From Candidatus Binatia bacterium (lineage in GTDB: Bacteria > Desulfobacterota > Binatia > Bin18): DNA of 64,000 nucleotides. The DNA lies in assembly GCA_022826945.1 (NCBI GenBank), contig JAJDTY010000027.1:1-64000 (forward strand), read 5' to 3'. The notes below the pieces were generated by a model, which did no database searches, was not told the DNA's origin, and worked only from the letters and a program-made list of their open reading frames with translations. Positions 1 through 64,000 of the stretch are shown here, piece after piece. A program made the position numbers and the translations under genes. The first letter of the stretch is position 1, and each line of letters opens with the position of its first letter.

Positions 1-201
1 GTCTGCCGTTTCTGTGTAGAGAAGCGTGATTCCATTGACTACAAAGAGACCGCTGTCCTCAAAGATTTTATCACTGAGCGGGGCAAGATTATCCCAAGTC
101 GTATCACCGGGACCTGTGGATGGTGTCAGCGGAAACTGACCTTGGCCATTAAACAGGCAAGGGCGATCGCCTTACTCCCGTATGTGGCGGCACAGGTATA
201 G
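1..201 (+). CDS. rpsR: 30S ribosomal protein S18 (3' part)
   Basis: The reading frame is open from the window edge and ends with TAG; 66 residues are visible. S18 binds 16S rRNA in the platform of the 30S subunit together with S6. The conserved core is readable: a start like VCRFC, then DYKET, ITERGKI, the [12 protein letters not shown] segment and the terminal ARAIALLPY. Two CxxC pairs are present, which is the zinc-ribbon (C+) form of S18 rather than the Cys-less form. It is followed by rplI, as in the common rpsF-rpsR-rplI operon; the 5' end and any rpsF lie outside the window. Confidence 0.95.
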
Positions 202-269
202 AGGGGTTGTTCTTCAGGCCTATCGTTTAGTTGCGTTTTTATAGTTGCTTCCGTAGAGTAAGGGCCCAT

Positions 270-722
270 ATGGAAATTATCTTACAAGAAGATGTCGAGA
301 ACCTGGGTGAAATTGGTGACATCGTCAGAGTCAAGGATGGATACGCCCGGAACTATTTGCTCCCGCGCGGCTTAGCGATGACGGCTAGCCGACGTAACGT
401 TCGCGTCTTAGAGCACCAGAAACGTTTGGCCGCAAAGAAAAGAGAACGCGCACAGCAGAATGCCAACGCCGTTCGTGACCGATTGTCCAGCCTCACCCTG
501 TCCATTACGGCTCGTGCTGGAGAAGAGGACAAGCTCTTTGGCTCTGTGACGAATATTGATATTGAAAAGGCGCTTCAGGCACAAGATGTGACTATAGACC
601 GACGAAAAATTATCCTTGCCGAGCCTATTAAACAGCTCGGTACCTATACCGTCCCGATTCGTCTCAGTAGAGACATTGAAGCGAGTGTCACCGTTCAGGT
701 CCGCCCGGAAGATGCCGCGTAG
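270..722 (+). CDS. rplI: 50S ribosomal protein L9
   Basis: A 150-residue protein matching L9, which binds 23S rRNA domain V and projects from the L1 stalk side. The N-terminal signature GEIGDIVRVKDGYARNYLLPRG is at residues 11-33, followed by the long connecting helix rich in Lys/Arg (residues 45-65) and a C-terminal domain. I chose the ATG at 270 (MEIILQEDVENLG) because family members begin here; the open frame runs 13 codons further upstream without homology. It lies 68 bp after rpsR and is likely co-transcribed with it. Confidence 0.95.
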   Translation: MEIILQEDVENLGEIGDIVRVKDGYARNYLLPRGLAMTASRRNVRVLEHQKRLAAKKRERAQQNANAVRDRLSSLTLSITARAGEEDKLFGSVTNIDIEKALQAQDVTIDRRKIILAEPIKQLGTYTVPIRLSRDIEASVTVQVRPEDAA

Positions 723-730
723 CCATTTTC

Positions 731-759
731 TTGACACGCCATAGGAAAGTTGGTACGCA
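731..759 (+). promoter_or_regulatory. possible promoter for tRNA-Val
   Basis: A perfect TTGACA -35 hexamer (731-736) is followed after 17 bp by TACGCA (754-759), a poor -10 that has an extended TGG just upstream. It precedes the hairpin repeat and tRNA-Val. Sequence inspection only. Confidence 0.35.
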
Positions 760-773
760 CCAAGCGACTGAAG

Positions 774-823
774 AGAGTAAACGTGTCCTCCAGTAGATAT
801 GAAATGCTGAACACGTCCACTCT
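774..823 (+). repeat. 50-bp hairpin repeat, copy A
   Basis: A 50-bp imperfect palindrome: arm AGAGTAAACGTGT at the left pairs with ACACGTCCACTCT at the right, with two mismatched positions. A copy of the same length without gaps, with 39 of 50 identical positions, is at 42925-42974. This copy lies between rplI and tRNA-Val, downstream of a possible promoter. It may be a REP-like dispersed element or a structured RNA stop; there is no T-tract of terminator quality after it. Confidence 0.7.
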
Positions 824-846
824 CTTTGAACAGCGGAGCGATCTGC

Positions 847-918
847 AGGCACGTAGCTCAGTGGGAGAGCACTTCCTTGACGCGGAAGGGGTCGGCGGTT
901 CAATCCCGCCCGTGCCTA
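847..918 (+). tRNA. tRNA-Val (anticodon GAC)
   Basis: A full cloverleaf can be drawn. Acceptor arms are AGGCACG/CGTGCCT, the D arm is AGCTCAGTGGGAGAGC, and the anticodon stem CTTCC/GGAAG encloses TTGACGC, so the anticodon is GAC (Val GUC/GUU). The variable loop has five bases and the T arm is GGCGG TTCAATC CCGCC. The discriminator is A at 918, and CCA is not encoded. A perfect intrinsic terminator follows about 80 bp downstream. Confidence 0.95.
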
Positions 919-997
919 TGCCCCAGACTCTACGTACAGCTCAGAATCTTATGACAACGAAGTAAAGTAACCCCCTCTGAACAGGTGAATGAGGGGG

Positions 998-1036
998 AAA
1001 GAGGCATCGGAGATGGATGATGCCTCTTTTCTTTTT
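998..1036 (+). terminator. intrinsic terminator between tRNA-Val and thrS
   Basis: A perfect 11-bp stem (AAAGAGGCATC at 998-1008, GATGCCTCTTT at 1019-1029) with a 10-base loop is followed by a broken T-tract ending at 1036. It probably ends the tRNA-Val transcript. A second hairpin, CCCCCTC with GAGGGGG, lies just before it (about 971-996). The thrS frame is open through the terminator, which argues that thrS translation starts after it. Confidence 0.85.
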
Positions 1037-1039
1037 CAG

Positions 1040-2953
1040 ATGAACGATATTGCTCCACATAAGACCTCCGGCACCAGTGAGCGGCCTACTGACAACAGGA
1101 CGAACGCTGGTGTGGCAAAGGACCTCAGCCGGCATTTCTCAAAAGCCATCGCTGCCCGCGTGGATGGAAAAATCGTCGATGTGTCCTCCCCTTTGGTCAC
1201 TGAGAAGGCTGAGCCTATTTCTCCTTCCTCTCCTGAGGGGCTCGAAGTCCTGCGTCATTCGACTGCCCACCTCATGGCACAAGCAGTGAAACGCCTCTTT
1301 CCCGAAGTCCAAATCACGATTGGCCCGGTGATCGAAAGTGGGTTCTACTACGACTTTAAGCATGATCGCTCCTTCACTCCTGAGGACTTAGAGCGTATCG
1401 AAGCGGAGATGCAGGCCATTGTCAAAGAAAACCTCCCGGTCAGCCGTGAAGAAGTGCCACGCAATGACGCCGTTCGCTTCTTCTCCCAGATGGGCGAGGC
1501 TTATAAAGCTGAGATTATCGCCGGCATCCCGGAGGATGAAATCGTCTCACTTTACCGGCAGGGCGAGTTTGTCGACCTGTGTCGTGGCCCGCACGTCCCG
1601 TCAACCGGCCGACTCCAGGCCTTTAAACTCACCAGCGTGGCTGGTGCGTATTGGCGGGGCGACGAAAAAAACGAGATGCTCCAACGCATCTACGGGACGG
1701 CCTTTGCGACGCCAAAGGAACTCCGCCAACACCTCGCATTGCTTGAGGAAGCCAAACGGCGTGACCATCGTCGCCTGGGCAAAGAGCTCGATCTGTTCAG
1801 CTTTAATCCAGTTGCACCCGGTAGCCCGTTTTTTCACCCCAAAGGGGCCTTGATCTATAATGAACTGGTCTCATATATGCGCGGGCTCTACCAGCGTTAT
1901 GGCTACCAGGAAGTGCTGACGCCGCAGATCTTTGATGTTGATCTCTGGCGCCGTTCCGGCCACTACGACAACTACAAAGAAAATATGTTCTTTACTGAGG
2001 TTGAAGGGCGCGACTTTGGTGTCAAGCCCATGAATTGCCCTGGGCATACCTATATCTATGCGGCAAAAAAGCATTCCTATCGGGACCTGCCGCTGCGCTA
2101 TGCGGACTTTGCCCGCCTGCACCGCTTCGAGCGTTCGGGTGTTTTAGCCGGTTTGACCCGGGTGCGTTCATTCTCTCAGGACGATGCGCATATTTTTTGC
2201 ACTCCAGAACAAATCGAAAGTGAAGTCAGTAGCGTCCTACGTATGATTAACGAGGTCTATCAGACCTTTGGCTTCGAGGAGGTGTATTTCTATCTTTCGA
2301 CGCGGCCGGAAAAGCGGCTGGGCGACGATGCAACCTGGGACAGAGCGGAAGCGGCCCTGGCTGGAGCGCTCAAGGCGAATGAGGTGAGCTACGAAGTGAA
2401 TGTCGCGGATGGCGCCTTTTATGGACCCAAAATTGACTTCATCGTTCTCGATGCCTTACGCCGTGAATGGCAACTCGCAACGATTCAGCTCGACTTTATG
2501 CTGCCCGAACGCTTTGACCTGAGCTATGTCACCGCTAACGGGGACGAAGCCCGGCCGGTGATGATCCATCGCGCAGTCTTAGGGGCCGTCGAACGCTTTA
2601 TGGGCATCCTGATCGAACACTGTGGTGGGGATTTCCCGCTCTGGCTGGCCCCAGTTCAGGTGAAGATTGTGACGGTCACAGATAATCAGGACGCGTACGC
2701 GCGGCAGGTCGACGCCCAGCTCAGGCAGGCCGGGATTCGTTGCGAATTGGACCTGCGAAACGAGAAGCTGGGCTATAAAATTCGAGAAGCGGAAGTCCAG
2801 AAAATTCCGTACACCGTCGTCATTGGAGATAAAGAGGTACAAGCCGGGACCGTGGCCCCACGGGCGCGCAAGCGAGAGAAAGTCGCCCCGCTGTCCGTGC
2901 AAGCTTTTATTGAGCGCTTGAACCGTGAACGTATCCCAGGAGGTGTATCATAG
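1040..2953 (+). CDS. thrS: threonine--tRNA ligase
   Basis: Charges tRNA-Thr with threonine in the cytoplasm. The 637-residue protein has the editing (SAD) domain with HSTAHLMAQA at about residues 72-81 and the class II core, including GVKPMNCPGH, VRSFSQDDAH and the arginine-bearing HRAVLGAVERF motif 3, then the anticodon-binding domain (VQVKIVTVTDNQ onward). The first roughly 30 residues of the usual TGS domain are degenerate: the LPDGS-like strand is not recognisable, but the length fits a start at ATG 1040. That ATG directly follows a terminator and has no Shine-Dalgarno sequence; starts at 989 or 1013 are alternatives. The stop overlaps the infC start. Confidence 0.93.
   Translation: MNDIAPHKTSGTSERPTDNRTNAGVAKDLSRHFSKAIAARVDGKIVDVSSPLVTEKAEPISPSSPEGLEVLRHSTAHLMAQAVKRLFPEVQITIGPVIESGFYYDFKHDRSFTPEDLERIEAEMQAIVKENLPVSREEVPRNDAVRFFSQMGEAYKAEIIAGIPEDEIVSLYRQGEFVDLCRGPHVPSTGRLQAFKLTSVAGAYWRGDEKNEMLQRIYGTAFATPKELRQHLALLEEAKRRDHRRLGKELDLFSFNPVAPGSPFFHPKGALIYNELVSYMRGLYQRYGYQEVLTPQIFDVDLWRRSGHYDNYKENMFFTEVEGRDFGVKPMNCPGHTYIYAAKKHSYRDLPLRYADFARLHRFERSGVLAGLTRVRSFSQDDAHIFCTPEQIESEVSSVLRMINEVYQTFGFEEVYFYLSTRPEKRLGDDATWDRAEAALAGALKANEVSYEVNVADGAFYGPKIDFIVLDALRREWQLATIQLDFMLPERFDLSYVTANGDEARPVMIHRAVLGAVERFMGILIEHCGGDFPLWLAPVQVKIVTVTDNQDAYARQVDAQLRQAGIRCELDLRNEKLGYKIREAEVQKIPYTVVIGDKEVQAGTVAPRARKREKVAPLSVQAFIERLNRERIPGGVS
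2938..2952 (+). promoter_or_regulatory. ribosome-binding site and non-AUG start of infC
   Basis: A strong AGGAGGT (2938-2944) sits inside the last codons of thrS, five bases before the in-frame triplet ATA (2950-2952). The ATA overlaps the thrS TAG stop (2951-2953). No ATG or GTG lies at a suitable distance in this frame, so ATA (or the adjacent ATC at 2947) is the initiation codon. Rare AUU/AUC/AUA starts on infC are the known basis of IF3 autoregulation. Confidence 0.85.
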
Positions 2954-3465
2954 CTAAAGAAGCGGGAACTCGGATTAACCAGCAGATTCGCGCGCGGGAA
3001 GTCCGGGTCATCGACGTCAACGGGGAGCAGATTGGGATTCAGCCGCTAGGCGAGGCCTTCCGGACCGCGCTCGGCCAAGAGCTTGACTTGGTTGAAATTG
3101 CTCCAAACTCCTCTCCGCCGGTCTGCCGCATCATGGACTACGGCAAGTACCGCTACCTGCAGAAGAAGAAGGTGCAGGAGTCCAAGAAGCACCAGACCCA
3201 AGTGATGGTTAAAGAAGTCAAGCTTGGGGCGCGTACCAGTGAGCACGATGTTGACTTCAAAATTAACCATATCCGCCGCTTTATCGAGAAAAAACACCGG
3301 GTCAAGGTCTCTGTCTTTTTCCGAGGACGGGAGATCACCCACCCGGAGATTGGGAAAGAATTGCTCGACCGTGTCTATGAAAAAATCGAAGATGTCGCCT
3401 CTCTTGAGACACCACAGCCTCGTATGGAGGGACGAAATATGTCAATTCTTGTTGTTCCGAGGTAA
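2950..3465 (+). CDS. infC: translation initiation factor IF-3
   Basis: A 171-residue IF3, which binds the 30S subunit, prevents premature 50S joining and discriminates against non-AUG starts. The N domain begins with residues (M)[21 protein letters not shown], and the signature [14 protein letters not shown] and the [10 protein letters not shown]-domain entry are clear. The start is ATA (or ATC one codon earlier), set by the Shine-Dalgarno sequence at 2938-2944. Such a start is expected to be suppressed by abundant IF3, giving negative feedback. The gene is translationally coupled to thrS and followed after 2 bp by rpmI. The protein ends MSILVVPR, where many homologs have a MxMVLAPK-like end. 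Confidence 0.94.
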
Positions 3466-3467
3466 CT

Positions 3468-3665
3468 ATGCCCAAAATTAAAACTCGCCGTGGAGCGGCA
3501 AAACGATTTAAGATCACCGGCAGTGGCAAGGTGCGCCGCCGTCGCGCCTACCTGCGTCACATTCTGTCGACGAAGACTCGAAAACAGAAACGGAATCTCC
3601 GCCAGCCAACGCTTGTTTCAGACTCCGAGGCCAAGGCGATCAAAAAACTGATTCCCTACTTATAG
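3468..3665 (+). CDS. rpmI: 50S ribosomal protein L35
   Basis: A 65-residue, strongly basic protein. It starts [20 protein letters not shown] and has the [12 protein letters not shown] segment typical of L35, which sits near the exit tunnel region of the 50S subunit. It begins two bases after the infC stop, with its AGGT ribosome-binding site inside the infC end, so the two are likely translated together. It forms the classic infC-rpmI-rplT block. Confidence 0.96.
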
Positions 3666-3686
3666 AGACGGAGAGGAGTAGTTCGT

Positions 3687-4046
3687 ATGCCACGCGCAAA
3701 ACGCGGCTTTAAGGCACGCCGGCGCCGAAAGCGGATTCTCAAACTGGCCAAAGGGTATACTGGCGGGCGCCGGCGCCAGTATCGTCAGGCACGTGAAACC
3801 GTTGAGCGGAGCCTGGTCTACGCCTACCGAGACCGACGGAATAAAAAGCGTGACTTCCGGCGTTTATGGACTATCCGGATCAATGCGGCCGCACGACTGA
3901 ATGGGCTGAGTTACAGTCGGCTCATATATGGTTTGTCTCAGGCTGGTGTTGAAATTGATCGAAAGATTCTGGCCGCTCTAGCCATGCAAGACCCGCAGGC
4001 ATTTACCGCAGTGACAGACATGGCAAAGCAGCGTCTGGCAGCCTAG
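3687..4046 (+). CDS. rplT: 50S ribosomal protein L20
   Basis: A 119-residue L20, an early 50S assembly protein. Readable marks are [22 protein letters not shown] at the N terminus, then [17 protein letters not shown] and [26 protein letters not shown] ribosome-binding site precedes the ATG. L20 is a translational repressor of rpmI-rplT in several bacteria; I saw no defined leader structure here. The gene that normally follows, pheS, is on the other strand further on. Confidence 0.96.
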
Positions 4047-4082
4047 CGGGTTGCTTCGCCGCTTGTGTCGCCCTTCCTTCCC

Positions 4083-6461
4083 CTAACGGAGGCGCAGACC
4101 CTTCGATTGCAGGAAAGCGATATACTTCTGCTGGAACGCTTCTATTTGCTCTCCTGTGAGAGTGCTGTCCTGAGATTCAATCCAGTACCGGAAAGTATAG
4201 CTGGCCGTCCCTTCCGCTAGTCCCTTGCCCTGATAGAGAGCCATGAATTCTCTCTTTTTCAGCAGGGCGTGAGAAAACTCGTCGAGCGTGCGGACCAACT
4301 CAGCAAAACCCGATTGAGCGCTGGCCACAATAGAGAAGTCAAACCACGAGCCAGGATAGCGAGAGGCCGGGGTATAGCTGGTGGCCGGAAAAATGGGTCC
4401 CTCAAGCCTGTCGAAGTCGAGTTCGAACCAGACTACCTGAGCGGCGGGGGCAATTTTCTCCAAGAGGGGATCGGACAAAAAGCCAAGCTGGCCGACTCCC
4501 GCGCCTTGGAGTGTGATGTCAACATACCCGCCGGGCGTATGCCACGGTGCGGTCGTTGTCGTGGCAGGAACAAATGTTAATATGCCTAGGCTGAGCTGTT
4601 CAGCGAGTGCCTCAAGGGTACCTTTGATCTGGCGAAAATGCTCTTCCAAATTCCCCAGGCGTTCGTGTTGACAGCTTGCCCCAGCCAACACATTCTTCTC
4701 TATGCAATCCTGTTCACCGGCAGGGAGATAGATCCGCCCCAGCTCAAAGATGCGGAAATGATCCCGCAGGACGGTGTTTTTCTTCACAACGGCAAAAATA
4801 TTGGTGAGCAGTGTGGTCTGGAGCCGGACATTATGCTCTGCGCTGGGGTTGGCCATCTCCAGTGTTGCTTCAGGCTCGTAGCCCAGCGTCTTGAGCCAAG
4901 TTTCATCAAACCAGCTATAATTGTGAATCTCCGAGAACCCATGAGCCTGTGCGAGAATACGCCGGGCTTTATGCTGGGTCCGCAGACGATCGTTAAGGAC
5001 CACACGCTCGACCGAGAAGTTTGGCATCTTTGGTTCGAGGTTGTCATAGCCCTGAATACGGGTGACTTCTTCCAGAATATCAACGGGCAGAGAGATGTCT
5101 TTCTCGCTCCGAAACGGAGGGATGCCAACGGAGAGGGTGTTGTTCGCCATACTGGCTTCAAAACCGAGTGAGGCCAGTACGGACACAATCCTGTCTTGGG
5201 CAAGCGGGTTGCCTATTCGTCGATCAAAGAATTCAGTCGGAATATCGAGATATCGGGTCTGGTCTTTCAGCGTTCCCTGAGCGGTGAACCGAGAGTGCAC
5301 CTGAGGCTGAAGGCCGGATTCGAGCAGTAAGTGGAGAAAGCGCTCGGTTGCAGTTTTTGTATTCGCCGGTGGCTGTTGCTTCTCAAAACGTTGACTGGCA
5401 TCGGTGTGGATACCGAGCCGGGTGGCGGTCCGGCGAATGCGCGCATCCTTAAAATTTGCACTCTCAAGCAGTAGGCTGGTGGTTGTCTCGCTGACCTCAC
5501 TATTCAGTCCACCCATAATGCCGGCGAGAGCAATTGGCTCGCGTTCATTCCAGATCATCAGATCTTCCGGGATCATGTGCCGCACTTGGCCGTCAAGCGT
5601 TGTGAACGGACCCGTTGTTCCAAACGGGGCGACGCGGACGGCCTGAAGACGGCTCGCGTCGAACGCGTGCATGGGCTGGCCGAGTTCAAGCATGACGTAA
5701 TTCGTGAGATCGACCAGAATATTGAACGTGCGCTGTCCCAGGGCATGTAGCCGGCATTGCAGCGCCAGTGGCGAGGGCAGGGCGGCTACCCCGGTCATCT
5801 CAATACAGCAATAACAGGGACAATTTTCGGGATCGTCAAGGGTCAGTGGATAGGCGGGTAAGTCGTTGTACTGTGTCACATCGACCAGTTGGAGAGGACG
5901 TAACGGTCGCTCAAAAATGGCGGCAACTTCGCGTGCGATCCCGTAGTGGCCCCACAGGTCGGGACGGTGGGTCAGGCTCTTATTGTCGATTTCAAGCAGG
6001 GTGTCTGAGGAGGGAATGAGGTCGGCCAGAGCAGCCCCGCTCTCAAGGGACTCAGGAAGGTCAAGGATACTGAAATGTCCGCCGCCCATGCCCAATTCCT
6101 CGGACGAGCACAAGATCCCCTGACTCGTTTTCCCACCAACCTGCCTTTCGGTAATCGTCTGCCCCCCGGCAATCGTTACCCCAGCGGGGGCAAAAGCTGA
6201 TTTCATCCCCTCTCGCACATTGGGCGCCCCGCAGACCGTCGTAAACTGCTCTGTTCCACACGCAACGGAAACGAAGGTGAGCTGATCGCCCAGTAGCTCG
6301 ATCGATACGACCTGACCGATACGGACTCCATCGAGGGAGCGAACCAGGGTTTCAACTCCTTCTACCTCAGCTGTCGCCATGGTGAGTCGGTGCGCAATCG
6401 TTTGTGGTGAGAGGTCTGAGAGATCGACATATTGGGCGATCCAGTCAAGGGAGATATGCAT
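4083..6461 (-). CDS. pheT: phenylalanine--tRNA ligase beta subunit
   Basis: A 792-residue PheT, the non-catalytic large subunit of the (alpha-beta)2 PheRS. It carries the tRNA-binding OB domain (residues about 40-150), the B3/B4 editing region containing IDNKSLTHRPDLWGHYG, the B5 domain, and a C-terminal anticodon-recognition fold. The start is ATG with homologous MHISLDWIAQYV. It lies 13 bp downstream of pheS on the minus strand and converges with rplT, only 36 bp apart, an orientation reversed relative to the usual rplT-pheS-pheT order. Confidence 0.95.
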   Translation of the reverse strand: MHISLDWIAQYVDLSDLSPQTIAHRLTMATAEVEGVETLVRSLDGVRIGQVVSIELLGDQLTFVSVACGTEQFTTVCGAPNVREGMKSAFAPAGVTIAGGQTITERQVGGKTSQGILCSSEELGMGGGHFSILDLPESLESGAALADLIPSSDTLLEIDNKSLTHRPDLWGHYGIAREVAAIFERPLRPLQLVDVTQYNDLPAYPLTLDDPENCPCYCCIEMTGVAALPSPLALQCRLHALGQRTFNILVDLTNYVMLELGQPMHAFDASRLQAVRVAPFGTTGPFTTLDGQVRHMIPEDLMIWNEREPIALAGIMGGLNSEVSETTTSLLLESANFKDARIRRTATRLGIHTDASQRFEKQQPPANTKTATERFLHLLLESGLQPQVHSRFTAQGTLKDQTRYLDIPTEFFDRRIGNPLAQDRIVSVLASLGFEASMANNTLSVGIPPFRSEKDISLPVDILEEVTRIQGYDNLEPKMPNFSVERVVLNDRLRTQHKARRILAQAHGFSEIHNYSWFDETWLKTLGYEPEATLEMANPSAEHNVRLQTTLLTNIFAVVKKNTVLRDHFRIFELGRIYLPAGEQDCIEKNVLAGASCQHERLGNLEEHFRQIKGTLEALAEQLSLGILTFVPATTTTAPWHTPGGYVDITLQGAGVGQLGFLSDPLLEKIAPAAQVVWFELDFDRLEGPIFPATSYTPASRYPGSWFDFSIVASAQSGFAELVRTLDEFSHALLKKREFMALYQGKGLAEGTASYTFRYWIESQDSTLTGEQIEAFQQKYIAFLQSKGLRLR

Positions 6462-6474
6462 GGCTGGCTCCTAC

Positions 6475-7488
6475 TCAGACGGCTGCCGGGAATTGCTCGC
6501 AAAAGCGAAGATCGCCCGAGTTCAGAAGCCGAATATCTGGAATATTATATTTCATCATGGCTAGGCGGGTGAGACCGAGGCCAAAGGCGAATCCGCTATA
6601 ACGGTCCGGGTCGACCTGACCAAATTCAAGGACCCGAGGATGCACGAGGCCACACGGCAGCAGTTCAATCCAGCCGGATTTTTTACAGGTTGAACAGCCC
6701 TCACTTGCACAGATCAGACATTGGATGTCGAGCTCAAAGCCGGGCTCGACAAAAGGGAAATAGCCCGGACGTAAGCGTACCGTGACCTCTCGATGAAAGA
6801 CCGCGGTCAGCACGGTGCGCATAACCGCAATCAGATTCGCGACAGAAATTTCTCTGTCCACCATCAGACCTTCGAGTTGGTAGAAGGTATTCTCATGGCT
6901 TGGGTCAATGGCTTCATTCCGAAAACAACGGCCCGGAAAGACGGCCCGAACAGGTGCGCCATAGTGCTCTAAGGCACGGACCTGATTGGCCGAAGTATGC
7001 GTCCGGAGTAGCAATCCATTCTTGAGCCAGTAGGTATCCTGCATGTCTCGTGCAGGGTGGTCGCGGGGGATGTTCAGGCTCTCGAAATTATAAAAGTCCG
7101 TCTCCACGTGGTAACCGTCCAGGATCATAAATCCCAGGGATTGAAAGATTTCTTCGAGCTCCAGTTGGACAAGAGAAATCGGATGAAGGTGGCCGAGGTG
7201 GCTGTTGAGGCCCGGAAGCGTCATATCGATGCTCGGCGGGGCGAGGGTCGTACTAGTCTGTCGCGCCTGTGCGGCTGCGACCTGCTGCTCTGCAAAGCGT
7301 TTCAATTCATTGAACTGCTGTCCAAAGCGTTTCTTTTCATCTGCTGACATTGCTGAGAAATCAGCATTTTTTCGCAGCAGGGTGATCGCTCCTTTCCGTC
7401 CGAGATAGCGAACGCGTACAGCTTCGATGTCTTGGCTTGTTGTTGCGGCGGTCAGGTCTTCACTCAACTGAGTACGGATCTCCTGCAA
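6475..7488 (-). CDS. pheS: phenylalanine--tRNA ligase alpha subunit
   Basis: The catalytic subunit of PheRS; 337 residues from the chosen start. Class II signatures include HPARDMQDTYWL, the LLRTHTSANQVRALE motif 2 stretch, RNEAIDPSHENTFYQLEG and the final FAFGLGLTRLAMMKY motif 3. The N-terminal coiled-coil region precedes it. I chose TTG at 7488 because GGAGG lies 7 bases upstream (7496-7500) and homologs start near there; the frame stays open to GTG 7608 without homology. It forms an operon with pheT. A CxxCxxxxCxxC-like cluster (QCLICASEGCSTCKKSGW) sits at about residues 264-281. Confidence 0.93.
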   Translation of the reverse strand: MQEIRTQLSEDLTAATTSQDIEAVRVRYLGRKGAITLLRKNADFSAMSADEKKRFGQQFNELKRFAEQQVAAAQARQTSTTLAPPSIDMTLPGLNSHLGHLHPISLVQLELEEIFQSLGFMILDGYHVETDFYNFESLNIPRDHPARDMQDTYWLKNGLLLRTHTSANQVRALEHYGAPVRAVFPGRCFRNEAIDPSHENTFYQLEGLMVDREISVANLIAVMRTVLTAVFHREVTVRLRPGYFPFVEPGFELDIQCLICASEGCSTCKKSGWIELLPCGLVHPRVLEFGQVDPDRYSGFAFGLGLTRLAMMKYNIPDIRLLNSGDLRFCEQFPAAV

Positions 7489-7625
7489 GGGGTGTCCTCC
7501 TTCACTCTCTTTGTTCTTTATCCTAGCGTTGGGCCCTCTTTGCTGAAAGCCCTCCTGATAAGAAGGCATCAAGGAGCAGGTAAACTTGACTTCAAGACAT
7601 GGCTCCACTATGCTCGCAACGTTGC

Positions 7626-7638
7626 TATTTATAATATT
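7626..7638. promoter_or_regulatory. AT-rich core of the pheS/ihfA divergent region
   Basis: The 293-bp gap between the divergent pheS and ihfA has one AT-rich island, TATTTATAATATT. It could supply a -10 element on either strand, but no good -35 is placed correctly. No terminator, repeat or small gene was recognised in the gap. Confidence 0.25.
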
Positions 7639-7781
7639 GTCGTGGTATTACACAGTCTTGCGCTTCTTATCCGTTGCCTGGGGAGTAGCGTATGCGTCTG
7701 GTTAAACGGGCTCCTGCCTGTGTGATATGAGCTGAAAGCTTCCTTGCCTCCTACTGTTGGAGGATGATGGTGAGGCCCTGT

Positions 7782-8069
7782 ATGACAAAAGCAGACATTG
7801 TTGAGCATATTTACGAGAAGGTCGGCTTTTCGAAAAAAGAAGCGACCGAGGTGGTTGAGTCGATCTTCGAAATCATCAAAGGCCATCTCGAAAAAGGAGA
7901 AAAGGTTAAAATCTCCAGCTTTGGGAATTTCGTCATTAACGAGAAACATCCGCGTAAAGGACGGAATCCACAGACCGGGGAAGAAATTATTATATCTGGC
8001 CGTCGTGTGTTGTCGTTTAAACCGAGTCCTGTCTTGAAAAAGGCTATTAACCCACTCCTCCAAGACTGA
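7782..8069 (+). CDS. ihfA: integration host factor alpha subunit (HU/IHF family)
   Basis: A 95-residue DNA-bending protein. The N-terminal helices (MTKADIVEHIYEKVGFSKKEA), SSFGNF and the GRNPQTGEEIIISGRRVLSFKPS beta-arm region with the intercalating Pro are all present. Its place after the PheRS locus and before a MerR gene marks it as IhfA rather than HU. I chose ATG 7782 with TGAGG upstream; ATG 7764 sits too close to the GGAGG. It ends TGA, showing that TGA is used as an ordinary stop here. Confidence 0.9.
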   Translation: MTKADIVEHIYEKVGFSKKEATEVVESIFEIIKGHLEKGEKVKISSFGNFVINEKHPRKGRNPQTGEEIIISGRRVLSFKPSPVLKKAINPLLQD

Positions 8070-8076
8070 GCTTGTC

Positions 8077-8472
8077 GTGGACCAGCTTGAACTCTCGAAT
8101 AAGCTCTATTTCCGCATCGGTGAAGTCGCCAAGATTGTTGGCGTGAAGCCCTATGTGTTGCGGTATTGGGAGACAGAGTTTCCCATTCTCAAACCTGGGA
8201 AAACTCCTTCGCGCCATCGGTTATACCGCCGCCGCGATGTTGAAACCCTCCTTGATATCAAACGGCTCTTGTATGAAGAGGGGTTCACGATTGCAGGGGC
8301 GAAAAAACGGTTAAAAGACGGTCAGCGATTATCGGATGAGGCTCCTCCTTCTCAAGCCGGCCCAGCAGTGCCTCTTCCTGTTCGTCCGGGTCAACAGCAA
8401 CAAAAAATTCTGACAGCCATTCATAAAGATATTCTCTCTCTCCACAAGCTCTTGAGTGATGGAATTCGCTAG
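8077..8472 (+). CDS. MerR-family transcriptional regulator
   Basis: A 131-residue protein with an N-terminal winged helix-turn-helix (residues about 11-80): YFRIGEVAKIVGVKPYVLRYWETEF, then SRHRLYRRRDVETLLDIKRLLYEEGFTIAGAKKRL. This small MerR protein follows ihfA in many proteobacteria; its ligand is unknown. The start is GTG, 7 bp after ihfA, so the two are co-transcribed. The C-terminal part (residues 90-131) is short and has no metal-binding Cys cluster. Confidence 0.88.
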   Translation: MDQLELSNKLYFRIGEVAKIVGVKPYVLRYWETEFPILKPGKTPSRHRLYRRRDVETLLDIKRLLYEEGFTIAGAKKRLKDGQRLSDEAPPSQAGPAVPLPVRPGQQQQKILTAIHKDILSLHKLLSDGIR

Positions 8473-8547
8473 GTACAAGATATTGTGGGCTGATATTCAT
8501 TTTGCCCTTCTCTTGAGACAAATATTTGATGAATAAAAAGTCCTTTA

Positions 8548-8577
8548 TTGACAATACCTTATATATGATGCTAGCAT
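8548..8577 (+). promoter_or_regulatory. strong sigma-70-type promoter upstream of the D,D-carboxypeptidase gene
   Basis: Consensus TTGACA at 8548-8553, an 18-bp spacer and an extended -10 (TGC TAGCAT, hexamer 8572-8577). It drives rightward into the gene starting at 8663, leaving an approximately 75-base leader. Confidence 0.6.
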
Positions 8578-8662
8578 GTGTTACTAGAAGATTTTCGTGG
8601 TCTCCAAATGACCATATCCCTACGTCCTAATCGGGCTATGCGCAGGGGGTGAGGAGGGGTGG

Positions 8663-9838
8663 ATGCAATCATACACGTGGGCGCGGTATTTTCTTGTCTG
8701 CATTGTTGCTGGTAGTTTTCTAAGCGGACCTCCGCAAAAAGCATTCGCCTTCAGCGGGAGCGAATACTTTCCTCAACCGCCGAAACTACCTGCTTTCAAG
8801 TATTTTGAGGCAGCACTCTTACAAGATGCCCAGACCGGTCAGGTGCTCTTTTCCCATAATAGCCAAAAAATATGGCCCCAAGCCTCTCTCACAAAAATGA
8901 TGTTAGGCCTCATTGTCTTTGAAGACATTGAAAGAGGGCGGGTCAGCCTGGAGACCAAGATCACTATTAGCCGGCGGGCTAGTCAAACAAAAGGCCGAAC
9001 GATCTCTCTGCGGGCTGGTCAAGTCTTTCAACTGGCAGAACTGCTCCGGGCCGTCCTTGTCACCTCTGCAAACGATGCGGCTGTTGCCATTGCCGAGCAT
9101 GTCTGTGGTTCTGTCGGACAATGTGTGCAGCGGATGAACGTACGTGCCCGGCAGTTAGGGATGGGTCAGACGCAATACCGCACGGTCAATGGCATGCCGA
9201 CCAGAACCGACCGTGCGCCGGATAAAGCGTCGGCTGACGACATCGCCCTGCTCACTCGGGCACTTTTACGTCATCACCATGTTTTAGCGTGGACTTCGCA
9301 GCCCTCTATGTCATTCGGTCACCGTCGCAAGCATCTGCCGAATACCAATCGACTGGTTGGGCGCATCCATGGGGTTGATGGGCTCAAGACCGGCTTTACG
9401 AACAAAGCACGCTTTAATCTTGTCACTACGGCTCAACGGGGCTCGCTTCGTCTCATTGCTGTCGTCTTCGGCGGCAAAACCAGCAGGATGCGCTTCCGTG
9501 TTGCAGAGGATTTGCTTGAGTGGGGATTCTCTAATTTTACGCGACTTCCACTGATCGAGAGCGGGTCCCTTTTGTGGGTTGAGGTTCGGGTTGAGAACGG
9601 CAACCTGTCCGCTTTTCAGCCTGTTGCCGCGGCAACGGCGGCACCGTTGGTGCCAAAAGGCGATGTTGGCGCCGTTGCTATTGCTCTTCAACTGCCCACC
9701 CAGGTGGTAGCCCCGATTCTTCGTAACCAAGTCCTCGGCAAGGTCGTTGTCCGCCGTGGGAAGCAGACTTTGGCGACAATCCCGGCGGTCAGCCCGGATG
9801 ATATCCCTCAGGCTCGCTGGGCACATGCCCGTCGATAA
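8663..9838 (+). CDS. D-alanyl-D-alanine carboxypeptidase (PBP5/DacF-like, S11 family)
   Basis: A 391-residue exported low-molecular-mass penicillin-binding protein that trims the terminal D-Ala of peptidoglycan stem peptides. A signal peptide covers residues 1-30 (hydrophobic core VCIVAGSFL, AFA cleavage region). All three catalytic motifs are present: SLTK (Ser75, Lys78), SAN (135-137) and KTG (242-244). A PBP5-like beta C-terminal domain covers roughly residues 290-380. The end (about RWAHARR) gives a short basic tail rather than an obvious amphipathic anchor. A strong promoter lies at 8548-8577. Confidence 0.92.
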   Translation: MQSYTWARYFLVCIVAGSFLSGPPQKAFAFSGSEYFPQPPKLPAFKYFEAALLQDAQTGQVLFSHNSQKIWPQASLTKMMLGLIVFEDIERGRVSLETKITISRRASQTKGRTISLRAGQVFQLAELLRAVLVTSANDAAVAIAEHVCGSVGQCVQRMNVRARQLGMGQTQYRTVNGMPTRTDRAPDKASADDIALLTRALLRHHHVLAWTSQPSMSFGHRRKHLPNTNRLVGRIHGVDGLKTGFTNKARFNLVTTAQRGSLRLIAVVFGGKTSRMRFRVAEDLLEWGFSNFTRLPLIESGSLLWVEVRVENGNLSAFQPVAAATAAPLVPKGDVGAVAIALQLPTQVVAPILRNQVLGKVVVRRGKQTLATIPAVSPDDIPQARWAHARR

Positions 9839-9942
9839 CGGTATGGACTCCGTCTGCGCTTGCATTTCGAGGAAAGATGCTTAAGTTGCCTCTGCGTGAC
9901 AATACATATCGACCACGAGGTGCGTGAAAGGAGATCAGTGGT

Positions 9943-11574
9943 ATGGCGAGTAAGGTAGTCCATTTACATGAGGAGTCTCGGGACGGGATTCTCAAAGGTG
10001 TAAATATTATTGCAGATGCAACGCAGGTGACCCTCGGCCCGCGAGGACGCAATGTCCTTTTAGAGAAAAGCTTTGGTGCCCCGGTTGTCACAAAAGACGG
10101 TGTAACGGTCGTCAAAGAAATTGAGCTCGAGGACAAATTCGAAAACATGGGAGCCAAGATGATCCGTGAGGCCGCCACGAAAACTGCGGACGCGGCTGGA
10201 GACGGGACAACCACGGCAACCATCTTAGCCCGTGCTATCCTGACCGAAGGGCTGCGGCTCCAAGCGGCCGGGTTCGACCCGATGTCACTCAAGCGTGGCA
10301 TCGATGCCGCGGTCGAAAAAGTGGTCGAGGGTGTCCAAGGACAAAGCCGTAAGGTCCGAGGAAAGGAGCAAGTCGCTCAGGTCGGAACGATTGCGGCCAA
10401 TGGTGATGCCCAAATAGGAGACAATCTGGCCGAAGCCATGGAGCGAGTGGGTCAGGAAGGGGTGATTACCATTGAAGAGGGTAAGGGATTGGAAACCGTG
10501 CTGGACGTTGTGGAGGGGATGCAGTTCGACCGCGGGTTTCTCTCTCCGTATTTTGTAACCGACCCGGAGCGGATGGTTGCCGAGATCGAGCAGCCCTATA
10601 TTCTTCTTCATGAGAAAAAAATCTCGAATATGCAGGAACTCGTTCCGCTGCTGGAGAGAATCGCGCAGAGCGGCAGACCATTGGTGATGATTGCTGAAGA
10701 CGTTGACGGGGAAGCGTTGGCGGCCCTGGTCGTGAACAAGATCCGAGGAACCCTGAACTGCACTGCGGTCAAGGCTCCAGGGTTTGGCGATCGGCGCAAG
10801 GCCATGCTGGAGGATATAGCCATTCTGACGGGCGGACGGGTGGTTGCCGAAGAGCTTGGCATGAAGCTCGAACATATTGATCTGGCAGACCTGGGGAGCT
10901 GCCAGCGCGTGATTATGGATAAGGACAACACCACCATTGTGGATGGGGCGGGTAAGAAAAAAGACATCGCAGGGCGGGCGGATCAAATTCGTGCCCAGAT
11001 TGCAGAAACCACCTCAGACTATGATCGAGAAAAGCTCCAGGAGCGCTTGGCTAAGCTTGCCGGCGGGGTGGCGGTGATTAAGGTTGGGGCCGCCACTGAA
11101 GTCGAGATGAAAGAACGCAAGGCCCGGGTGGACGACGCCCTGCACGCCACCAAGTCGGCAGCGGAGGAAGGGATCGTTCCCGGCGGGGGTGTCGCGCTGA
11201 TTCGGGCGCAATCCAATCTGGACGAACTGGAATTCAACGATGACCGGGATGCGGGTGTGAAGATCGTGCGCAGAGCGATTGAAGAACCGATTCGACAAAT
11301 CGTGAGCAATACCGGCCTGGACGCTCCAGTAGTGGTCAATCAGATCAAAGGGCAGAGCGGTGATGCGGGTTTTAACGCGGCATCGCGCGAGTATGAGAAA
11401 TTGTTCAAAGCCGGTGTGATTGATTCCACCAAGGTTGTCCGGGTCGCCCTCCAAAATGCGGCGAGCGTGTCCGGCTTGATGTTGACTACAGAGGCGGCGG
11501 TTGCCGAGAAGCCCGAAAAGCCCCAAGCCGGGGTGGATGGTCATAGCCACGATGACGACTTTGATGACTACTAA
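9943..11574 (+). CDS. groEL: 60 kDa chaperonin GroEL (orphan paralog)
   Basis: A 543-residue chaperonin with the ATP site ([22 protein letters not shown]), apical domain and [13 protein letters not shown]. It should form the double ring that folds client proteins. Unusual points: no groES precedes it (an exported carboxypeptidase does, 104 bp away), no CIRCE operator was found, and the C terminus lacks the (GGM)n tail, ending instead in an acidic, His-containing [10 protein letters not shown]. That suggests a second, specialised GroEL with groES-groEL elsewhere. A GAAAGGAG ribosome-binding site precedes the ATG, and an intrinsic terminator follows. Confidence 0.92.
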
Positions 11575-11629
11575 GCTGGAATGTTGTCGGGGGATGTGCT
11601 CTCCCGCCTGCTGAAAATGTCGATACCAC

Positions 11630-11653
11630 GGGGGCCTCACGGCCCCCTTTTTT
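11630..11653 (+). terminator. intrinsic terminator after groEL
   Basis: GGGGGCC (11630-11636), a four-base loop, GGCCCCC (11641-11647), then six T residues. Textbook rho-independent terminator. Confidence 0.95.
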
Positions 11654-11716
11654 ATGCCTTTTTGCTGCCTTCGGACGGGATAGCATTTCCGACCGGAATC
11701 CATTACGAACGAGCGT

Positions 11717-12931
11717 ATGATTGATTTCTCCCCGCCAGCGAATGTTGAGCAAACGGTTCGTGATATTCACCGTTTTATTGAAAACGATATTGCTCCTATC
11801 GAGCACAGTCTGGCCGACCATCTTACCAACGAGCATCTCTATCTCCGTGAAGACGGGCGGCTCGCTCCCGAGGTGCTGGCCGCCCAGCAGACGATTCGCA
11901 AACGGTCCGCGGAGCGGGGATTGTATGCGCTGCATATGCCCAAAGAAGTCGGCGGTGGCGGGTTTAGTCTGACGGATATGTTTTTTGTGCATGAGGCCGT
12001 CTATCAGCATGGTATCGGGGTTGCGCAGTGGATGTTGTCCTGGACAGAAGGGCCCAATCATATGCTGATGTTTCTGACCGAGGAGCAGCAGCAGAAATAC
12101 TTGTTACCCTTGGTCCGAGGCGAAACAACCGCTGCCTACGCCATCACCGAATACCGAGGCGGCTCTGATGTGCTCGGCATGGAGACCCGGGCCGAAAAAC
12201 ACGGTGACAGCTGGGTCGTGAATGGTACCAAAGCCTATATTACTAATGCGCAGTATGCCGACCTGATCTTGGTTTGTGCTCTGCACGATCCGAACAAAGA
12301 GGGAGCCGGCGCAACAGCCTTTATCGTTGAACGAGACAACTCTGGGCTGACCATCGGCCGGACGTATCGGACCATTATGGACGACGGTATGACCGGTGAA
12401 CTCCGGTTCGAGAACTGCCAGCTCTCAGCGGATCATATGTGGGGGGAGGAAGGCCAGGGCTTTTATCTCAGCATGGGAATGATCAACTGGATTCGCGTCC
12501 GGCGTGGGGGCATGTGCACCGGTTTGGGACAATATCTGCTCGACCGTTGTAGCGATTACATCAAGAACCGGCGTGCATTTGGCGGACCGCTAAGTCGGTT
12601 TCAAGCCTTACAGTGGATGGTGGTCGATTCCTACTTAGACGTCCAAGCCATGCGGAGCCTGTCGCTCCAAAGCCTGTGGCAGGCCGACCAGGGGAATTTG
12701 TGGGCGCTCAAGGTCGACCCGCGCCTCATCAAAACGGTGTGTGCGCTCAAAGTTTTCTGCGATGAAGCGCTCTATCGCGTAGCCGATAGAGCCGTCCAAC
12801 TGCACGGAGCGCATGGGCTGATGAAAGAGTCCGGGATCGAAAAAATATTCCGTATTGCGCGCAATCTGCGCATTCCCGGTGGCACGGATGAAATTCAGCG
12901 CGTCAACATTGCCAAAGCGTTAGGGTTGTAA
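11717..12931 (+). CDS. acyl-CoA dehydrogenase family protein
   Basis: A 404-residue FAD-dependent acyl-CoA dehydrogenase, oxidising acyl-CoA to enoyl-CoA and passing electrons to ETF. The N-terminal helical domain, the AYAITEYRGGSDVLGMETRA region of the middle beta domain, and the C-terminal helical domain with the QLHGAHGLMKESGIEKIFR and IPGGTDEIQRVNIAKALGL segments are visible. The substrate is not deducible. It opens a long co-directional run of catabolic genes that reaches 24953, and is separated from groEL by a terminator. Confidence 0.9.
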   Translation: MIDFSPPANVEQTVRDIHRFIENDIAPIEHSLADHLTNEHLYLREDGRLAPEVLAAQQTIRKRSAERGLYALHMPKEVGGGGFSLTDMFFVHEAVYQHGIGVAQWMLSWTEGPNHMLMFLTEEQQQKYLLPLVRGETTAAYAITEYRGGSDVLGMETRAEKHGDSWVVNGTKAYITNAQYADLILVCALHDPNKEGAGATAFIVERDNSGLTIGRTYRTIMDDGMTGELRFENCQLSADHMWGEEGQGFYLSMGMINWIRVRRGGMCTGLGQYLLDRCSDYIKNRRAFGGPLSRFQALQWMVVDSYLDVQAMRSLSLQSLWQADQGNLWALKVDPRLIKTVCALKVFCDEALYRVADRAVQLHGAHGLMKESGIEKIFRIARNLRIPGGTDEIQRVNIAKALGL

Positions 12932-13027
12932 GCGTCCTGCCGTCCCCGCCTGTCGTAGCGCCTCGTGGCCTGACACCGGCGGATACTCTCTTGACCCAGT
13001 GTCACCCGCCCTGGATACTGCGGTTCA

Positions 13028-14335
13028 ATGCGTACCATTGACCCGGTGAAGCGCCCAGCCGACCTCGCGCCGACCGACCGGCCGTCATTCTTCTATGGCT
13101 GGGTGATTGTCGGCTGTTCTTTTACGGTGTTGTCCGCCGCGTACGGGATTCAGTTTTCCTACGGGGTGTTCATGCCCGAAATTTCGGCAGAGATGGGCTG
13201 GGGGCGGACGAGTTTGTCCTTCGCTTATTCGGTGTACGTGTTTGTGTATAGCGGCCTCGGGATTGTGGCTGGCCTATATACCGACCGCTGGGGCCCACGC
13301 CTTGTGGTGGGAGTCGGTGGTATCTTAGTGGGGAGCGGGGCCATGCTGATGAGTCAGATGCACGCCCTGTGGCAACTCTACCTCTTTCTCGGCGGTATTG
13401 CCGCGCTCGGCATGAGTGCGGCCTTTGTCCCGTGTAATGCAACCGTGGTGCGTTGGTTTATCCGGCGGCGCGGTCTCGCTCTCAGCATGAGCACAAGTGG
13501 CTCCAGCTTTGGCAACTTCTTCGTTCCGCCGCTGGCCGCCCTGCTTATCACGAGCTATGGCTGGAGAACCTCCTACCTGCTCCTTGGCTTGGGCGGACTG
13601 GTGCTCATTACGCTGTGTGCCTGCTTCATCGTCCGTGACCCTGAACGTCTGGGCCTCCGTCCGGACGGCATCCAGCCCGTTTTATTATCAGAGGAGGCGC
13701 TTGCCGGCCCGCATGTCTCTCCCGACCGACGCGATGCCTGGACCCTTGCGTCTGCTCGTCGGACGGGTGCCTTCTGGATGCTGGTTGCCGCTTTTACGAT
13801 GACCTGGTTGGTGGTGTTCATGCCGCTGGTCCATATTGTGCCCTTTGCCATAGACCTGGGTGTATCGCAGGTGACCGCCGCCACGTTGATCAGCGTGATC
13901 GGTCTAGCCGGTTTCTCCGGACGTTTGGTTACCGGCCCGCTGTCCGACCGTTATGGCCGTCTGCTGACCTTGGGCACCTGTCTGACTTTGGAAGCCGTGG
14001 CGTTCTTTGGGCTGGCAGTCAGTTCCGGCCTCTCCCTGCTCTATCTGTCGGCAGCGCTGTTCGGTTTTTCGTATGGCGGGACCACCGCCCTGTTCCCGGC
14101 AATCGTCGGTGACTTTTATGGCCGGCTGGCGGTTGGGGCGATCGTTGGTTTCATTTTTTCCCTGGCCGGTTCTATGGCGGCCTTCGGTCCCATGGCCGCG
14201 GGCTATCTCTATGATGTATACGGGAGTTACGACCTCGCCTTTCTGATGAGTGCGTTTTTCAATCTTTTTAGCGTAATGTTGTTATGTTTTGTGAAGAAAC
14301 CGGCGGTGTTCCCCCCAGGCTGTCCAGCCGGATAA
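13028..14335 (+). CDS. MFS transporter, monocarboxylate/oxalate-formate-like
   Basis: A 435-residue major facilitator protein with about 12 hydrophobic segments. The opening FFYGWVIVGCSFTVLSAAYGIQFSYGVF and YTDRWGPRL loop resemble the OFA/MCT subgroup that carries small carboxylates. The second half begins with WMLVAAFTMTWLV, and GPLSDRYGRL is the repeated loop motif. It lies between an acyl-CoA dehydrogenase and a hydrolase, so it may import the compound processed by this run. The hydrolase follows after 12 bp. Substrate is inference. Confidence 0.85.
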   Translation: MRTIDPVKRPADLAPTDRPSFFYGWVIVGCSFTVLSAAYGIQFSYGVFMPEISAEMGWGRTSLSFAYSVYVFVYSGLGIVAGLYTDRWGPRLVVGVGGILVGSGAMLMSQMHALWQLYLFLGGIAALGMSAAFVPCNATVVRWFIRRRGLALSMSTSGSSFGNFFVPPLAALLITSYGWRTSYLLLGLGGLVLITLCACFIVRDPERLGLRPDGIQPVLLSEEALAGPHVSPDRRDAWTLASARRTGAFWMLVAAFTMTWLVVFMPLVHIVPFAIDLGVSQVTAATLISVIGLAGFSGRLVTGPLSDRYGRLLTLGTCLTLEAVAFFGLAVSSGLSLLYLSAALFGFSYGGTTALFPAIVGDFYGRLAVGAIVGFIFSLAGSMAAFGPMAAGYLYDVYGSYDLAFLMSAFFNLFSVMLLCFVKKPAVFPPGCPAG

Positions 14336-14347
14336 TCAGGAGGTATT

Positions 14348-15151
14348 ATGCCCTCTGTACAGGTCAACGGTGTCAACTTAGCCTATGAACTGCACGGGAC
14401 AGGCGACCCGCTTGTGCTCATCCACGGGGCACAGAGCGACCGGAGCATTTTTGCCAATCTGCTGCCGGATTTCGTGGATCAATTCCAGGTTCTCATCTTC
14501 GACCAACGTGGCTCTGGCCAGAGTGAAAAGCCGGATATCGAATACACAATCGGCATGATTGCCGATGATACCGCTACGCTCATGGATCACCTGGACTTCT
14601 CACCCGCGCATGTGTATGGCGTCTCAATGGGAGGGATGATTGCCCAGGAATTGGCCATCCGGCACGGGGCCGCTGTCCGCTCCCTTGTGCTGGGCTGTAC
14701 TACCCCTGGTGGCCCGCACGCCGTCAGTCTGGAGGGCGAGGCTGTCCAGAATTCCCATTCAACTGCCGCGCTCTCCGCGGAAGAGCGCGGGCGGGCGCTG
14801 GCCGAGACCGCCTTTACCAAAGGTTATGTCGAACAGCATCCTGAGCTTATCCCGGCATTGATTGAAGCCCGCAAAAAGCAGCCCCTTAATCCAGTCGGGT
14901 TTGCCCACAGAATGAAAGCAGCGTATCGGCACGATACGTTCGACCGCCTTTCTCAGATTACCTGTCCGACCTTGGTCATTACGGGAAAGGACGATGCCTT
15001 GATTGCCTGGGAGAATTCACAACTCCTGGCTGAATATATTACCGACTCCGAGTTCGTGGTCCTGGAACCGGCCGGTCATGTGTTCTGGGCCGAGCAACCG
15101 GCACAGTCGAGAGAGGCGATTCTCACATTTTTGCAGAAACATAAGAGCTAA
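14348..15151 (+). CDS. alpha/beta-fold hydrolase
   Basis: A 267-residue soluble hydrolase. The nucleophile elbow GVSMGG gives Ser at about residue 97; the oxyanion HGAQSD segment, LVITGKDDALI and the C-terminal GHVFWAEQP supply the acid and histidine. Its size and spacing resemble 3-oxoadipate enol-lactonase and related C-C or ester hydrolases, but the substrate cannot be named. A GGAGG ribosome-binding site precedes the ATG. A methyltransferase gene follows after 9 bp. Confidence 0.85.
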   Translation: MPSVQVNGVNLAYELHGTGDPLVLIHGAQSDRSIFANLLPDFVDQFQVLIFDQRGSGQSEKPDIEYTIGMIADDTATLMDHLDFSPAHVYGVSMGGMIAQELAIRHGAAVRSLVLGCTTPGGPHAVSLEGEAVQNSHSTAALSAEERGRALAETAFTKGYVEQHPELIPALIEARKKQPLNPVGFAHRMKAAYRHDTFDRLSQITCPTLVITGKDDALIAWENSQLLAEYITDSEFVVLEPAGHVFWAEQPAQSREAILTFLQKHKS

Positions 15152-15160
15152 GGATCAACT

Positions 15161-16192
15161 ATGGCCAACAAAGAACCGACAAAAAATAGCCAAGCCCGAA
15201 TGATACGGAGCTGGATGCTCGGCCTGCACGCGACGCATATTACCGATATTGGCGGGCGGCTGGGGTATTTTGCCGAGATGCGACGATGCGGCGGAACGGT
15301 CTCGGCCGAAGCATTAGCCGAAATCCTGGAACTCGATCCCTGGCGGACAAAAGTCTGGTGCCAGGCGGCGTGTGCCGTGGGGATACTCCAAGCTGACGGA
15401 GATACGCGGTTCACCTTTGCACCGTTTATGGACGAACTGCTTGGCGACGACGCTCCCGAGTTGCTGACCGCCCATGTTCTGGCCAGCCTGTCGCGAGACT
15501 TTCCGGCCTATCCCGATGCTTTTCGGACTGGAGCACTCAAAACCTTCCACGACCATGATGAAGATTTCTTTCACCACCAGGGCAAAGTTTCGGCCTTGCG
15601 TGCCCCTGTGGTAGTGGCGGCGGCCCGGAAGCTTCCCGGTATGGAAAAGCAACTCGAAGCTGGAGGACAGGTTATGGATATCGGCTCCGGGAGTGGCACC
15701 GTGATCGCGCGCTTTGCCCAGGAATTCGCACACTGCCGTGTAACCGGTATCGAGCCTTTACCCTATTTTGTGCAAACCTCCCGAAAGCTGCTTCAGGAGC
15801 AAGGACTCAGCGATCGAGTTGATGTGCGCTCAGTCGGCGGGGAAGCGCTGGCCTTTGAGAATGAGTTTGATCTCATCACCATGGTCCAGGTTTTTCATGA
15901 GCTTCCCGACGCAAAAAAAGCCGACATCCTGCGTGGCTGCCAGCGCGCGCTCAAGCCCGGAGGCAGCCTGCTGCTGGTCGACCGGTGTGCCCCGGAAACG
16001 GGAGCCGACCTCCATGACCGCCGCTTTACCATGAGCATTCTGGAGCAATGGTTCGAGGTCACCTGGGGGAATATTGTCAACACTCGAAGTGATATTCTCG
16101 CCATGCTGCACGAGACCGGATTCCGCGTCACTCAAGAGAATCCGGACATCGTGCCGACGTATTGGACGTTTGTCGCCCAGAAGTACGCCTAG
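15161..16192 (+). CDS. SAM-dependent methyltransferase (O-methyltransferase-like)
   Basis: A 343-residue protein. The N-terminal part (residues 15-100) resembles the dimerisation/winged-helix domain of small-molecule O-methyltransferases, and the C-terminal Rossmann domain has the SAM loop VMDIGSGSGT at 171-180 and a motif with VQVFHELPD further on. It may methylate a phenolic or carboxylic substrate handled by the surrounding enzymes; this is inference from context. It overlaps no neighbour and is followed 19 bp later by an LLM oxidoreductase. Confidence 0.8.
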   Translation: MANKEPTKNSQARMIRSWMLGLHATHITDIGGRLGYFAEMRRCGGTVSAEALAEILELDPWRTKVWCQAACAVGILQADGDTRFTFAPFMDELLGDDAPELLTAHVLASLSRDFPAYPDAFRTGALKTFHDHDEDFFHHQGKVSALRAPVVVAAARKLPGMEKQLEAGGQVMDIGSGSGTVIARFAQEFAHCRVTGIEPLPYFVQTSRKLLQEQGLSDRVDVRSVGGEALAFENEFDLITMVQVFHELPDAKKADILRGCQRALKPGGSLLLVDRCAPETGADLHDRRFTMSILEQWFEVTWGNIVNTRSDILAMLHETGFRVTQENPDIVPTYWTFVAQKYA

Positions 16193-16211
16193 AACAGGAA
16201 CGGAGCGGAAT

Positions 16212-17204
16212 ATGAGCCGATCAGGTCTCGTCCTCTACCACGGTATCGAGAGTGGCCCTGAACTGAAGCAGTACGGACTCCTCGCAGAAAACGCCGGCTA
16301 TGAATCCCTGTGGGTCACGGAGCGCTATTTCCACGAAGAGATATTCTCCCTGCTCGGCTATCTCGGGGCAGCGACCGAGCGGATCAAGCTCGGCGTTGGT
16401 GTCACAAATCCGTACACGCGCAACCCCGCGCTCCTCGCGATGGCAACGGCCACGCTAGACCGGATTACGGGTGGACGTTTCGTGTTGGGGATGGGGCGTA
16501 GCGAACGCGAGGTGATCCAAGGTAAGATGGGCATGGCCTACGGCAATGCCCAGGCCGCTATGCGGGGGAGCGTCTCCCTGTTGAAACGACTGCTGTCGGG
16601 TGAGCGGGTGTCCGACACGGTAGGGCCGTTTACGCTCAGGAATGCCCGGCTTGCCACCACGCCGGTCCAGCCCAATCTGCCCATCTATCTGGCAGCGATT
16701 GGAAAAAAAGGGCTGCGCTTGGCAGGAGCGATTGCCGACGGTGTTTTATTGAACGCCTATGTTCCTCCGTCCTATGTCACCTACGCAGTGGAAGAGGTCC
16801 GCAGCGCGGCCAAGGAGGCCGGGCGTGATCCTCAATCGATCGACATTGCCTGCATGCTGATCATTCGACTGACCGACGATCCGCAGCGCATGCTGCCAAC
16901 CCTCAAAAAGCGTATTGTCCGCCTGCTTGACGAAGCCTATGTGGGCGAAATCCTGCTCGAAAAGGGAGGATTCGATCCGTCTATCCTCGGGCCGTTACGA
17001 GAGTCGTATACCAAAGACGGGGGCACAGAGGCGGTCAAGCTCATTACTGACGAGATGGTAGCGTCTTTCTATCTCATCGGCTCGGAAGAGCAGTGCCGAC
17101 AGCGGATTGCCGAGTATCGAGCCGCCGGGGTGGACCTGCCGCTCATCCTGCCGCGGCTTGAAGACTATGCGCGTGTGGCGGACGCCTTTCGACCGGGAAG
17201 ATGA
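16212..17204 (+). CDS. LLM-class flavin-dependent oxidoreductase
   Basis: A 330-residue TIM-barrel protein of the bacterial luciferase/F420-dependent reductase superfamily. Marks: YESLWVTERYF near the N terminus, ERIKLGVGVTNPYTRNP, LDRITGGRFVLGMGRS and the PIYLAAIGKKGLRLAGAIADG strand. This pattern resembles Mer-like F420 enzymes as much as FMN monooxygenases, so the cofactor is open. The ATG at 16212 fits the family start; the frame is open 46 codons further upstream inside the methyltransferase gene. One of five LLM paralogs in the window. Confidence 0.87.
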   Translation: MSRSGLVLYHGIESGPELKQYGLLAENAGYESLWVTERYFHEEIFSLLGYLGAATERIKLGVGVTNPYTRNPALLAMATATLDRITGGRFVLGMGRSEREVIQGKMGMAYGNAQAAMRGSVSLLKRLLSGERVSDTVGPFTLRNARLATTPVQPNLPIYLAAIGKKGLRLAGAIADGVLLNAYVPPSYVTYAVEEVRSAAKEAGRDPQSIDIACMLIIRLTDDPQRMLPTLKKRIVRLLDEAYVGEILLEKGGFDPSILGPLRESYTKDGGTEAVKLITDEMVASFYLIGSEEQCRQRIAEYRAAGVDLPLILPRLEDYARVADAFRPGR

Positions 17205-17291
17205 GCCTCCGGTGTGTCGATGGCTCTCCCTCCCGAGTAGCCGCGTGTCCGGCAGTGCGATATAAACAGCCCCCTGAAGAAAGGAGTTCCT

Positions 17292-18326
17292 ATGAAACTT
17301 GCAATAGGCATTGGCTATTCCGGTGGCCGGGTCGAGCTCCCCCTGGATATGATCCTCAAAGCGGAAAAACTCGGCTATGACTCCGTCTGGAGCGCGGAGG
17401 CGTACGGCTCCGACGCGGTGACGCCGCTGGCCTATCTGGCGGCCAAGACCTCGCGCATAAAACTTGGTACCGGGATTCTCCAGATTCCGGCCCGCACTCC
17501 GGCGATGTGCGCCATGACCATGTCAACCCTAGACGCCTTGTCGAACGGACGGGTGATTGTCGGTCTGGGGATGTCCGGTCCGCAGGTCATCGAAGGCTGG
17601 CACGGCATGCCCTACAGCCGGCCGGCAGCACGCATTCGCGAGTACGTGGAAATCCTGCACAAGATTTGGGACCGCCAGGAGCCGGTTTCATTAGACGGCA
17701 AGGTGTATCAACTGCCCTATCAGGGAGAAGACGCCAGCGGGCTGGGCAAGCCCCTCAAGTCGATCCTGCACTCACGTCGCCTACCCGTCTATCTGGCAAC
17801 CATGAAGCCGCTCAGCATCCGCATCACGGCCGAACTCGCCGATGGCTGGCTGCCGATCTGGTTCTCGCCCTATCGGATGGATATGTTTACGCCCGACCTG
17901 GAAAAAGGCTTTGCCCGGGCCGGCGGCGGCAAGTCGCTGGAGAACTTCGATATCCTGGCCGGCTGTACCGTCGTGATCGGAGACGATGTCAAGGCCTGTC
18001 TGGCCCAACTCAAGCCGACCCTGGCGCTATACGTCGGTGGGATGGGAGCCAAAGGCAAGAATTTTCACAACGAGATGGTCTCGAAGTACGGCTATGCGGA
18101 CGTAGCGGCTGAGATTCAGGACCTCTATCTGTCCGGTCGGAAAAAAGAGGCGACCGAGCTGGTCCCGGATGAGCTGTGCGACGAAATCTCATTATGCGGT
18201 CCGCCGGAGCGGATTCGTGAGCGTTTCAAGGTCTGGGAGTCCGCTGGGATTTCAACCATGATGGTGCAGTCGGGTCAGCCTGAGGCGTTGGCCCTTATGG
18301 CGGATATCGCGGGGACAAACGGATAG
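17292..18326 (+). CDS. LLM-class flavin-dependent oxidoreductase
   Basis: A 344-residue luciferase-like TIM-barrel protein, distinct in sequence from its upstream neighbour. It has YDSVWSAEAYGSDAVTPLAYLAA, SRIKLGTGILQIPARTPA, LDALSNGRVIVGLGMSGPQVIEGWHG and PVYLATMKPLSIRITAELADGWLP. The TPLAYLAA and GPQVIEGWHG motifs recall F420-dependent enzymes in actinobacterial catabolic clusters; the cofactor is not proven. An AGAAAGGAG ribosome-binding site precedes the ATG. An 87-bp gap separates it from the preceding LLM gene. Confidence 0.87.
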   Translation: MKLAIGIGYSGGRVELPLDMILKAEKLGYDSVWSAEAYGSDAVTPLAYLAAKTSRIKLGTGILQIPARTPAMCAMTMSTLDALSNGRVIVGLGMSGPQVIEGWHGMPYSRPAARIREYVEILHKIWDRQEPVSLDGKVYQLPYQGEDASGLGKPLKSILHSRRLPVYLATMKPLSIRITAELADGWLPIWFSPYRMDMFTPDLEKGFARAGGGKSLENFDILAGCTVVIGDDVKACLAQLKPTLALYVGGMGAKGKNFHNEMVSKYGYADVAAEIQDLYLSGRKKEATELVPDELCDEISLCGPPERIRERFKVWESAGISTMMVQSGQPEALALMADIAGTNG

Positions 18327-18399
18327 GAATCCCCCTTACCCTAGACCTCTCCCTCCGGGGGAGAAGGGACTAGAGAGAGTATTTTTTCAGGAGAGCAGC

Positions 18400-19287
18400 A
18401 TGAGTCAGTCTATTTCAGCCAACGACCCTTATGAACGGAAACGGGTAGCCGTGCTCGATAGTGAGCTGGCCTATGTCGATACCGGCAGCGGCGATCCTGT
18501 CGTGTTTCTGCACGGTAACCCTACCTCTTCGTATCTGTGGCGCAACATTATTGCCGAGGTTGAAGGTGGCGCGCGTTGCCTGGCGCCCGACCTGATCGGC
18601 ATGGGCGATTCGGGCAAGAACCCCGCGGGCTCCTACCGCTTTGTTGATCACGCCCGCTATCTGGACGCCTGGTTTGACGCCGTTGGGCTCGACCAGCACA
18701 CGAAGAACGTCACCCTGGTGGTCCACGACTGGGGCTCGGCCTTGGGTTTTCACTGGGCTCACCGTCATCAGGACAGCATCAAGGCCCTGGTCTATATGGA
18801 GGCTATCGTGTGTCCCCTGACGTGGGAGACCTTTCCCGAGGCCGCGCGCAAAGTCTTTCAGGGCTTTCGTTCGCCTGCCGGAGAGGAGATGGTGATCCAG
18901 AATAATGTCTTTGTCGAGCGGGTGCTGCCCGGCAGCGTGGTACGGAAACTGACCGAAGAAGAAATGGCCGTCTACCGGAAGCCGTACACAGAGCCGGGCG
19001 AGTCGCGCCGACCCACGCTGACCTGGCCGCGTCAGATTCCGATTGAGGGTGAACCGCCCGACGTGGTCGAGATTGTCGAACAATATGGGCAATGGTTGTC
19101 AACCAGCGATGTGCCCAAACTCTTTGTGAACGCCGATCCTGGGGCGCTCCTGACCGGTCCGCAACGCGAGTATTGTCGAACCTGGCCGAAGCAAAAAGAA
19201 ATTACTGTCACGGGCTCGCACTTTATTCAGGAAGACGCGCCACAGGAGATCGGACAGGCCATAGTCGATTTCCTACGAGGACTCTAG
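18400..19287 (+). CDS. haloalkane dehalogenase, LinB-like
   Basis: A 295-residue alpha/beta hydrolase with every catalytic residue of the LinB/DhaA subgroup. These are the halide-stabilising Asn40 in HGNPTSS, nucleophile Asp110 and halide-stabilising Trp111 in VVHDWGSALGF, catalytic acid Glu134 in VYMEAIV, and base His274 in GSHFIQEDAP. All sit two positions later than in LinB (Asn38, Asp108, Trp109, Glu132, His272), and long stretches such as RRPTLTWPRQIPI are nearly the same. It should hydrolyse a terminal C-halogen bond to an alcohol; the natural substrate is unknown. An LLM gene lies upstream and an enoyl-CoA hydratase downstream. Confidence 0.92.
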   Translation: MSQSISANDPYERKRVAVLDSELAYVDTGSGDPVVFLHGNPTSSYLWRNIIAEVEGGARCLAPDLIGMGDSGKNPAGSYRFVDHARYLDAWFDAVGLDQHTKNVTLVVHDWGSALGFHWAHRHQDSIKALVYMEAIVCPLTWETFPEAARKVFQGFRSPAGEEMVIQNNVFVERVLPGSVVRKLTEEEMAVYRKPYTEPGESRRPTLTWPRQIPIEGEPPDVVEIVEQYGQWLSTSDVPKLFVNADPGALLTGPQREYCRTWPKQKEITVTGSHFIQEDAPQEIGQAIVDFLRGL

Positions 19288-19313
19288 CACTGCATCATCA
19301 GAAGGAGGACTGC

Positions 19314-20102
19314 ATGACCTATACCGCCCTTCAATTTGAAAAAAAGGACCATATTGCCATCATCACCTTGAACCGGCCGGATTCCGCGAACGCGCTCAAT
19401 ATCGATCTAGCGCGTGATTTGATGCAGGTGTCGCTCGAATGCGACGAAGACGTGGATATTCGAGCCGCCGTCATGACCGGCAACGGCCGCATGTTCTGCG
19501 CCGGTGGAGACCTGAAAAGTTTTGCCGCCCAGGGCGACCAACTGCCCGCCCATATGAAGGAAGTGACCACCTATCTGCATGGCGCCGTATCCCGTTTCGC
19601 TCGGATGGACGCCCCATTGATCGGAGCGGTGAACGGTACGGCCGCGGGAGCGGGCATGAGTCTTGCCTGTTCGTGTGACATTGTTTTTGCCGGTGAGTCG
19701 GCGAAATTTACCATGGCCTATACGCGTGCCGGGCTGACCCCGGACGGGTCTTCAACCTATTTTCTGCCGCGGATTGTTGGCATGAAGCGGGCCTTCGAGT
19801 TGGCGGTCACCAACCGGCTGCTGTCAGCCCAGGAAGCTGAAGCCTGGGGCATTGTGAACCGTGTTGTCCCGGACGCGGATTTGCTGGCCGAGGCGGAAAG
19901 GCTCGCCACTGAGCTCGCTTCGGGAGCAACCGGCGCGTTCGGGGGCGCCAAACGGCTCCTCCACAGCGGCTGGACGGAAACGCTTGAGACCCAGATGGAA
20001 AACGAAACCCAGTCCATCGCCGCGCGCTCCAAGACCGACGACGGCAAAGAGGGTATCGCGGCCTTCCTGGAGAAACGCGAGCCCTGCTTTAATGGGAAAT
20101 AG
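19314..20102 (+). CDS. enoyl-CoA hydratase/isomerase family protein
   Basis: A 262-residue crotonase-fold protein. It carries ITLNRPDSANALN near the N terminus, the oxyanion-hole segments MFCAGGDLKSFA and GTAAGAGMSLACSCDIVFA, and TPDGSSTYFLPRIVG. Where hydratases have the two catalytic Glu residues, this one reads AGAGMSLA and TPDGSSTYF, so an isomerase-like or other crotonase reaction is possible. The ATG at 19314 follows AGAAGGAGG; an open frame further upstream lies within the dehalogenase gene. Placed 26 bp after the dehalogenase. Confidence 0.87.
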   Translation: MTYTALQFEKKDHIAIITLNRPDSANALNIDLARDLMQVSLECDEDVDIRAAVMTGNGRMFCAGGDLKSFAAQGDQLPAHMKEVTTYLHGAVSRFARMDAPLIGAVNGTAAGAGMSLACSCDIVFAGESAKFTMAYTRAGLTPDGSSTYFLPRIVGMKRAFELAVTNRLLSAQEAEAWGIVNRVVPDADLLAEAERLATELASGATGAFGGAKRLLHSGWTETLETQMENETQSIAARSKTDDGKEGIAAFLEKREPCFNGK

Positions 20103-20134
20103 CCGGGTCTCAATCAGGTCCGTGTGAGGATGAT

Positions 20135-21127
20135 ATGTCCCAAGCCTACCGTCTCTTTGGTGTTGAGCTGTCGCCCTACTCGTTAAAAGTCCGGGCCTAT
20201 TTTCGGTACAAGCAGATTCCGCACGAATGGGTCGCTCGCGATTCCACTAATCAGGAAGAATTCGAGCGCTACGCCAAGCTGCCCCTGGTTCCGCTCGTTA
20301 TCACCCCGGACGGGCAGGGCATGCAGGACTCCACGCCCATTATAGAGCGTTTTGAGGAACTCCAGCCCGAGCCGTCTATTCATCCGAGCGACCCGACTCT
20401 GGCCTTCCTGTCCGCCCTGATCGAAGAGTATGGCGACGAGTGGGGCAATAAGCAGATGTTCCACTACCGCTGGACGTATGAGCCTGACCAGAAATCCACG
20501 GCTGAACGCATTGCGCGCCTGACTCAGCCTGGGTTGAGTGAGGAAGAATATGCGACGACGACTGAGCAAATCCGGACGCGTATGATCCCACGCTTGTCTT
20601 TTGTCGGCTCAAGCGAACAGACCCGGGAGCATATCGAGTCTTCCCTTGATCGTTTGTTGGCACTGCTCGAACCGCATCTCGCACAACGTATGTACCTGTT
20701 CGGTGGCAAGCCCACGTTTGGTGATTTTGGTCTGGCCGCTCAGTTGCACCAATGCTCTACCGATCCCTCGGCCGGTACGATCATGCGAGCGGTTGCCCCG
20801 AACGTCCTCTCCTGGGCGATGCAGATGCTGGACCCCAAGGCTGAGGGCACGTTAGAGACCTGGGATGAGCTGGCTCCAACGCTGAAACCCATCCTCAAAG
20901 AAGTCGGTCAGACCTTTCTGCCCTGGACCGCGGCCAACGCCCAGGCCCTCGCTGCCGGGCAAGAGACGTGTTCGGTCATGCTGCGCGGCAAGGAGTACTC
21001 CCAGAGCACGCAGAAGTATCATGCCCGGTCGTTTCGCGTTCTCCGGGAGCGATACGAGAAAGCCGAAGAGAAAGCGGCTCTGGACCCCATTCTGGAAGAG
21101 GCCAAGTGTTTGCAGTGGTTACAATAG
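20135..21127 (+). CDS. glutathione S-transferase family protein
   Basis: A 330-residue protein whose first 80 residues form a thioredoxin-like GST N domain (YRLFGVELSPYSLKVRAYFRYKQIPHEW, then KLPLVPLVITPDGQGMQDSTPIIERFEE with the cis-Pro and glutathione-contact Ser). The C-terminal helical domain is longer than the usual 120 residues, extending the protein by about 100 residues. The active-site position reads SPYS, pointing to a Ser-type rather than Cys-type enzyme. Beside a dehalogenase it may detoxify an electrophilic product, an inference from position. Confidence 0.82.
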   Translation: MSQAYRLFGVELSPYSLKVRAYFRYKQIPHEWVARDSTNQEEFERYAKLPLVPLVITPDGQGMQDSTPIIERFEELQPEPSIHPSDPTLAFLSALIEEYGDEWGNKQMFHYRWTYEPDQKSTAERIARLTQPGLSEEEYATTTEQIRTRMIPRLSFVGSSEQTREHIESSLDRLLALLEPHLAQRMYLFGGKPTFGDFGLAAQLHQCSTDPSAGTIMRAVAPNVLSWAMQMLDPKAEGTLETWDELAPTLKPILKEVGQTFLPWTAANAQALAAGQETCSVMLRGKEYSQSTQKYHARSFRVLRERYEKAEEKAALDPILEEAKCLQWLQ

Positions 21128-21177
21128 TGTGTGCCATCGTGCGTTGATTATGCAGAGAGAATTAAGGAGAACTTACC

Positions 21178-22323
21178 GTGTACGGCTTTGAACTGACCCC
21201 GGAACAACAACAACTCAAAGACACTGTCCACAAGTTTGCCGTCGAGGAGATGATTCCGGTTGCGGCAAAATACGACAAAGAGCAGGAGTTCCCGGACGAC
21301 GTCTGTCGCAAAGCCTGGGAGCTGGGTATCCTCAACCCGCTCGTGCCAACCGAGTATGGCGGCCTGGGGCTTGAGGTGTTTGATACCTGCCTGATTGATG
21401 AAGAAATTGTCTACGGCTGCGCGGGTATGGCGCTTAATATGGTGGCCAATAATCTGGCGACCACGCCACTCCTGGTAGCGGGGAGCGATGAACAGAAAAA
21501 GACCTATCTTGGCCAACTCATCTCCGAGCCGGTCTACGCTGCCTTTGCCCTGACTGAGCCCGGCGCCGGCTCTGACGCCGCGTCGATCTCGACGACCTAT
21601 CGCAAGGTTGGCGACGATTTTGTTCTCAACGGAACAAAACACTTTATCTCCAACGGCTCGGTCGCACATTGGTATGTGACCTTTGCGACCGAGGATAAGA
21701 GTCAGGGCCATAGTGCGGTGTCGTGCTTTGTCCTGCCGGCCGATTCCCCTGGAGTGACGGCCAGCCGCATGCACGACAAGATGGGTCAGCGGGCGTCAGA
21801 CACCGCGGAGATCGTGTTTGAGGACGTCAAGGTGCCGCGCGCCGGCCTGGTCGGGGCGGAAGGCCAGGGCTTTAAGATCGCCATGCGGACGTTTGACCGC
21901 AGCCGGCCCGAGGTAGGGGCCTTTGCCATCGGCATCTCCCAACGTGCGCTGGACGAATCGGTCAAATACGCCCAGCAACGTGAGGCCTTTGGTCAGGCCA
22001 TCGCCAATTTCCAGGCCGTCCAGTTCATGCTGGCCGATATGGCGATCGAACTCGAAGCCACGCGCCTCCTGACCTATAAAGCCGCTTGGCTGCTCGACCA
22101 GGGTGCGTCCTCGTCTATTGTTTCCAGCTATGCCAAGGCGTTCGGTGCCGACCGGACCATGCAGATCACCACCAACGCGGTCCAGATTTTTGGCGGATAC
22201 GGCTATTTCAGCGAGTATCCGGTGGAAAAGCTGATGCGCGACGCCAAACTGCTCCAGATTTACGAAGGCACGTCTCAAATTCAACGCGTAATCATTGCCA
22301 GACATTTACTTAAAGGGGCGTAA
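21178..22323 (+). CDS. acyl-CoA dehydrogenase
   Basis: A 381-residue short/medium-chain-type acyl-CoA dehydrogenase. It has FALTEPGAGSDAASISTTYRK and HFISNGSVAHWYVTFA in the middle domain, then QREAFGQAIANFQAVQFMLADMA and the C-terminal IFGGYGYFSEYPVEKLMRDAKLLQIYEGTSQIQR block that carries the catalytic Glu. This is the standard FAD enzyme feeding ETF. The start is GTG 21178; the region upstream of it has an AAGGAGA ribosome-binding site. Confidence 0.92.
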   Translation: MYGFELTPEQQQLKDTVHKFAVEEMIPVAAKYDKEQEFPDDVCRKAWELGILNPLVPTEYGGLGLEVFDTCLIDEEIVYGCAGMALNMVANNLATTPLLVAGSDEQKKTYLGQLISEPVYAAFALTEPGAGSDAASISTTYRKVGDDFVLNGTKHFISNGSVAHWYVTFATEDKSQGHSAVSCFVLPADSPGVTASRMHDKMGQRASDTAEIVFEDVKVPRAGLVGAEGQGFKIAMRTFDRSRPEVGAFAIGISQRALDESVKYAQQREAFGQAIANFQAVQFMLADMAIELEATRLLTYKAAWLLDQGASSSIVSSYAKAFGADRTMQITTNAVQIFGGYGYFSEYPVEKLMRDAKLLQIYEGTSQIQRVIIARHLLKGA

Positions 22324-22350
22324 CGGTCCTGAACGAGAAGGAGGAACACG

Positions 22351-23007
22351 ATGGCCGAAGAAATGGGAGTCTTTGAAACCATACACTCAATGCGGGCAAT
22401 GCGCCGGCTCAAATCCGATCCCGTCCCGACAGCAATGATCCGGAAAATTCTTGACGCCGGGATACGGGCGCCCAGCGGGCAGAATCTTCAGGCCTGGGCG
22501 TTTGTGGTGCTCCAGGAACCGGACAACAAGAAGTTTTTTCAGGAACGCTATCACCAGGCTATGCTGGATCGTTTCGGCGACGCTTTGAAGGTTGACCCGA
22601 GCGACAAATCGTCCTGGGCACGCACCGTCCGGGCCGCGATGCACTTGGCCGAACATATGCACGAGGCGCCCGTCCTGCTGCTGATCTGCGGCAAGCGGGA
22701 CTGGCCGTTTGCCGTGCCCGCGGAAAAGCGCGAAGGCAAAGCCCCGCCGTCCTACGGCTCCATCTACCCCTGCGTGCAGAACATCCTGCTCGCCTGTCGT
22801 GCCCTGGGCCTTGGGGCGAGCCTGACGACCATGCACCAGATGTTTGAAGACGAGTTGCAGGAGCGCCTGGGCATTCCGTTCGAGTATGGCGTGGTGGCAA
22901 CCATTCCGATTGGCTTTCCTTCGGGAAAGTTCGGGCCGGTCACCCGCCGTCCCGCGCCTGAGGTAACCCACTTTGACAAGTGGGGACAGCACGAACCGTC
23001 CGCGTAG
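22351..23007 (+). CDS. nitroreductase family protein
   Basis: A 218-residue FMN-dependent nitroreductase-fold protein. The N terminus (FETIHSMRAMRRLKSDPVP) has the Arg-rich FMN phosphate-binding motif, followed by ILDAGIRAPSGQNLQAWAFVVL and, near the C terminus, LLACRALGLGASLTTMH. Members reduce nitro groups, quinones or C=C bonds, or dehalogenate aromatic compounds using NAD(P)H. The GAAGGAGG ribosome-binding site is good. It sits 27 bp after the acyl-CoA dehydrogenase. Confidence 0.88.
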   Translation: MAEEMGVFETIHSMRAMRRLKSDPVPTAMIRKILDAGIRAPSGQNLQAWAFVVLQEPDNKKFFQERYHQAMLDRFGDALKVDPSDKSSWARTVRAAMHLAEHMHEAPVLLLICGKRDWPFAVPAEKREGKAPPSYGSIYPCVQNILLACRALGLGASLTTMHQMFEDELQERLGIPFEYGVVATIPIGFPSGKFGPVTRRPAPEVTHFDKWGQHEPSA

Positions 23008-23038
23008 GAATCCAAGGTTCTGGCGTTTGTTTTTATGA

Positions 23039-23070
23039 AGGGGCGCGACGGGCTGCGCCCCTGTCTTCTT
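23039..23070 (+). terminator. hairpin between nitroreductase and LLM genes
   Basis: AGGGGCGC (23039-23046) pairs with GCGCCCCT (23055-23062), followed by GTCTTCTT. The T-tract is interrupted, so termination may be partial. Confidence 0.5.
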
Positions 23071-23087
23071 ATAGAAGGAACGCACGC

Positions 23088-24104
23088 ATGAAATACTCAA
23101 TGTTTCTCGCTGCCGCCTCTCACGCCGAAATGGTCGGGTGGGTGAAAAAATACGAAGCCGCGGGATTTGATTCACTCTGGCAGGCGGAATTGACCAACTC
23201 CGCGCTCATTCCATTGGCCGGCATCGCGCCCAATATTCAGACGATAAAAATCGGTGCCGGTGTGGTACTGGCCTTTAATCACAGTCCGGTGATGCTCGCC
23301 TTCCAGGCTATGGACCTCGACCTGTTGAGTCAGGGTCGATTCACGCTCGGCCTGGGAGTCGCCCACCAGCATCGCAATAATAACTGGTACGCCGGACAGG
23401 ACGCGGGTAAACCGGTCAGTCAAATGCGGGAATATATTGAGGTTCTGCATCTCATTATGGACAAAGCCGAGACGGGTGGCGAGGTGAACTACGAAGGTAA
23501 GTTCTATAATATTCGTGCCCGTAACTTCTTTCCACGTCCGAACCAGAAGCCACGGCCACGGGTGCCCATCTACGTTGCCGCGGTCAAACCGCGGATGGCT
23601 GCCCTGACGGGTGAGCTGGGTGACGGCCTCATTGGGAATCCCATGTTCTCGCCGCAGCATGTCCGCGAGAATATTCTGCCGCCGCTCAAGACCGGGCTCG
23701 ACCGGGCCGGTCGCAGCCGCTCCGATGTTGAGGTACTGGGCCAGTGCTTTGTGGTCATCGACGATGATCTGGCAACCGCTCATCGGGTTGGTGCGGGGGC
23801 CATGCTGTTCAGCATCTGGGCCCGGATTTATGATGATATCTTTGTCGCCCACGGCTTTAGCGAAACGGTTGAAAAGGTCCGGGCGCTCCAGAAAACGCCA
23901 GATAAAGATAAGGGCTTTGATTTGATTCCGAATGAAATGGTCGATGCCTTTTGTGCAGTCGGTCCGATTGACCGTGTCCGCGCCAAGCTAAACGAGCGCG
24001 AAGGGCTGCTCGACACAACCATTCTCGCTGTCCCCAATACCGGTACGACCCAAGAACAACGCGACTACTATCGGGATAAGATTTTAGAGTCCTTTTCACG
24101 GTAA
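23088..24104 (+). CDS. LLM-class flavin-dependent oxidoreductase
   Basis: A 338-residue luciferase-like TIM barrel. Visible are YEAAGFDSLWQAELTNSALIPLAG, IKIGAGVVLAFNHSPVMLAFQAMDLDLLSQGRFTLGLG and PIYVAAVKPRMAALTGELGDGLIG. The GRFTLGLGVAHQHRNNNWY segment suggests a different substrate pocket from the other LLM paralogs here. The ATG at 23088 is set by AGAAGGA; the frame is open further upstream into the nitroreductase gene without homology. Confidence 0.86.
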   Translation: MKYSMFLAAASHAEMVGWVKKYEAAGFDSLWQAELTNSALIPLAGIAPNIQTIKIGAGVVLAFNHSPVMLAFQAMDLDLLSQGRFTLGLGVAHQHRNNNWYAGQDAGKPVSQMREYIEVLHLIMDKAETGGEVNYEGKFYNIRARNFFPRPNQKPRPRVPIYVAAVKPRMAALTGELGDGLIGNPMFSPQHVRENILPPLKTGLDRAGRSRSDVEVLGQCFVVIDDDLATAHRVGAGAMLFSIWARIYDDIFVAHGFSETVEKVRALQKTPDKDKGFDLIPNEMVDAFCAVGPIDRVRAKLNEREGLLDTTILAVPNTGTTQEQRDYYRDKILESFSR

Positions 24105-24197
24105 ATGTCCCACCTCAAATCCCCTCCCCGGAGGAGTGGCCCGAAGGGCCGGGGTGGGTTTCCCCTCTCCGACCCACACGCAAAGGAGAGCACACAC

Positions 24198-24953
24198 ATG
24201 AGCACACACACCAAGGTCGCCCTCATTACCGGAGCAGGCACCGGAATCGGCAAGGCGAGTGCCTTGGCGCTCACTCGGGAAGGCTACGCCGTTGTCCTGG
24301 CCGGGCGGCGGGTTGAACTGTTGGAAGTAGCCGCAGAAGAGGCCGGCGGTGAAGTAAAGACGCTTGTGGTCCCAACCGATATCAGCAACCCTGACGCTAT
24401 TCGTGCCCTGTTTGCCACCACAAAAGCAACCTTTGGCCGGCTCGACGTGTTATTCAACAACGCTGGCATTGGTGCCCCGCCCGTCCCCCTGGAAGAACTG
24501 CCGTATGAACAGTGGAAAGCCGTTGTAGATCTCAATCTGACCGGCGCGTTTATCTGCACCCAGGAAGCCTTCAAGATCATGAAAGACCAGGACCCACGGG
24601 GCGGTCGCATTATCAACAACGGCTCTATCTCGGCTCATGTGCCCCGGCCCAACTCCGCCCCCTACACCTCGACCAAGCACGCCATGACCGGCCTGACCAG
24701 ATCGACTTCACTCGACGGGCGCAAATACGACATTGCCTGCGGCCAGATCGATATCGGCAACGCCGAGACCGACATGACCGCGGTCATGAAACGCGGCGTG
24801 CCACAACCGAACGGCTCGGTCGCAGCCGAACCAACCTTCGATGTCGAACACGTCGCCCAGGCGGTCGTATACATGGCCAACCTGCCACTCGACGCCAACG
24901 TGCAGTTTATGACCGTCATGGCCACCAAAATGCCGTTTATCGGGCGAGGGTAG
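24198..24953 (+). CDS. short-chain dehydrogenase/reductase
   Basis: A 251-residue classical SDR. The nucleotide motif TGAGTGIG is at 11-18, FNNAG at about 86-90, and the catalytic set is Ser143 (NNGSIS), Tyr156 and Lys160 (YTSTK). It should interconvert an alcohol and a ketone with NAD(P)(H). ATG 24198 follows AAAGGAG. The 93-bp gap before it holds a GC-rich hairpin (GGCCC/GGGCC at 24138-24150). It ends the co-directional catabolic run. Confidence 0.92.
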
Positions 24954-24986
24954 CGCAGTTCAGGCTTGAAAACAGACGGGATAAAT

Positions 24987-25250
24987 GTGGCAAAACACAG
25001 TGTCCTCCTTTCCCTGATACTCAGTGGGGCAGCTGATACGAATGTCTCATTCAGCGAACTTTGTAGACTGTTACATATTATGGGTTTTGATGAATGGGTT
25101 CGGGGCAGCCACCATATTTTCACCAAGGAAGGTGTAGAAGAAATTTTGAATCTTTAGCCAAAGGGTAGTAAGGCAAAACCGTATCAGGTGAAGCAGGTCC
25201 GTGGAGTCATAGTGAAATATCGTTTGGCCGGAGGAGATCATGAGCCGTAA
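24987..25250 (+). pseudogene. hicA: HicA-family mRNA interferase toxin, interrupted by an amber codon
   Basis: HicA folds as a small double-stranded-RNA-binding domain that cleaves mRNA through one histidine. From GTG 24987 the frame gives 56 residues, including FSELCRLLHIMGF and GSHHIFTKEGVEEILNL with the catalytic His region, then TAG at 25155-25157. Translation in the same frame continues with PKGSKAKPYQVKQVR and reaches TAA at 25250, which is the rest of the family. Homologs read NLQPKG here, so CAG changed to TAG. The truncated product lacks the last strand and helix and is probably inactive. It overlaps hicB by 11 bp. Confidence 0.85.
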
Positions 25251-25458
25251 GTGGAAATACGAAATCCTTATTTATTGGAGCGAAGAGGACCACGCTTATA
25301 TTGCCGAAGTTCCCGAGCTACCCGGCTGCATGGCTGATGGATCAACCTACAAGAAAGCGCTCGCCAATGTTGAGGTGATAATTGGGGAGTGGATAGAGAC
25401 GGCGGAAGAACAAGGTCGCTCAATTCCAGAGCCAAAGGGCCGACTACTCTACGCTTAG
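25240..25458 (+). CDS. hicB: HicB-family antitoxin
   Basis: A 72-residue HicB with the partially degraded RNase-H-like fold: WKYEILIYWSEEDHAYIAEVPELPGCMADGSTYKKALANVEVIIGEWIETAEEQG. It starts inside the 3' end of the hicA frame behind GGAGGAG. It neutralises HicA in complete systems. Here the partner is interrupted, so it may be an orphan antitoxin or on the way to loss. It lacks the C-terminal DNA-binding domain found in long HicB variants. Confidence 0.9.
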   Translation: MSRKWKYEILIYWSEEDHAYIAEVPELPGCMADGSTYKKALANVEVIIGEWIETAEEQGRSIPEPKGRLLYA

Positions 25459-25478
25459 AAAAAAGGTATCAAAGTTTC

Positions 25479-26540
25479 ATGTCTATTTTCGAAGTAACGT
25501 CTGACTCTCTAAAAGCTCTTGAACGCACGGACTTTGCCAGCCAAGGACTCCGAGAACGGAGCGATCTACAGCGCCTTATTCGGGATCAAATCGAGGTGCT
25601 TGACTCCGACCTGCTGGTTATTAGTGAAGAGTTTGGCCATTGGGAGGAGTCGAAACGACGCATAGACCTGCTTGCCGTTGACCGGAAGGCAAATCTCGTT
25701 GTGATTGAGTTAAAGCGAACTGAGAGCGGCGGACACATGGAACTACAAGCGCTCCGATATGCCGCGATGGTCTCAACCATGACCTTCAAGAAAGCAGTGG
25801 AATACTACCGTGATTTTCTCCAGAAAACAGGTAGTGACGATGATCCTGAGAGTAATCTACTCGAATTCCTCGGATGGGATGAACCGGATGAAGAGCGTTT
25901 TGCCCAAGACGTGCGAGTGATACTGGCATCTGCCGACTTTTCCAAGGAACTCACGACAGCGGTTATGTGGCTGAATCAACGCGACCTCGATATTCGGTGT
26001 ATTCGTCTTCAACCCTATTCCGACGGCGATAAAACTCTCCTAGATGTTCAACAGGTTATTCCGCTTCCCGAGATAGAAGAGTTTCAAGTTCAAGTGAGAG
26101 AGAAAGCCCAGCGAGAGAGGCGGACGAGAAGTGATAACCGAGACCTGAGCCGTTACGATGTTGAGATTCTTGGGAAGAAGTATACGAATTTATCGAAGAG
26201 AACCGCTATTCTTCGGGTTGTGCAGGCTTTGATACGGTCAGGCCACACTCCTGAAGACATTGGGAGCCTGAGGGAAATCAGAAGGAGTGACTTTCTAATA
26301 GCGGAAGGAAACTTCGAAGATGAGCAGGCTTTCATTGAGGCCGTGACGCAATCAGGTGAAAATTTCAAGCCCCGTAGATGGTTTACTGCGGATGACAAGC
26401 TTCTGCACCATGATGGGCGAACATATGCGTTTGCCAAGAACGTCTGGAACCGGCCAAGGTGGGAATCTGTAATGTCGGCTTTGGCTGAAAAGTATCCATC
26501 GGCTGAAATACGATTTAGCCCAACAGAATCGGCAGACTGA
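25479..26540 (+). CDS. PD-(D/E)XK nuclease-like protein (DUF91/NucS-like)
   Basis: A 353-residue protein. Residues 60-80 read RRIDLLAVDRKANLVVIELKR, giving a D-x(13)-E-x-K restriction-endonuclease-type core (Asp63, Glu77, Lys79), preceded by a helix with SEEFGHWEESKR. The next region (ELQALRYAAMVSTMTF) completes the fold. The C-terminal half (residues 220-353) is not recognised and may bind DNA. It starts 20 bp after hicB, next to a damaged toxin locus, so a genome-defence role is possible but unproven. The start ATG has only a weak ribosome-binding site. Confidence 0.75.
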   Translation: MSIFEVTSDSLKALERTDFASQGLRERSDLQRLIRDQIEVLDSDLLVISEEFGHWEESKRRIDLLAVDRKANLVVIELKRTESGGHMELQALRYAAMVSTMTFKKAVEYYRDFLQKTGSDDDPESNLLEFLGWDEPDEERFAQDVRVILASADFSKELTTAVMWLNQRDLDIRCIRLQPYSDGDKTLLDVQQVIPLPEIEEFQVQVREKAQRERRTRSDNRDLSRYDVEILGKKYTNLSKRTAILRVVQALIRSGHTPEDIGSLREIRRSDFLIAEGNFEDEQAFIEAVTQSGENFKPRRWFTADDKLLHHDGRTYAFAKNVWNRPRWESVMSALAEKYPSAEIRFSPTESAD

Positions 26541-26543
26541 TGT

Positions 26544-27899
26544 TTGCAGTTGAGGCCTAATCTGTCTTATAGCAGCCACGTGCCCCCCCGCCTGCGCCGG
26601 ACGCTCAGCCTTGCCCTGCCCATTATGGGCGGCATGATCTCCCAGAACATCATGAATCTGGTGGATACGGCCATGCTGGGTGTGCTGGGCGACGAGGCCC
26701 TGGCGTCAGTCGGGCTGGCCCAGTTCTCAACCTTTACCTGCGGCGCGTTCATCATCGGTTTGGCAACCGGCGTGCAGGCCACTTCGGCCCGCTGGCTGGG
26801 GGCCGGTCGCTTGGGTGAAATCGCCGTGCCGTTGAACGGCGGGCTGTTGCTCGTCCTGTTGCTCGGGCTGCCTACCTCGGCCCTGCTGATACATTTCGCG
26901 CCGGCCCTGTTCTCCGTACTCAGCCAGGACGCTGCGGTCACCGACCATGGCACGGTCTATTTTCAGGCGCGTCTGGTCGGCCTGCTCGCCATGGGCGTCA
27001 ACTTCGTCTTTCGCGGCTACTGGAACGCGGTCGACCTGTCCAAGTTCTATATGCGCACCATCATTCTGATGAACGTGACCAATATCTTCCTCAACTGGGT
27101 CTTGATCTTCGGCAACCTCGGTGCGCCGCGGCTGGGTGTTGTCGGGGCGGGTATCGGCACGACCATGGCCTTGTACATCGGGTCGGCTACGTATCTGCTC
27201 ACCGCCCTACGCCACGCCCGTGACGGTGGCTTTCTGGCCCGTTGGCCGGACCGGGCCACTCTGTCGGCCCTGTTGCGGCTCTCGATTCCGGCCGGTATTC
27301 AGCACGTCTTCTTTGCTGCCGGCATGTTGGCCTTCTTCTGGATTCTGGGCAATATCGGTACCGCGGAACTGGCCGCGGGGCACGTCCTGTCCAACCTCCT
27401 GTTGCTGTGGCTACTCTTGACAAATGGATTCGGGCTGGCCGCGGCTTCCTTTGTCGGACAGTCCCTGGGTGCCGGCAAGGTGCCGGAGGCACGGGCGTGG
27501 GGCTGGTATGTGACCCGACTCTCCATGCTGGTGGTCGGCGGTCTGGCTCTGCCGGCCCTGCTCGCGCCCGACCTGTTCCTGCTGCTGTTCCTACACGACC
27601 CGACAACGCTGACGCTCGCCCGGCTGCCGCTGCAACTCACTGCCGCCACCATGGCGCTCGAAGCCCTCGGCGTCGTGCTGATGAATGCCCACTATGGAGC
27701 CGGACACAGCCGGCGGGTGATGGTGATTTCCCTGACTATGCAGTGGTGTCTGTTTCTGCCCATCGCCTTTGCCATGCAAGCCGTATGGGGATTTGGTCTG
27801 TTGGCTATCTGGATAGCCAACCTCGCCTATCGTATCCTCCAGTCCGTCACCTTTGTCTGGAGTTGGCAGACCGGCGGCTGGGCGCGTATCAGAGTCTAG
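26544..27899 (+). CDS. MATE-family multidrug efflux transporter
   Basis: A 451-residue integral membrane protein with 12 hydrophobic segments. The N-half motif ALPIMGGMISQNIMNLVDTAMLGVLGDEALASVGLA and the C-half repeat LRLSIPAGIQHVFFAAGMLAFFWILGNIGTAELAAGHV mark it as a Na+ or H+ coupled MATE (DinF/NorM-like) exporter. The TTG at 26544 is used as the start; a GTG at about 26580 (VPPRLRR) is an alternative. It follows the nuclease gene by 3 bp and may be co-transcribed. Confidence 0.88.
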   Translation: MQLRPNLSYSSHVPPRLRRTLSLALPIMGGMISQNIMNLVDTAMLGVLGDEALASVGLAQFSTFTCGAFIIGLATGVQATSARWLGAGRLGEIAVPLNGGLLLVLLLGLPTSALLIHFAPALFSVLSQDAAVTDHGTVYFQARLVGLLAMGVNFVFRGYWNAVDLSKFYMRTIILMNVTNIFLNWVLIFGNLGAPRLGVVGAGIGTTMALYIGSATYLLTALRHARDGGFLARWPDRATLSALLRLSIPAGIQHVFFAAGMLAFFWILGNIGTAELAAGHVLSNLLLLWLLLTNGFGLAAASFVGQSLGAGKVPEARAWGWYVTRLSMLVVGGLALPALLAPDLFLLLFLHDPTTLTLARLPLQLTAATMALEALGVVLMNAHYGAGHSRRVMVISLTMQWCLFLPIAFAMQAVWGFGLLAIWIANLAYRILQSVTFVWSWQTGGWARIRV

Positions 27900-27976
27900 C
27901 CTTGGGGGTATGGACAGGTTGTCTGCGCTCCCAACCTGTCTTGTTTTGCCGTTCGGTTCATTCGTAGAATAGAGAC

Positions 27977-28381
27977 ATGGCACCAGCCCCCCAACGGGGG
28001 AGACGCGCCTCAACCGAGTCCCGGTCGCCTGCGGGATCTCCCCTGACGCTCCAGCAGCAGTACGCGGCTGCAACGCGGTCTCTGGGCCTCCATTTCGCGC
28101 AGATTGATGCCTGGCTTGTCGATAACGAACCAGCAGTCTGGCAACAGCTCCATCAGGCAGACGACGAACTTTTCCAGTTGAGCCAGCTCAAGGTCTCAGA
28201 GAGCCGCTATCAGGCTGCGCTTGAGGCATTCGTTGCCCGGTGCGAAGAAGCCGAACAGCTCTACTACGAAGCGCACCCCTCCGAATTCCGCCTGCCGCCT
28301 CTGTCCGCAGGCGAGCGGATTGCCGTCTATTACGAACTGGGCGATGGCTCGATGCATAAGGTCAGCGGAGAGGAGACCTAG
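27977..28381 (+). CDS. hypothetical protein
   Basis: A 134-residue protein I do not recognise. The first 30 residues are rich in Pro, Arg and Ser and look disordered; the rest is helical and acidic with many Gln/Glu/Leu (TLQQQYAAATRSLGLHFAQIDAWL, EEAEQLYYEAHPSEF). No signal peptide, Cys cluster or membrane segment. It lies alone between the MATE gene and an MFS pseudogene. The composition suggests a real gene rather than a chance frame. Confidence 0.5.
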   Translation: MAPAPQRGRRASTESRSPAGSPLTLQQQYAAATRSLGLHFAQIDAWLVDNEPAVWQQLHQADDELFQLSQLKVSESRYQAALEAFVARCEEAEQLYYEAHPSEFRLPPLSAGERIAVYYELGDGSMHKVSGEET

Positions 28382-28524
28382 GGACGTGCGCTCCTCCTTC
28401 TACCCATCCCCCCAACCGCGTTCGCAAGAGTGAGAGAATCCGGTACAGTAGCTCAACTCTTTTGCAGAGAGCGCTGGGCTCGCATCAGGCCGAGCGCTCG
28501 ACACAAAGAGGGGAAGACTAACGC

Positions 28525-29814
28525 GTGACGGATTCTGTTTCCGGACTGGCCACCCTGCGCGACTACTGGCCGCGCCGCTTTACGCTGGTTGGCCTGTGCT
28601 TTTGCAGCACGTTTATTTGTTATATCGACCGGGTCAATATCTCGGTCGCCATTCTCCCCATGGCCCAAGAGTATGGCTGGAACCAGACGACCCAAGGCGT
28701 TGTCCTGTCCTCATTCTTTTACGGCTATCTGGCTACCCAGATTTTCGGCGGCTGGCTGGCCGACCGCTATGGCGGGAAAATGGTCCTCGGCTGGGGCGTG
28801 TTGTTGTGGTCCTTCTTTACCTTGGTCACGCCGCCCGCGGCAGCGATTTCACTCACTATGCTCTTTCTCGCCAGGGTTGGTATGGGCCTGGGAGAGGGGG
28901 TGGCCTTTCCGGCGATTTATAATCTCTTTGCGCGTTGGGTGCCGGGCCAGGAGCGAGCCCGCTCAGCCGCGCTCAACGTGAGCGGCGTCTCCCTTGGTAC
29001 GGTCGCGGCTCTGCTGCTGACGCCGACCATTGTAGTGGTCTGGGGCTGGCCGATGGTGTTCTACCTGTTCGGCGGGCTGGGGTTTGTCTGGTATCTCTTC
29101 TGGCACTACCGTGTCACCGACACGCCGGAAATCCAGCCCACCATCGCTCCCATAGAAGTCGCCTATATCCGTGAGCACATTCCCCCGATTCCAGCCAACC
29201 TCACAATCCCGTGGCGACACCTGCTGTCCAAGACCGAGGTCTGGGCCATCGTGATTAACCACTTTTGTTCCAACTGGGGGTTCTACGTAATTCTGACCTG
29301 GCTACCGACCTATTTTAATCAGGCGCTTGGGGTCGACCTCCACTAGGTCGGGCTGTACACCATCCTGCCTTGGCTGGTCATGTTTGTCATGGCCAATGTC
29401 GCCGGCTGGATCGTGAACCGCTTGCTGCAACGCGGTCTGTCCGTTACCTCTGTGCGCAAGCTGATGCAGAGCATCGGCTTTTTCGGTCCGGCGCTGTTCC
29501 TCTTTCTGATTGGCGGGGTCACCTCGGCCACCCAGGCGGTCGGCTATATGTGCTGCGTGCTCGGACTTGGTGCCTTTGCCCTGTCCGGCTTCGCGGTGAA
29601 CCACCTCGATATCGGTCCGCGCTACGCCGGTATTCTGCTGGGTCTCTCAAACACGGCCGGAACGATTCCGGGTATTATCGGCGTCACCCTGACCGGCTAC
29701 ATCCTGGACGCCACCGGTTCGTGGAGCCTCGTCTTTCTGATCGCTTCCGGGCTGTATGTTTTCGGAGCGGTGGTCTGGCTGCTGTTTGCTACCGGCGAGC
29801 AGGTGTTTGAGTGA
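28525..29814 (+). pseudogene. MFS transporter (ACS-like) interrupted by an amber codon
   Basis: From GTG 28525 the frame encodes 273 residues of an anion:cation-symporter-type MFS carrier (FICYIDRVNISVAILPMA, GGWLADRYGGKMVLGWGV, FLARVGMGLGEGVAFPAIYNL). It stops at TAG 29344-29346 after LGVDLH. The same frame then continues with VGLYTILPWLVMFVMANVAGW and the remaining transmembrane helices to TGA at 29814. Apart from that codon the 429-codon gene is intact, so this is a single recent nonsense change, most simply CAG to TAG. Two products of six to seven helices each are unlikely to transport. Confidence 0.85.
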
Positions 29815-29822
29815 CCCTCCGC

Positions 29823-30026
29823 CTATTCCGGCGTCTTCTTAATCTCGTAACCCAGCTCTTCGACGGCCAGCAGGATGTCGGCAATGGCCGTGAAATCCTG
29901 AATATCCGCATGGCCCATACGGATGCTGACTGCGTAGTTGGAGCCGTATGGGTGCTTGGTCCGCCTATGCTGAAACACCGCTTTGGCGAGCCTGAGGAGG
30001 TCGAATTTCGGATTATCGTTTTCCAT
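29823..30026 (-). CDS. small conserved-looking protein, partner of the TusA-like gene
   Basis: A 67-residue protein I cannot assign (MENDNPKFDLLRLAKAVFQHRRTKHPYG, then SIRMGHADIQDFTAIADILLAVEELGYEI). ATG 30026 lies one base after the stop of the TusA-like gene, so translation is coupled; an ATG four codons earlier overlaps that gene. No Cys residues, no signal peptide. Context suggests it works with the TusA-like protein. Confidence 0.6.
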   Translation of the reverse strand: MENDNPKFDLLRLAKAVFQHRRTKHPYGSNYAVSIRMGHADIQDFTAIADILLAVEELGYEIKKTPE

Positions 30027-30027
30027 G

Positions 30028-30270
30028 CTATTTCTCAATCACGATGCGCCACTGCTGAGGGATATTCGATTCGACCGTCTCTTCGATCTCAACAATGGCA
30101 TAGCCTTCCGCTTCCGCGGCCCGAGGAATATCACGCCGGCCTTTGGGATCGTCAATGACGAGTTCGAGTTGGTCACCCTGGTCGAGATATTCCAGTCGCA
30201 CCTTGGCCTTGGCCCAGTTCAACGGACATTTGACGCCGTGCAGGTTCAGATGTTCGATTTTACCGCCCAT
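30028..30270 (-). CDS. TusA/SirA-like sulfurtransferase-family protein
   Basis: An 80-residue protein with the TusA fold signature LNLHGVKCPLNWAKAKVRLEYLDQGDQLELVIDD. The conserved Cys of the CPxP-type motif is at residue 15, but the motif reads CPLN rather than CPxP. TusA proteins carry persulfide sulfur in tRNA thiolation, molybdenum cofactor and dissimilatory sulfur pathways. It is the first gene of a two-gene minus-strand unit. The specific pathway is not visible. Confidence 0.78.
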   Translation of the reverse strand: MGGKIEHLNLHGVKCPLNWAKAKVRLEYLDQGDQLELVIDDPKGRRDIPRAAEAEGYAIVEIEETVESNIPQQWRIVIEK

Positions 30271-30420
30271 CGCCTCCTACATACCAGACAGACTCCGGGG
30301 TGTCAGCGCGCTCATTATAACTCTTTACCGCCCTCTATTGCTCGCTCTTGTTCCTCCCCGTTTCTCCCCGCCTTCCGATGCGCTAGGTTAGGCCATCTTC
30401 AGAAAACACTGGGGTGGGGT

Positions 30421-32469
30421 GTGGAACGCGACGAGAGCCGTCCTGAGAAATATACGCTGCGGTCTGATGCGGAGAGTAAGCGGTCGCAGCAATTTACCAT
30501 TGACTACAAGCATGAGCTAAATCCCAGCCAGTACGAGGCTGTGACCACGCGCGACGGTCCTGTGCTGGTACTGGCCGGCGCCGGCAGCGGCAAGACGCGG
30601 ACCCTGGTGTTTCGAGTCGCGCGAATGATTGAGGAAGGCGTTGATCCGGCTTGTTTGCTCCTCCTGACCTTTACTCGCCGGGCCGCGGAAGAAATGATTC
30701 AGCGCGCCGAGGCTCTCATGGGCGGCCGTTGCGATAAGGTGACCGGTGGGACGTTTCATTCGTTTGCCAATACCGTCCTGCGGCGCTACGCCTCCCTGCT
30801 CGGATTTGCCAACGCCTTCACGATTCTGGACCGGGGCGACTCCGAAGATGCGATTAATCTGATCCGGGCGCGCCTCGGCCTGGACAAAAAGGCGCGCCGC
30901 TTCCCGCGCAAACAGACGATTGCCGAGATTATCAGCTTGGCTGCCAACAAGACCACCAGTGTAGCGGAAGTGCTTGACTCGCAGTTTCCCCATCTGTTTT
31001 CCGAACTCGACGACATCAGCCGGATCGAAGAATATTACCGGCAGTATAAACGCGAACGTAGCCTGCTCGATTATGACGATCTGCTGACCCATTTACGCGA
31101 ATTGCTACGCACCCATCCGGAGGTCGCCGAGCGCCTCTCTCATACCTATCGCTACATCATGGTCGATGAGTATCAGGATACGAACCGACTCCAGGCTGAA
31201 ATCGTGCGTCTGCTGGCCTATGTGCATGACAACGTCATGGCGGTCGGTGACGACGCTCAGTCGATCTATAGTTTTCGGGGTGCCACTGTTCGCAATATCT
31301 TCGAGTTTCCAGACCTGTTTCCCGACACGAAGGTGATCAAGCTCGAAGAGAACTACCGTAGCACCCAGCCGATCCTTGACCTGTCGAACGAAATTATTCT
31401 GCAAGCCAAGGAGCGCTACACCAAGAACCTGTTCACCAAAAAGGACAGCGGCTTTCAGCCGGCGTTGATTGAGGCCGATAGTGAGCGCTACCAGTCGCGC
31501 TTTGTAGCCCAAAAAATTCTGGAACTCCGCGAAGAAGGCGTCCCTCTGACCGAGATTGCGGTCCTCTTTCGCTCCAGCTTTCATTCCTTCGATCTTGAGA
31601 TTGAACTGAGCAAGTGTGACCTGCCGTTCGTGAAGCGGGGCGGATTCAAGTTTATCGAGACCACCCATGTGAAGGATGTGCTAGCCCATCTGCGCGTGCT
31701 GGCCAACCCACAGGACGCGGTGTCGTGGCACCGGGTGCTCCTCCTGCTCGAAGGTGTCGGGCCAAAAAGTAGCGACAAGATTCTCAGTCATGTGCTGGGC
31801 GGGGCCGATCAGGTGCAGCGCCTAGCTGACTACCCAGGCCGCGGCGCGGTCAAGACCGAGGTGCAGAAGCTGGCCGCCGCGCTCCGAACCGTTGCCGATC
31901 CCAACCTCCAGCCGCGCGAGCAGATTGACCTGATCGTGCAGTATTATCTGCCGATTCTCAAACAGAATCACCGCGACGATTATCCCAAGCGCCAGAAAGA
32001 CCTGGAGCATTTTTCGATTATTACCGAACGTTACCGCAGTCTGAACCGGCTGCTGTCAGATATGGCCCTGGAGCCGCCCAACAGCAGCGTGGGCGATGTG
32101 CTGGCAACTGATAGAGATGAAGAAGGCCTCCTAACCCTGTCGACTATCCACTCGGCAAAAGGACTGGAATGGCACTCGGTGTTTATCATCTGGGCAGTTG
32201 AGGGCCGTTTCCCTTCGCTGTACAACAAGGAGGACGACGAGCTCGAAGAAGAACGGCGGCTGATGTATGTCGCCGCCACCCGTGCCAAGGAAAACCTGTT
32301 TATTTCGTATCCTATCAATATTTTTGATCGTGCGACCGGTATGGTCCTCAGTAAGCCGTCACGTTTTCTGGAAGACATTCCTCGCCGGATTCTGAAGCCG
32401 GTTTTTCTGATCGAAGAAGAGGACGAAGAAGAGGACGACTGGCGCCAGCGTCGCAGCCGGGCTTGGTGA
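30421..32469 (+). CDS. UvrD/PcrA-type superfamily 1 DNA helicase
   Basis: A 682-residue 3'-5' helicase. In order: LNPSQYEAV Q motif, Walker A AGAGSGKT (about 52-59), LLLTFTRRAAEEM, GTFHSFA, the YIMVDEYQDTNRLQ Walker B, GDDAQSIYSFRGA, EENYRSTQPIL, LLTLSTIHSAKGLEWHSVFI and RRLMYVAATRAKENL. It should act in DNA repair or replication restart. The C terminus is acidic (EEEDEEEDDW). GTG 30421 is chosen because homology begins soon after; the open frame upstream covers the TusA-like gene on the other strand. Confidence 0.9.
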   Translation: MERDESRPEKYTLRSDAESKRSQQFTIDYKHELNPSQYEAVTTRDGPVLVLAGAGSGKTRTLVFRVARMIEEGVDPACLLLLTFTRRAAEEMIQRAEALMGGRCDKVTGGTFHSFANTVLRRYASLLGFANAFTILDRGDSEDAINLIRARLGLDKKARRFPRKQTIAEIISLAANKTTSVAEVLDSQFPHLFSELDDISRIEEYYRQYKRERSLLDYDDLLTHLRELLRTHPEVAERLSHTYRYIMVDEYQDTNRLQAEIVRLLAYVHDNVMAVGDDAQSIYSFRGATVRNIFEFPDLFPDTKVIKLEENYRSTQPILDLSNEIILQAKERYTKNLFTKKDSGFQPALIEADSERYQSRFVAQKILELREEGVPLTEIAVLFRSSFHSFDLEIELSKCDLPFVKRGGFKFIETTHVKDVLAHLRVLANPQDAVSWHRVLLLLEGVGPKSSDKILSHVLGGADQVQRLADYPGRGAVKTEVQKLAAALRTVADPNLQPREQIDLIVQYYLPILKQNHRDDYPKRQKDLEHFSIITERYRSLNRLLSDMALEPPNSSVGDVLATDRDEEGLLTLSTIHSAKGLEWHSVFIIWAVEGRFPSLYNKEDDELEEERRLMYVAATRAKENLFISYPINIFDRATGMVLSKPSRFLEDIPRRILKPVFLIEEEDEEEDDWRQRRSRAW

Positions 32470-32488
32470 AGAAACGCGCCTGTTGCTT

Positions 32489-33313
32489 TTAGCCAGTGAC
32501 GGTCGACGCCCGTCCGGCGTGTTCGTCTAGGAACGCTTCCAAGGCTGCATTAAACTGGTCAGGCTTTTCGAGGTTCGACAGATGCCCGCAGTCCGGGATG
32601 GTCACCAGCGAGGCGCCGGGAATCTGTTTCACCAGGAACTCCGAAGCCGAGGGCGGGGTGACCTGATCCTCTTCTCCCACAATCACTAGGGTCGGCACGG
32701 CAATCTGTGGCAGGATCGCACGGAAATCGGTTGTCACGATGGCGTGCAGGGCCTGTTTATACGCCTCAGTGCGCAGCGCGGACATGGAGGCGATCAGACG
32801 CTCACGCACGGCTTGTCCCGCGCTTTCGGCAACCAGGACCTTGACCACCTCAGGCGCAATGTCCGCCGGGGTGAGACCGTTTTCCAGCGGATCGAGTCGT
32901 CGGGCGAGGAAGTCCTGGCGGACGGCCTCGGGAACCCCACCGAAACCGGACGAGGTATCAACCAGGGAGAGGGTGGCGACCCGGTCGGCATACCGCCCGT
33001 AGAAGTCCTGGATAATCATGCCACCCATAGACAGCCCAACCAGATGAGCCTGTTCGGCTTTGAGCTGATCCAGAAGACGGCACAGGTCATCGGCAAAATC
33101 GCTGAACCGGAGCGTCTGGGGAGAGTCGTCGCTATCGAGATAGCCCCGCGCGTCCCAGGCCGCCGTGCAAAACCGCCTCCCAAAATGGGCCAACTGATCC
33201 GTCCAATTCAGTCGATTGCCGCCAATGCCGTGCAGGAAAACAACGACCGGGCCACTGCCTTCAATATCGTAAGCAATCGAGACGGGATCTTCTGTCCTTC
33301 GTGTTTCGGCCAT
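32489..33313 (-). CDS. alpha/beta-fold hydrolase
   Basis: A 274-residue hydrolase with HGIGGNRLNW oxyanion region, nucleophile elbow GLSMGG (Ser about 95), LVIVGEEDQVTPP and the final CGHLSNLEKPDQF with the catalytic His. It resembles enol-lactone hydrolases and carboxylesterases; substrate unknown. It converges with the helicase gene (19 bp apart) and lies 27 bp downstream of argS, so it may be carried on the argS transcript. Confidence 0.84.
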   Translation of the reverse strand: MAETRRTEDPVSIAYDIEGSGPVVVFLHGIGGNRLNWTDQLAHFGRRFCTAAWDARGYLDSDDSPQTLRFSDFADDLCRLLDQLKAEQAHLVGLSMGGMIIQDFYGRYADRVATLSLVDTSSGFGGVPEAVRQDFLARRLDPLENGLTPADIAPEVVKVLVAESAGQAVRERLIASMSALRTEAYKQALHAIVTTDFRAILPQIAVPTLVIVGEEDQVTPPSASEFLVKQIPGASLVTIPDCGHLSNLEKPDQFNAALEAFLDEHAGRASTVTG

Positions 33314-33340
33314 GGAACACTCCTTGGGCTGTTTTGCTTC

Positions 33341-35059
33341 CTACATTGCTTCCAGGGTCTCAATGCCGAGCAAGTCCAGGCCCGTCTTCAAATACCGGGC
33401 CGTGAGGTCGCATAATAACAAGCGTGTGGGCTGTCGGTCCTGTGGAGCCTTGAGCACGGAATACGCTTGGTAGAAGAGATTAAACTGTGTGGCCAATTCG
33501 TACAAGAAGTTGGCCAGGAGGTTGGGCTTGTAGGAGCGCTCAACTTCGATCAGGACATCGCCGAAGCGGAGCATCTGTTTGGCCAGGGCCTGCTCTTCTG
33601 GTGCCATCAGTCGGACCGGCATATCTGGAGTCGGTCGCCAGTCAGTAAAACCACCCTTGCGAAAAATCGAACGAATCCGCGCGTAGGCGTATTGTAGATA
33701 CGGCGCGGTATTGCCGTCCAGGGCGAGTAGTTTATCCCAACTGAAGCGGTAATCCGCGGTACGATTTTGCATAAGGTCGGCATACTTGACCGCACCAATC
33801 CCGACGACGCGCGCCACAGTAGCCTGCTCTGCGGCTGAGAGACTCGGATTTTTTTCCTGGACAATTGCCCGCGCGCGTTCCTCGGCTTCATCCAGCAGGG
33901 CGGCGAGTCTGATGGGCTGGCCTTCGCGGGTTTTGATTGGCTTGCCATCCGCTCCCAGGATAGTACCGAACCAGACATGCTCCAGGGCCATGCTATGTCC
34001 CCAGCTTTGGGCCGCGGCAAAAAGTTGCCGAAAATGAAGCTGCTGGCGACCATCCGTCACATAGATGATGCGATGCGGCTGAAAGGTCTCGGCCCGGTAC
34101 TGAATCGTTGCCAGGTCAGTCGTGGCGTACAGGAAGGCGCCGTCCTGTTTTTGAATCAGGAATGGGGTCTCGGCCAGTTCGGTATCCTCGTCGTAGAAGA
34201 TGCAGATGGCACCTTCGCTCGGCCGAGCCAGATTCTTCTCGCGCAGGTCTTGCACGACACGGGCGAGCATCGGATTGTAAAAGCTCTCTCCGAGCCAGTG
34301 ATCGAAGTGCACGTTCAAGCGCGCATAGATACGCTCGAATGCCTGGCGCGAGACCTGCATGAATTCGTCCCACAGCGCGGTATTGGCCTCGTCTCCCTGC
34401 TGAAGTTTGGCTAGCTCCTCGCGCGCCCGGTCGGCCAGGGCTGGATCTGTTGTGGCTCTGGCCTGGACTTCTTTGTAGATGCGTTCCATCTCGGCCAGGG
34501 GATCCTGCTCATACGCCGCTTGGTCAAGAAAAGAACGATAGCCGACAATCAACATGCCGAACTGGGTGCCCCAGTCGCCCAGATGATTGTCCGTCTCCAC
34601 CGTGTGCCCGCGAAAACGTAACACCCGAGTGAGCGCGTCACCCAGGATGGTGGAACGAATATGACCAACGTGCATGGATTTGGCCACATTGGGGGCGCTG
34701 AAGTCGATAACTATGGTTTCCGGGCTGGAGGCAGGGTCAACCCCCAGGTGGTCGTCTTGGGCGATAGTCAGCAGGGTCTGTCCCAGCCAGTCTGGGTCGA
34801 GACGGAAGTTGATAAAGCCCGGTCCGGCAATCTCCCAGCTTGCGGGGATCTCGTCGGGGTTAAGCTGCGCCACAACAGCCTCGGCTAATTGGCGAGGATT
34901 TTGTTTCCGGGCCTTAGCAACCGCCATGATGCCGTTGGCCTGATAGTCGCCGAATTTCGGGTTGGCAGCGGGTTTGACAATCGCGGGGGCGGTCGTCCCA
35001 CTGGCTGCCTCAATGGCCCGTGTCGTCTTTTCTTCCAAGAATTGTTGTAATGTTGGCAT
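33341..35059 (-). CDS. argS: arginine--tRNA ligase
   Basis: A 572-residue class I ArgRS that charges tRNA-Arg in the cytoplasm. The N-terminal add-1 domain starts MPTLQQFLEEKTTRAIEAASG; the HIGH-type motif reads HVGH within APNVAKSMHVGHIRSTILGD. The region equivalent to KMSKS reads GKPIKTREG, as is common in ArgRS. The DALR anticodon-binding domain occupies the C terminus. ATG 35059 is the family start, but there is no Shine-Dalgarno sequence; a frame 12 codons longer lacks homology. Confidence 0.93.
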   Translation of the reverse strand: MPTLQQFLEEKTTRAIEAASGTTAPAIVKPAANPKFGDYQANGIMAVAKARKQNPRQLAEAVVAQLNPDEIPASWEIAGPGFINFRLDPDWLGQTLLTIAQDDHLGVDPASSPETIVIDFSAPNVAKSMHVGHIRSTILGDALTRVLRFRGHTVETDNHLGDWGTQFGMLIVGYRSFLDQAAYEQDPLAEMERIYKEVQARATTDPALADRAREELAKLQQGDEANTALWDEFMQVSRQAFERIYARLNVHFDHWLGESFYNPMLARVVQDLREKNLARPSEGAICIFYDEDTELAETPFLIQKQDGAFLYATTDLATIQYRAETFQPHRIIYVTDGRQQLHFRQLFAAAQSWGHSMALEHVWFGTILGADGKPIKTREGQPIRLAALLDEAEERARAIVQEKNPSLSAAEQATVARVVGIGAVKYADLMQNRTADYRFSWDKLLALDGNTAPYLQYAYARIRSIFRKGGFTDWRPTPDMPVRLMAPEEQALAKQMLRFGDVLIEVERSYKPNLLANFLYELATQFNLFYQAYSVLKAPQDRQPTRLLLCDLTARYLKTGLDLLGIETLEAM

Positions 35060-35214
35060 TATAGTGAGGGATTTGGGGCTATGGATTAGGGACACTCGTT
35101 CCTTCCTTTGACTTGTGCCATGATTTTTGAAAATAACCTACCACCCGGAATACATAGCAGAAGATTAGAGCGAACGAAGCACCGGACAGTTGCGTGTGGT
35201 GAGAGTGAACCGGA

Positions 35215-36123
35215 ATGGAACGCAGAGCGGAGCAGGAAACGGCTCAGGCCGGCTGGAGGGACTGGATAGCCCTCCGTCTGGTATGGGGGGCGGAAACGTC
35301 ATCTCCCGACAATTGCTGGGGTGTTTTGTGTCTCAAGATGACCTGTCTGTTGCCATCGTTGGAGCGCGGACCGCGAGTACGTATGGGCGTAAGATGGCCT
35401 GTGAACTCGCCCATGAATTGGCTGGATGTGGCGTCTGTGTCGTGAGTGGGCTGGCCTGCGGGATCGATTCCGAAGCGCACAGATATGCCCTCGAAGCCGG
35501 AGGGAGAACGATTGCAGTTTTGAGCTCGGGGCTTGACGTGATGTATCCACGTGAGCATATAGCCTTGGCAGAGTAGATTGCGAAAGTGGGGCGGTGGTAT
35601 CGGAGTTCTCCTTTGGCAACCGGCCGGAGGCCGGGAATTTGCCATACCGCAACCGGGTCAGCAGCGGCATCAGCCTGGGGACGGTGGTGGTGGAAGTAAC
35701 GGAAAAGAGCAGCTCGCTTATTACCGCCCAATGCGCGCTTGACCAGAATCGTGAGGTGTGCGCTGCGCCCGGTCCAGTGACGGCGAGTCGAAGCCGGGGG
35801 CCGCATCGCCTGATTAAGGATGGCGTAAAGCTTGTCGAATTGATGATATACTGAGTGAGATTGCCCCGGCTCTGGCGCGGACAGACCGAGCTGAGAAAAA
35901 CGAGACCAGCGTCCCGGTTGTTCCCTTAGAGCCGGATGAGGAGAGGTTGTTTTAATTGTTTCCAGAGGAGGCGGTGCATGTGGATACCCTCATCACCGGC
36001 AGTGGGCTTGAGCCCGCGCGTGTGCTTGAAGTCCTGCTCGGCTTGGAATTAAAGAGCACCGTGACCCAGCTCCCTGGCATGTACTTCACCGTCACCAGAG
36101 GAAACCAGAGAGGGGGGAGGTAG
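35215..36123 (+). pseudogene. dprA: decayed DNA-processing protein DprA
   Basis: DprA loads RecA on incoming DNA in natural transformation. Pieces remain in several frames: an N-terminal WIALRLV stub (about 35250-35286), then after a deletion and frame change DDLSVAIVGARTASTYGRKMA up to [10 protein letters not shown]. Next come TAG 35574-35576, a frame change near 35590, [33 protein letters not shown] through [12 protein letters not shown], another frame change near 35840, a TAA at 35953-35955, and an intact winged-helix end. About 80 residues are missing after the stub. It keeps its usual place just before topA. Confidence 0.9.
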
Positions 36124-36125
36124 GT

Positions 36126-38789
36126 ATGGCCAAAAACCTCGTCATCGTCGAATCGCCGGCCAAAGCCCGGACGATCAACCGCTACCTGGGCCGTGACTAT
36201 ATTGTGAAGTCCAGTGTTGGCCACGTGCGCGACTTGCCGACCGGCGGCAAGTCTGAGCGCAGGACAACCACTGCGCGCAAACGCACGAAAAAGACGCAAA
36301 AGGCCACTGGCCGGAAGAACGCACGTACCCAACTGATCGCGCGTATGGGTGTCGACCCCGACAATAACTGGGCGGCAAGCTATGAAGTGCTACCCGGCAA
36401 GGAGAAGGTCGTTGCCGACCTGAAGAAGCTGGCGCACAACGCGGACGCCGTATATCTGGCGACCGACCGTGACCGTGAGGGCGAGGCGATTGCCTGGCAC
36501 TTGAAGCAACTCATCGGCGGGACGCCCGAGCGCTTTCGTCGGGTGGTCTTTAACGAAATTACCAAAAGCGCCATTCAAGACGCGTTTGAGCACCCCGGCG
36601 ACATTGACGAAAATCGGGTCAACGCACAACAGGCACGGCGCTTTCTCGACCGTGTCGTCGGCTTTGAGTTGTCGCCCCTGCTGTGGGCCAAGGTGGCGCG
36701 TGGCCTGTCGGCCGGTCGGGTGCAATCGGTCGCGGTACGGCTCATTGTGGAGCGTGAGCGGGAGATTCGTGCCTTTGTGCCCGAGGAGTACTGGGAGGTT
36801 TTTGCCGAACTGGCGAAAGGCGCCGACGAGCCGGGGTATCGCTTCCAGGTCATAAAGGAGAACGGCGAGAACTTTCGTCCGGGGACGAGCGAACAGGCCG
36901 AAGCGGCGGCCGCCCGCCTTGCCGTCCAGGATTTTTCCATCATCAGTCGTGAGGACAAACCGACCCAGGCCCGGCCCAGTGCACCCTTCATCACGTCTAC
37001 GCTTCAGCAGTCGGCGGCTACCCGGCTGAGCTTTGGGGTACGGAAGACCATGCGGCTGGCACAGCAGTTGTATGAGGCTGGCCATATTACGTATATGCGG
37101 ACCGACTCGACCAACCTCTCGCGCGAATCCGTGACCAAGGTGCGGACCTATATTGAGCGCGAGTATGGGCCGCGCTACCTGCCGGACAAGCCGAACGCCT
37201 ACGCGAGTAAGGCGTCCGCCCAAGAGGCCCATGAGGCGATTCGGCCGACCGACTTTACGGTCGAACCGACCGACCTCAGTAATCAGGACACGGACGCCCG
37301 GCGGCTCTACGACCTCATCCGCCGCCAGTTCATCGCCTGTCAGATGACGCGCGCCGAATACCTCAGCACCACCATCCTTGCTGAGGCCGGGCCGTTCGAG
37401 TTGCGTATCCGTGGCCGCATCCTCAAGTTTGACGGCTTCACCAAGGTGCTACCGCCGGCCTCGCGGAAGGAAGATGAGGTGGAGTTGCCCGACTTCGGCC
37501 AGGGCGATGCGCTGGTCTGCCTCGACACCGACACCGTGCAGCATTTTACCAAGCCACCCGCCCGCTATAGCGAGGCGAGTCTGGTGCGCGAGCTTGAGAA
37601 GCGCGGTATCGGCCGGCCGTCCACCTATGCGGCTATCATCTCCACTATCCAGGAACGGGGCTATGTCAGCCTCAACAAGCGACGCTTTCAGGCGGAGAAG
37701 ATCGGCGAACTGGTGACCGACCGGCTGGTAGAGAACTTCGGCCACCTACTCAATTATTCGTTTACCGCAGACATGGAGCAAGAACTCGATCAGATCGCTC
37801 TGGGAGAGCGGGAGTGGCGCAGCGTGCTGGATGCCTTCTACGAGGATTTTTCTCAACGGCTCCAAACCGCTGGGGCCACGGAGGGCATGCGTCCGAACCA
37901 GCCTATTACCACGGCGGTTCGGTGCGATACCTGCGAACGACCGATGCAGGTGCGCACGGCCAGTACTGGGATGTTTCTGGGGTGTTCGGGATACGCGCTG
38001 CCTCCGGCTGAGCGCTGTACGCGCACCATGAATCTCGTACCCGGAGAGGAAGCGGTTGACATCGATGCGGATGAAGAGGGGGAAAGCCGGCGGCTGCGGG
38101 CCAAGCGGCGTTGTCCCTCCTGTGACTCTGCCATGGATTCCTATCTGATAGACGAGACGCGCAAGCTGCATCTATGCGGCAACGGTCCGGACTGCGATGG
38201 CAACCAAATAGAGTCGGGCGAGTTTCGTCTTAAGGGCTATGACGGACCGGTCTTGGAGTGCGAGAAATGCGGCGCTGAAATGCAACTGCAAAGCGGCCGG
38301 TTCGGCAAGTACTTCCGGTGCGCCAACAGTACGTGCGGCAACACGCGCAAGCTGCTGCGCAACGGCCAGCCCGCTCCGTCGCGGGCCGACCCCGTGCCCA
38401 TGCCCGAACTCAAGTGTCGGACCGTGGACGATTACTACGTGCTGCGCGATGGGGCGGCCGGCATCTTTCTGGCCGCCAGCCAGTTCCCCCGGAACCGCGA
38501 GACACGTGCGCCCCTGGTTGCTGAGTTGAAACCCCACGCCGACAAGTTGGACCCCAAGTTTCACTTTCTGTTAAGTGCGCCCGAGACAGACCCGCAGGGG
38601 CATCCAGCCGTGATCAGATTCTCGCGTAAGAGTCGCGAGCAATATGTCGCGTCCGAGGTGAACGGCAAGGCTACTAGCTGGAGCGCACACTACCGGAATG
38701 GCGGCTGGGAGGTGCGGGAGCGCACGCGGACGAAACGCCCACGCGCGGCCAGGGCCACGACGCCTGATACTTTATCCCAGGTCGCATAA
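36126..38789 (+). CDS. topA: DNA topoisomerase I (type IA)
   Basis: An 887-residue type IA topoisomerase that relaxes negative supercoils. The Toprim domain starts [20 protein letters not shown] and has the metal triad in TDRDREGEA (Asp114, Asp116, Glu118); the catalytic tyrosine is Tyr323 in [12 protein letters not shown]. The C-terminal part holds three Cys-rich zinc-ribbon modules, beginning [21 protein letters not shown] and [10 protein letters not shown], then a basic tail. A Lys/Arg/Thr-rich insertion lies at residues 44-66, unusual in length. It begins 2 bp after the dprA relic. Confidence 0.95.
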
Positions 38790-38810
38790 CGGGAGAACCT
38801 GACGAGCGCT

Positions 38811-40118
38811 ATGCAGACAGTCACGGTCATTGGCGGTGGCTTAGCTGGCAGCGAGGCGACCTGGCAACTCGCCCGCCAAGGCGTCGCTGTCCGTCTGTAC
38901 GAAATGCGCCCAGTCCGTCCCACCGACGCCCACCATACGGATAAACTGGCCGAGCTGGTCTGTTCCAATTCTTTTCGTAGTGCCGCCCTGGTAGCAGCGG
39001 TCGGCCTGTTGAAAGAAGAAATGCGCGGTCTGGGATCATTAGTGATGGCTGCGGCCGACGCGGCACGGGTTCCAGCCGGGCAGGCCCTGGCAGTCGACCG
39101 GCACGTTTTTGCCCAATATATCACCGACGCGTTGGCAGCCCATCCGTTGGTTGAAGTGATACGGGAAGAAATCCAGGTCATTCCGTCCGGACCGACGGTC
39201 ATCGCCAGTGGTCCGTTGACCTCACCAGCCCTGTCCGAACAACTGCGGACGCTGTTTGGCTGCGAATATCTATATTTCTACGATGCCATCTCTCCTGTTG
39301 TAACCGCCGACTCAATAGACACGCACGTGGCGTTTCGGGCCTCACGCTACGATCACGGTGGCGATGATTATCTCAACTGTCCCCTCTCGCAGGCCGAGTA
39401 TTATCAACTCGTTGACGACATTCTAGCTGCCGAAAAAGTACCGGAAAAGGCGTTTGAGCAGTGTCGCTACTTCGAGGGCTGTCTGCCGATTGAGGAGATG
39501 GCCCGGCGCGGCAAAGACACCCTGGCCTACGGCCCGATGAAGCCGGTCGGCCTGACCGACCCGCGTAGCAGCGCACGTCCCCACGCAGTTGTACAACTGC
39601 GGCAGGACGACCGGGCCGGAACCCTGTGGGGGCTGGTCGGGTTTCAGACCAAGATGACGTATCCTGAGCAGCGGCGTATTTTCCGTACGATTCCCGGCCT
39701 AGCCAAGGCAGAGTTCGTTCGCCTCGGCAGCCTGCATCGCAACACTTTTATCGAGTCGCCCCGCCTGCTCAGACCGACCTTACAGTTTCGGCAGCGCGAC
39801 GACCTGTTTTTTGCCGGACAGATGATTGGTGTGGAAGGTTATCTGGAGTCGGCCGCGGCCGGTTGGCTGGCCGGAAGAAATGCGGGCCTTCAGGTCAAGG
39901 GGCAGCCACTGTTGACGCCGCCCCTCACAACGGCGCTGGGTGCTATGGTCTCGTATGTCACCGACCCCGAGCGCAAGGATTTCCAACCCATGAACGTCAA
40001 CTACGGACTGTTCCCTGGGCTCCCGCAGCGTCTGCGGGGCCGTGAGAAAAAACTGGCCCTGGCCGACCGGGCACTCTCAGACCTGGCGACTTGGCAGACC
40101 GAGCACGGTCTGTGCTGA
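38811..40118 (+). CDS. trmFO: methylenetetrahydrofolate--tRNA-(uracil-5-)-methyltransferase
   Basis: A 435-residue flavoprotein that makes m5U54 in the tRNA T-loop using methylene-THF and FADH2. The FAD loop [16 protein letters not shown] is at the N terminus; the catalytic Cys candidate lies in [10 protein letters not shown] (Cys51), and the [17 protein letters not shown] motif supplies the second conserved Cys. The dprA-topA-trmFO order is conserved in many bacteria. It ends TGA, another example of ordinary TGA termination. Confidence 0.95.
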
Positions 40119-40180
40119 GGTTGCCAATGAGCACACTTACCTTGACACAGCCTTACTCTTCCCACACGGGTGAATGAATA

Positions 40181-40606
40181 TCACAAAGGGTTACTCCATC
40201 GGAGTCCGGGAAACCGACTGAAGTCCGAATCGTTCGAGTGTACCTCTGCTTGGTATTCTATTGCGAGGGCGGCGATGTGAGCATCAGATACGAGATTCGC
40301 GCCGACGCCGGCGGCAGTAAGGTTCTGCCGAAAGTGAGTTAAATGGTCGGCACCGGGGTTGACCGGTGTGATGTGCGTGTACCGAAACCAATCTGTTACA
40401 TAGTCAATGGCTTTCGAGGTCGATAGGGGAGATGTCAGTACCCTCGGATGAGTCATTAATCTCACGAACCCAGTCAATACGACCCACGATATGCCGACTC
40501 TTTCGCTTCCGTTTATCAATCCTTCCCACCAACGTTTGGCGGCAGCGTGGTAGGGAGCCCCATCGTTGTAGGCATACACCAGCAGGTTGATGTCCGGTAC
40601 GATCAT
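40181..40606 (-). CDS. vapC: VapC-family PIN-domain toxin
   Basis: A 141-residue PIN ribonuclease. Asp5 in MIVPDINLLVYAYN starts the acidic site; later acidic residues are in LVSDAHIAALAIE and the SNDSDFSRFPGLRW end motif. It should cleave tRNA or rRNA unless bound by its antitoxin. It overlaps vapB by four bases. The WVVLTGFVRLMTHP helix belongs to the PIN subgroup that lacks the usual Glu in this helix. Confidence 0.88.
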   Translation of the reverse strand: MIVPDINLLVYAYNDGAPYHAAAKRWWEGLINGSERVGISWVVLTGFVRLMTHPRVLTSPLSTSKAIDYVTDWFRYTHITPVNPGADHLTHFRQNLTAAGVGANLVSDAHIAALAIEYQAEVHSNDSDFSRFPGLRWSNPL

Positions 40607-40863
40607 TGGGCGCTCTCCCCGGCAAAGTCTTCAGCCTCAAGTTGGTCGTTGAGTTGATTGAGCTTTTGTGGGTCGAGGCCGGGAACGAGTTTGCTGCGAT
40701 TTGGAACAATCCTGAATGGGACGGGTTCAGACGATTTAGAGCCGGACGTCATACCTCGACGTAAAATCTCGTTCACCACTTGCTTCAAAGGTTTATTGTG
40801 AAGCCGACTCTGGTCTTTCAAAAAGTCTGCAACGTCGTCGTCTAATGTTAATGTCGTTCTCAT
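40603..40863 (-). CDS. vapB: VapB-like ribbon-helix-helix antitoxin
   Basis: An 86-residue antitoxin. Residues 1-38 (MRTTLTLDDDVADFLKDQSRLHN, then PLKQVVNEILRRGM) form a ribbon-helix-helix DNA-binding domain; the C-terminal half would wrap the VapC toxin. It probably represses its own promoter, which overlaps a perfect 16-bp palindrome directly before its start codon. Confidence 0.87.
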   Translation of the reverse strand: MRTTLTLDDDVADFLKDQSRLHNKPLKQVVNEILRRGMTSGSKSSEPVPFRIVPNRSKLVPGLDPQKLNQLNDQLEAEDFAGESAQ

Positions 40864-40865
40864 GA

Positions 40866-40898
40866 AAACATCATGATGTTTCAGAATTATGATGTCAA
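40866..40898 (-). promoter_or_regulatory. vapBC promoter and operator
   Basis: On the minus strand TTGACA (plus 40893-40898), a 17-bp spacer, then CATGAT (plus 40870-40875). The -10 lies inside the perfect palindrome AAACATCATGATGTTT (40866-40881). Initiation would fall about at the A of the vapB ATG (40863), giving a nearly leaderless mRNA and direct occlusion by the RHH antitoxin. Confidence 0.6.
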
Positions 40899-40919
40899 GA
40901 TGTCAATAATCCTTCAAAT

Positions 40920-41153
40920 CTATTGAGCGCCCAGTACCGCCAGCCCTCGAATATTCTCCAAAAAATAGCGGAAACTGGGAGAGGCGTTGTTATCGACATC
41001 CATATGTGGGGTGATTTTCTCTGCCCACACCGATTTTTCTCTACCGACGACCTGCCAGCCTCTGTTTTTCAGTTCATTTGCGCCACCGCTGAACACCGCG
41101 TCGGCCAAGATCTCCCACGTGCCGGAACGCAAGTTCCACCATCGCCCCTGCAT
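40920..41153 (-). CDS. hypothetical small protein
   Basis: A 77-residue frame on the minus strand in the 345-bp gap between vapB and an acyl-CoA dehydrogenase gene. It is rich in Trp and Gly at the N terminus (MQGRWWNLRSGTWEILADAVF) and reads like a protein rather than a shadow, but I do not recognise it. It may be the remnant of a longer gene cut at its 5' end. Apart from this frame I see nothing in the gap. Confidence 0.3.
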   Translation of the reverse strand: MQGRWWNLRSGTWEILADAVFSGGANELKNRGWQVVGREKSVWAEKITPHMDVDNNASPSFRYFLENIRGLAVLGAQ

Positions 41154-41208
41154 TTCCAGGCCTGATCCTGCTAGGCTGTCCGGCAGTCTGTTGCGGAAAG
41201 GATGCTGT

Positions 41209-42375
41209 ATGGATTTTGAACTGCCCGAAGAATACCGCATGTTGCAGGAGACGGTGCGCCGTTTCGTGCGTCAGGAACTGATACCGCTGGAGACAGCGGT
41301 CCTGGAGCGCGACACGCAGGGCATGACCGGTGAAGACCTGGTGCCGCCCGAGGCCGAAGAACGTTTGCTGGCAGTTGCCCAGGAAGCCGGTCTGTGGGGG
41401 CTGGACGTACCCGAGGAATTTGGCGGGTTGAACCTGGGGGCGTTGCCGAAATGCCTGGCGACCGAGGAACTGTATAAGACCATTACGCCGTTTACCTTTC
41501 CACCCGATGCGCCCAATCTGCATATGCTGATGCAAACCTGTACGCCCGAGCAGCGCGAGAAATACCTTCTCCCGTATGCTCAGGGTAAGGCGCATTCGGC
41601 TATTGCCATTTCCGAACCCGGAGCTGGCTCAGACCCGGCCGGTATGCAGACCTCAGCCGTGAAAAAAGGGGATCAGTGGGTGCTCAATGGGCGGAAGATC
41701 TGGATCTCACGCGCCCACATCGCCGACTTCATTATTGTCATGGCGGTGACGGAGAAGGGCAAGGGCGCCCGTGGCGGAATTACGGCCTTCCTGGTGGATA
41801 AGGGCACCCCCGGTCTGGTGCTGCAACGTCAGATTCCGGTCATTGGTGGACATGCGCCCTGGGAGCTGGTGTTTGAAGACCTGACCCTCCCGGATTCCCA
41901 GGTCCTGGGCGAAGTCGGACAGGGCTTTGCGCCCATGCAACTCCGCCTGACCGTCCGACGCCTGGAAATGGGAAGCTGGTGTGTGGGTCTGGCGCAGCGC
42001 TGTCTGGACATGATGGTCGAGTATGCCAAACAACGAGTGACCTTTGGCCAGAAGTTAGCTGACCGCCAAGCCATTCAGTGGTTCATCGCCGACTCGGCGA
42101 CCGATATTCACGCCTCACGGCTGATGGTGCATCATGGGGCCTGGAAATTTGATCAGGGAGACGACGTTCGCCAGGAGGCCTCCATGCTCAAGGTATTTGC
42201 CACGGAAATGGCCACCCGGATAGCTGATCGGGCCATGCAGATGCACGGCGGCATGGGTATGTCCAAAGAAATGCCTCTTGAGTTTATCTATCGCCGCCTG
42301 CGGCCCATGCGGATTTTCGAAGGACCAACCGAGATCCACCGTTGGGTGATCGCCCGGAAACTGCTCAGAGACTAG
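41209..42375 (+). CDS. acyl-CoA dehydrogenase
   Basis: A 388-residue FAD-dependent acyl-CoA dehydrogenase. Marks include AIAISEPGAGSDPAGMQTSAVKK, RKIWISRAHIADFIIVMAV, the YAKQRVTFGQKLADRQAIQWFIADSA helix and the C-terminal MQMHGGMGMSKEMPLEFIYRRLRPMRIFEGPTEIHRW block. It is a monocistronic-looking gene with GGAAAGGATG near the start; ATG 41209 is the family start (MDFELPEEYRMLQETVRRF). The third acyl-CoA dehydrogenase in the window. Confidence 0.92.
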   Translation: MDFELPEEYRMLQETVRRFVRQELIPLETAVLERDTQGMTGEDLVPPEAEERLLAVAQEAGLWGLDVPEEFGGLNLGALPKCLATEELYKTITPFTFPPDAPNLHMLMQTCTPEQREKYLLPYAQGKAHSAIAISEPGAGSDPAGMQTSAVKKGDQWVLNGRKIWISRAHIADFIIVMAVTEKGKGARGGITAFLVDKGTPGLVLQRQIPVIGGHAPWELVFEDLTLPDSQVLGEVGQGFAPMQLRLTVRRLEMGSWCVGLAQRCLDMMVEYAKQRVTFGQKLADRQAIQWFIADSATDIHASRLMVHHGAWKFDQGDDVRQEASMLKVFATEMATRIADRAMQMHGGMGMSKEMPLEFIYRRLRPMRIFEGPTEIHRWVIARKLLRD

Positions 42376-42465
42376 AACAGAGAGCCAGTACGAGACTTGC
42401 ACCCGCACCGGGAGCATTCTATGCTACTCGTCAGTCTGCGGGCGATACAATAGAAGGGGAGTAAC

Positions 42466-42918
42466 GTGCGTACACAATTCTGGTGGTTCGGTGTTGGGCT
42501 GATTCTTTTCACGAGCTGTTTTATGCGCCCGGCAAAACCTGTTGCCATTGAGGAGCGCATTGCTCCCATCTACCCGGAAGCGCGTCCCGTCGATTGTCCG
42601 GTGACCATGCTGACCTCTCCCCCGGCACAGCCGTATGACGTCTTTGTCCATATTGTGTCCTATGGGAACGAAATTGACGGGCTGGAAAGCATGAATGCCC
42701 TGATCCGTGACAAAGCCTGTGAGGTGGGAGCCGATGCTGTTGTATTACTGCCACCCCAGCAAGTCGCTCACATGAACATCGAAGACTCCTTCCCGGACTG
42801 GGTACAACAACAGAAGCAAGGGCAGTTCGGACGCTATGCCCAATCTGCGGACCGGAAGTTTTCATTAGCCCGGCGCGGCTTTGCGGTGGTATTCAAAAGA
42901 GACGGGACTACGCACTGA
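42466..42918 (+). CDS. putative lipoprotein of unknown function
   Basis: A 150-residue protein starting at GTG with a lipoprotein signal (hydrophobic FGVGLILF, lipobox-like TSC, Cys about residue 18). The mature part has VFVHIVSYGNEIDGLESMNALIRDKACEVGADAVVLLPP, a pattern seen in small envelope proteins of unknown role (YbjQ/DUF4156-like alpha-beta unit). It converges with a second lipoprotein gene across the hairpin repeat at 42925. Confidence 0.7.
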   Translation: MRTQFWWFGVGLILFTSCFMRPAKPVAIEERIAPIYPEARPVDCPVTMLTSPPAQPYDVFVHIVSYGNEIDGLESMNALIRDKACEVGADAVVLLPPQQVAHMNIEDSFPDWVQQQKQGQFGRYAQSADRKFSLARRGFAVVFKRDGTTH

Positions 42919-42924
42919 CCCGAA

Positions 42925-42974
42925 AGAGTAAGCGTGTCCTCCAACAGCATGGAGATGCTGGACACGTTTACTCT
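42925..42974 (+). repeat. 50-bp hairpin repeat, copy B
   Basis: The second copy of the element at 774-823. The arms AGAGTAAGCGTGTCC and GGACACGTTTACTCT pair with one G-T wobble, and an inner stem CAGCAT/ATGCTG closes a GGAG tetraloop. It sits between two convergent genes, where it could act as a bidirectional transcript end. Confidence 0.75.
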
Positions 42975-42993
42975 TGATACCAACCCGCTCTTT

Positions 42994-43917
42994 CTACGGG
43001 CTGTGCAGACGATAGGCATCAATATCAATCTCTTCTACCCCCGTGGGCGTATCCAGACGAAAGAGCGCAGCGGACGGGATAGGACCGACCGAGACTTCCC
43101 GATAGACGAGTGAGACCTGCTGAGCTCCCTGCGCATCGGATAGGCTGATGGCAAACGGGAAAAAGATGTCCTGCACTAGCCGATAGTCGCCCAACTCGCC
43201 TTGGGCCTGGAGTGCACCGGTCGCATCTCTGACCGCCCAGCCAGTGAGACGATTTGTTTCCGCTTCGAACCGTAGCGTTGTCAGGCTGCCGTTCGAGCGA
43301 CGAAAATCGAGTCGGTAGGTTCCGGCCGGTTCCCGGCGTACCGGTGCGACTGCACCTTCCACCACAAAGGGAGGAAGGCCCATCAGCAGGCGCGTGACCT
43401 CGCGCGCCGAGAGCAGCACCTGGGTCAAACGAGCAATATTGAACGGGCTGGCAACCCCTCGGTAGAGGACCTTATCGCGTGGCAAATAGGCGGCCAATTG
43501 TTGCCCATCGCAGGTATGAATAGCGGCCACCCCAAGGAGTGTGAACAGTTCGAGGCGAAAGCGGTCGGGAGTAGCAAGCGCAACGGCCTGCGTCGCCGAA
43601 CCCTTTTCATGTGCGTCTCTGTACGAGACCTTGGCCAGCCCGCGAAGGCCGGTGATGGCCCGCTGCCGGGCATGAAGCGGGGCCAGCAGTTCTGGGGCGG
43701 ATGGGAGGGGGGCTAAAGTCTGGGACGGAGACGGGGGCGGGGAAGGGCGGCGAGCCGTACAGCCATTTCCCCAGACGATGAGACCTGCCAGAACTACGAG
43801 CCAGGATAACGAGAGAGGCGTGGGTCGCTGCAGTCGTACTGCACGGGAGAGCGAGAAAAAAGGGAGAGTCGTACGCTGGGGAGACCAACCCGAAGCGCTG
43901 CTGCTACTGGAGCTCAC
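42994..43917 (-). CDS. DUF4292/LolB-like outer-membrane lipoprotein
   Basis: A 307-residue protein with a hydrophobic signal (LSWLVVLAGLIVWGNGC, Cys about 54) and a Pro/Ser-rich linker. A beta-rich domain follows (KVSYRDAHEKGSATQAVALATPDRFRLELF, LGVAAIHTCDGQQLAAYLPRDKVLYRG, YRLVQDIFFPFAISLSDAQG) resembling the LolB/LolA-like half-barrel of DUF4292. Such proteins bind lipid or lipoprotein tails in the envelope. GTG start; the gene overlaps the end of the upstream TPR gene by 14 bp, so they form an operon. Confidence 0.75.
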   Translation of the reverse strand: MSSSSSSASGWSPQRTTLPFFSLSRAVRLQRPTPLSLSWLVVLAGLIVWGNGCTARRPSPPPSPSQTLAPLPSAPELLAPLHARQRAITGLRGLAKVSYRDAHEKGSATQAVALATPDRFRLELFTLLGVAAIHTCDGQQLAAYLPRDKVLYRGVASPFNIARLTQVLLSAREVTRLLMGLPPFVVEGAVAPVRREPAGTYRLDFRRSNGSLTTLRFEAETNRLTGWAVRDATGALQAQGELGDYRLVQDIFFPFAISLSDAQGAQQVSLVYREVSVGPIPSAALFRLDTPTGVEEIDIDAYRLHSP

Positions 43918-45700
43918 TGCCGCTCGTCTTGTGTATCCCCACCGGAGACAAGGCGTTTAGCTTTGTCCGCAAACGATTGAGTTGCGCCTCTTCGGACGCA
44001 TTTTTCATGGCTTCCCGGTAGACGCGGGAGGCGTCTGCGGTGCGTCCGATTTTGGAATACGCATCCCCTAGATGTTCAATCAAGGTGGGGTCGGCATCAA
44101 CCAGTTCCACCGCCCGTTCGAGGTGCTGAATGGCCTCCATATACTCTCCGCGCTGATAATACACCCAACCCAGACTATCAATATAAAAGCCGTCGTTGGG
44201 TTCGATGGCCAGCGCCCGGAGTATCAGCTGTTCCGCCTCATCCAAATGCACACCCTGCTCTGCCCATGTATAGCCCAGGTAGTTCAGTGCCGCAGCATTC
44301 TCGGGATTAAGGGCAATGGCTTTCTGCATATGCCGGATACAGCGCTCCTTTTGTTTGAGCTCATCGTATACCGCTCCCAGCGTGAAATGGTACTGATCGT
44401 TGTCCGGGGCGATCTCGATGAGCTGCTCAAGGAGTTCGACGGCTTTGGCGCGGTTATTGTTTTCGCGATGGAGGGAGGCGAGAAAACCAATGAGGTCCGG
44501 GTCGTCCTTCTTTACGCTGAGGGCCTGTTCCACAGCGGTGATGGCTTGCGGGATATTGCCTTGGCGTTGGTAGATATAACTCAGGTAGACGCGCGCATCG
44601 GCAAAATACTCGTCCTGCTGAGGAATATGTAACAGCTCGACGGCTGCCTTGACGTCCTGGTTGGCCTCCGTATACACGACGCCAAGAAAGTAGCGGGCGC
44701 GATAATTCTCAGGCTGGGAGGCTAAGACCAAGTTGAGGGCGGTGGCGGCCTTTTCGTAATCACCTTTCTCCCGATAGATTAGGCTGATCTTGAGTCGTGT
44801 CTCCTGCGGGTCGGCTTCTATCTTCTCAAGCGCTTGAAACTGGTCCAGCGCATCGTCAAGCTTCTTCTGGCCGAGATAGAATCGGCCGAGCCGCTCCCGC
44901 GCCTGCTCACTGCGCGGATTAAGGCTCAGAGCTTTCTCATACACCTCCATGGCTTGGGCATTTTTCTTTTGCATTTCATACACGAGCGCGAGATCGAGGA
45001 GTACCAGTTCTGACTGCGGATTGATGCTGAGCGCCTCGTGATAATAGGTTTCCGCCTGCTCCAACTCTTGGGCTGCCGCGTGCGTTTGGCCAAGGTAATA
45101 ATAGCCCAGGACCGATTGGGGGTGACGGCCCACCAGCCTTTTGAGCACGCCAATCGCTTCTTGAAACCGCCCCTGTTTGGCATACAGCACGCTGAGGTAG
45201 AGATACGGTTCCTGGTCGTCCGAACCGTGGGCCAGAAGGGATTCATAGACCTGAGCCGCTTCGTTTTCCTTGCCGGTCGAGGAGAGCAGGCCGGCCAGGA
45301 GACGCTGGGCGGCAGTATTGTCCGGCTCAGCGGCAACAACCTGCTGGCAATGTTCCAGGGCCTCGGCCAGCTTGCCTTGACGTAAGGCCAAGGTGGCAAG
45401 ACGCAGGCGCAGAAACGGCGTGTTCGGATCGTGAGAGACGGCGTGCTCAAGCTCGCTGAGTGCGGTGTCATGGTCGCCCGCATTCAGGGCTACCTGGCTT
45501 TTGAGAAAATGCCCGAGGGCTTTGTCTTCAGGAGCGAGGACAACAGGCGAACCTGGGATGGGTGGTGCCTGGACGGATGTGGGAACGGCCAGTGGGGCGA
45601 TACGTGCTGGGGCTGGAACGGAGCGGGCCGTGCTGCACGAGGCAAACGGGATGAGAGAGCAAAGCAGAAAAACCCGCACGATGGAGGAAGGGGAACGCAT
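43904..45700 (-). CDS. TPR-repeat lipoprotein
   Basis: A 598-residue protein from ATG 45700. Signal plus lipobox (FLLCSLIPFASC, Cys about 22), a short Pro-rich linker, then about fourteen tetratricopeptide repeats from residue about 60 to the end (for example KQGRFQEAIGVLKRLVGRHPQSVLGYYYLGQTHAA). TPR arrays mediate protein-protein contacts. Together with the DUF4292 lipoprotein it suggests an outer-membrane assembly or secretion role. The 26 codons upstream of ATG 45700 lack signal-peptide character. Confidence 0.85.
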   Translation of the reverse strand: MRSPSSIVRVFLLCSLIPFASCSTARSVPAPARIAPLAVPTSVQAPPIPGSPVVLAPEDKALGHFLKSQVALNAGDHDTALSELEHAVSHDPNTPFLRLRLATLALRQGKLAEALEHCQQVVAAEPDNTAAQRLLAGLLSSTGKENEAAQVYESLLAHGSDDQEPYLYLSVLYAKQGRFQEAIGVLKRLVGRHPQSVLGYYYLGQTHAAAQELEQAETYYHEALSINPQSELVLLDLALVYEMQKKNAQAMEVYEKALSLNPRSEQARERLGRFYLGQKKLDDALDQFQALEKIEADPQETRLKISLIYREKGDYEKAATALNLVLASQPENYRARYFLGVVYTEANQDVKAAVELLHIPQQDEYFADARVYLSYIYQRQGNIPQAITAVEQALSVKKDDPDLIGFLASLHRENNNRAKAVELLEQLIEIAPDNDQYHFTLGAVYDELKQKERCIRHMQKAIALNPENAAALNYLGYTWAEQGVHLDEAEQLILRALAIEPNDGFYIDSLGWVYYQRGEYMEAIQHLERAVELVDADPTLIEHLGDAYSKIGRTADASRVYREAMKNASEEAQLNRLRTKLNALSPVGIHKTSGSELQ

Positions 45701-45858
45701 TGACAGAGGGTAGCATGCGCTGAAATTGACCGTCAATCCTGGAATATCGAGCAGGCCAAAAAAGCTGAGCCGCATCATCAGAAAAACGGAGCGACCAGAT
45801 GATTTCTCCGGCTTGGCCTGTGCAGGGTGTCGAAGTCGTGTATGCTGCCGGGTGAGTC

Positions 45859-46812
45859 ATGTCACCTGAATTTTACGATCTGGCCCGTTTGTTTACGCTG
45901 CGGGATCGTCTTCAGTCCCTTGATAGCACCACGCCTCCCATGGCCTGTCCGCTGCCCACACCGTTACATCCGTCCCCGCAACGGCTAGGTGTCTTGTGTG
46001 GCTCGTTCAACCCTCTCACCCTGGCGCACGTCGTGCTCGCGCAGCATGCTTGCCGCACATTCCACCTGGACCAAATCTTGTATACGGTCGCAAAGGTTAC
46101 GGTGGATAAGGAGCAGGTGACGGGGATGGGCTTGGAGGATCGCCTGTTATTGCTCCTCCTGCATGTCGAGCAGCAACAACATTTAGGGGTGGCCTTGGTC
46201 AACCGCGGGCTCTATTTTGAGCAGGCCCAGGCATTTCAGTCGCTCTTTGACAAGCGGGTTGGGCTGTTTTTTATTGTAGGTATGGACAAACTGGTGCAGA
46301 TTCTGGACGCGCGCTACTACCAGGATCGGGAGGCGGCTCTGGATCAACTTTTTGCGCTGACCTCCCTCGTTGTCGCCAACCGAGGCGATATGGCCCGGCG
46401 TGCATTTGACGAGTTGTTACAGCGTCCAGACAATCAACCCTACCGGGACGCGATTCATTTCCTGCCCCTGCCTGCGTCCGTTACCGATCTCTCCTCAACC
46501 GCAATACGGAAGATCGTCAGTGAGGCAACGAATCTCTCGGCCCACGTCCCGGCCGAGGTGGCGAGGTTTCTCACCGAAGCCCGGCCATACGCCACACTGG
46601 GCAGCGCCACCGAGGATGGGCAGGAGGATGAGATCGACTCTTACGCCGTGCGTCTGACACTCTTCGACCGCCTTGCCACGGTCCGGAACTGGGCCGAGCG
46701 GAATGTTGATTTCCAGCAGTTGCTGACCCAAGCGCTGGCGCCCGGCCCACGAGGCCGGGCACTCCGTGGCGCAACAACCGGCCAAGCGCTGCGCGCTCTC
46801 ATAACAGGCTAA
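45859..46812 (+). CDS. nicotinate/nicotinamide-nucleotide adenylyltransferase-like protein
   Basis: A 317-residue nucleotidyltransferase with LGVLCGSFNPLTLAHVVLA (the HxxH-like adenylyl motif reads TLAH), FFIVGMDKLVQILDARYYQDREAALDQLF and the late LSSTAIRK motif, all NadD-type. It is longer than NadD by an N-terminal 40-residue segment and about 80 residues at the C terminus. The role may be NAD synthesis or a related adenylyl transfer. A 21-bp gap leads to the deoxyhypusine-synthase-like gene. Confidence 0.75.
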   Translation: MSPEFYDLARLFTLRDRLQSLDSTTPPMACPLPTPLHPSPQRLGVLCGSFNPLTLAHVVLAQHACRTFHLDQILYTVAKVTVDKEQVTGMGLEDRLLLLLLHVEQQQHLGVALVNRGLYFEQAQAFQSLFDKRVGLFFIVGMDKLVQILDARYYQDREAALDQLFALTSLVVANRGDMARRAFDELLQRPDNQPYRDAIHFLPLPASVTDLSSTAIRKIVSEATNLSAHVPAEVARFLTEARPYATLGSATEDGQEDEIDSYAVRLTLFDRLATVRNWAERNVDFQQLLTQALAPGPRGRALRGATTGQALRALITG

Positions 46813-46833
46813 ACGGTACTGAAGGAGGAAGGG

Positions 46834-47811
46834 ATGAGCCGTCAGCCGATTACCGACTTTTTGCACCACCACTTTCGGCATTTCAATGCTGCGACCGTTA
46901 TCGAGGCGGCTACCGCCTATCGGCGGCACCTTGACCGGGGTGGCAAGATGCTGCTGGCTATGGCGGGCGCTATGAGTACGGCCGAACTCGGTATCTCCCT
47001 GGCTGAAATGATCCGTAACGACTGCATTCATGCCATCTCCTGCACGGGCGCAAACCTGGAAGAAGACCTTTTTAATCTAGTGGCACACGAGCACTATGAG
47101 CGGGTGCCGCACTATCGGGACCTGACTCCTCAGGACGAGGAGGGCCTGCTGGACCGGCATATGAACCGCGTCACCGATACCTGCATTCCCGAGTTTGAGG
47201 CTATGCGTCGGGTCGAAGGTGTCCTCCAGGAATTGTGGATGCGGGCCGACCACGCCGGCCAACGGGCGTTCCCGCACGAGACATTCTACGAAATTCTCCG
47301 TACCGGCATGCTGCAACCCTATTATCAGATTGACCCCAAAGACTCCTGGGTCCACGCCGCCATGGAAAAGGACTTGCCTATTGTTGCGCCGGGCTGGGAG
47401 GATTCAACCTGTGGGAATGTGTACGCCAGCTATTGCATGACCGGCTTGATTAAGAATGTGCATACCGTGCGGCACGGCGTTGAATACATGACGTTGCTCG
47501 CCGACTGGTATAGTACGGTCTCAGACAACCACTCCATCGGATTTTTTCAGATTGGCGGGGGTATTGCCGGAGACTTTGCCATCTGTGCGGTCCCCATGCT
47601 GATCCAGGACATGAAACGCACCCACACCCCGCTGTGGGGTTATTTTTGTCAGATCAGTGATTCAACGACTAGCTATGGCTCCTATTCAGGCGCGGTCCCC
47701 AACGAAAAGATTACCTGGGGCAAGCTCGGCGTGGACACGCCGCGTTACCTGATTGAGTCGGACGCCTCGATTGTGACGCCGCTCATCTTTGCTCAGGTGC
47801 TGGGACAGTAA
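46834..47811 (+). CDS. deoxyhypusine synthase-like protein
   Basis: A 325-residue protein of the deoxyhypusine/homospermidine synthase family, whose eukaryotic members move a butylamine group from spermidine to eIF5A through NAD. The Lys that forms the enzyme-imine in human DHS (WGK motif) is kept here as Lys297 in ITWGKLGVD; HSIGFFQIGGGIAGDFAI is the NAD-binding part. Bacteria lack eIF5A, so the target is open; a homospermidine or other polyamine reaction is plausible. GAAGGAGG precedes the ATG. The gene abuts a CysQ-like phosphatase gene with no gap. Confidence 0.85.
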   Translation: MSRQPITDFLHHHFRHFNAATVIEAATAYRRHLDRGGKMLLAMAGAMSTAELGISLAEMIRNDCIHAISCTGANLEEDLFNLVAHEHYERVPHYRDLTPQDEEGLLDRHMNRVTDTCIPEFEAMRRVEGVLQELWMRADHAGQRAFPHETFYEILRTGMLQPYYQIDPKDSWVHAAMEKDLPIVAPGWEDSTCGNVYASYCMTGLIKNVHTVRHGVEYMTLLADWYSTVSDNHSIGFFQIGGGIAGDFAICAVPMLIQDMKRTHTPLWGYFCQISDSTTSYGSYSGAVPNEKITWGKLGVDTPRYLIESDASIVTPLIFAQVLGQ

Positions 47812-48621
47812 ATGGAAAAAGAGAAAGCCCTGGCCATTGCGGCCGCGCGGGCCGCGGGAGACATTATCCGCACCACCTACGAGACCAACTACACGGTTGA
47901 GTACAAAAGGGGTGATAACAGCCCGGTTACGCTTGCCGACCGGGAAGCCAACCAGAAGATCCACACCATGCTCCAGGTGACCTTTCCTGACTACGGCTGG
48001 CTGTCTGAAGAAACGGTCGATTCGTCCGCACGGCTCACCGCCCACCGCGTTTGGGTGGTTGATCCCATGGATGGCACCAAGGAATTCATTCAAAAAATCC
48101 CGGAATTTGCCGTTTCCATCGGCCTCATTGAGGCGGGCCGGCCAATTCTCGGCGTGGTCTATAATCCCATCCTGGACCAACTCTTCTGGGCGGTCCGCGG
48201 ACAAGGCGCGTGGTGTGGTAGCCGTCCATTGCACGTGCCCGAAACGTCGCACTTGGCCGAGGCCACTGTTCTCTCAAGTCGCTCGGAAACCAAACGGGGG
48301 GAGTGGAAAGACTTTCGTGCTCTTTTTCAAGCCCGCCCCATGGGGAGTATTGCCTACAAGCTGGCGTGCATTGCAAACGGTGAGGCAGCCGCCTCGTTTA
48401 CCCTGACGCCCAAGAACGAGTGGGATATTTGTGCGGGGACCCTCCTCGTCGAGGAGGCTGGGGGACGAGTCACGACCCTCAGCGGGAAGCCGGTCCGCTT
48501 CAATCAGCCAACAACGCTCTTACAGGGCTTGGTTGCCAGTAATGGCAGGCTCCACACGCAGCTTTTGGAACTCGTGACATCGCGCCTCACCGCTCGACAC
48601 CATGCTGAGAATCGCCAGTAG
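47812..48621 (+). CDS. 3'(2'),5'-bisphosphate nucleotidase / inositol monophosphatase family (CysQ-like)
   Basis: A 269-residue Mg-dependent phosphatase. Signatures are Glu67 in WLSEE, WVVDPMDGTKEF (Asp84, Asp87) and WDICAGTLLVEEAGG. CysQ removes the 3'-phosphate of PAP and PAPS and so links to sulfate assimilation. The start codon follows the stop of the deoxyhypusine-synthase-like gene directly, indicating tight coupling. An inositol-phosphatase role cannot be excluded. Confidence 0.85.
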   Translation: MEKEKALAIAAARAAGDIIRTTYETNYTVEYKRGDNSPVTLADREANQKIHTMLQVTFPDYGWLSEETVDSSARLTAHRVWVVDPMDGTKEFIQKIPEFAVSIGLIEAGRPILGVVYNPILDQLFWAVRGQGAWCGSRPLHVPETSHLAEATVLSSRSETKRGEWKDFRALFQARPMGSIAYKLACIANGEAAASFTLTPKNEWDICAGTLLVEEAGGRVTTLSGKPVRFNQPTTLLQGLVASNGRLHTQLLELVTSRLTARHHAENRQ

Positions 48622-48680
48622 GCCGGTTGACGTGGACTCTGTCCCCCCGTTAGGGTGAAAGAAAAGAGGAAAGAAAAATC

Positions 48681-48902
48681 GTGTCTCGGTTTGCTACACT
48701 TCTTCGCGCCCGCCCCAACCCCCGTTGCCCCGCGTGTCATAAATGGAACCGTGTCTATGTGACCGGAGGCTCGTTTCTATCGGAGTGCGTCCACTGCGGA
48801 GCCACCCTGGAGGTCCGTCGTCCGCCGACGTTTTGGGGTGTCATTGCCATTGGTATCAGCGTGCTGCTCCTCGCCGCAGCCATTCCGCTCCTGGCGTGGT
48901 AA
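48681..48902 (+). CDS. small zinc-ribbon membrane protein
   Basis: A 73-residue protein: a four-Cys ribbon (CPACHKW, then CVHCGA, at residues about 16-42) followed by one C-terminal transmembrane helix (GVIAIGISVLLLAAAIPLLAW). GTG start. I do not recognise the family. It lies in a row with a second small gene (48922) and the CysQ-like gene. Confidence 0.6.
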   Translation: MSRFATLLRARPNPRCPACHKWNRVYVTGGSFLSECVHCGATLEVRRPPTFWGVIAIGISVLLLAAAIPLLAW

Positions 48903-48921
48903 GCAGGCGGGAGGAGACACC

Positions 48922-49146
48922 GTGCCCCAAGGGGTACAACTGGCGCAGATCGAGCGCATTTTCGAGATCCTTGACCGGCTTGGCATCTCCCGGGAGGCGG
49001 TTGTTATTCCTCTGCGGCCGCAGGGCACCGGCAGCCTCAGGATGCTTGAGAATGGCACCCTCGAAATCGTTGTCCCGGACACTATTCCGTTTGATGACTG
49101 GTATGTCTCGCTTGAAGGCGAGATTCGGAAACTGAAGACGAACTGA
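48922..49146 (+). CDS. hypothetical small protein
   Basis: A 74-residue protein starting at GTG 48922 behind GGGAGGAG. It has a helical N terminus (VQLAQIERIFEILDRLGI) and a beta-rich remainder (EIVVPDTIPFDDWYVSLEGEIRKL). No recognised domain or signal. The strong ribosome-binding site and 19-bp distance from the zinc-ribbon gene support a real, co-transcribed gene. Confidence 0.6.
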   Translation: MPQGVQLAQIERIFEILDRLGISREAVVIPLRPQGTGSLRMLENGTLEIVVPDTIPFDDWYVSLEGEIRKLKTN

Positions 49147-49165
49147 ACGACTCCCTCCGCCTGAG

Positions 49166-50050
49166 CTATAGCGGCTGCGGTTCCGAATGGGTTGGCGGCT
49201 GTGCTACAGGCGGGTCGGCCGGTCCATCTAGGTGGACATCCTTTTCGACGGTTTTCTCATCCGGGAGTTCCGTGCGCTCCAGCACGAAGGGTTTCCCCCG
49301 TCCTGTCGGGTTGGCCACAAACACATCATAGCTGCCGGTCTCCAGGACAAAGCGGTGTTCCTGGCCGGGCTCGCTGCGGGCAATCTCTTTTTGCGTCCCG
49401 GCGGCGTAAATGATGACCTGGGTCAGTGGACTGACATCTTTTCCGGCCAGTCGAGGATGGACCAGGAGCTCACCACGCACACGCTCGCGTAGCGTCAGTT
49501 CCCGTAGTCCGCCCCGGAGGAGCTCGATATCGCGCCACCACTGGCTCTGGGGTGGGACGGCAACCTTGACATCGACCAAGCCCGGTTGCGCCAGGATGAT
49601 CTCTCCGCTCAGGAACTCTCCCAGCAATTCGTTGGATACGCCGTCATAGACCTCAACACCGAGGCCGATATCCTGCCCCTTTTTATTCAGGACGTTGACC
49701 TGGAGGGCCGCGACTTCACTCAGAATGACCGTGCTGGTCCGACCGGATCGAACCAGTACGCGCTCGCGCGAAACCGTTCCACCCAGAATGTCGAGTTCAA
49801 CCCGGTAGGACCCGGGCGGCAGCGAAACGGGTGTGTCCAGGGGTGCCTGGGCGACGAGCGTCTCGGGTGTAAGACTATAGATTCTGGCTGAGAGCCCACC
49901 CGGCTGAGTCTGCTCTCCCGGAGTCTGGATGAGCAGGCTGCCGTGGGGTTCGGGCTCGGCCGCAGGCTGCGCGCTACAGACGTGACTGGAGGGAAAAAAA
50001 CAGCTCAACAGAACGGCTAGGAGCCACAGCGGTTGTCTATATCCAGCCAT
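49166..50050 (-). CDS. secreted beta-rich protein of unknown function
   Basis: A 294-residue protein with a signal peptide (LWLLAVLLSCFFPSSHVCSA). Residues 38-280 are predicted beta-rich and contain PEGA/carboxypeptidase-regulatory-like units (VSLPPGSYRVELDILGGTVSRERVLVRSG, LETGSYDVFVANPTGRGKPFVLER), then a Pro-rich end. Likely periplasmic or surface exposed. It begins 22 bp after the rhodanese gene, so it is probably the last gene of that operon. Confidence 0.7.
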   Translation of the reverse strand: MAGYRQPLWLLAVLLSCFFPSSHVCSAQPAAEPEPHGSLLIQTPGEQTQPGGLSARIYSLTPETLVAQAPLDTPVSLPPGSYRVELDILGGTVSRERVLVRSGRTSTVILSEVAALQVNVLNKKGQDIGLGVEVYDGVSNELLGEFLSGEIILAQPGLVDVKVAVPPQSQWWRDIELLRGGLRELTLRERVRGELLVHPRLAGKDVSPLTQVIIYAAGTQKEIARSEPGQEHRFVLETGSYDVFVANPTGRGKPFVLERTELPDEKTVEKDVHLDGPADPPVAQPPTHSEPQPL

Positions 50051-50072
50051 ACGAGCAGGATGTCACCAGGAC

Positions 50073-50894
50073 CTATTTTTCCAGCGGGAGATCCTCGCGG
50101 TTGCCCCATTCGGCCCAGGAGGCATCGTAATTACGCACCTTGTCAAAACCGAGCAGCCGGAGGGTGAACAGTCCGTGCGCCGCACGGATACCACCCTGTC
50201 AATAGGTGACGACCTCACACTCGGGTCTGACCCCGACCTCCTCAAACATAGGGCGAAGTTCGTCTGCGGGTTTGAATTTTTTTGTCTTGGGATCCACATA
50301 GTTGAGCCATTCGAGATGGACCGCGCTGGGAATCCGCCCGCCCCGTTTAGTGCCTCGGTTGTTCTCGCCGGTCCACTCTGCATCCGAGCGTACATCGAGC
50401 AGCACGGTATCCGTGGCAATGGCCTCCCGGACCTGCTCCCAGCGGGCGATCAGGTCGTCGTGAACCTGAGGCGTAAAGGTCGCTTTGACCGGACGGGACG
50501 AGGCGTTGGTCACAGGCCGTCCCTCGGCTAGCCAGGCATCCCAACCCCCGTTCAACACTCTGACATTGGTATGGCCGTAATAGTGCAGGGCCCACCAGAA
50601 CCGGGTCGCGTACAGCCCGCTGAAGCCATCATAGGCAACCACCAGCGTATCATCCCCAAGGCCCATTTCACCCATGGTCTGAGCAAACTGGTCCGGACCC
50701 ATAATATGCGGTGCGCCTTCTTTTTCCTTGAGATAATGATGACCGCGAACGGGAATCGCCCCCGGAATATGGGCGCGGCGGTAGGCTTCGCGATTATCAC
50801 AATCGACGACTCGCAGATTGTCATCCTGGAGATGTGCCGCAAGCCATTGGGTCTCTGCCAGCATGTCCGGTCGGGCGTAGCCGTGGTCTGTCAT
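50073..50894 (-). CDS. tandem rhodanese sulfurtransferase with in-frame UGA at the catalytic cysteine (candidate selenoprotein)
   Basis: From ATG 50894 the frame gives 231 residues, then TGA (50199-50201), then 41 more residues to TAG at 50073. Two rhodanese domains are present: an inactive N-terminal one ([17 protein letters not shown], no Cys) and a C-terminal one starting [13 protein letters not shown]. Family members read [14 protein letters not shown] at the active loop; here the sequence is [16 protein letters not shown], so the UGA is codon 232, at the persulfide-forming Cys. The remaining 41 residues are typical and undamaged. A perfect 7-bp hairpin lies 10 bases after the UGA. I infer selenocysteine insertion; a nonsense mutation is the alternative. 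Operon with an enoyl-CoA hydratase and an LLM gene. Confidence 0.8.
50172..50188 (-). promoter_or_regulatory. candidate bacterial SECIS hairpin in the rhodanese gene
   Basis: Reading the minus strand after the UGA: ten bases, then TCCGTGC, loop GGC, GCACGGA, a perfect 7-bp stem. The loop starts 17 bases after the UGA and opens with G. This fits the published bacterial SECIS rules as I know them (upper stem 4-16 bp, loop 3-14 nt with G in the first two positions, 16-37 nt from UGA). Confidence 0.65.
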
Positions 50895-50922
50895 TGTCCG
50901 TCTCCTTTACTGTCCCGAACTA

Positions 50923-51771
50923 TTACTGTCCTGAGTACCGAGGCGTCCGTTTTTCCATAAACGCCTGCACCGCTTCTCTGGCATCCTGGGAGCGAATGCA
51001 GACTGCTTGGCTCTTGGCTTCCAGTAGGAGTCCGTCACGGACGGAAAGATACTGGCTGGCGTCAATCGCCCGCTTGGCATAGCGCACGGCCAGCGGCGGC
51101 TGGCTGGCCAACTGGTCTGCCAGGTCCGTCACGGTTGCCTCCAATGCATCGTCGTCAACGAGCTGTTCGGCCAGACCGATACGATACGCCTCTTCAGCCT
51201 CAATCTGCTGTGCGGTGAAGATGAGTTCCTTGGCCTTGCCGGTGCCGACCAGCCGGGGTAGGCGTTGGGTGCCGCCCAGGTCGGGGATGAGGCCGTAGCG
51301 GTGCTCCAGCAAGCCCAGACGGCTCCCACGGGCGACTACCCGGATATCGCAGGCCAGCGCCATCTGCAGACCCGCACCCAGAGCATAGCCTCGAACCGCG
51401 GCAATGGTCGGATAGGGGGTCTCTTCAAGCCAGGTGAAGGCTTCCTGAAAGCCCTGGATAATGGACACCATAGGATCGTCGTCAGCCACCACTTCGGGCA
51501 TGGGCTCACGTTCGTGTCCGTTGAAGACCACGCCGCCAAAAGCCGAGGTATCGATGCCGGTTGAGAAGGCGCGTCCTTCACCAATCACAACAAGCGCCCG
51601 CAACTGGTTCTCGCGCGTATACGCTTCGGTGGAAAGGGTGTGGCCGAGTTCCCGTAACGCCTGCCACATCTGGGGCGTCATAGCATTCAGCTTTTCCGCC
51701 CGGTTGAGACGTAGCCAACCTATATGTCCGACCTGTTCATAGCGTACCGCTTCGCCTTGCGTCATATCCAT
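50923..51771 (-). CDS. enoyl-CoA hydratase/isomerase family protein
   Basis: A 282-residue crotonase-fold protein with LRLNRAEKLNAMTPQMW, the oxyanion segment AFSTGIDTSAFGG, AVRGYALGAGLQMALACDIRV and LGLLEHRYGLIPDLGGTQRLPRLVG. The last segment has the typical hydratase/isomerase PDLGGTQRLPR motif. It follows an LLM gene and precedes the rhodanese gene by 28 bp on the minus strand. The CoA substrate is unknown. Confidence 0.9.
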   Translation of the reverse strand: MDMTQGEAVRYEQVGHIGWLRLNRAEKLNAMTPQMWQALRELGHTLSTEAYTRENQLRALVVIGEGRAFSTGIDTSAFGGVVFNGHEREPMPEVVADDDPMVSIIQGFQEAFTWLEETPYPTIAAVRGYALGAGLQMALACDIRVVARGSRLGLLEHRYGLIPDLGGTQRLPRLVGTGKAKELIFTAQQIEAEEAYRIGLAEQLVDDDALEATVTDLADQLASQPPLAVRYAKRAIDASQYLSVRDGLLLEAKSQAVCIRSQDAREAVQAFMEKRTPRYSGQ

Positions 51772-51861
51772 GTCTGCATTCCTTCCGAGAGAGTAGCCCT
51801 CAACGTAGCGGTTTCAGTCACTAATTCCAAACCCCTCGGCGGAATCAAGCATCGTGCTCGG

Positions 51862-52926
51862 TTACTGGTTTCTGTACGGTCCGATAATCTCCCGGGCGAA
51901 CTCCACGAGACTTTCTTCCACCAGGCCCCACGGGGGTGAGACAACCATCTGGGTGAGCCCCGCGGCTTCAAGCTGATGGAGGCGTTCGAGAATATCGTCG
52001 CGCGAACCGGTCAGGCTCATGGTCCGAACGGCCTCGGGGGTAATGAATTTTTCTTCGCCCGGATGCAGAAAGCGCGAGTGCGTAGCATGAATGTCTTCCC
52101 AGCGGTCATCCAGATAGCGCTGGTACTCTGGAGTCAGAAAGGGCTGTAAGAAAGGTGGCACCGTTTTGCCCTGTTTGGCGACTTCATAGGCATAGTGCAG
52201 GGCCACCGCAATGCGTGGGCCAACCCGTGACAGCACGCGCGGGCTGTTCACGGCCTCGCCGGGTTGCAGCACGCAGGAGATGCCGAGCGTGACCACGCTG
52301 AAGTCGGATGGCTTCCCGCCGTTCCGGCCCTCCCAGCCCTTTGCAACTGCAGCCAGATTGCGGATGAGCGACTCGGGCGAGAGCAGGCTCAGGGTCAACA
52401 GGCCGTCGCCCAACTCACCGGCCAGGGCCTGGGCCTTGGGGTGCGAGGCCGCCAGATAGATGGGGATTCGCTCGCGCGTATTAATATAGCCGTGTTCGAC
52501 ATCCATGAACCGAATCCGGCTCTGCCGGCCGCGCTCGTGATAGGAGACCGTCTCGCCCTGGAGCAGACCCTGGCAGACCTCGACCGCATGCCGGAACTCC
52601 GCAAGCGAAACTGGTGGCATGTCCATGGTCCGCCAGGCCGTATGACCGGTGCCCAGGCCGAGAATCACCCGACCGGGCGCAAGCTGATTGATGGTGGCAA
52701 TCGAGTGCGCAATAACGGGCGGAATCCGCGTCCCGACAATGGTGACGCCGGTCCCGAGTCGGATCGTTTTTGTCTGCGCAGCAGCCAGAGTCATGCAGGC
52801 ATACACGTCCGAGGTGAGCATCTGCGAGTCCACGAACCAGGCATGGCTAAACCCCATCTGCTCGGCCAGCAGGGCGTGCTTCCATCCGTTGTGAATATGC
52901 GACTGAAAGCCTACTCCGAAGTCCAT
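51862..52926 (-). CDS. LLM-class flavin-dependent oxidoreductase
   Basis: A 354-residue luciferase-like TIM barrel. It reads MDFGVGFQSHIHNGWKHALLAEQMGFSHAWFVDSQ, KTIRLGTGVTIVGTRIPPV, INQLAPGRVILGLGTGHTAWRTM and PIYLAASHPKAQALAGELGDGLL. The RIPPVIAHSIATINQ and GTGHTAWRTMG-like motifs resemble F420-dependent glucose-6-phosphate-dehydrogenase-like and 5,10-methylene-H4MPT reductase-like members. First gene of the minus-strand unit that includes the candidate selenoprotein. Confidence 0.87.
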   Translation of the reverse strand: MDFGVGFQSHIHNGWKHALLAEQMGFSHAWFVDSQMLTSDVYACMTLAAAQTKTIRLGTGVTIVGTRIPPVIAHSIATINQLAPGRVILGLGTGHTAWRTMDMPPVSLAEFRHAVEVCQGLLQGETVSYHERGRQSRIRFMDVEHGYINTRERIPIYLAASHPKAQALAGELGDGLLTLSLLSPESLIRNLAAVAKGWEGRNGGKPSDFSVVTLGISCVLQPGEAVNSPRVLSRVGPRIAVALHYAYEVAKQGKTVPPFLQPFLTPEYQRYLDDRWEDIHATHSRFLHPGEEKFITPEAVRTMSLTGSRDDILERLHQLEAAGLTQMVVSPPWGLVEESLVEFAREIIGPYRNQ

Positions 52927-52987
52927 CGATGCCCTCCTGCGCTCTTACACCGTCCGTTGAGCAGGGTTCACTGCTGATCTTTAATTC

Positions 52988-54637
52988 TTAGGCCTGTGTC
53001 CGCATTGCGCACAGGGTCGCCAGGCAGGTTGCCACGATCGCTTCGCTCGCCGTGGCTTCGGCCGTAATGACCTCGGCGGCGCCGGCGGATCGTAGCGAGT
53101 CCTTGTCCATCTCGTACGGGGCCCGGGCGATCACTGCGACGTGCGGGGCGGTCGCCCGAATGGTACGGACGGCGGACTCGGCGGCACTCGTATCGTTGAT
53201 ATTTACGACCACCAGGCGGGCCTGCCTGCAGCCGAGATCCTCCAGCACCTCCTGTTGCGCAACGTCTCCGAGGACGGCCCGGTCGCCGGCGGCGTGGGCC
53301 GCGCGCACCTTGTCAGGGTTCCGGTCAACCGCCACATAGGTCAACCCCATCTCTCGCACAGCCCGACAGACGCGCTGACCCGTCAGACCATAGCCGGCCA
53401 CGATGACATGGTCGCTGGGCGCCTCAGGCAGATCGATGCTGGGCGGTTCTGCCCCCAAAAGTCGGTTCAGCCAGGGCACGTACGCCGTGCCGCCGACTAG
53501 GTGTGGCCCAAACGCAATGGCCATCGGCGTCAGCAGCATGGAGAGGACGATGGCCATCAGCAGGTTATGGGCAAGCCCGGCTGGGAGGAGGTCGGTTCCG
53601 GAAGCGGCGTTCAAGAGCACGAAGGAGAATTCCCCAATCTGGCACAGCGTGGCGGCGGACAGGATCCCCACCCGCAAGGGCAGGCGGAGGAGCAGCGCGG
53701 TGCCGAGAATAATCGCGAACTTGCCGACTAGGATGACGCCCAGGAGTCCGACGGTCGCTATCAGGTGCGCGCCGATGTCCGCCATATTCAGCAGCATGCC
53801 GACAGACACGAAGAACAGGCTGGCCAGGACCTCGCGGGCCGGGATCACCTCTGACATCGCTTGGTGCCGGAACTCGCTGCCCGCGACGACCAGCCCCGCC
53901 AGAAACGCCCCGAGGGCCAGTGAGATGCCGGCCACCGACAACGCCCAGGCCGTGCCGAAGCAGACGAGAAAGACGCTCAGAATGAAGAGTTCGCGATCGC
54001 GCGTCCGGGCCACGAACGCGAGCAAGCGGGGAACGACACGGCGCGCGGCGAGCAACACCCCCACGAGGACCATGAGGGCCGTGCCGACCGTCATGCCAAT
54101 GTCCCCGATGGCGCCCCCTTCTCCAGCCAGGTAGGGCACTGCCAACATCATCGGCACCACACACAGGTCCTGGAAGACGAGGATACCGACTGCCAGGCGG
54201 CCGTGCGGTGCTTCCAGTTCGCCGCTCGTGGAAAGCGCACGCAAGACGATAGCCGTGCTGGAGACTGCGACGACACAGCCCAGGAATATCGCCGGGCCGG
54301 GCGACAGTCCGAACCACATGGCTAACACTACCGTGCACGCAACCGTGAGAGCGACCTGCAGGCCGCCCCCCAGCAGGATGACTTTCCACAGACGCCGGAG
54401 ACGGTCGAGCGAGAGTTCCAGACCGATCCCGAAGAGCAGGAGTACGACGCCCACCTCGGCCAGGACCTCGACATGATGGGCGTCGTTGATGAGTCCGAGA
54501 CCGGTGGGCCCGACGAGCGCACCTGTCAGGATGAACCCGGCAATCGAAGGAAAGTGAGCGCGCCTCAGGAGGGTGACGACCGCCACCGCCACCCCAAACA
54601 CGATGACCAAGTCCTTGAGGTACTCAATTTCAGGCAC
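52988..54637 (-). CDS. CPA2-family monovalent cation:proton antiporter (KefB/YbaL-like)
   Basis: A 549-residue protein with about 12 transmembrane segments (VLLLFGIGLELSLDRLRRLWKVILLGG, FVSVGMLLNMADIG) and, from residue about 412, a cytoplasmic TrkA-N/RCK domain with Rossmann loop VIVAGYGLTGQRVCRAV. It should exchange K+ or Na+ for H+ under nucleotide or glutathione control. Long open frames on the opposite strand reflect a strongly GC-biased third codon position, more so than its neighbours by eye, so transfer is possible. Confidence 0.9.
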   Translation of the reverse strand: MPEIEYLKDLVIVFGVAVAVVTLLRRAHFPSIAGFILTGALVGPTGLGLINDAHHVEVLAEVGVVLLLFGIGLELSLDRLRRLWKVILLGGGLQVALTVACTVVLAMWFGLSPGPAIFLGCVVAVSSTAIVLRALSTSGELEAPHGRLAVGILVFQDLCVVPMMLAVPYLAGEGGAIGDIGMTVGTALMVLVGVLLAARRVVPRLLAFVARTRDRELFILSVFLVCFGTAWALSVAGISLALGAFLAGLVVAGSEFRHQAMSEVIPAREVLASLFFVSVGMLLNMADIGAHLIATVGLLGVILVGKFAIILGTALLLRLPLRVGILSAATLCQIGEFSFVLLNAASGTDLLPAGLAHNLLMAIVLSMLLTPMAIAFGPHLVGGTAYVPWLNRLLGAEPPSIDLPEAPSDHVIVAGYGLTGQRVCRAVREMGLTYVAVDRNPDKVRAAHAAGDRAVLGDVAQQEVLEDLGCRQARLVVVNINDTSAAESAVRTIRATAPHVAVIARAPYEMDKDSLRSAGAAEVITAEATASEAIVATCLATLCAMRTQA

Positions 54638-54676
54638 GATTCGCAGCTTAGACGAATCCCTGCCGTATTGTAAGTT

Positions 54677-54700
54677 CTGGAGAAATTGGTGCTTCTCCAG
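54677..54700. terminator. hairpin in the gap between the antiporter and epimerase genes
   Basis: CTGGAGAA (54677-54684) and TTCTCCAG (54693-54700) form a perfect 8-bp stem without a T-tract. It lies in the 232-bp gap upstream of the antiporter gene and downstream of the epimerase gene. A second GC-rich inverted repeat is at about 54792-54832. No gene is evident in the gap. Confidence 0.35.
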
Positions 54701-54869
54701 TCATTGGTATGGTGGAGTCTCTCTCGAATGCTGCGGCGATAGAGGTGGCGTGGAAAGCGTTGAAACAGATGAGCAGCGCAGAGAATGCCCAGGCGGGGAG
54801 CACGCGCGCGGGTGACAAGCTCCCCACCGCCGAAGCAAGGCTTCGTCCCCCTCCCACGCCGGTAGGTGG

Positions 54870-55832
54870 TTACCGTGGCTCCAGCGGCATGCCTTCGCGT
54901 TTACGCACGCCATTCAAATAGGCCAGGATGCCGTCCTCGACCGTGTACTTTGGTGTGAAACCCAGCTCGGTCCGCAGGCGGTCGGTGTTGACCAAAGAGG
55001 TCAGGGCTACGGGTTTATCGCTCACTGAGATATTGGCGTCGGGCAGCAACTCACGCAGATAGGCCGTGATCTCGCCTGTCTTGCGGCTGGGGCCAGCCAT
55101 GTTGAACACGCGGGATTGCGGGTGTTCAAGGTGATACGCCCGACGAAAGACCTCCGCGGCATCGGCAACGTACAGCCAGTCGGCAATCTGCTCGTCCTGT
55201 GGCATCACGACCGGCTTGCCGAGCAGGGCCAGCTCAGGGGCCACCATAAAATGATCTCCCGCCGCTCCCCGGCGTTGTCCACGCCCCTCGCCAAACACCG
55301 AGGTCGGCCGGATCGCAATGAAGTCCATGCCATAGGCGTGATTATAGTAGTCTGCGGTATGCTCGTTGAATAATTTGCACGCCCCGTACAGGCCGGCTTG
55401 GTTGCTGGTGGACGGAGCGGGCGGGTCGTCTTCACTCAACTCCGGGGCGGTGCTGGCTGTGCGTTCGGGAAACACGGCGACCGAACTCATATACACGACG
55501 CGCTTCAGACCGCTCAGCCGGGCCGCCTCAAAGATGTTTGTGGTACCGATACAATTCACGTTGATCGACGGCAGCGGATTGCGTATGCCGCCGGTTCCCA
55601 GATAGTAGGCGAGGTGAATAATGCCCTCGATTTTATTGCGCTGGATCACGTCGATGAGCGCAGTCACCTCCATGACATCGCCCTGCAAGACCTTCACCTG
55701 GTCGACCACATCCGCGACCGCCTGTCGGTTCGGGACGGCATCGAGAATGACAACACTCTCTCCCGACTGAACCAGATGTCGTGTCAAATGCCGGCCCAGA
55801 AACCCGGTACCCCCAGTAATCAGAATCGCCAT
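54870..55832 (-). CDS. NAD-dependent epimerase/dehydratase family protein
   Basis: A 320-residue extended SDR. The nucleotide loop TGGTGFLGRHL is at residues 6-16, the catalytic pair in YGACK (Tyr about 142, Lys about 146), and GIIHLAYYLG, VVYMSSVAVFP and IRPTSVFGEG follow the UDP-glucose-4-epimerase pattern. Sugar-nucleotide or isoprenoid substrates are both possible. ATG 55832 is preceded by AAGGAGG; the longer frame upstream has no homology. Confidence 0.88.
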   Translation of the reverse strand: MAILITGGTGFLGRHLTRHLVQSGESVVILDAVPNRQAVADVVDQVKVLQGDVMEVTALIDVIQRNKIEGIIHLAYYLGTGGIRNPLPSINVNCIGTTNIFEAARLSGLKRVVYMSSVAVFPERTASTAPELSEDDPPAPSTSNQAGLYGACKLFNEHTADYYNHAYGMDFIAIRPTSVFGEGRGQRRGAAGDHFMVAPELALLGKPVVMPQDEQIADWLYVADAAEVFRRAYHLEHPQSRVFNMAGPSRKTGEITAYLRELLPDANISVSDKPVALTSLVNTDRLRTELGFTPKYTVEDGILAYLNGVRKREGMPLEPR

Positions 55833-56010
55833 ATGTACAGCCTCCTTAGAGACTGCTGTACGGAATTTCTGACAAGGTCGCAACTCTCCCACCGCACACG
55901 GCAGATCATCCGCCCTTTCTTTCTGTCTCTTTTTGGGACAACCTGAGGCGGCAATCTGAACGAGGCGAGTTGAAAGATCGCTTATCGCTATCCACAAGGG
56001 AGGAAGTGCT

Positions 56011-56442
56011 ATGACACGCGCCGCAACAGTGCGCCTGGTCGCGGAAGAAGAAGCCACCGGCAAAGTCGCGGAGATCTATGCTGATATCAAGGCCACCAAG
56101 GGTATTCCGGCGGTACCGAATTTCTGGCGGGTACTGGCCAGCCACCCGGACAATCTGGAGATGATCTGGACCCGGTTGAAAGCGCTCATGCATCCCGAGG
56201 CCAGCGGACGGGAATCGCCCCTTGATCCCAGGACGCGGGAGATTATTGCCCTGGCTGTTTCCGCCACTAACGGCTGTGCCTACTGTATTAACTCCCACAC
56301 CGCAGCCCTGCGGAAGTTGGGCTGTGATACGGAAACGCTGGGAGAGGTCATGGCTATTGTGGCGCTGTTCAACAGCACCAACACCCTGGCAGACGGCTAC
56401 CAGATCACACCGGACGTATTACCGCCTGTTGAGGAGGTGTAA
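56011..56442 (+). CDS. AhpD-like carboxymuconolactone decarboxylase family protein
   Basis: A 143-residue all-alpha protein with the AhpD-type catalytic motif NGCAYCINSHTAALRK (Cys89, Cys92, His96) preceded by Glu77. AhpD-like proteins reduce peroxides or disulfides. Unlike the nearby OxyR and rhodanese, the catalytic positions are normal Cys codons. GGGAGGAAG precedes the ATG. It lies 33 bp before the penicillin-acylase-like gene and may be co-transcribed with it. Confidence 0.9.
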   Translation: MTRAATVRLVAEEEATGKVAEIYADIKATKGIPAVPNFWRVLASHPDNLEMIWTRLKALMHPEASGRESPLDPRTREIIALAVSATNGCAYCINSHTAALRKLGCDTETLGEVMAIVALFNSTNTLADGYQITPDVLPPVEEV

Positions 56443-56475
56443 CCAAGACTAGGCGAGCAGGTGACAGGAACGACT

Positions 56476-58947
56476 ATGCCGATGACTGCAAAAACTGCAT
56501 CTTTGTTTGCTCTCTTCTTGTGTGTCGTCACCTGGCTCTCTGCGTCCCCAGGTCGTGCCGCAGTCGTGCCTCAGACAAGCGTTCAGGAGGATGGAATGGA
56601 AACACTGCGCGTCTCCGGTCTCCGCGAGTCGGTCGAAATCCTGACTGACCGCTGGGGTATCGCCCACATCTATGCCAAGAATCAGCGTGACCTGTTTTTC
56701 GCCCAAGGCTATAACGCGGCCCGCGACCGCTTGTTTCAGCTTGAGATCTGGCGTCGGCGTGTCACCGGCACAATGGCCGAAATTCAGGGTCCCAAAGCCC
56801 TGGACCGCGACATCGGAGCCCGGCTGCTGCGTTTTCGCGGTGATCTGGACCAGGAGTGCCGGTACTATCACCCGGACGGGAAAGAGATCATTACCGCCTT
56901 TGTTGAGGGCATTAACGCCTATATTCGGCAGACCCAGGAACAGCCGGACCTGCTGCCCCTTGAGTTTGGCCTGATCGGTATTACCCCCCAGGCTTGGACC
57001 ACGGACATCGTGCTGGCGCGTATCGGCGGTATTTTCCTGAATCTGGAAACCGAGGTTCTGATCGCCCAGGCGCTGCAAACCATGCAGCCCGAAACCATCC
57101 GGACGATGCTCCATTTACACCCTGGAACACCCGACCTGACCATACCCGAAGGGCTCGATGTGGCGGCCATTCCTAGCGATGTCCTGAAGTATTATCAAGC
57201 CGCGCGCGAAGCGGTTGCCTTTGCACCCGAAGACGTTGTTGATCCACGGTATCGTGCCCCGGAAACTCATGGAGTGACCACTCAGGCGGCCGCCCCGGCC
57301 TTTACCGGGAAGACCGTGTCGCAAGACGAGGGCAGTAATAATTGGGTGGTGAACGGTACCAAAACGCTTTCCCGACAGCCGCTTATGGTCAACGACCCGC
57401 ACCGGGCGATTACTGCGCCGTCACTGCGTTACTGGGTGCATCTGGTTGCGCCCGGTTGGAACGTGATTGGCGGAGGTGAGCCCCACCTGCCCGGCGTTTC
57501 CATCGGGCATAACGAGCAGGGGGCGTGGGGGCTGACGATTTTCCCGACCGACTCCGAAGACCTGTATGTGTATAAGACTAATCCGGACAACCCGCATCAG
57601 TATTGGTACCGGGGGGACTGGGAGGACATGCAGATTCTCCACGAGACGATCCCGGTGAAAGGCCAGGACGCTGTCGCGGTCGAACTGAAATACACCCGGC
57701 ACGGCCCCATCCTGGCCGAAGACCCGGGCCGGCACTTGGCTTTTGGGCTGCGGGCCGCTTGGCTCGATATCGGTGGGGTGCCGTATCTGGCCAGCCTGCG
57801 GATGGACCAGGCCAAAACCTGGCAGAAGTTCCGTGAGGCATGCGCATATTCCCGCGCCCCGTCAGAGAATATGGTCTGGGTGGACAAGCAGGGCAATATC
57901 GGCTGGCAGGCGGTTGGTGTTGTGCCGCTCCGGCCCAACTGGAACGGCTTGGTGCCCGTGCCGGGGGATGGACGCTTTGAGTGGGATGGCTATCTGCCGA
58001 TTCGTGAGCTGCCGCATGTCCTGAATCCTCCTGAGGGGTTTATCGCAACCGCAAACCAGGAGAACCTACCGCCCAACTATCCCTATCCAATCAGCTATTA
58101 CTGGCTGGAGCCCTACCGGTTTGCCCGGATTGAGGAAGTCCTTGCCGCAGGTAAAAACCTGACGGCCCGCGAGATGATGCAACTCCAGAACGATGAATAT
58201 TCGATTCCGGCACGTTTGCTGGTGCCGTTTCTGCGCGCTCTGGACAAGGACTGGGCGTCAACAGACCCGCTCGTCCAGGCTGCGCTCAACACGCTGTACG
58301 CCTGGGACTTCAGGCTGGACAAGGACTCCGTTGCCGCCGGAATCTATGCCGCCTGGCAGCGCCAGTTGTGGGAGCAATTTCGGAACACCCACGTCCCAGC
58401 CGCTCTCCAGGAGTCATTCGCGAGTATTGTTGTCACCCCGCTCATCAACAGCCTCCTCGCTCCAGATGGAAGCTACGGTCCTGACCCGCTCGCCGGGCGA
58501 GACCAATTCATACGTGAGAGTTTTAAGGCCGCCGTCCAATCTCTTGTCACCCGTTTTGGCTCGGACATGAACAACTGGACCTATGGCCAGACCGCCTATC
58601 ACCACATCGTCATCAAGCACATGCTGAGCGATGCGGTGAACGCCGAACTCCGAGCCCGACTCGATGTTGGTCCCATTCCGCGCGGCGGGGATAGCTTTAC
58701 GGTCAACAATACCGGCAGCGAGGACCTGCAGACCGTGGGGGCTTCTTTTCGGCTGATTGCCGACCCCAGTAACTGGGACCGGTCATTAGGCATCAATACG
58801 CCCGGACAGGCCGGTGACCCCGCCCAGGCGCATTATCGAGACCTGTCCGGCCTGTGGGCCGAGGGGAAGTACTTCCCCGTTCTGTATTCCCGAGACAAGA
58901 TTCTGGCGGTGACGGAACGCAAGATGCTGCTCCAGCCAGAGCCATAA
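56476..58947 (+). CDS. penicillin acylase family N-terminal-nucleophile hydrolase
   Basis: An 823-residue precursor exported by a signal peptide (LFALFLCVVTWLSASPGRAA). The alpha-chain region, a spacer and the autocatalytic site DEGSNNWVV are present; the nucleophile would be Ser287 at the start of the beta chain. Conserved SIGHNEQGAWGLT and ATANQENLPPNYPY follow. Family members cleave amide bonds in beta-lactams, acyl-homoserine lactones or lipopeptides; substrate unknown. ATG 56476 gives the best signal peptide; GTG 56461 is the alternative. Confidence 0.9.
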   Translation: MPMTAKTASLFALFLCVVTWLSASPGRAAVVPQTSVQEDGMETLRVSGLRESVEILTDRWGIAHIYAKNQRDLFFAQGYNAARDRLFQLEIWRRRVTGTMAEIQGPKALDRDIGARLLRFRGDLDQECRYYHPDGKEIITAFVEGINAYIRQTQEQPDLLPLEFGLIGITPQAWTTDIVLARIGGIFLNLETEVLIAQALQTMQPETIRTMLHLHPGTPDLTIPEGLDVAAIPSDVLKYYQAAREAVAFAPEDVVDPRYRAPETHGVTTQAAAPAFTGKTVSQDEGSNNWVVNGTKTLSRQPLMVNDPHRAITAPSLRYWVHLVAPGWNVIGGGEPHLPGVSIGHNEQGAWGLTIFPTDSEDLYVYKTNPDNPHQYWYRGDWEDMQILHETIPVKGQDAVAVELKYTRHGPILAEDPGRHLAFGLRAAWLDIGGVPYLASLRMDQAKTWQKFREACAYSRAPSENMVWVDKQGNIGWQAVGVVPLRPNWNGLVPVPGDGRFEWDGYLPIRELPHVLNPPEGFIATANQENLPPNYPYPISYYWLEPYRFARIEEVLAAGKNLTAREMMQLQNDEYSIPARLLVPFLRALDKDWASTDPLVQAALNTLYAWDFRLDKDSVAAGIYAAWQRQLWEQFRNTHVPAALQESFASIVVTPLINSLLAPDGSYGPDPLAGRDQFIRESFKAAVQSLVTRFGSDMNNWTYGQTAYHHIVIKHMLSDAVNAELRARLDVGPIPRGGDSFTVNNTGSEDLQTVGASFRLIADPSNWDRSLGINTPGQAGDPAQAHYRDLSGLWAEGKYFPVLYSRDKILAVTERKMLLQPEP

Positions 58948-59046
58948 ATCGGGCGACGGCATTTATTCCCGTGAGCACGGCGTCGCTCCGGCTTGTCGGG
59001 TTTATGTGTTCCTTGGTATGTTTGGCCTGTATTCAGGAGGGACGCG

Positions 59047-60315
59047 ATGGCCACAATAGATTCTCAAGCAGCATCTCCACGTAACGAATGGCGTAAACAG
59101 ACCCCAGGTCATGCCGGCTGGGCGCGGACCGCGCATGCTGATGACCCGCAGAAATACTATATGGTTTCGGTCGATACGCACGGGATCGAACCGAACGATT
59201 ATCTGGAAAAGCGTATTGAGAAAAAATATCTCCATCGCATTCCGCGGATGAAGATTGACGAGGACGGTGCGCAGTGGACGATCTGCGAGGGCATGAAACC
59301 CGTTCTGGTCAAACCGGGTCGTAATTATGAAAAACATCTGCCGGCGCTGGAGTCGTTTGAAGACCTCGACATGTTTCAGCCCTACTCAAAGCGCTTTGAG
59401 GCCGAAGATTTGCGCCGCAACCATGCTGGCACCGATATCACACAGCGTCTGGCCGACGCGGACGCGGATGGTATTGATGCCGAGATTGTTTTTCCGAACA
59501 AGGGTCTGCTGGCCTTTGGCACGCCTGACCCGGTTTTTCAGGGGGCGATGTTCCGGGCCTGGAACCGCTGGGCACTGGAGACCTTTGGCGATCACTGGAC
59601 CCGCTTCATGCCCATGGCCATGATTGCCACCGGCGATCTTGAAGGAGCCATGGCCGAAGTGCGCTGGGCCGCGGAGCAGGGCTTCAAGGGATTCACCATG
59701 CCGAATAAACCCATCTTTGGTCCGCTCAAAGAAGGGGAGCTACAATACAACGACAAATCGTTCGAGCCCCTCTGGTCGCTGATTGAAGAGGTGGACCTAC
59801 CCATGACCTTCCACGTCTCGACCGGACGCGACCCGCGTGCGGTCGGAGGCAACGGCGGGGCGCTGATTAACTATGTTTCGCACTCGATGTCGACCGTCAT
59901 GGACCCCCTTGTGCATCTGATCTCCTCGGGCGTGTTTGAACGCCATCCCAGCCTCAAAGCCGGCTCTATCGAGGGTGGTATCGGCTGGGTGCCCTGGATG
60001 GTCGAAACCCTCGACTACGCCCATCAAGTCCACCATATGTGGGTACGTCCGGTCCTGCCCGAACCGCCCAGCTTTTATTATCGGCGCAACTGTTTCTCGG
60101 CCTTCATGAACGACCGCTCCACGCTGCTCCTGGCCGAAGAGTTGAACTTGGTCGATAATTTTATGTGGTCGAACGACTATCCGCACCACGAAGGCAGTTG
60201 GCCGTACTCGGCCGCCAGTATTGAGCGCCAGATGGATACCTTATCGGAAGCAAGCCGCGAGAAAATTCTCGGTCTGAACGCCGCCCGTGTCTTCAAACTG
60301 GATGTGCCGGAGTAA
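59047..60315 (+). CDS. amidohydrolase family protein (ACMSD-like)
   Basis: A 422-residue metal-dependent hydrolase of the Amidohydrolase-2 type (aminocarboxymuconate-semialdehyde decarboxylase relatives). VSVDTHGIEPNDYL holds the first metal site region, PMTFHVSTG the middle His, and FMWSNDYPHHEGSWPYS the final Asp/His. Such enzymes decarboxylate or hydrolyse aromatic ring-cleavage products. ATG 59047 follows CAGGAGGGA. Confidence 0.87.
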   Translation: MATIDSQAASPRNEWRKQTPGHAGWARTAHADDPQKYYMVSVDTHGIEPNDYLEKRIEKKYLHRIPRMKIDEDGAQWTICEGMKPVLVKPGRNYEKHLPALESFEDLDMFQPYSKRFEAEDLRRNHAGTDITQRLADADADGIDAEIVFPNKGLLAFGTPDPVFQGAMFRAWNRWALETFGDHWTRFMPMAMIATGDLEGAMAEVRWAAEQGFKGFTMPNKPIFGPLKEGELQYNDKSFEPLWSLIEEVDLPMTFHVSTGRDPRAVGGNGGALINYVSHSMSTVMDPLVHLISSGVFERHPSLKAGSIEGGIGWVPWMVETLDYAHQVHHMWVRPVLPEPPSFYYRRNCFSAFMNDRSTLLLAEELNLVDNFMWSNDYPHHEGSWPYSAASIERQMDTLSEASREKILGLNAARVFKLDVPE

Positions 60316-60374
60316 AACCGCACCGGATAAGATTTCTGGCATCACGGCTCCGCTCAAGTCGTAAGTAGAACTGA

Positions 60375-60803
<429 letters not shown>

Positions 60804-60857
60804 AGCGCAACCTTTTTTGCCCCTTCGGCTCCGTTATGACCACACCGCCGGGCCGGG

Positions 60858-61742
60858 CTACGGGACCAAAAGTTGGGCCAGCAATTGAAACTCATGTGCT
60901 CGGGGTGAGGTGGTCCGCCAGACAAGGCCGATGGTCCGACTTGGTTCGGGCTTCCGAAAAGGCAGAATAACGATCTGTGAAAGCTGCGGCGCTTCAACCT
61001 CTAACGAGAGCTGGGGTAAGAGGGTAATTCCGATTCCACCCGCGACCATTTGAATCAGGGTGTTCAGGCTGCTGGCGCGAAAGTCTCCAACCTCGTTGGC
61101 ACCACTGGTGTGACACACGGTCAGCACTTGGTCTCGCAATCAATGTCCATCGTCTAATAACAGCACCTGTTCACCGGTGATATCGGCCTCTGTTACGCGT
61201 TTCCGTTTAGCGAGCCTATGTCGTGCCGGGACCGCGACCATAAAAGGGTCGGTTGTCAGCGCCAAGGTCGATACGTTGCCGAGGTCGGCTTCGAGTGCCA
61301 CCAAGAGGAGGTCGAGCTTGCCGTGGGACAGCAACTCCAGTAGCCGGTGAGTCAGGTCTTCGTGCAGCCGAACCTGGAGCTGCGGGTAGTGCTGGCGCAG
61401 GGCTGGCAGCGTTTTTGGCAGGAAGTAAGGAGCTACGGTTGGGATCACCCCGAGCCGCAGGGTTCCAGAAAGGGGCTGGGTCAGGCTGCGGGCCAAGTCA
61501 ACGAATTCGTCACTTGCCATGAGAATATTGCGCGCGAGCGGCAATAGGGTCTCCCCGGCTGGGGTGAGAAGCACCGTGCGTTGGCTGCGCTCGAACAACT
61601 GTACGCCCAACAGCCGCTCAAGGTCCTTGAGCTGAGCGCTCAGGCCGGGCTGGGTGACAAAACAGGCATCGGCGGCGTCTCGAAAGCTTAGCCGCTCAGC
61701 CACAGCCACAAAATATTCCAGTTGCCGAAGGGACATATTCAT
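60858..61742 (-). CDS. oxyR: OxyR/LysR-type regulator with in-frame UGA at the peroxide-sensing cysteine (candidate selenoprotein)
   Basis: From ATG 61742 the frame encodes 200 residues, then TGA (61140-61142), then 93 more to the stop at 60858, about the length of E. coli OxyR. The N-terminal helix-turn-helix (residues 1-60) and regulatory domain are typical. OxyR has DGHCLRDQAMGFC with redox pair Cys199/Cys208; here it reads DDGH-UGA-LRDQVLTVC, so the UGA is codon 201 and the resolving Cys is 210, the same spacing. Downstream FRASSLNTLIQMVAGGIGITLLP and KPEPSRTIGLVWR match OxyR closely with no other lesion. I infer a selenocysteine peroxide sensor; a nonsense mutation is the alternative. 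Confidence 0.8.
61103..61126 (-). promoter_or_regulatory. candidate SECIS hairpin in oxyR
   Basis: Minus strand after the UGA: lower stem TGCTG/CAGTG (two G-U pairs), a three-base 5' bulge ACC, upper stem GTGT/ACAC, loop GTC. The loop begins 25 bases after the UGA with G first. A competing stem CACC/GGTG around AGT is also possible. Weaker than the rhodanese hairpin. Confidence 0.4.
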
Positions 61743-61777
61743 AGACAAAATTTATCATACGAGTAAAAGTTATCAAT
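61741..61777. promoter_or_regulatory. possible OxyR operator at the oxyR start
   Basis: ATAG, 7 bases, TTAT, 7 bases, GTAA, 7 bases, CAAT. This matches 12 of 16 positions of the OxyR four-block pattern ATAG-N7-CTAT-N7-ATAG-N7-CTAT with exact spacing. It overlaps the oxyR start codon and lies before the catalase relic. Confidence 0.4.
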
Positions 61778-61788
61778 TTTATTGTTAA

Positions 61789-61902
61789 GTTCCGCAGGAC
61801 ATTATCGACAAGCAGCTTGCGCATTTCGACAAGGCTGATCCCGCCTACGGGAACGGGGTACGGAAGGCGCTTGGAGTTGATTGGCACAAGGACGCCGCAT
61901 AG
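61789..61902 (+). pseudogene. catalase C-terminal relic
   Basis: An open stretch of 37 codons beginning after TAA at 61786 and ending TAG. It reads VPQDIIDKQLAHFDKADPAYG, then NGVRKALGV, which matches the very C-terminal end of monofunctional haem catalases (the HFxKADPxYGxxVAxALG pattern). Nothing else of a catalase is found nearby. It lies divergently beside the oxyR-like gene, as katA/katB genes often do, so a catalase gene was probably lost here. The rest of the 352-bp gap (61903-62093) holds a weak hairpin (AAGAGT/ACTCTT at 61951-61969) and no gene. Confidence 0.6.
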
Positions 61903-62093
61903 CGTTCATTTGGTGCCCTCGTTCCGCAAAGAGCGAGGACAGCCAGCATCAAGAGTGCGGGAAACTCTTTTGTCCTGCCCGGCGTCCAAGTCAGGTTCAA
62001 GTCAAATGAAGACCGGGCATGCGCGACTGAGACGGATGATATAAGAATGGCCTTCGCCACTGTTCAGTGTACGGGAAAGAGGAGGGCCATTCT

Positions 62094-63113
62094 ATGGATC
62101 GAAAATACTGGTCGTTTGTGATTCCGGCGCTTGAGCCGGACTTTGCCACTGCCGTCAAAAAGCTGGAAGACCGCGGCCTTGCCGGAGTCACCGTTCCTCA
62201 AGTGTATGGCTCACCGTTTGCGCCGTTGGCGGCCGCGGCGGTCTCGACAACGCGGCTCGAACTGGCCACCGGCATTGCGATCGGCTTGACGCGCAGCCCG
62301 TTTGAGACCGCCGTGACCTCGCTTGATCTCGACCACCTGTCCAAAGGCCGCTTCATTCTGGGGCTGGGTACCGGACCCAAACACTGGACCAACGGCTATT
62401 TCGGGATGCCGTACGACAAGCCGGTGTCACGGCTGCGAGAGGTCGTACAGATTCTGCGGCACGTTGAGGACGGCGCTCGCTCCGGGGAGATGCAGCCCTG
62501 GGAGGGACAGTTCTATCAACTCCAGTTTGATGCCTATCAACCTACGCTCCCGCCGTATCGCGAACGTATTCCTGTCTGGATTGCCGCCCTGCGCCAGCGC
62601 ATGTGTGAATTGACGGGCGAAGTGGCTGACGGCTTGATCGGGCATCCGGTCTGGTCGGTCGAGTGGTCTCTGGGCCAAGCCCAGGAGTCCGTGGCCGTCG
62701 GCGCGGCGCGTACCGGGCGCGATCCCGCCGCGATCCATTTTCAGCCCTGGGTGACAGTTTCTATTGATGAGGACGAAAGGGTGGCCTTGCAGGACGCAAA
62801 GCCCTGGCTGGCCTTCTATTCGGGCTTCAGCCAGTACTATCCCTATTTCGAGGCACACGGCTTCGGAGCCGAGGCACGTAAAATCAGCGAAGCCTCCAAG
62901 ACGATGAACTGCGTGCAGGCCGCGCAATACGTGCCGGACGAAATGGTCCGGGCGTTCGGCGCACACGGCACACCAGATCAGGTCCGGGAGCGGATTGAAC
63001 CCTTATGGCAGCGGGCCAACTCCATGTGTATCGTGCCACCCAACTGGGGAATGACACCCGAAAAACTGGCGAAAAAGATCCAGGCGATTGCCGATACCTT
63101 TTGGCCGCAGTAG
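62094..63113 (+). CDS. LLM-class flavin-dependent oxidoreductase
   Basis: A 339-residue luciferase-like TIM barrel. Visible: DRGLAGVTVPQVYGSPFAPLAAAA, TRLELATGIAIGLTRSPFETAVTSLDLDHLSKGRFILGLGTGPKHW and PVWIAALRQRMCELTGEVADGLIGHP. It resembles F420-dependent LLM members with the TRSPFETA strand. ATG 62094 follows GAGGAG; nine upstream codons in frame lack homology. Followed by an enoyl-CoA hydratase gene after 33 bp, repeating the LLM plus crotonase pairing seen on the minus strand at 51-53 kb. Confidence 0.87.
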   Translation: MDRKYWSFVIPALEPDFATAVKKLEDRGLAGVTVPQVYGSPFAPLAAAAVSTTRLELATGIAIGLTRSPFETAVTSLDLDHLSKGRFILGLGTGPKHWTNGYFGMPYDKPVSRLREVVQILRHVEDGARSGEMQPWEGQFYQLQFDAYQPTLPPYRERIPVWIAALRQRMCELTGEVADGLIGHPVWSVEWSLGQAQESVAVGAARTGRDPAAIHFQPWVTVSIDEDERVALQDAKPWLAFYSGFSQYYPYFEAHGFGAEARKISEASKTMNCVQAAQYVPDEMVRAFGAHGTPDQVRERIEPLWQRANSMCIVPPNWGMTPEKLAKKIQAIADTFWPQ

Positions 63114-63146
63114 GAAGGCGCACCGGTCGCTCTCAGGAGGAAGCCC

Positions 63147-63944
63147 ATGGATTTTCGTTATCTACTGATTGACCACGACCACGGCATTTGCCGCATTACC
63201 CTGAATCGCCCCGAACGCCTGAACGCGATTAACATTCGGGTCGGCCTGGAACTGCTCCAGGCGTTTGAGGCGTGTGATTATGACGACTCGGTCCGGGCCG
63301 TGATCCTGACCGGGGCGGGGCGGGCCTTCTGTGCCGGCGACGATCTCAAGGGTATGGCCGAACCCGACCAACCGGAACGGAGATTCGCGGACACGGTTAA
63401 GCACTACGTCCAGGGTGAAGGCCGCTGGCCTCTGGTGGTGGCCAAGATGCGCGCCTTGTCCAAGCCGGTCATCGGTATGATTAACGGGCACGCGCACGGA
63501 GCCGGCTTTAATCTTGCCCTGGGCTGTGACCTGCGCGTAATGGCCGATTCGGCAACCCTGTGTATTCCGTTCGTCAAGCGCGGCATCGCAACCGGCACCA
63601 GCCTGCTGCAACAGTTTGTGGGCATTGGCAAGGCAATGGAGTGGGCGCTACTCGGGCCACAGCTCTCCGCCCAGGAAGCGGAACGCTGGGGGCTGGCCAA
63701 CCGTGTGGTGCCTTTAGCAAAACTGGAAGAAGCCACCCTGGAACTCGCCCGCGAGTTAGCCCAGGGGCCGACACAAACCTACGGCTTTACCAAGTCGGCT
63801 GTTATTCACGGCTGGGAGTCATCGCCTGAACGGGCGTACGAGTACCAGGGCCAGGCTTATCTGTTGTCACATCAGACAGAAGACTTTCAGGAAGGCCGTC
63901 AGGCCTTTCTCGAAAAACGTCCCCCGCGCTTTCAGGGGCGGTAG
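63147..63944 (+). CDS. enoyl-CoA hydratase/isomerase family protein
   Basis: A 265-residue crotonase-fold protein: CRITLNRPERLNAINIRV, the oxyanion loops AFCAGDDLKGMA and GMINGHAHGAGFNLALGCDLRVM, then CIPFVKRGIATGTSLLQQFVG. The second catalytic Glu position of classical hydratases is not obvious, so the reaction is open. CAGGAGG precedes the ATG. The C-terminal EGRQAFLEKRPPRFQG segment is typical of the family. Confidence 0.9.
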   Translation: MDFRYLLIDHDHGICRITLNRPERLNAINIRVGLELLQAFEACDYDDSVRAVILTGAGRAFCAGDDLKGMAEPDQPERRFADTVKHYVQGEGRWPLVVAKMRALSKPVIGMINGHAHGAGFNLALGCDLRVMADSATLCIPFVKRGIATGTSLLQQFVGIGKAMEWALLGPQLSAQEAERWGLANRVVPLAKLEEATLELARELAQGPTQTYGFTKSAVIHGWESSPERAYEYQGQAYLLSHQTEDFQEGRQAFLEKRPPRFQGR

Positions 63945-63983
63945 ACAATCAGCCCGAATTCGTTCCCACAACAGGAGTGTCAC

Positions 63984-64000
63984 ATGACGAAACAACACAC
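63984..64000 (+). CDS. start of a further gene (cut by window edge)
   Basis: ATG 63984 follows ACAGGAGTG and gives MTKQH before the window ends. It is in the same direction as the preceding enoyl-CoA hydratase gene. The product cannot be named. Confidence 0.5.

Follow-up and report, generated by a model that had tools for sequence, protein, structure and literature searches.

This locus raises the question of whether a regulator gene that carries a stop codon in place of its sensor residue is a broken gene or a selenoprotein gene. In the window (the whole stretch of 64,000 nucleotides that was analysed), an oxyR-type gene of the LysR family occupies positions 60858..61742 of the minus strand. 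It has 294 codons and TAG as its final stop, and along the frame from 61742 to 60858 the sole internal stop is a TGA at 61140..61142 (minus strand). This TGA is codon 201, at the position of the peroxidatic (sensor) cysteine, and we interpret it as selenocysteine (Sec). A preliminary description of this DNA had stated that the LysR-type gene is full length in one frame except for this TGA, and our reading of the frame agrees. The flanks that it gave, DDGH-UGA-LRDQVLTVC, and its placing of the resolving cysteine at codon 210 stand as well, with Cys210 lying 9 residues past codon 201. The codon of Cys210, the equivalent of E. coli Cys208, is at 61113..61115 (minus strand), and H200, Q205, L207 and C210 are invariant across a 27-row alignment. 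On the comparative evidence given below, we consider it quite probable that the gene encodes a selenocysteine-containing OxyR. Judged from the sequences, such an OxyR very likely occurs in two or more lineages of a single class and would be a genuine new selenoprotein. In what follows, G000 is the genome of the window (4.7 Mb in 86 contigs, 90% complete and 5% contaminated, with the window on contig C39), G001 to G006 are six congeners, and G036, G108 and G126 are members of the same class from other families.

In order to place the gene, we compared its product with families and structures. The part before the UGA (61143..61742, minus strand) contains the HTH_1 domain at residues 5-64 and the first half of LysR_substrate, and the part after it (60861..61139, minus strand) contains the second half of LysR_substrate. 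Once the UGA is read through, PF00126 and PF03466 are both over cut-off in one chain. The stop splits PF03466 between profile positions 113 and 115 of 209, and the halves on either side of it score separately, as two parts of one domain. By sequence search the nearest solved relatives are OxyRs (6g1b, 7e-56; 1i6a, 6e-51). The fold predicted with AlphaFold2 (mean pLDDT 90.6, pTM 0.75) has the OxyRs of Corynebacterium glutamicum and Pseudomonas aeruginosa as its best Foldseek matches, and the reduced OxyR domain 1i69 matches it with a TM-score of 0.89 by target length. The window protein thus resembles E. coli-type OxyR (NF008361; 1i69/1i6a) in having a LysR HTH and a regulatory domain, in its predicted fold, in the GH-x-LRDQ...C motif with its 9-residue spacing, and in an identity of 46% to E. 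coli OxyR records. It differs in that the sensor codon is UGA and in that NF008361, its best NCBIfam family, gives 285.9 bits where the curated threshold is 329. With 269-288 bits, the G108 homolog and four Cys homologs also stay below this threshold, so the low score reflects distance from the model and not the UGA. Because of this score we use the name OxyR-type. The protein would have an OxyR sensor at the expected position only if the UGA is decoded as Sec.

Machinery for such decoding is present. Models of selA, selB and selD were over cut-off in all eight genomes tested (G000 to G006 and G036) and tRNA-Sec in seven of them, including G000 and G002, where ARAGORN gives the anticodon as UCA. 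All four components that the preliminary description had suggested looking for are therefore found in the source genome, selD as a fusion. The N-terminal part of this fusion in G000 and G002 is an oxidoreductase domain that exceeds the TIGR03169 cut-off. On the selD model the fusion reaches 306 bits, which is over cut-off, and its 479-488 bits on TIGR04369 ('fusion_not_SelD') fall short of the 700 required there. PMC2398784 and PMC4561486 report Sec-using bacteria whose Ndh-SelD fusions bear a CxxC motif, and the fusion of G000 has CGGC at this place. The Ndh-SelD fusion is the form of SelD in the window's genus (L154:262-2541, L155:262-2526). Across the class, selA was found in 123 of 148 genomes, G108 among them, and a selD gene with a TGA lies near selA in G036, G126 and G108. 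G108 has selA, selB and the TGA-containing selD adjoining selA; ARAGORN found no tRNA-Sec in the 19.9-kb selA/selD stretch of this genome.

Genes of a known selenoprotein family accompany the machinery. This family, UGSC (NF041046), has 7 matches in G000 (L230-L236), 6 of them over cut-off, and 54 matches in eight of nine genomes, with one TGA in each match; the remaining genome, G108, gave no UGSC match. Several UGSC selenoprotein paralogs are thus found within G000 itself. Formate dehydrogenase (TIGR01553) was over cut-off in none of eight genomes, with no stop inside the listed matches. When the neighbourhoods of sel genes were screened for conserved TGAs, the candidates listed were mostly shadow-frame noise, and the TGA-containing SelD of G036, G126 and G108 stood out.

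Comparison with relatives at the sensor position favours the Sec reading. A search of 148 class genomes (E <= 1e-40) returned 34 matches in 31 genomes. Three of these bear a stop, a single TGA each, in G000, G002 and G108, and always at codon 201. None of the 34 matches has any other stop reported, and the search gave no fourth TGA-OxyR. G002 is another species of the same genus and its protein is 92% identical, and G108 belongs to another family of the class and is 61% identical. The Cys-OxyRs of the congeners G001, G003 and G004 (91-93% identical) and of G036 and G126 (72-74%) differ in having Cys at codon 201. At position 206 the Cys congeners have A or T and G000 and G002 have V; at 208 the residues are A or D and T, respectively. 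Among 36 homologs, consisting of 30 of the 34 class matches (the remaining 4 were left out) and six further loci (L033-L038), the sensor column has Cys in 33 and TGA in 3. The column bears out the earlier proposal that UGA replaces the peroxide-sensing cysteine, and it displays the alternation of Cys and UGA among related genomes that the same description had regarded as a check.

The tree of the 36 homologs places G108 apart from G000 and G002. The data reject a tree in which the three TGA forms make up one clade (AU p 1.71e-5). The tree needs two changes, so at least two exchanges between Cys and UGA took place. A stop could arise in oxyR through some 82 single-base changes, spread over some 73 codons, so the chance that a second random nonsense event falls on codon 201 is roughly one in 70-80. 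The listed contamination of G108 is 9%. Gene trees disagree with one another, and how similar oxyR of G000, G002 and G004 are to one another varies from stretch to stretch along the gene. This makes recombination between Sec and Cys alleles plausible, and we leave the older state unclaimed.

Wider searches were also made. In a phylum sample searched at E <= 1e-50, 4 of 395 genomes had a match, and only that of the window's genome had a TGA. Among 80 loci, most of them distant LysR proteins, none had a stop at the column; 8 had Cys and the rest other residues. A DNA pattern for GH-TGA-LRDQ-like sequence found 33 sites in 26 of the 148 class genomes. Of these, 20 loci were read (L156-L175) and 12 sites were left out of the reading; among those read only the G002 site has an oxyR location, the window's own site being the other oxyR match. 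A look-alike in G006 was rejected, as it is not within an oxyR. The DNA pattern missed G108, which the protein search recovered.

The reading frame beyond the TGA appears to be under selection. Between G000 and G002, dN is 0.040, dS 0.304 and dN/dS 0.13 before the TGA, and the corresponding values after it are 0.035, 0.256 and 0.14. Of the 23 base differences downstream of the TGA, 16 fall at third positions (P 0.0004 under neutrality); amino-acid differences there number 7, where neutrality predicts 14.3 (P 0.0011). The neutrality test presumes that the TGA is older than the split of G000 and G002; with two origins the test would be weaker and the coincidence stronger. The earlier statement that the 93 codons after the TGA are conserved and carry no other lesion is consistent with this dN/dS and with the lack of a further stop, the latter being uninformative in itself because half of the neutral runs also have none. 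G000 has 9 synonymous and 3 nonsynonymous private codon changes downstream of the TGA; those of G002, 1 synonymous and 3 nonsynonymous, are too few to weigh. For G108, the ratio of identity after the UGA to identity before it has a mean of 0.93 (25 comparisons) vs 0.99 with sd 0.08 in 223 Cys-Cys pairs, so the part behind its UGA is a little less conserved than the part in front.

These results bear on a simpler explanation, namely that the gene is a nonsense pseudogene in which the TGA ended oxyR function when the partner catalase was lost and the remaining frame has not yet decayed. The usual arrangement in relatives is a divergent katA-oxyR pair, as seen in G003, G036 and G126, with katA matched over its whole length in G003 (the query), over residues 1-487 in G036 and over residues 1-479 in G126. 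In the window, a remnant of the catalase gene katA encoding its last 37 residues (61789..61899, plus strand) adjoins oxyR. G004 retains the same last 37 residues with a similar junction, katA of G001 is internally deleted, and the stretches read of G005, G108 and G020 gave no katA match. The oxyR gene shows erosion in the genus as well: the match in G005 spans only residues 127-294, the first 126 being missing (L144, L009), and a search of the G006 genome found no close oxyR. The preliminary description had held that other lesions in relatives would speak against Sec, and on this point the 34 class matches contain no other stop, but oxyR of G005 is truncated at its N-terminus and G006 gave no close oxyR. 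The katA-oxyR module is dispensable in some sister species, which is the strongest argument for a pseudogene in G000, and a single lesion would suffice to make one. However, a pseudogene does not readily account for the same codon being affected in three genomes and at least two lineages out of about 73 stop-prone codons, G108 included, nor for the low dN/dS downstream of the TGA. In addition, G002 keeps katA beside its TGA-oxyR, open for 410 residues as far as the contig edge, and other UGA-Sec genes exist in G000. We keep the simple pseudogene as a rival, and the repeated position and the low downstream dN/dS make it improbable.

The remaining rivals differ in how they explain a TGA within a gene. 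Sequencing or assembly error, or contaminating DNA, would be conceivable because the assemblies are mostly fragmented and carry some contamination. However, a read error is unlikely given that the TGA recurs at this codon in two other assemblies, and oxyR of G000 and G002 differ at about 9% of bases; we regard this as the least probable of the explanations. Reading of the UGA as an amino acid other than Sec, by a suppressor tRNA or a recoded stop, seems hardly more probable. Any read-through would explain selection on the frame, but it is precisely a redox Cys that is replaced, the Sec machinery is present, and TGA serves as an ordinary stop in G000, where it ends selA and 2 of 13 genes near oxyR. 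In four stretches of G000 it also closes 16 of 54 open frames with 350 codons or more, these being mechanical frames whose gene status was unchecked. A further possibility is that the gene has two products, with termination giving a truncated DNA-binding OxyR, Sec insertion giving the full sensor, and the supply of selenium setting their ratio. Decoding of UGA as Sec in bacteria competes with termination, and the whole HTH domain lies before the UGA. Against this, truncation halves the regulatory domain and the short product may be unstable. We consider two products rather unlikely, though less so than a pseudogene; they would be a refinement of the Sec-OxyR explanation and are not exclusive of it.

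The surroundings of oxyR have some further features. Since katA is a remnant in G000, the adjoining katA cannot be an OxyR target there. G004 has a Cys-oxyR yet its katA is truncated like that of G000, which points to recombination or repeated change. Upstream of oxyR, within an AT-rich stretch that by eye is similar in G000, G002, G003 and G004, lies the near-palindrome GATAAATTTTGTC at 61744..61756 (minus strand), a possible operator judging by eye. The near-palindrome stops one base short of the oxyR start codon, which leaves little space for a usual ribosome-binding site. On the other side, oxyR adjoins a small clan AA aspartic protease-like gene at 60387-60803 (plus strand; TIGR03698 over cut-off), which was called solely in the G000 and G004 stretches. 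A large protein encoded at 56461-58947 (plus strand) has a weak match to the acylase PvdQ (58 bits vs a cut-off of 950).

Returning to the proposed selenocysteine, we looked at the RNA downstream of the UGA. A candidate bacterial SECIS hairpin lies at 61101..61132 (minus strand), with the 5-nt apical loop CGUGU at 61115-61119, and it can form in G000, G002 and G108 alike. The preliminary description had placed a hairpin 25 bases downstream with G at the start of the loop; the hairpin can indeed form, whereas its loop is 20 nt after the UGA and the G is at loop position 2. Constrained local hairpins have energies of -9.0 (G000), -9.0 (G002) and -10.6 (G108) kcal/mol. All three fall within the bSECIS limits given in PMC13188914, which are a loop of 3-9 nt, a stem of 4-16 bp, G in the first two loop bases, a spacing of 16-37 nt and MFE <= -7.5. 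G000 and G002 form 11 of 11 hairpin pairs, and five Cys forms 5 to 9. Loose SECIS rules were rejected as a discriminator, as the Cys forms also satisfy them and TGA and Cys forms are not separated.

A more specific comparison is to the UGSC selenoproteins of G000, which likewise have one in-frame TGA followed by a 5-nt-loop hairpin about 18 nt after it. They differ from OxyR in not being regulators and in having stems that are mostly longer and uninterrupted. We read UGSC elements in 34 of 40 fetched loci (20 distinct elements, out of 54 existing matches), the other 6 loci having been removed by our filter. In the genus these elements carry the loop NG[GU]NN, with AGUGU as the commonest form, 18 nt downstream of the UGA. 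A rule modelled on them, which was drawn up after the oxyR hairpin had already been seen, passes 19 of the 20 distinct UGSC elements, all 3 TGA-oxyRs and 2 of 32 Cys-oxyRs, and so separates TGA from Cys forms better than the loose rules. Of 271 arbitrary TGAs taken from a single strand of 18 kb of G001, it passes 4. Synonymous shuffles pass the same rule in 16% of cases for G000, 16% for G002 and 36% for G108, and shuffles as stable as the hairpin make up 25%, 4.7% (borderline) and 52%, respectively. In longer windows G000 (at least 66 nt) and G108 (at least 54 nt) prefer other folds, and G002 retains the hairpin. A covariance model of the SECIS elements of the UGSC genes of the genus gave no match at any oxyR UGA (E <= 10, 18 sources). 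The oxyR hairpin is thus compatible with a SECIS element and lends weak support to Sec insertion, not proof.

The preliminary description knew of no selenocysteine OxyR, and our search of open-access literature on selenocysteine with OxyR or LysR, on Binatota with selenium, and on selenoprotein families likewise found none among the titles and abstracts listed. A table published in 2026 covers 119 families of prokaryotic selenoproteins, most of which its authors regard as redox proteins, and it has no LysR or OxyR protein (PMC13188914). Term searches within PMC13188914, PMC9312934, PMC12013277 and PMC2398784 gave no OxyR either. Two described systems come closest. LysR_Se/HrsM is a selenium-linked member of the LysR family, but PMC9312934 describes it as a regulator of selenium metabolism and not as a selenoprotein. 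NF040786, which judging by the names is perhaps this family, gives the window's OxyR 142.5 bits against a cut-off of 250. A putative FmdB-family selenoprotein is also called regulatory, but it belongs to another family and has a UxxU motif instead of being a LysR regulator (PMC13188914).

The mechanism that we propose is as follows. SelB and Sec-tRNA(UCA) would decode the UGA at codon 201 as selenocysteine and so give a full LysR-type regulator of 294 residues. In the reduced protein Sec201 would be present as selenolate, which H2O2 would oxidise to a selenenic acid, and this would condense with Cys210 to a selenenylsulfide. The regulatory domain would then rearrange and transcription would change, as with the Cys199-Cys208 disulfide (described in PMC3953959) of well-studied OxyR. 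The same source notes that signalling phosphatases are far slower to react with H2O2 than the Sec of glutathione peroxidases. What we infer is Sec insertion, the redox chemistry, a gain in speed or reversibility of sensing, and the target genes.

More tentatively, a full-length Sec-OxyR may be made only when selenium is available, so that one regulator would integrate H2O2 and selenium supply, and selection may have switched OxyR from one residue to the other, Cys or Sec, two or more times within one class; we regard this as a possibility that is somewhat doubtful as yet. Should Sec-OxyR be confirmed in protein, it would place selenium chemistry inside a gene switch, beyond enzymes alone. The use of selenium over sulfur in nature is debated. 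If the reading is true, this genus would offer natural Cys and Sec forms of one sensor, more than 90% identical, in which rate, over-oxidation and reversibility could be compared.
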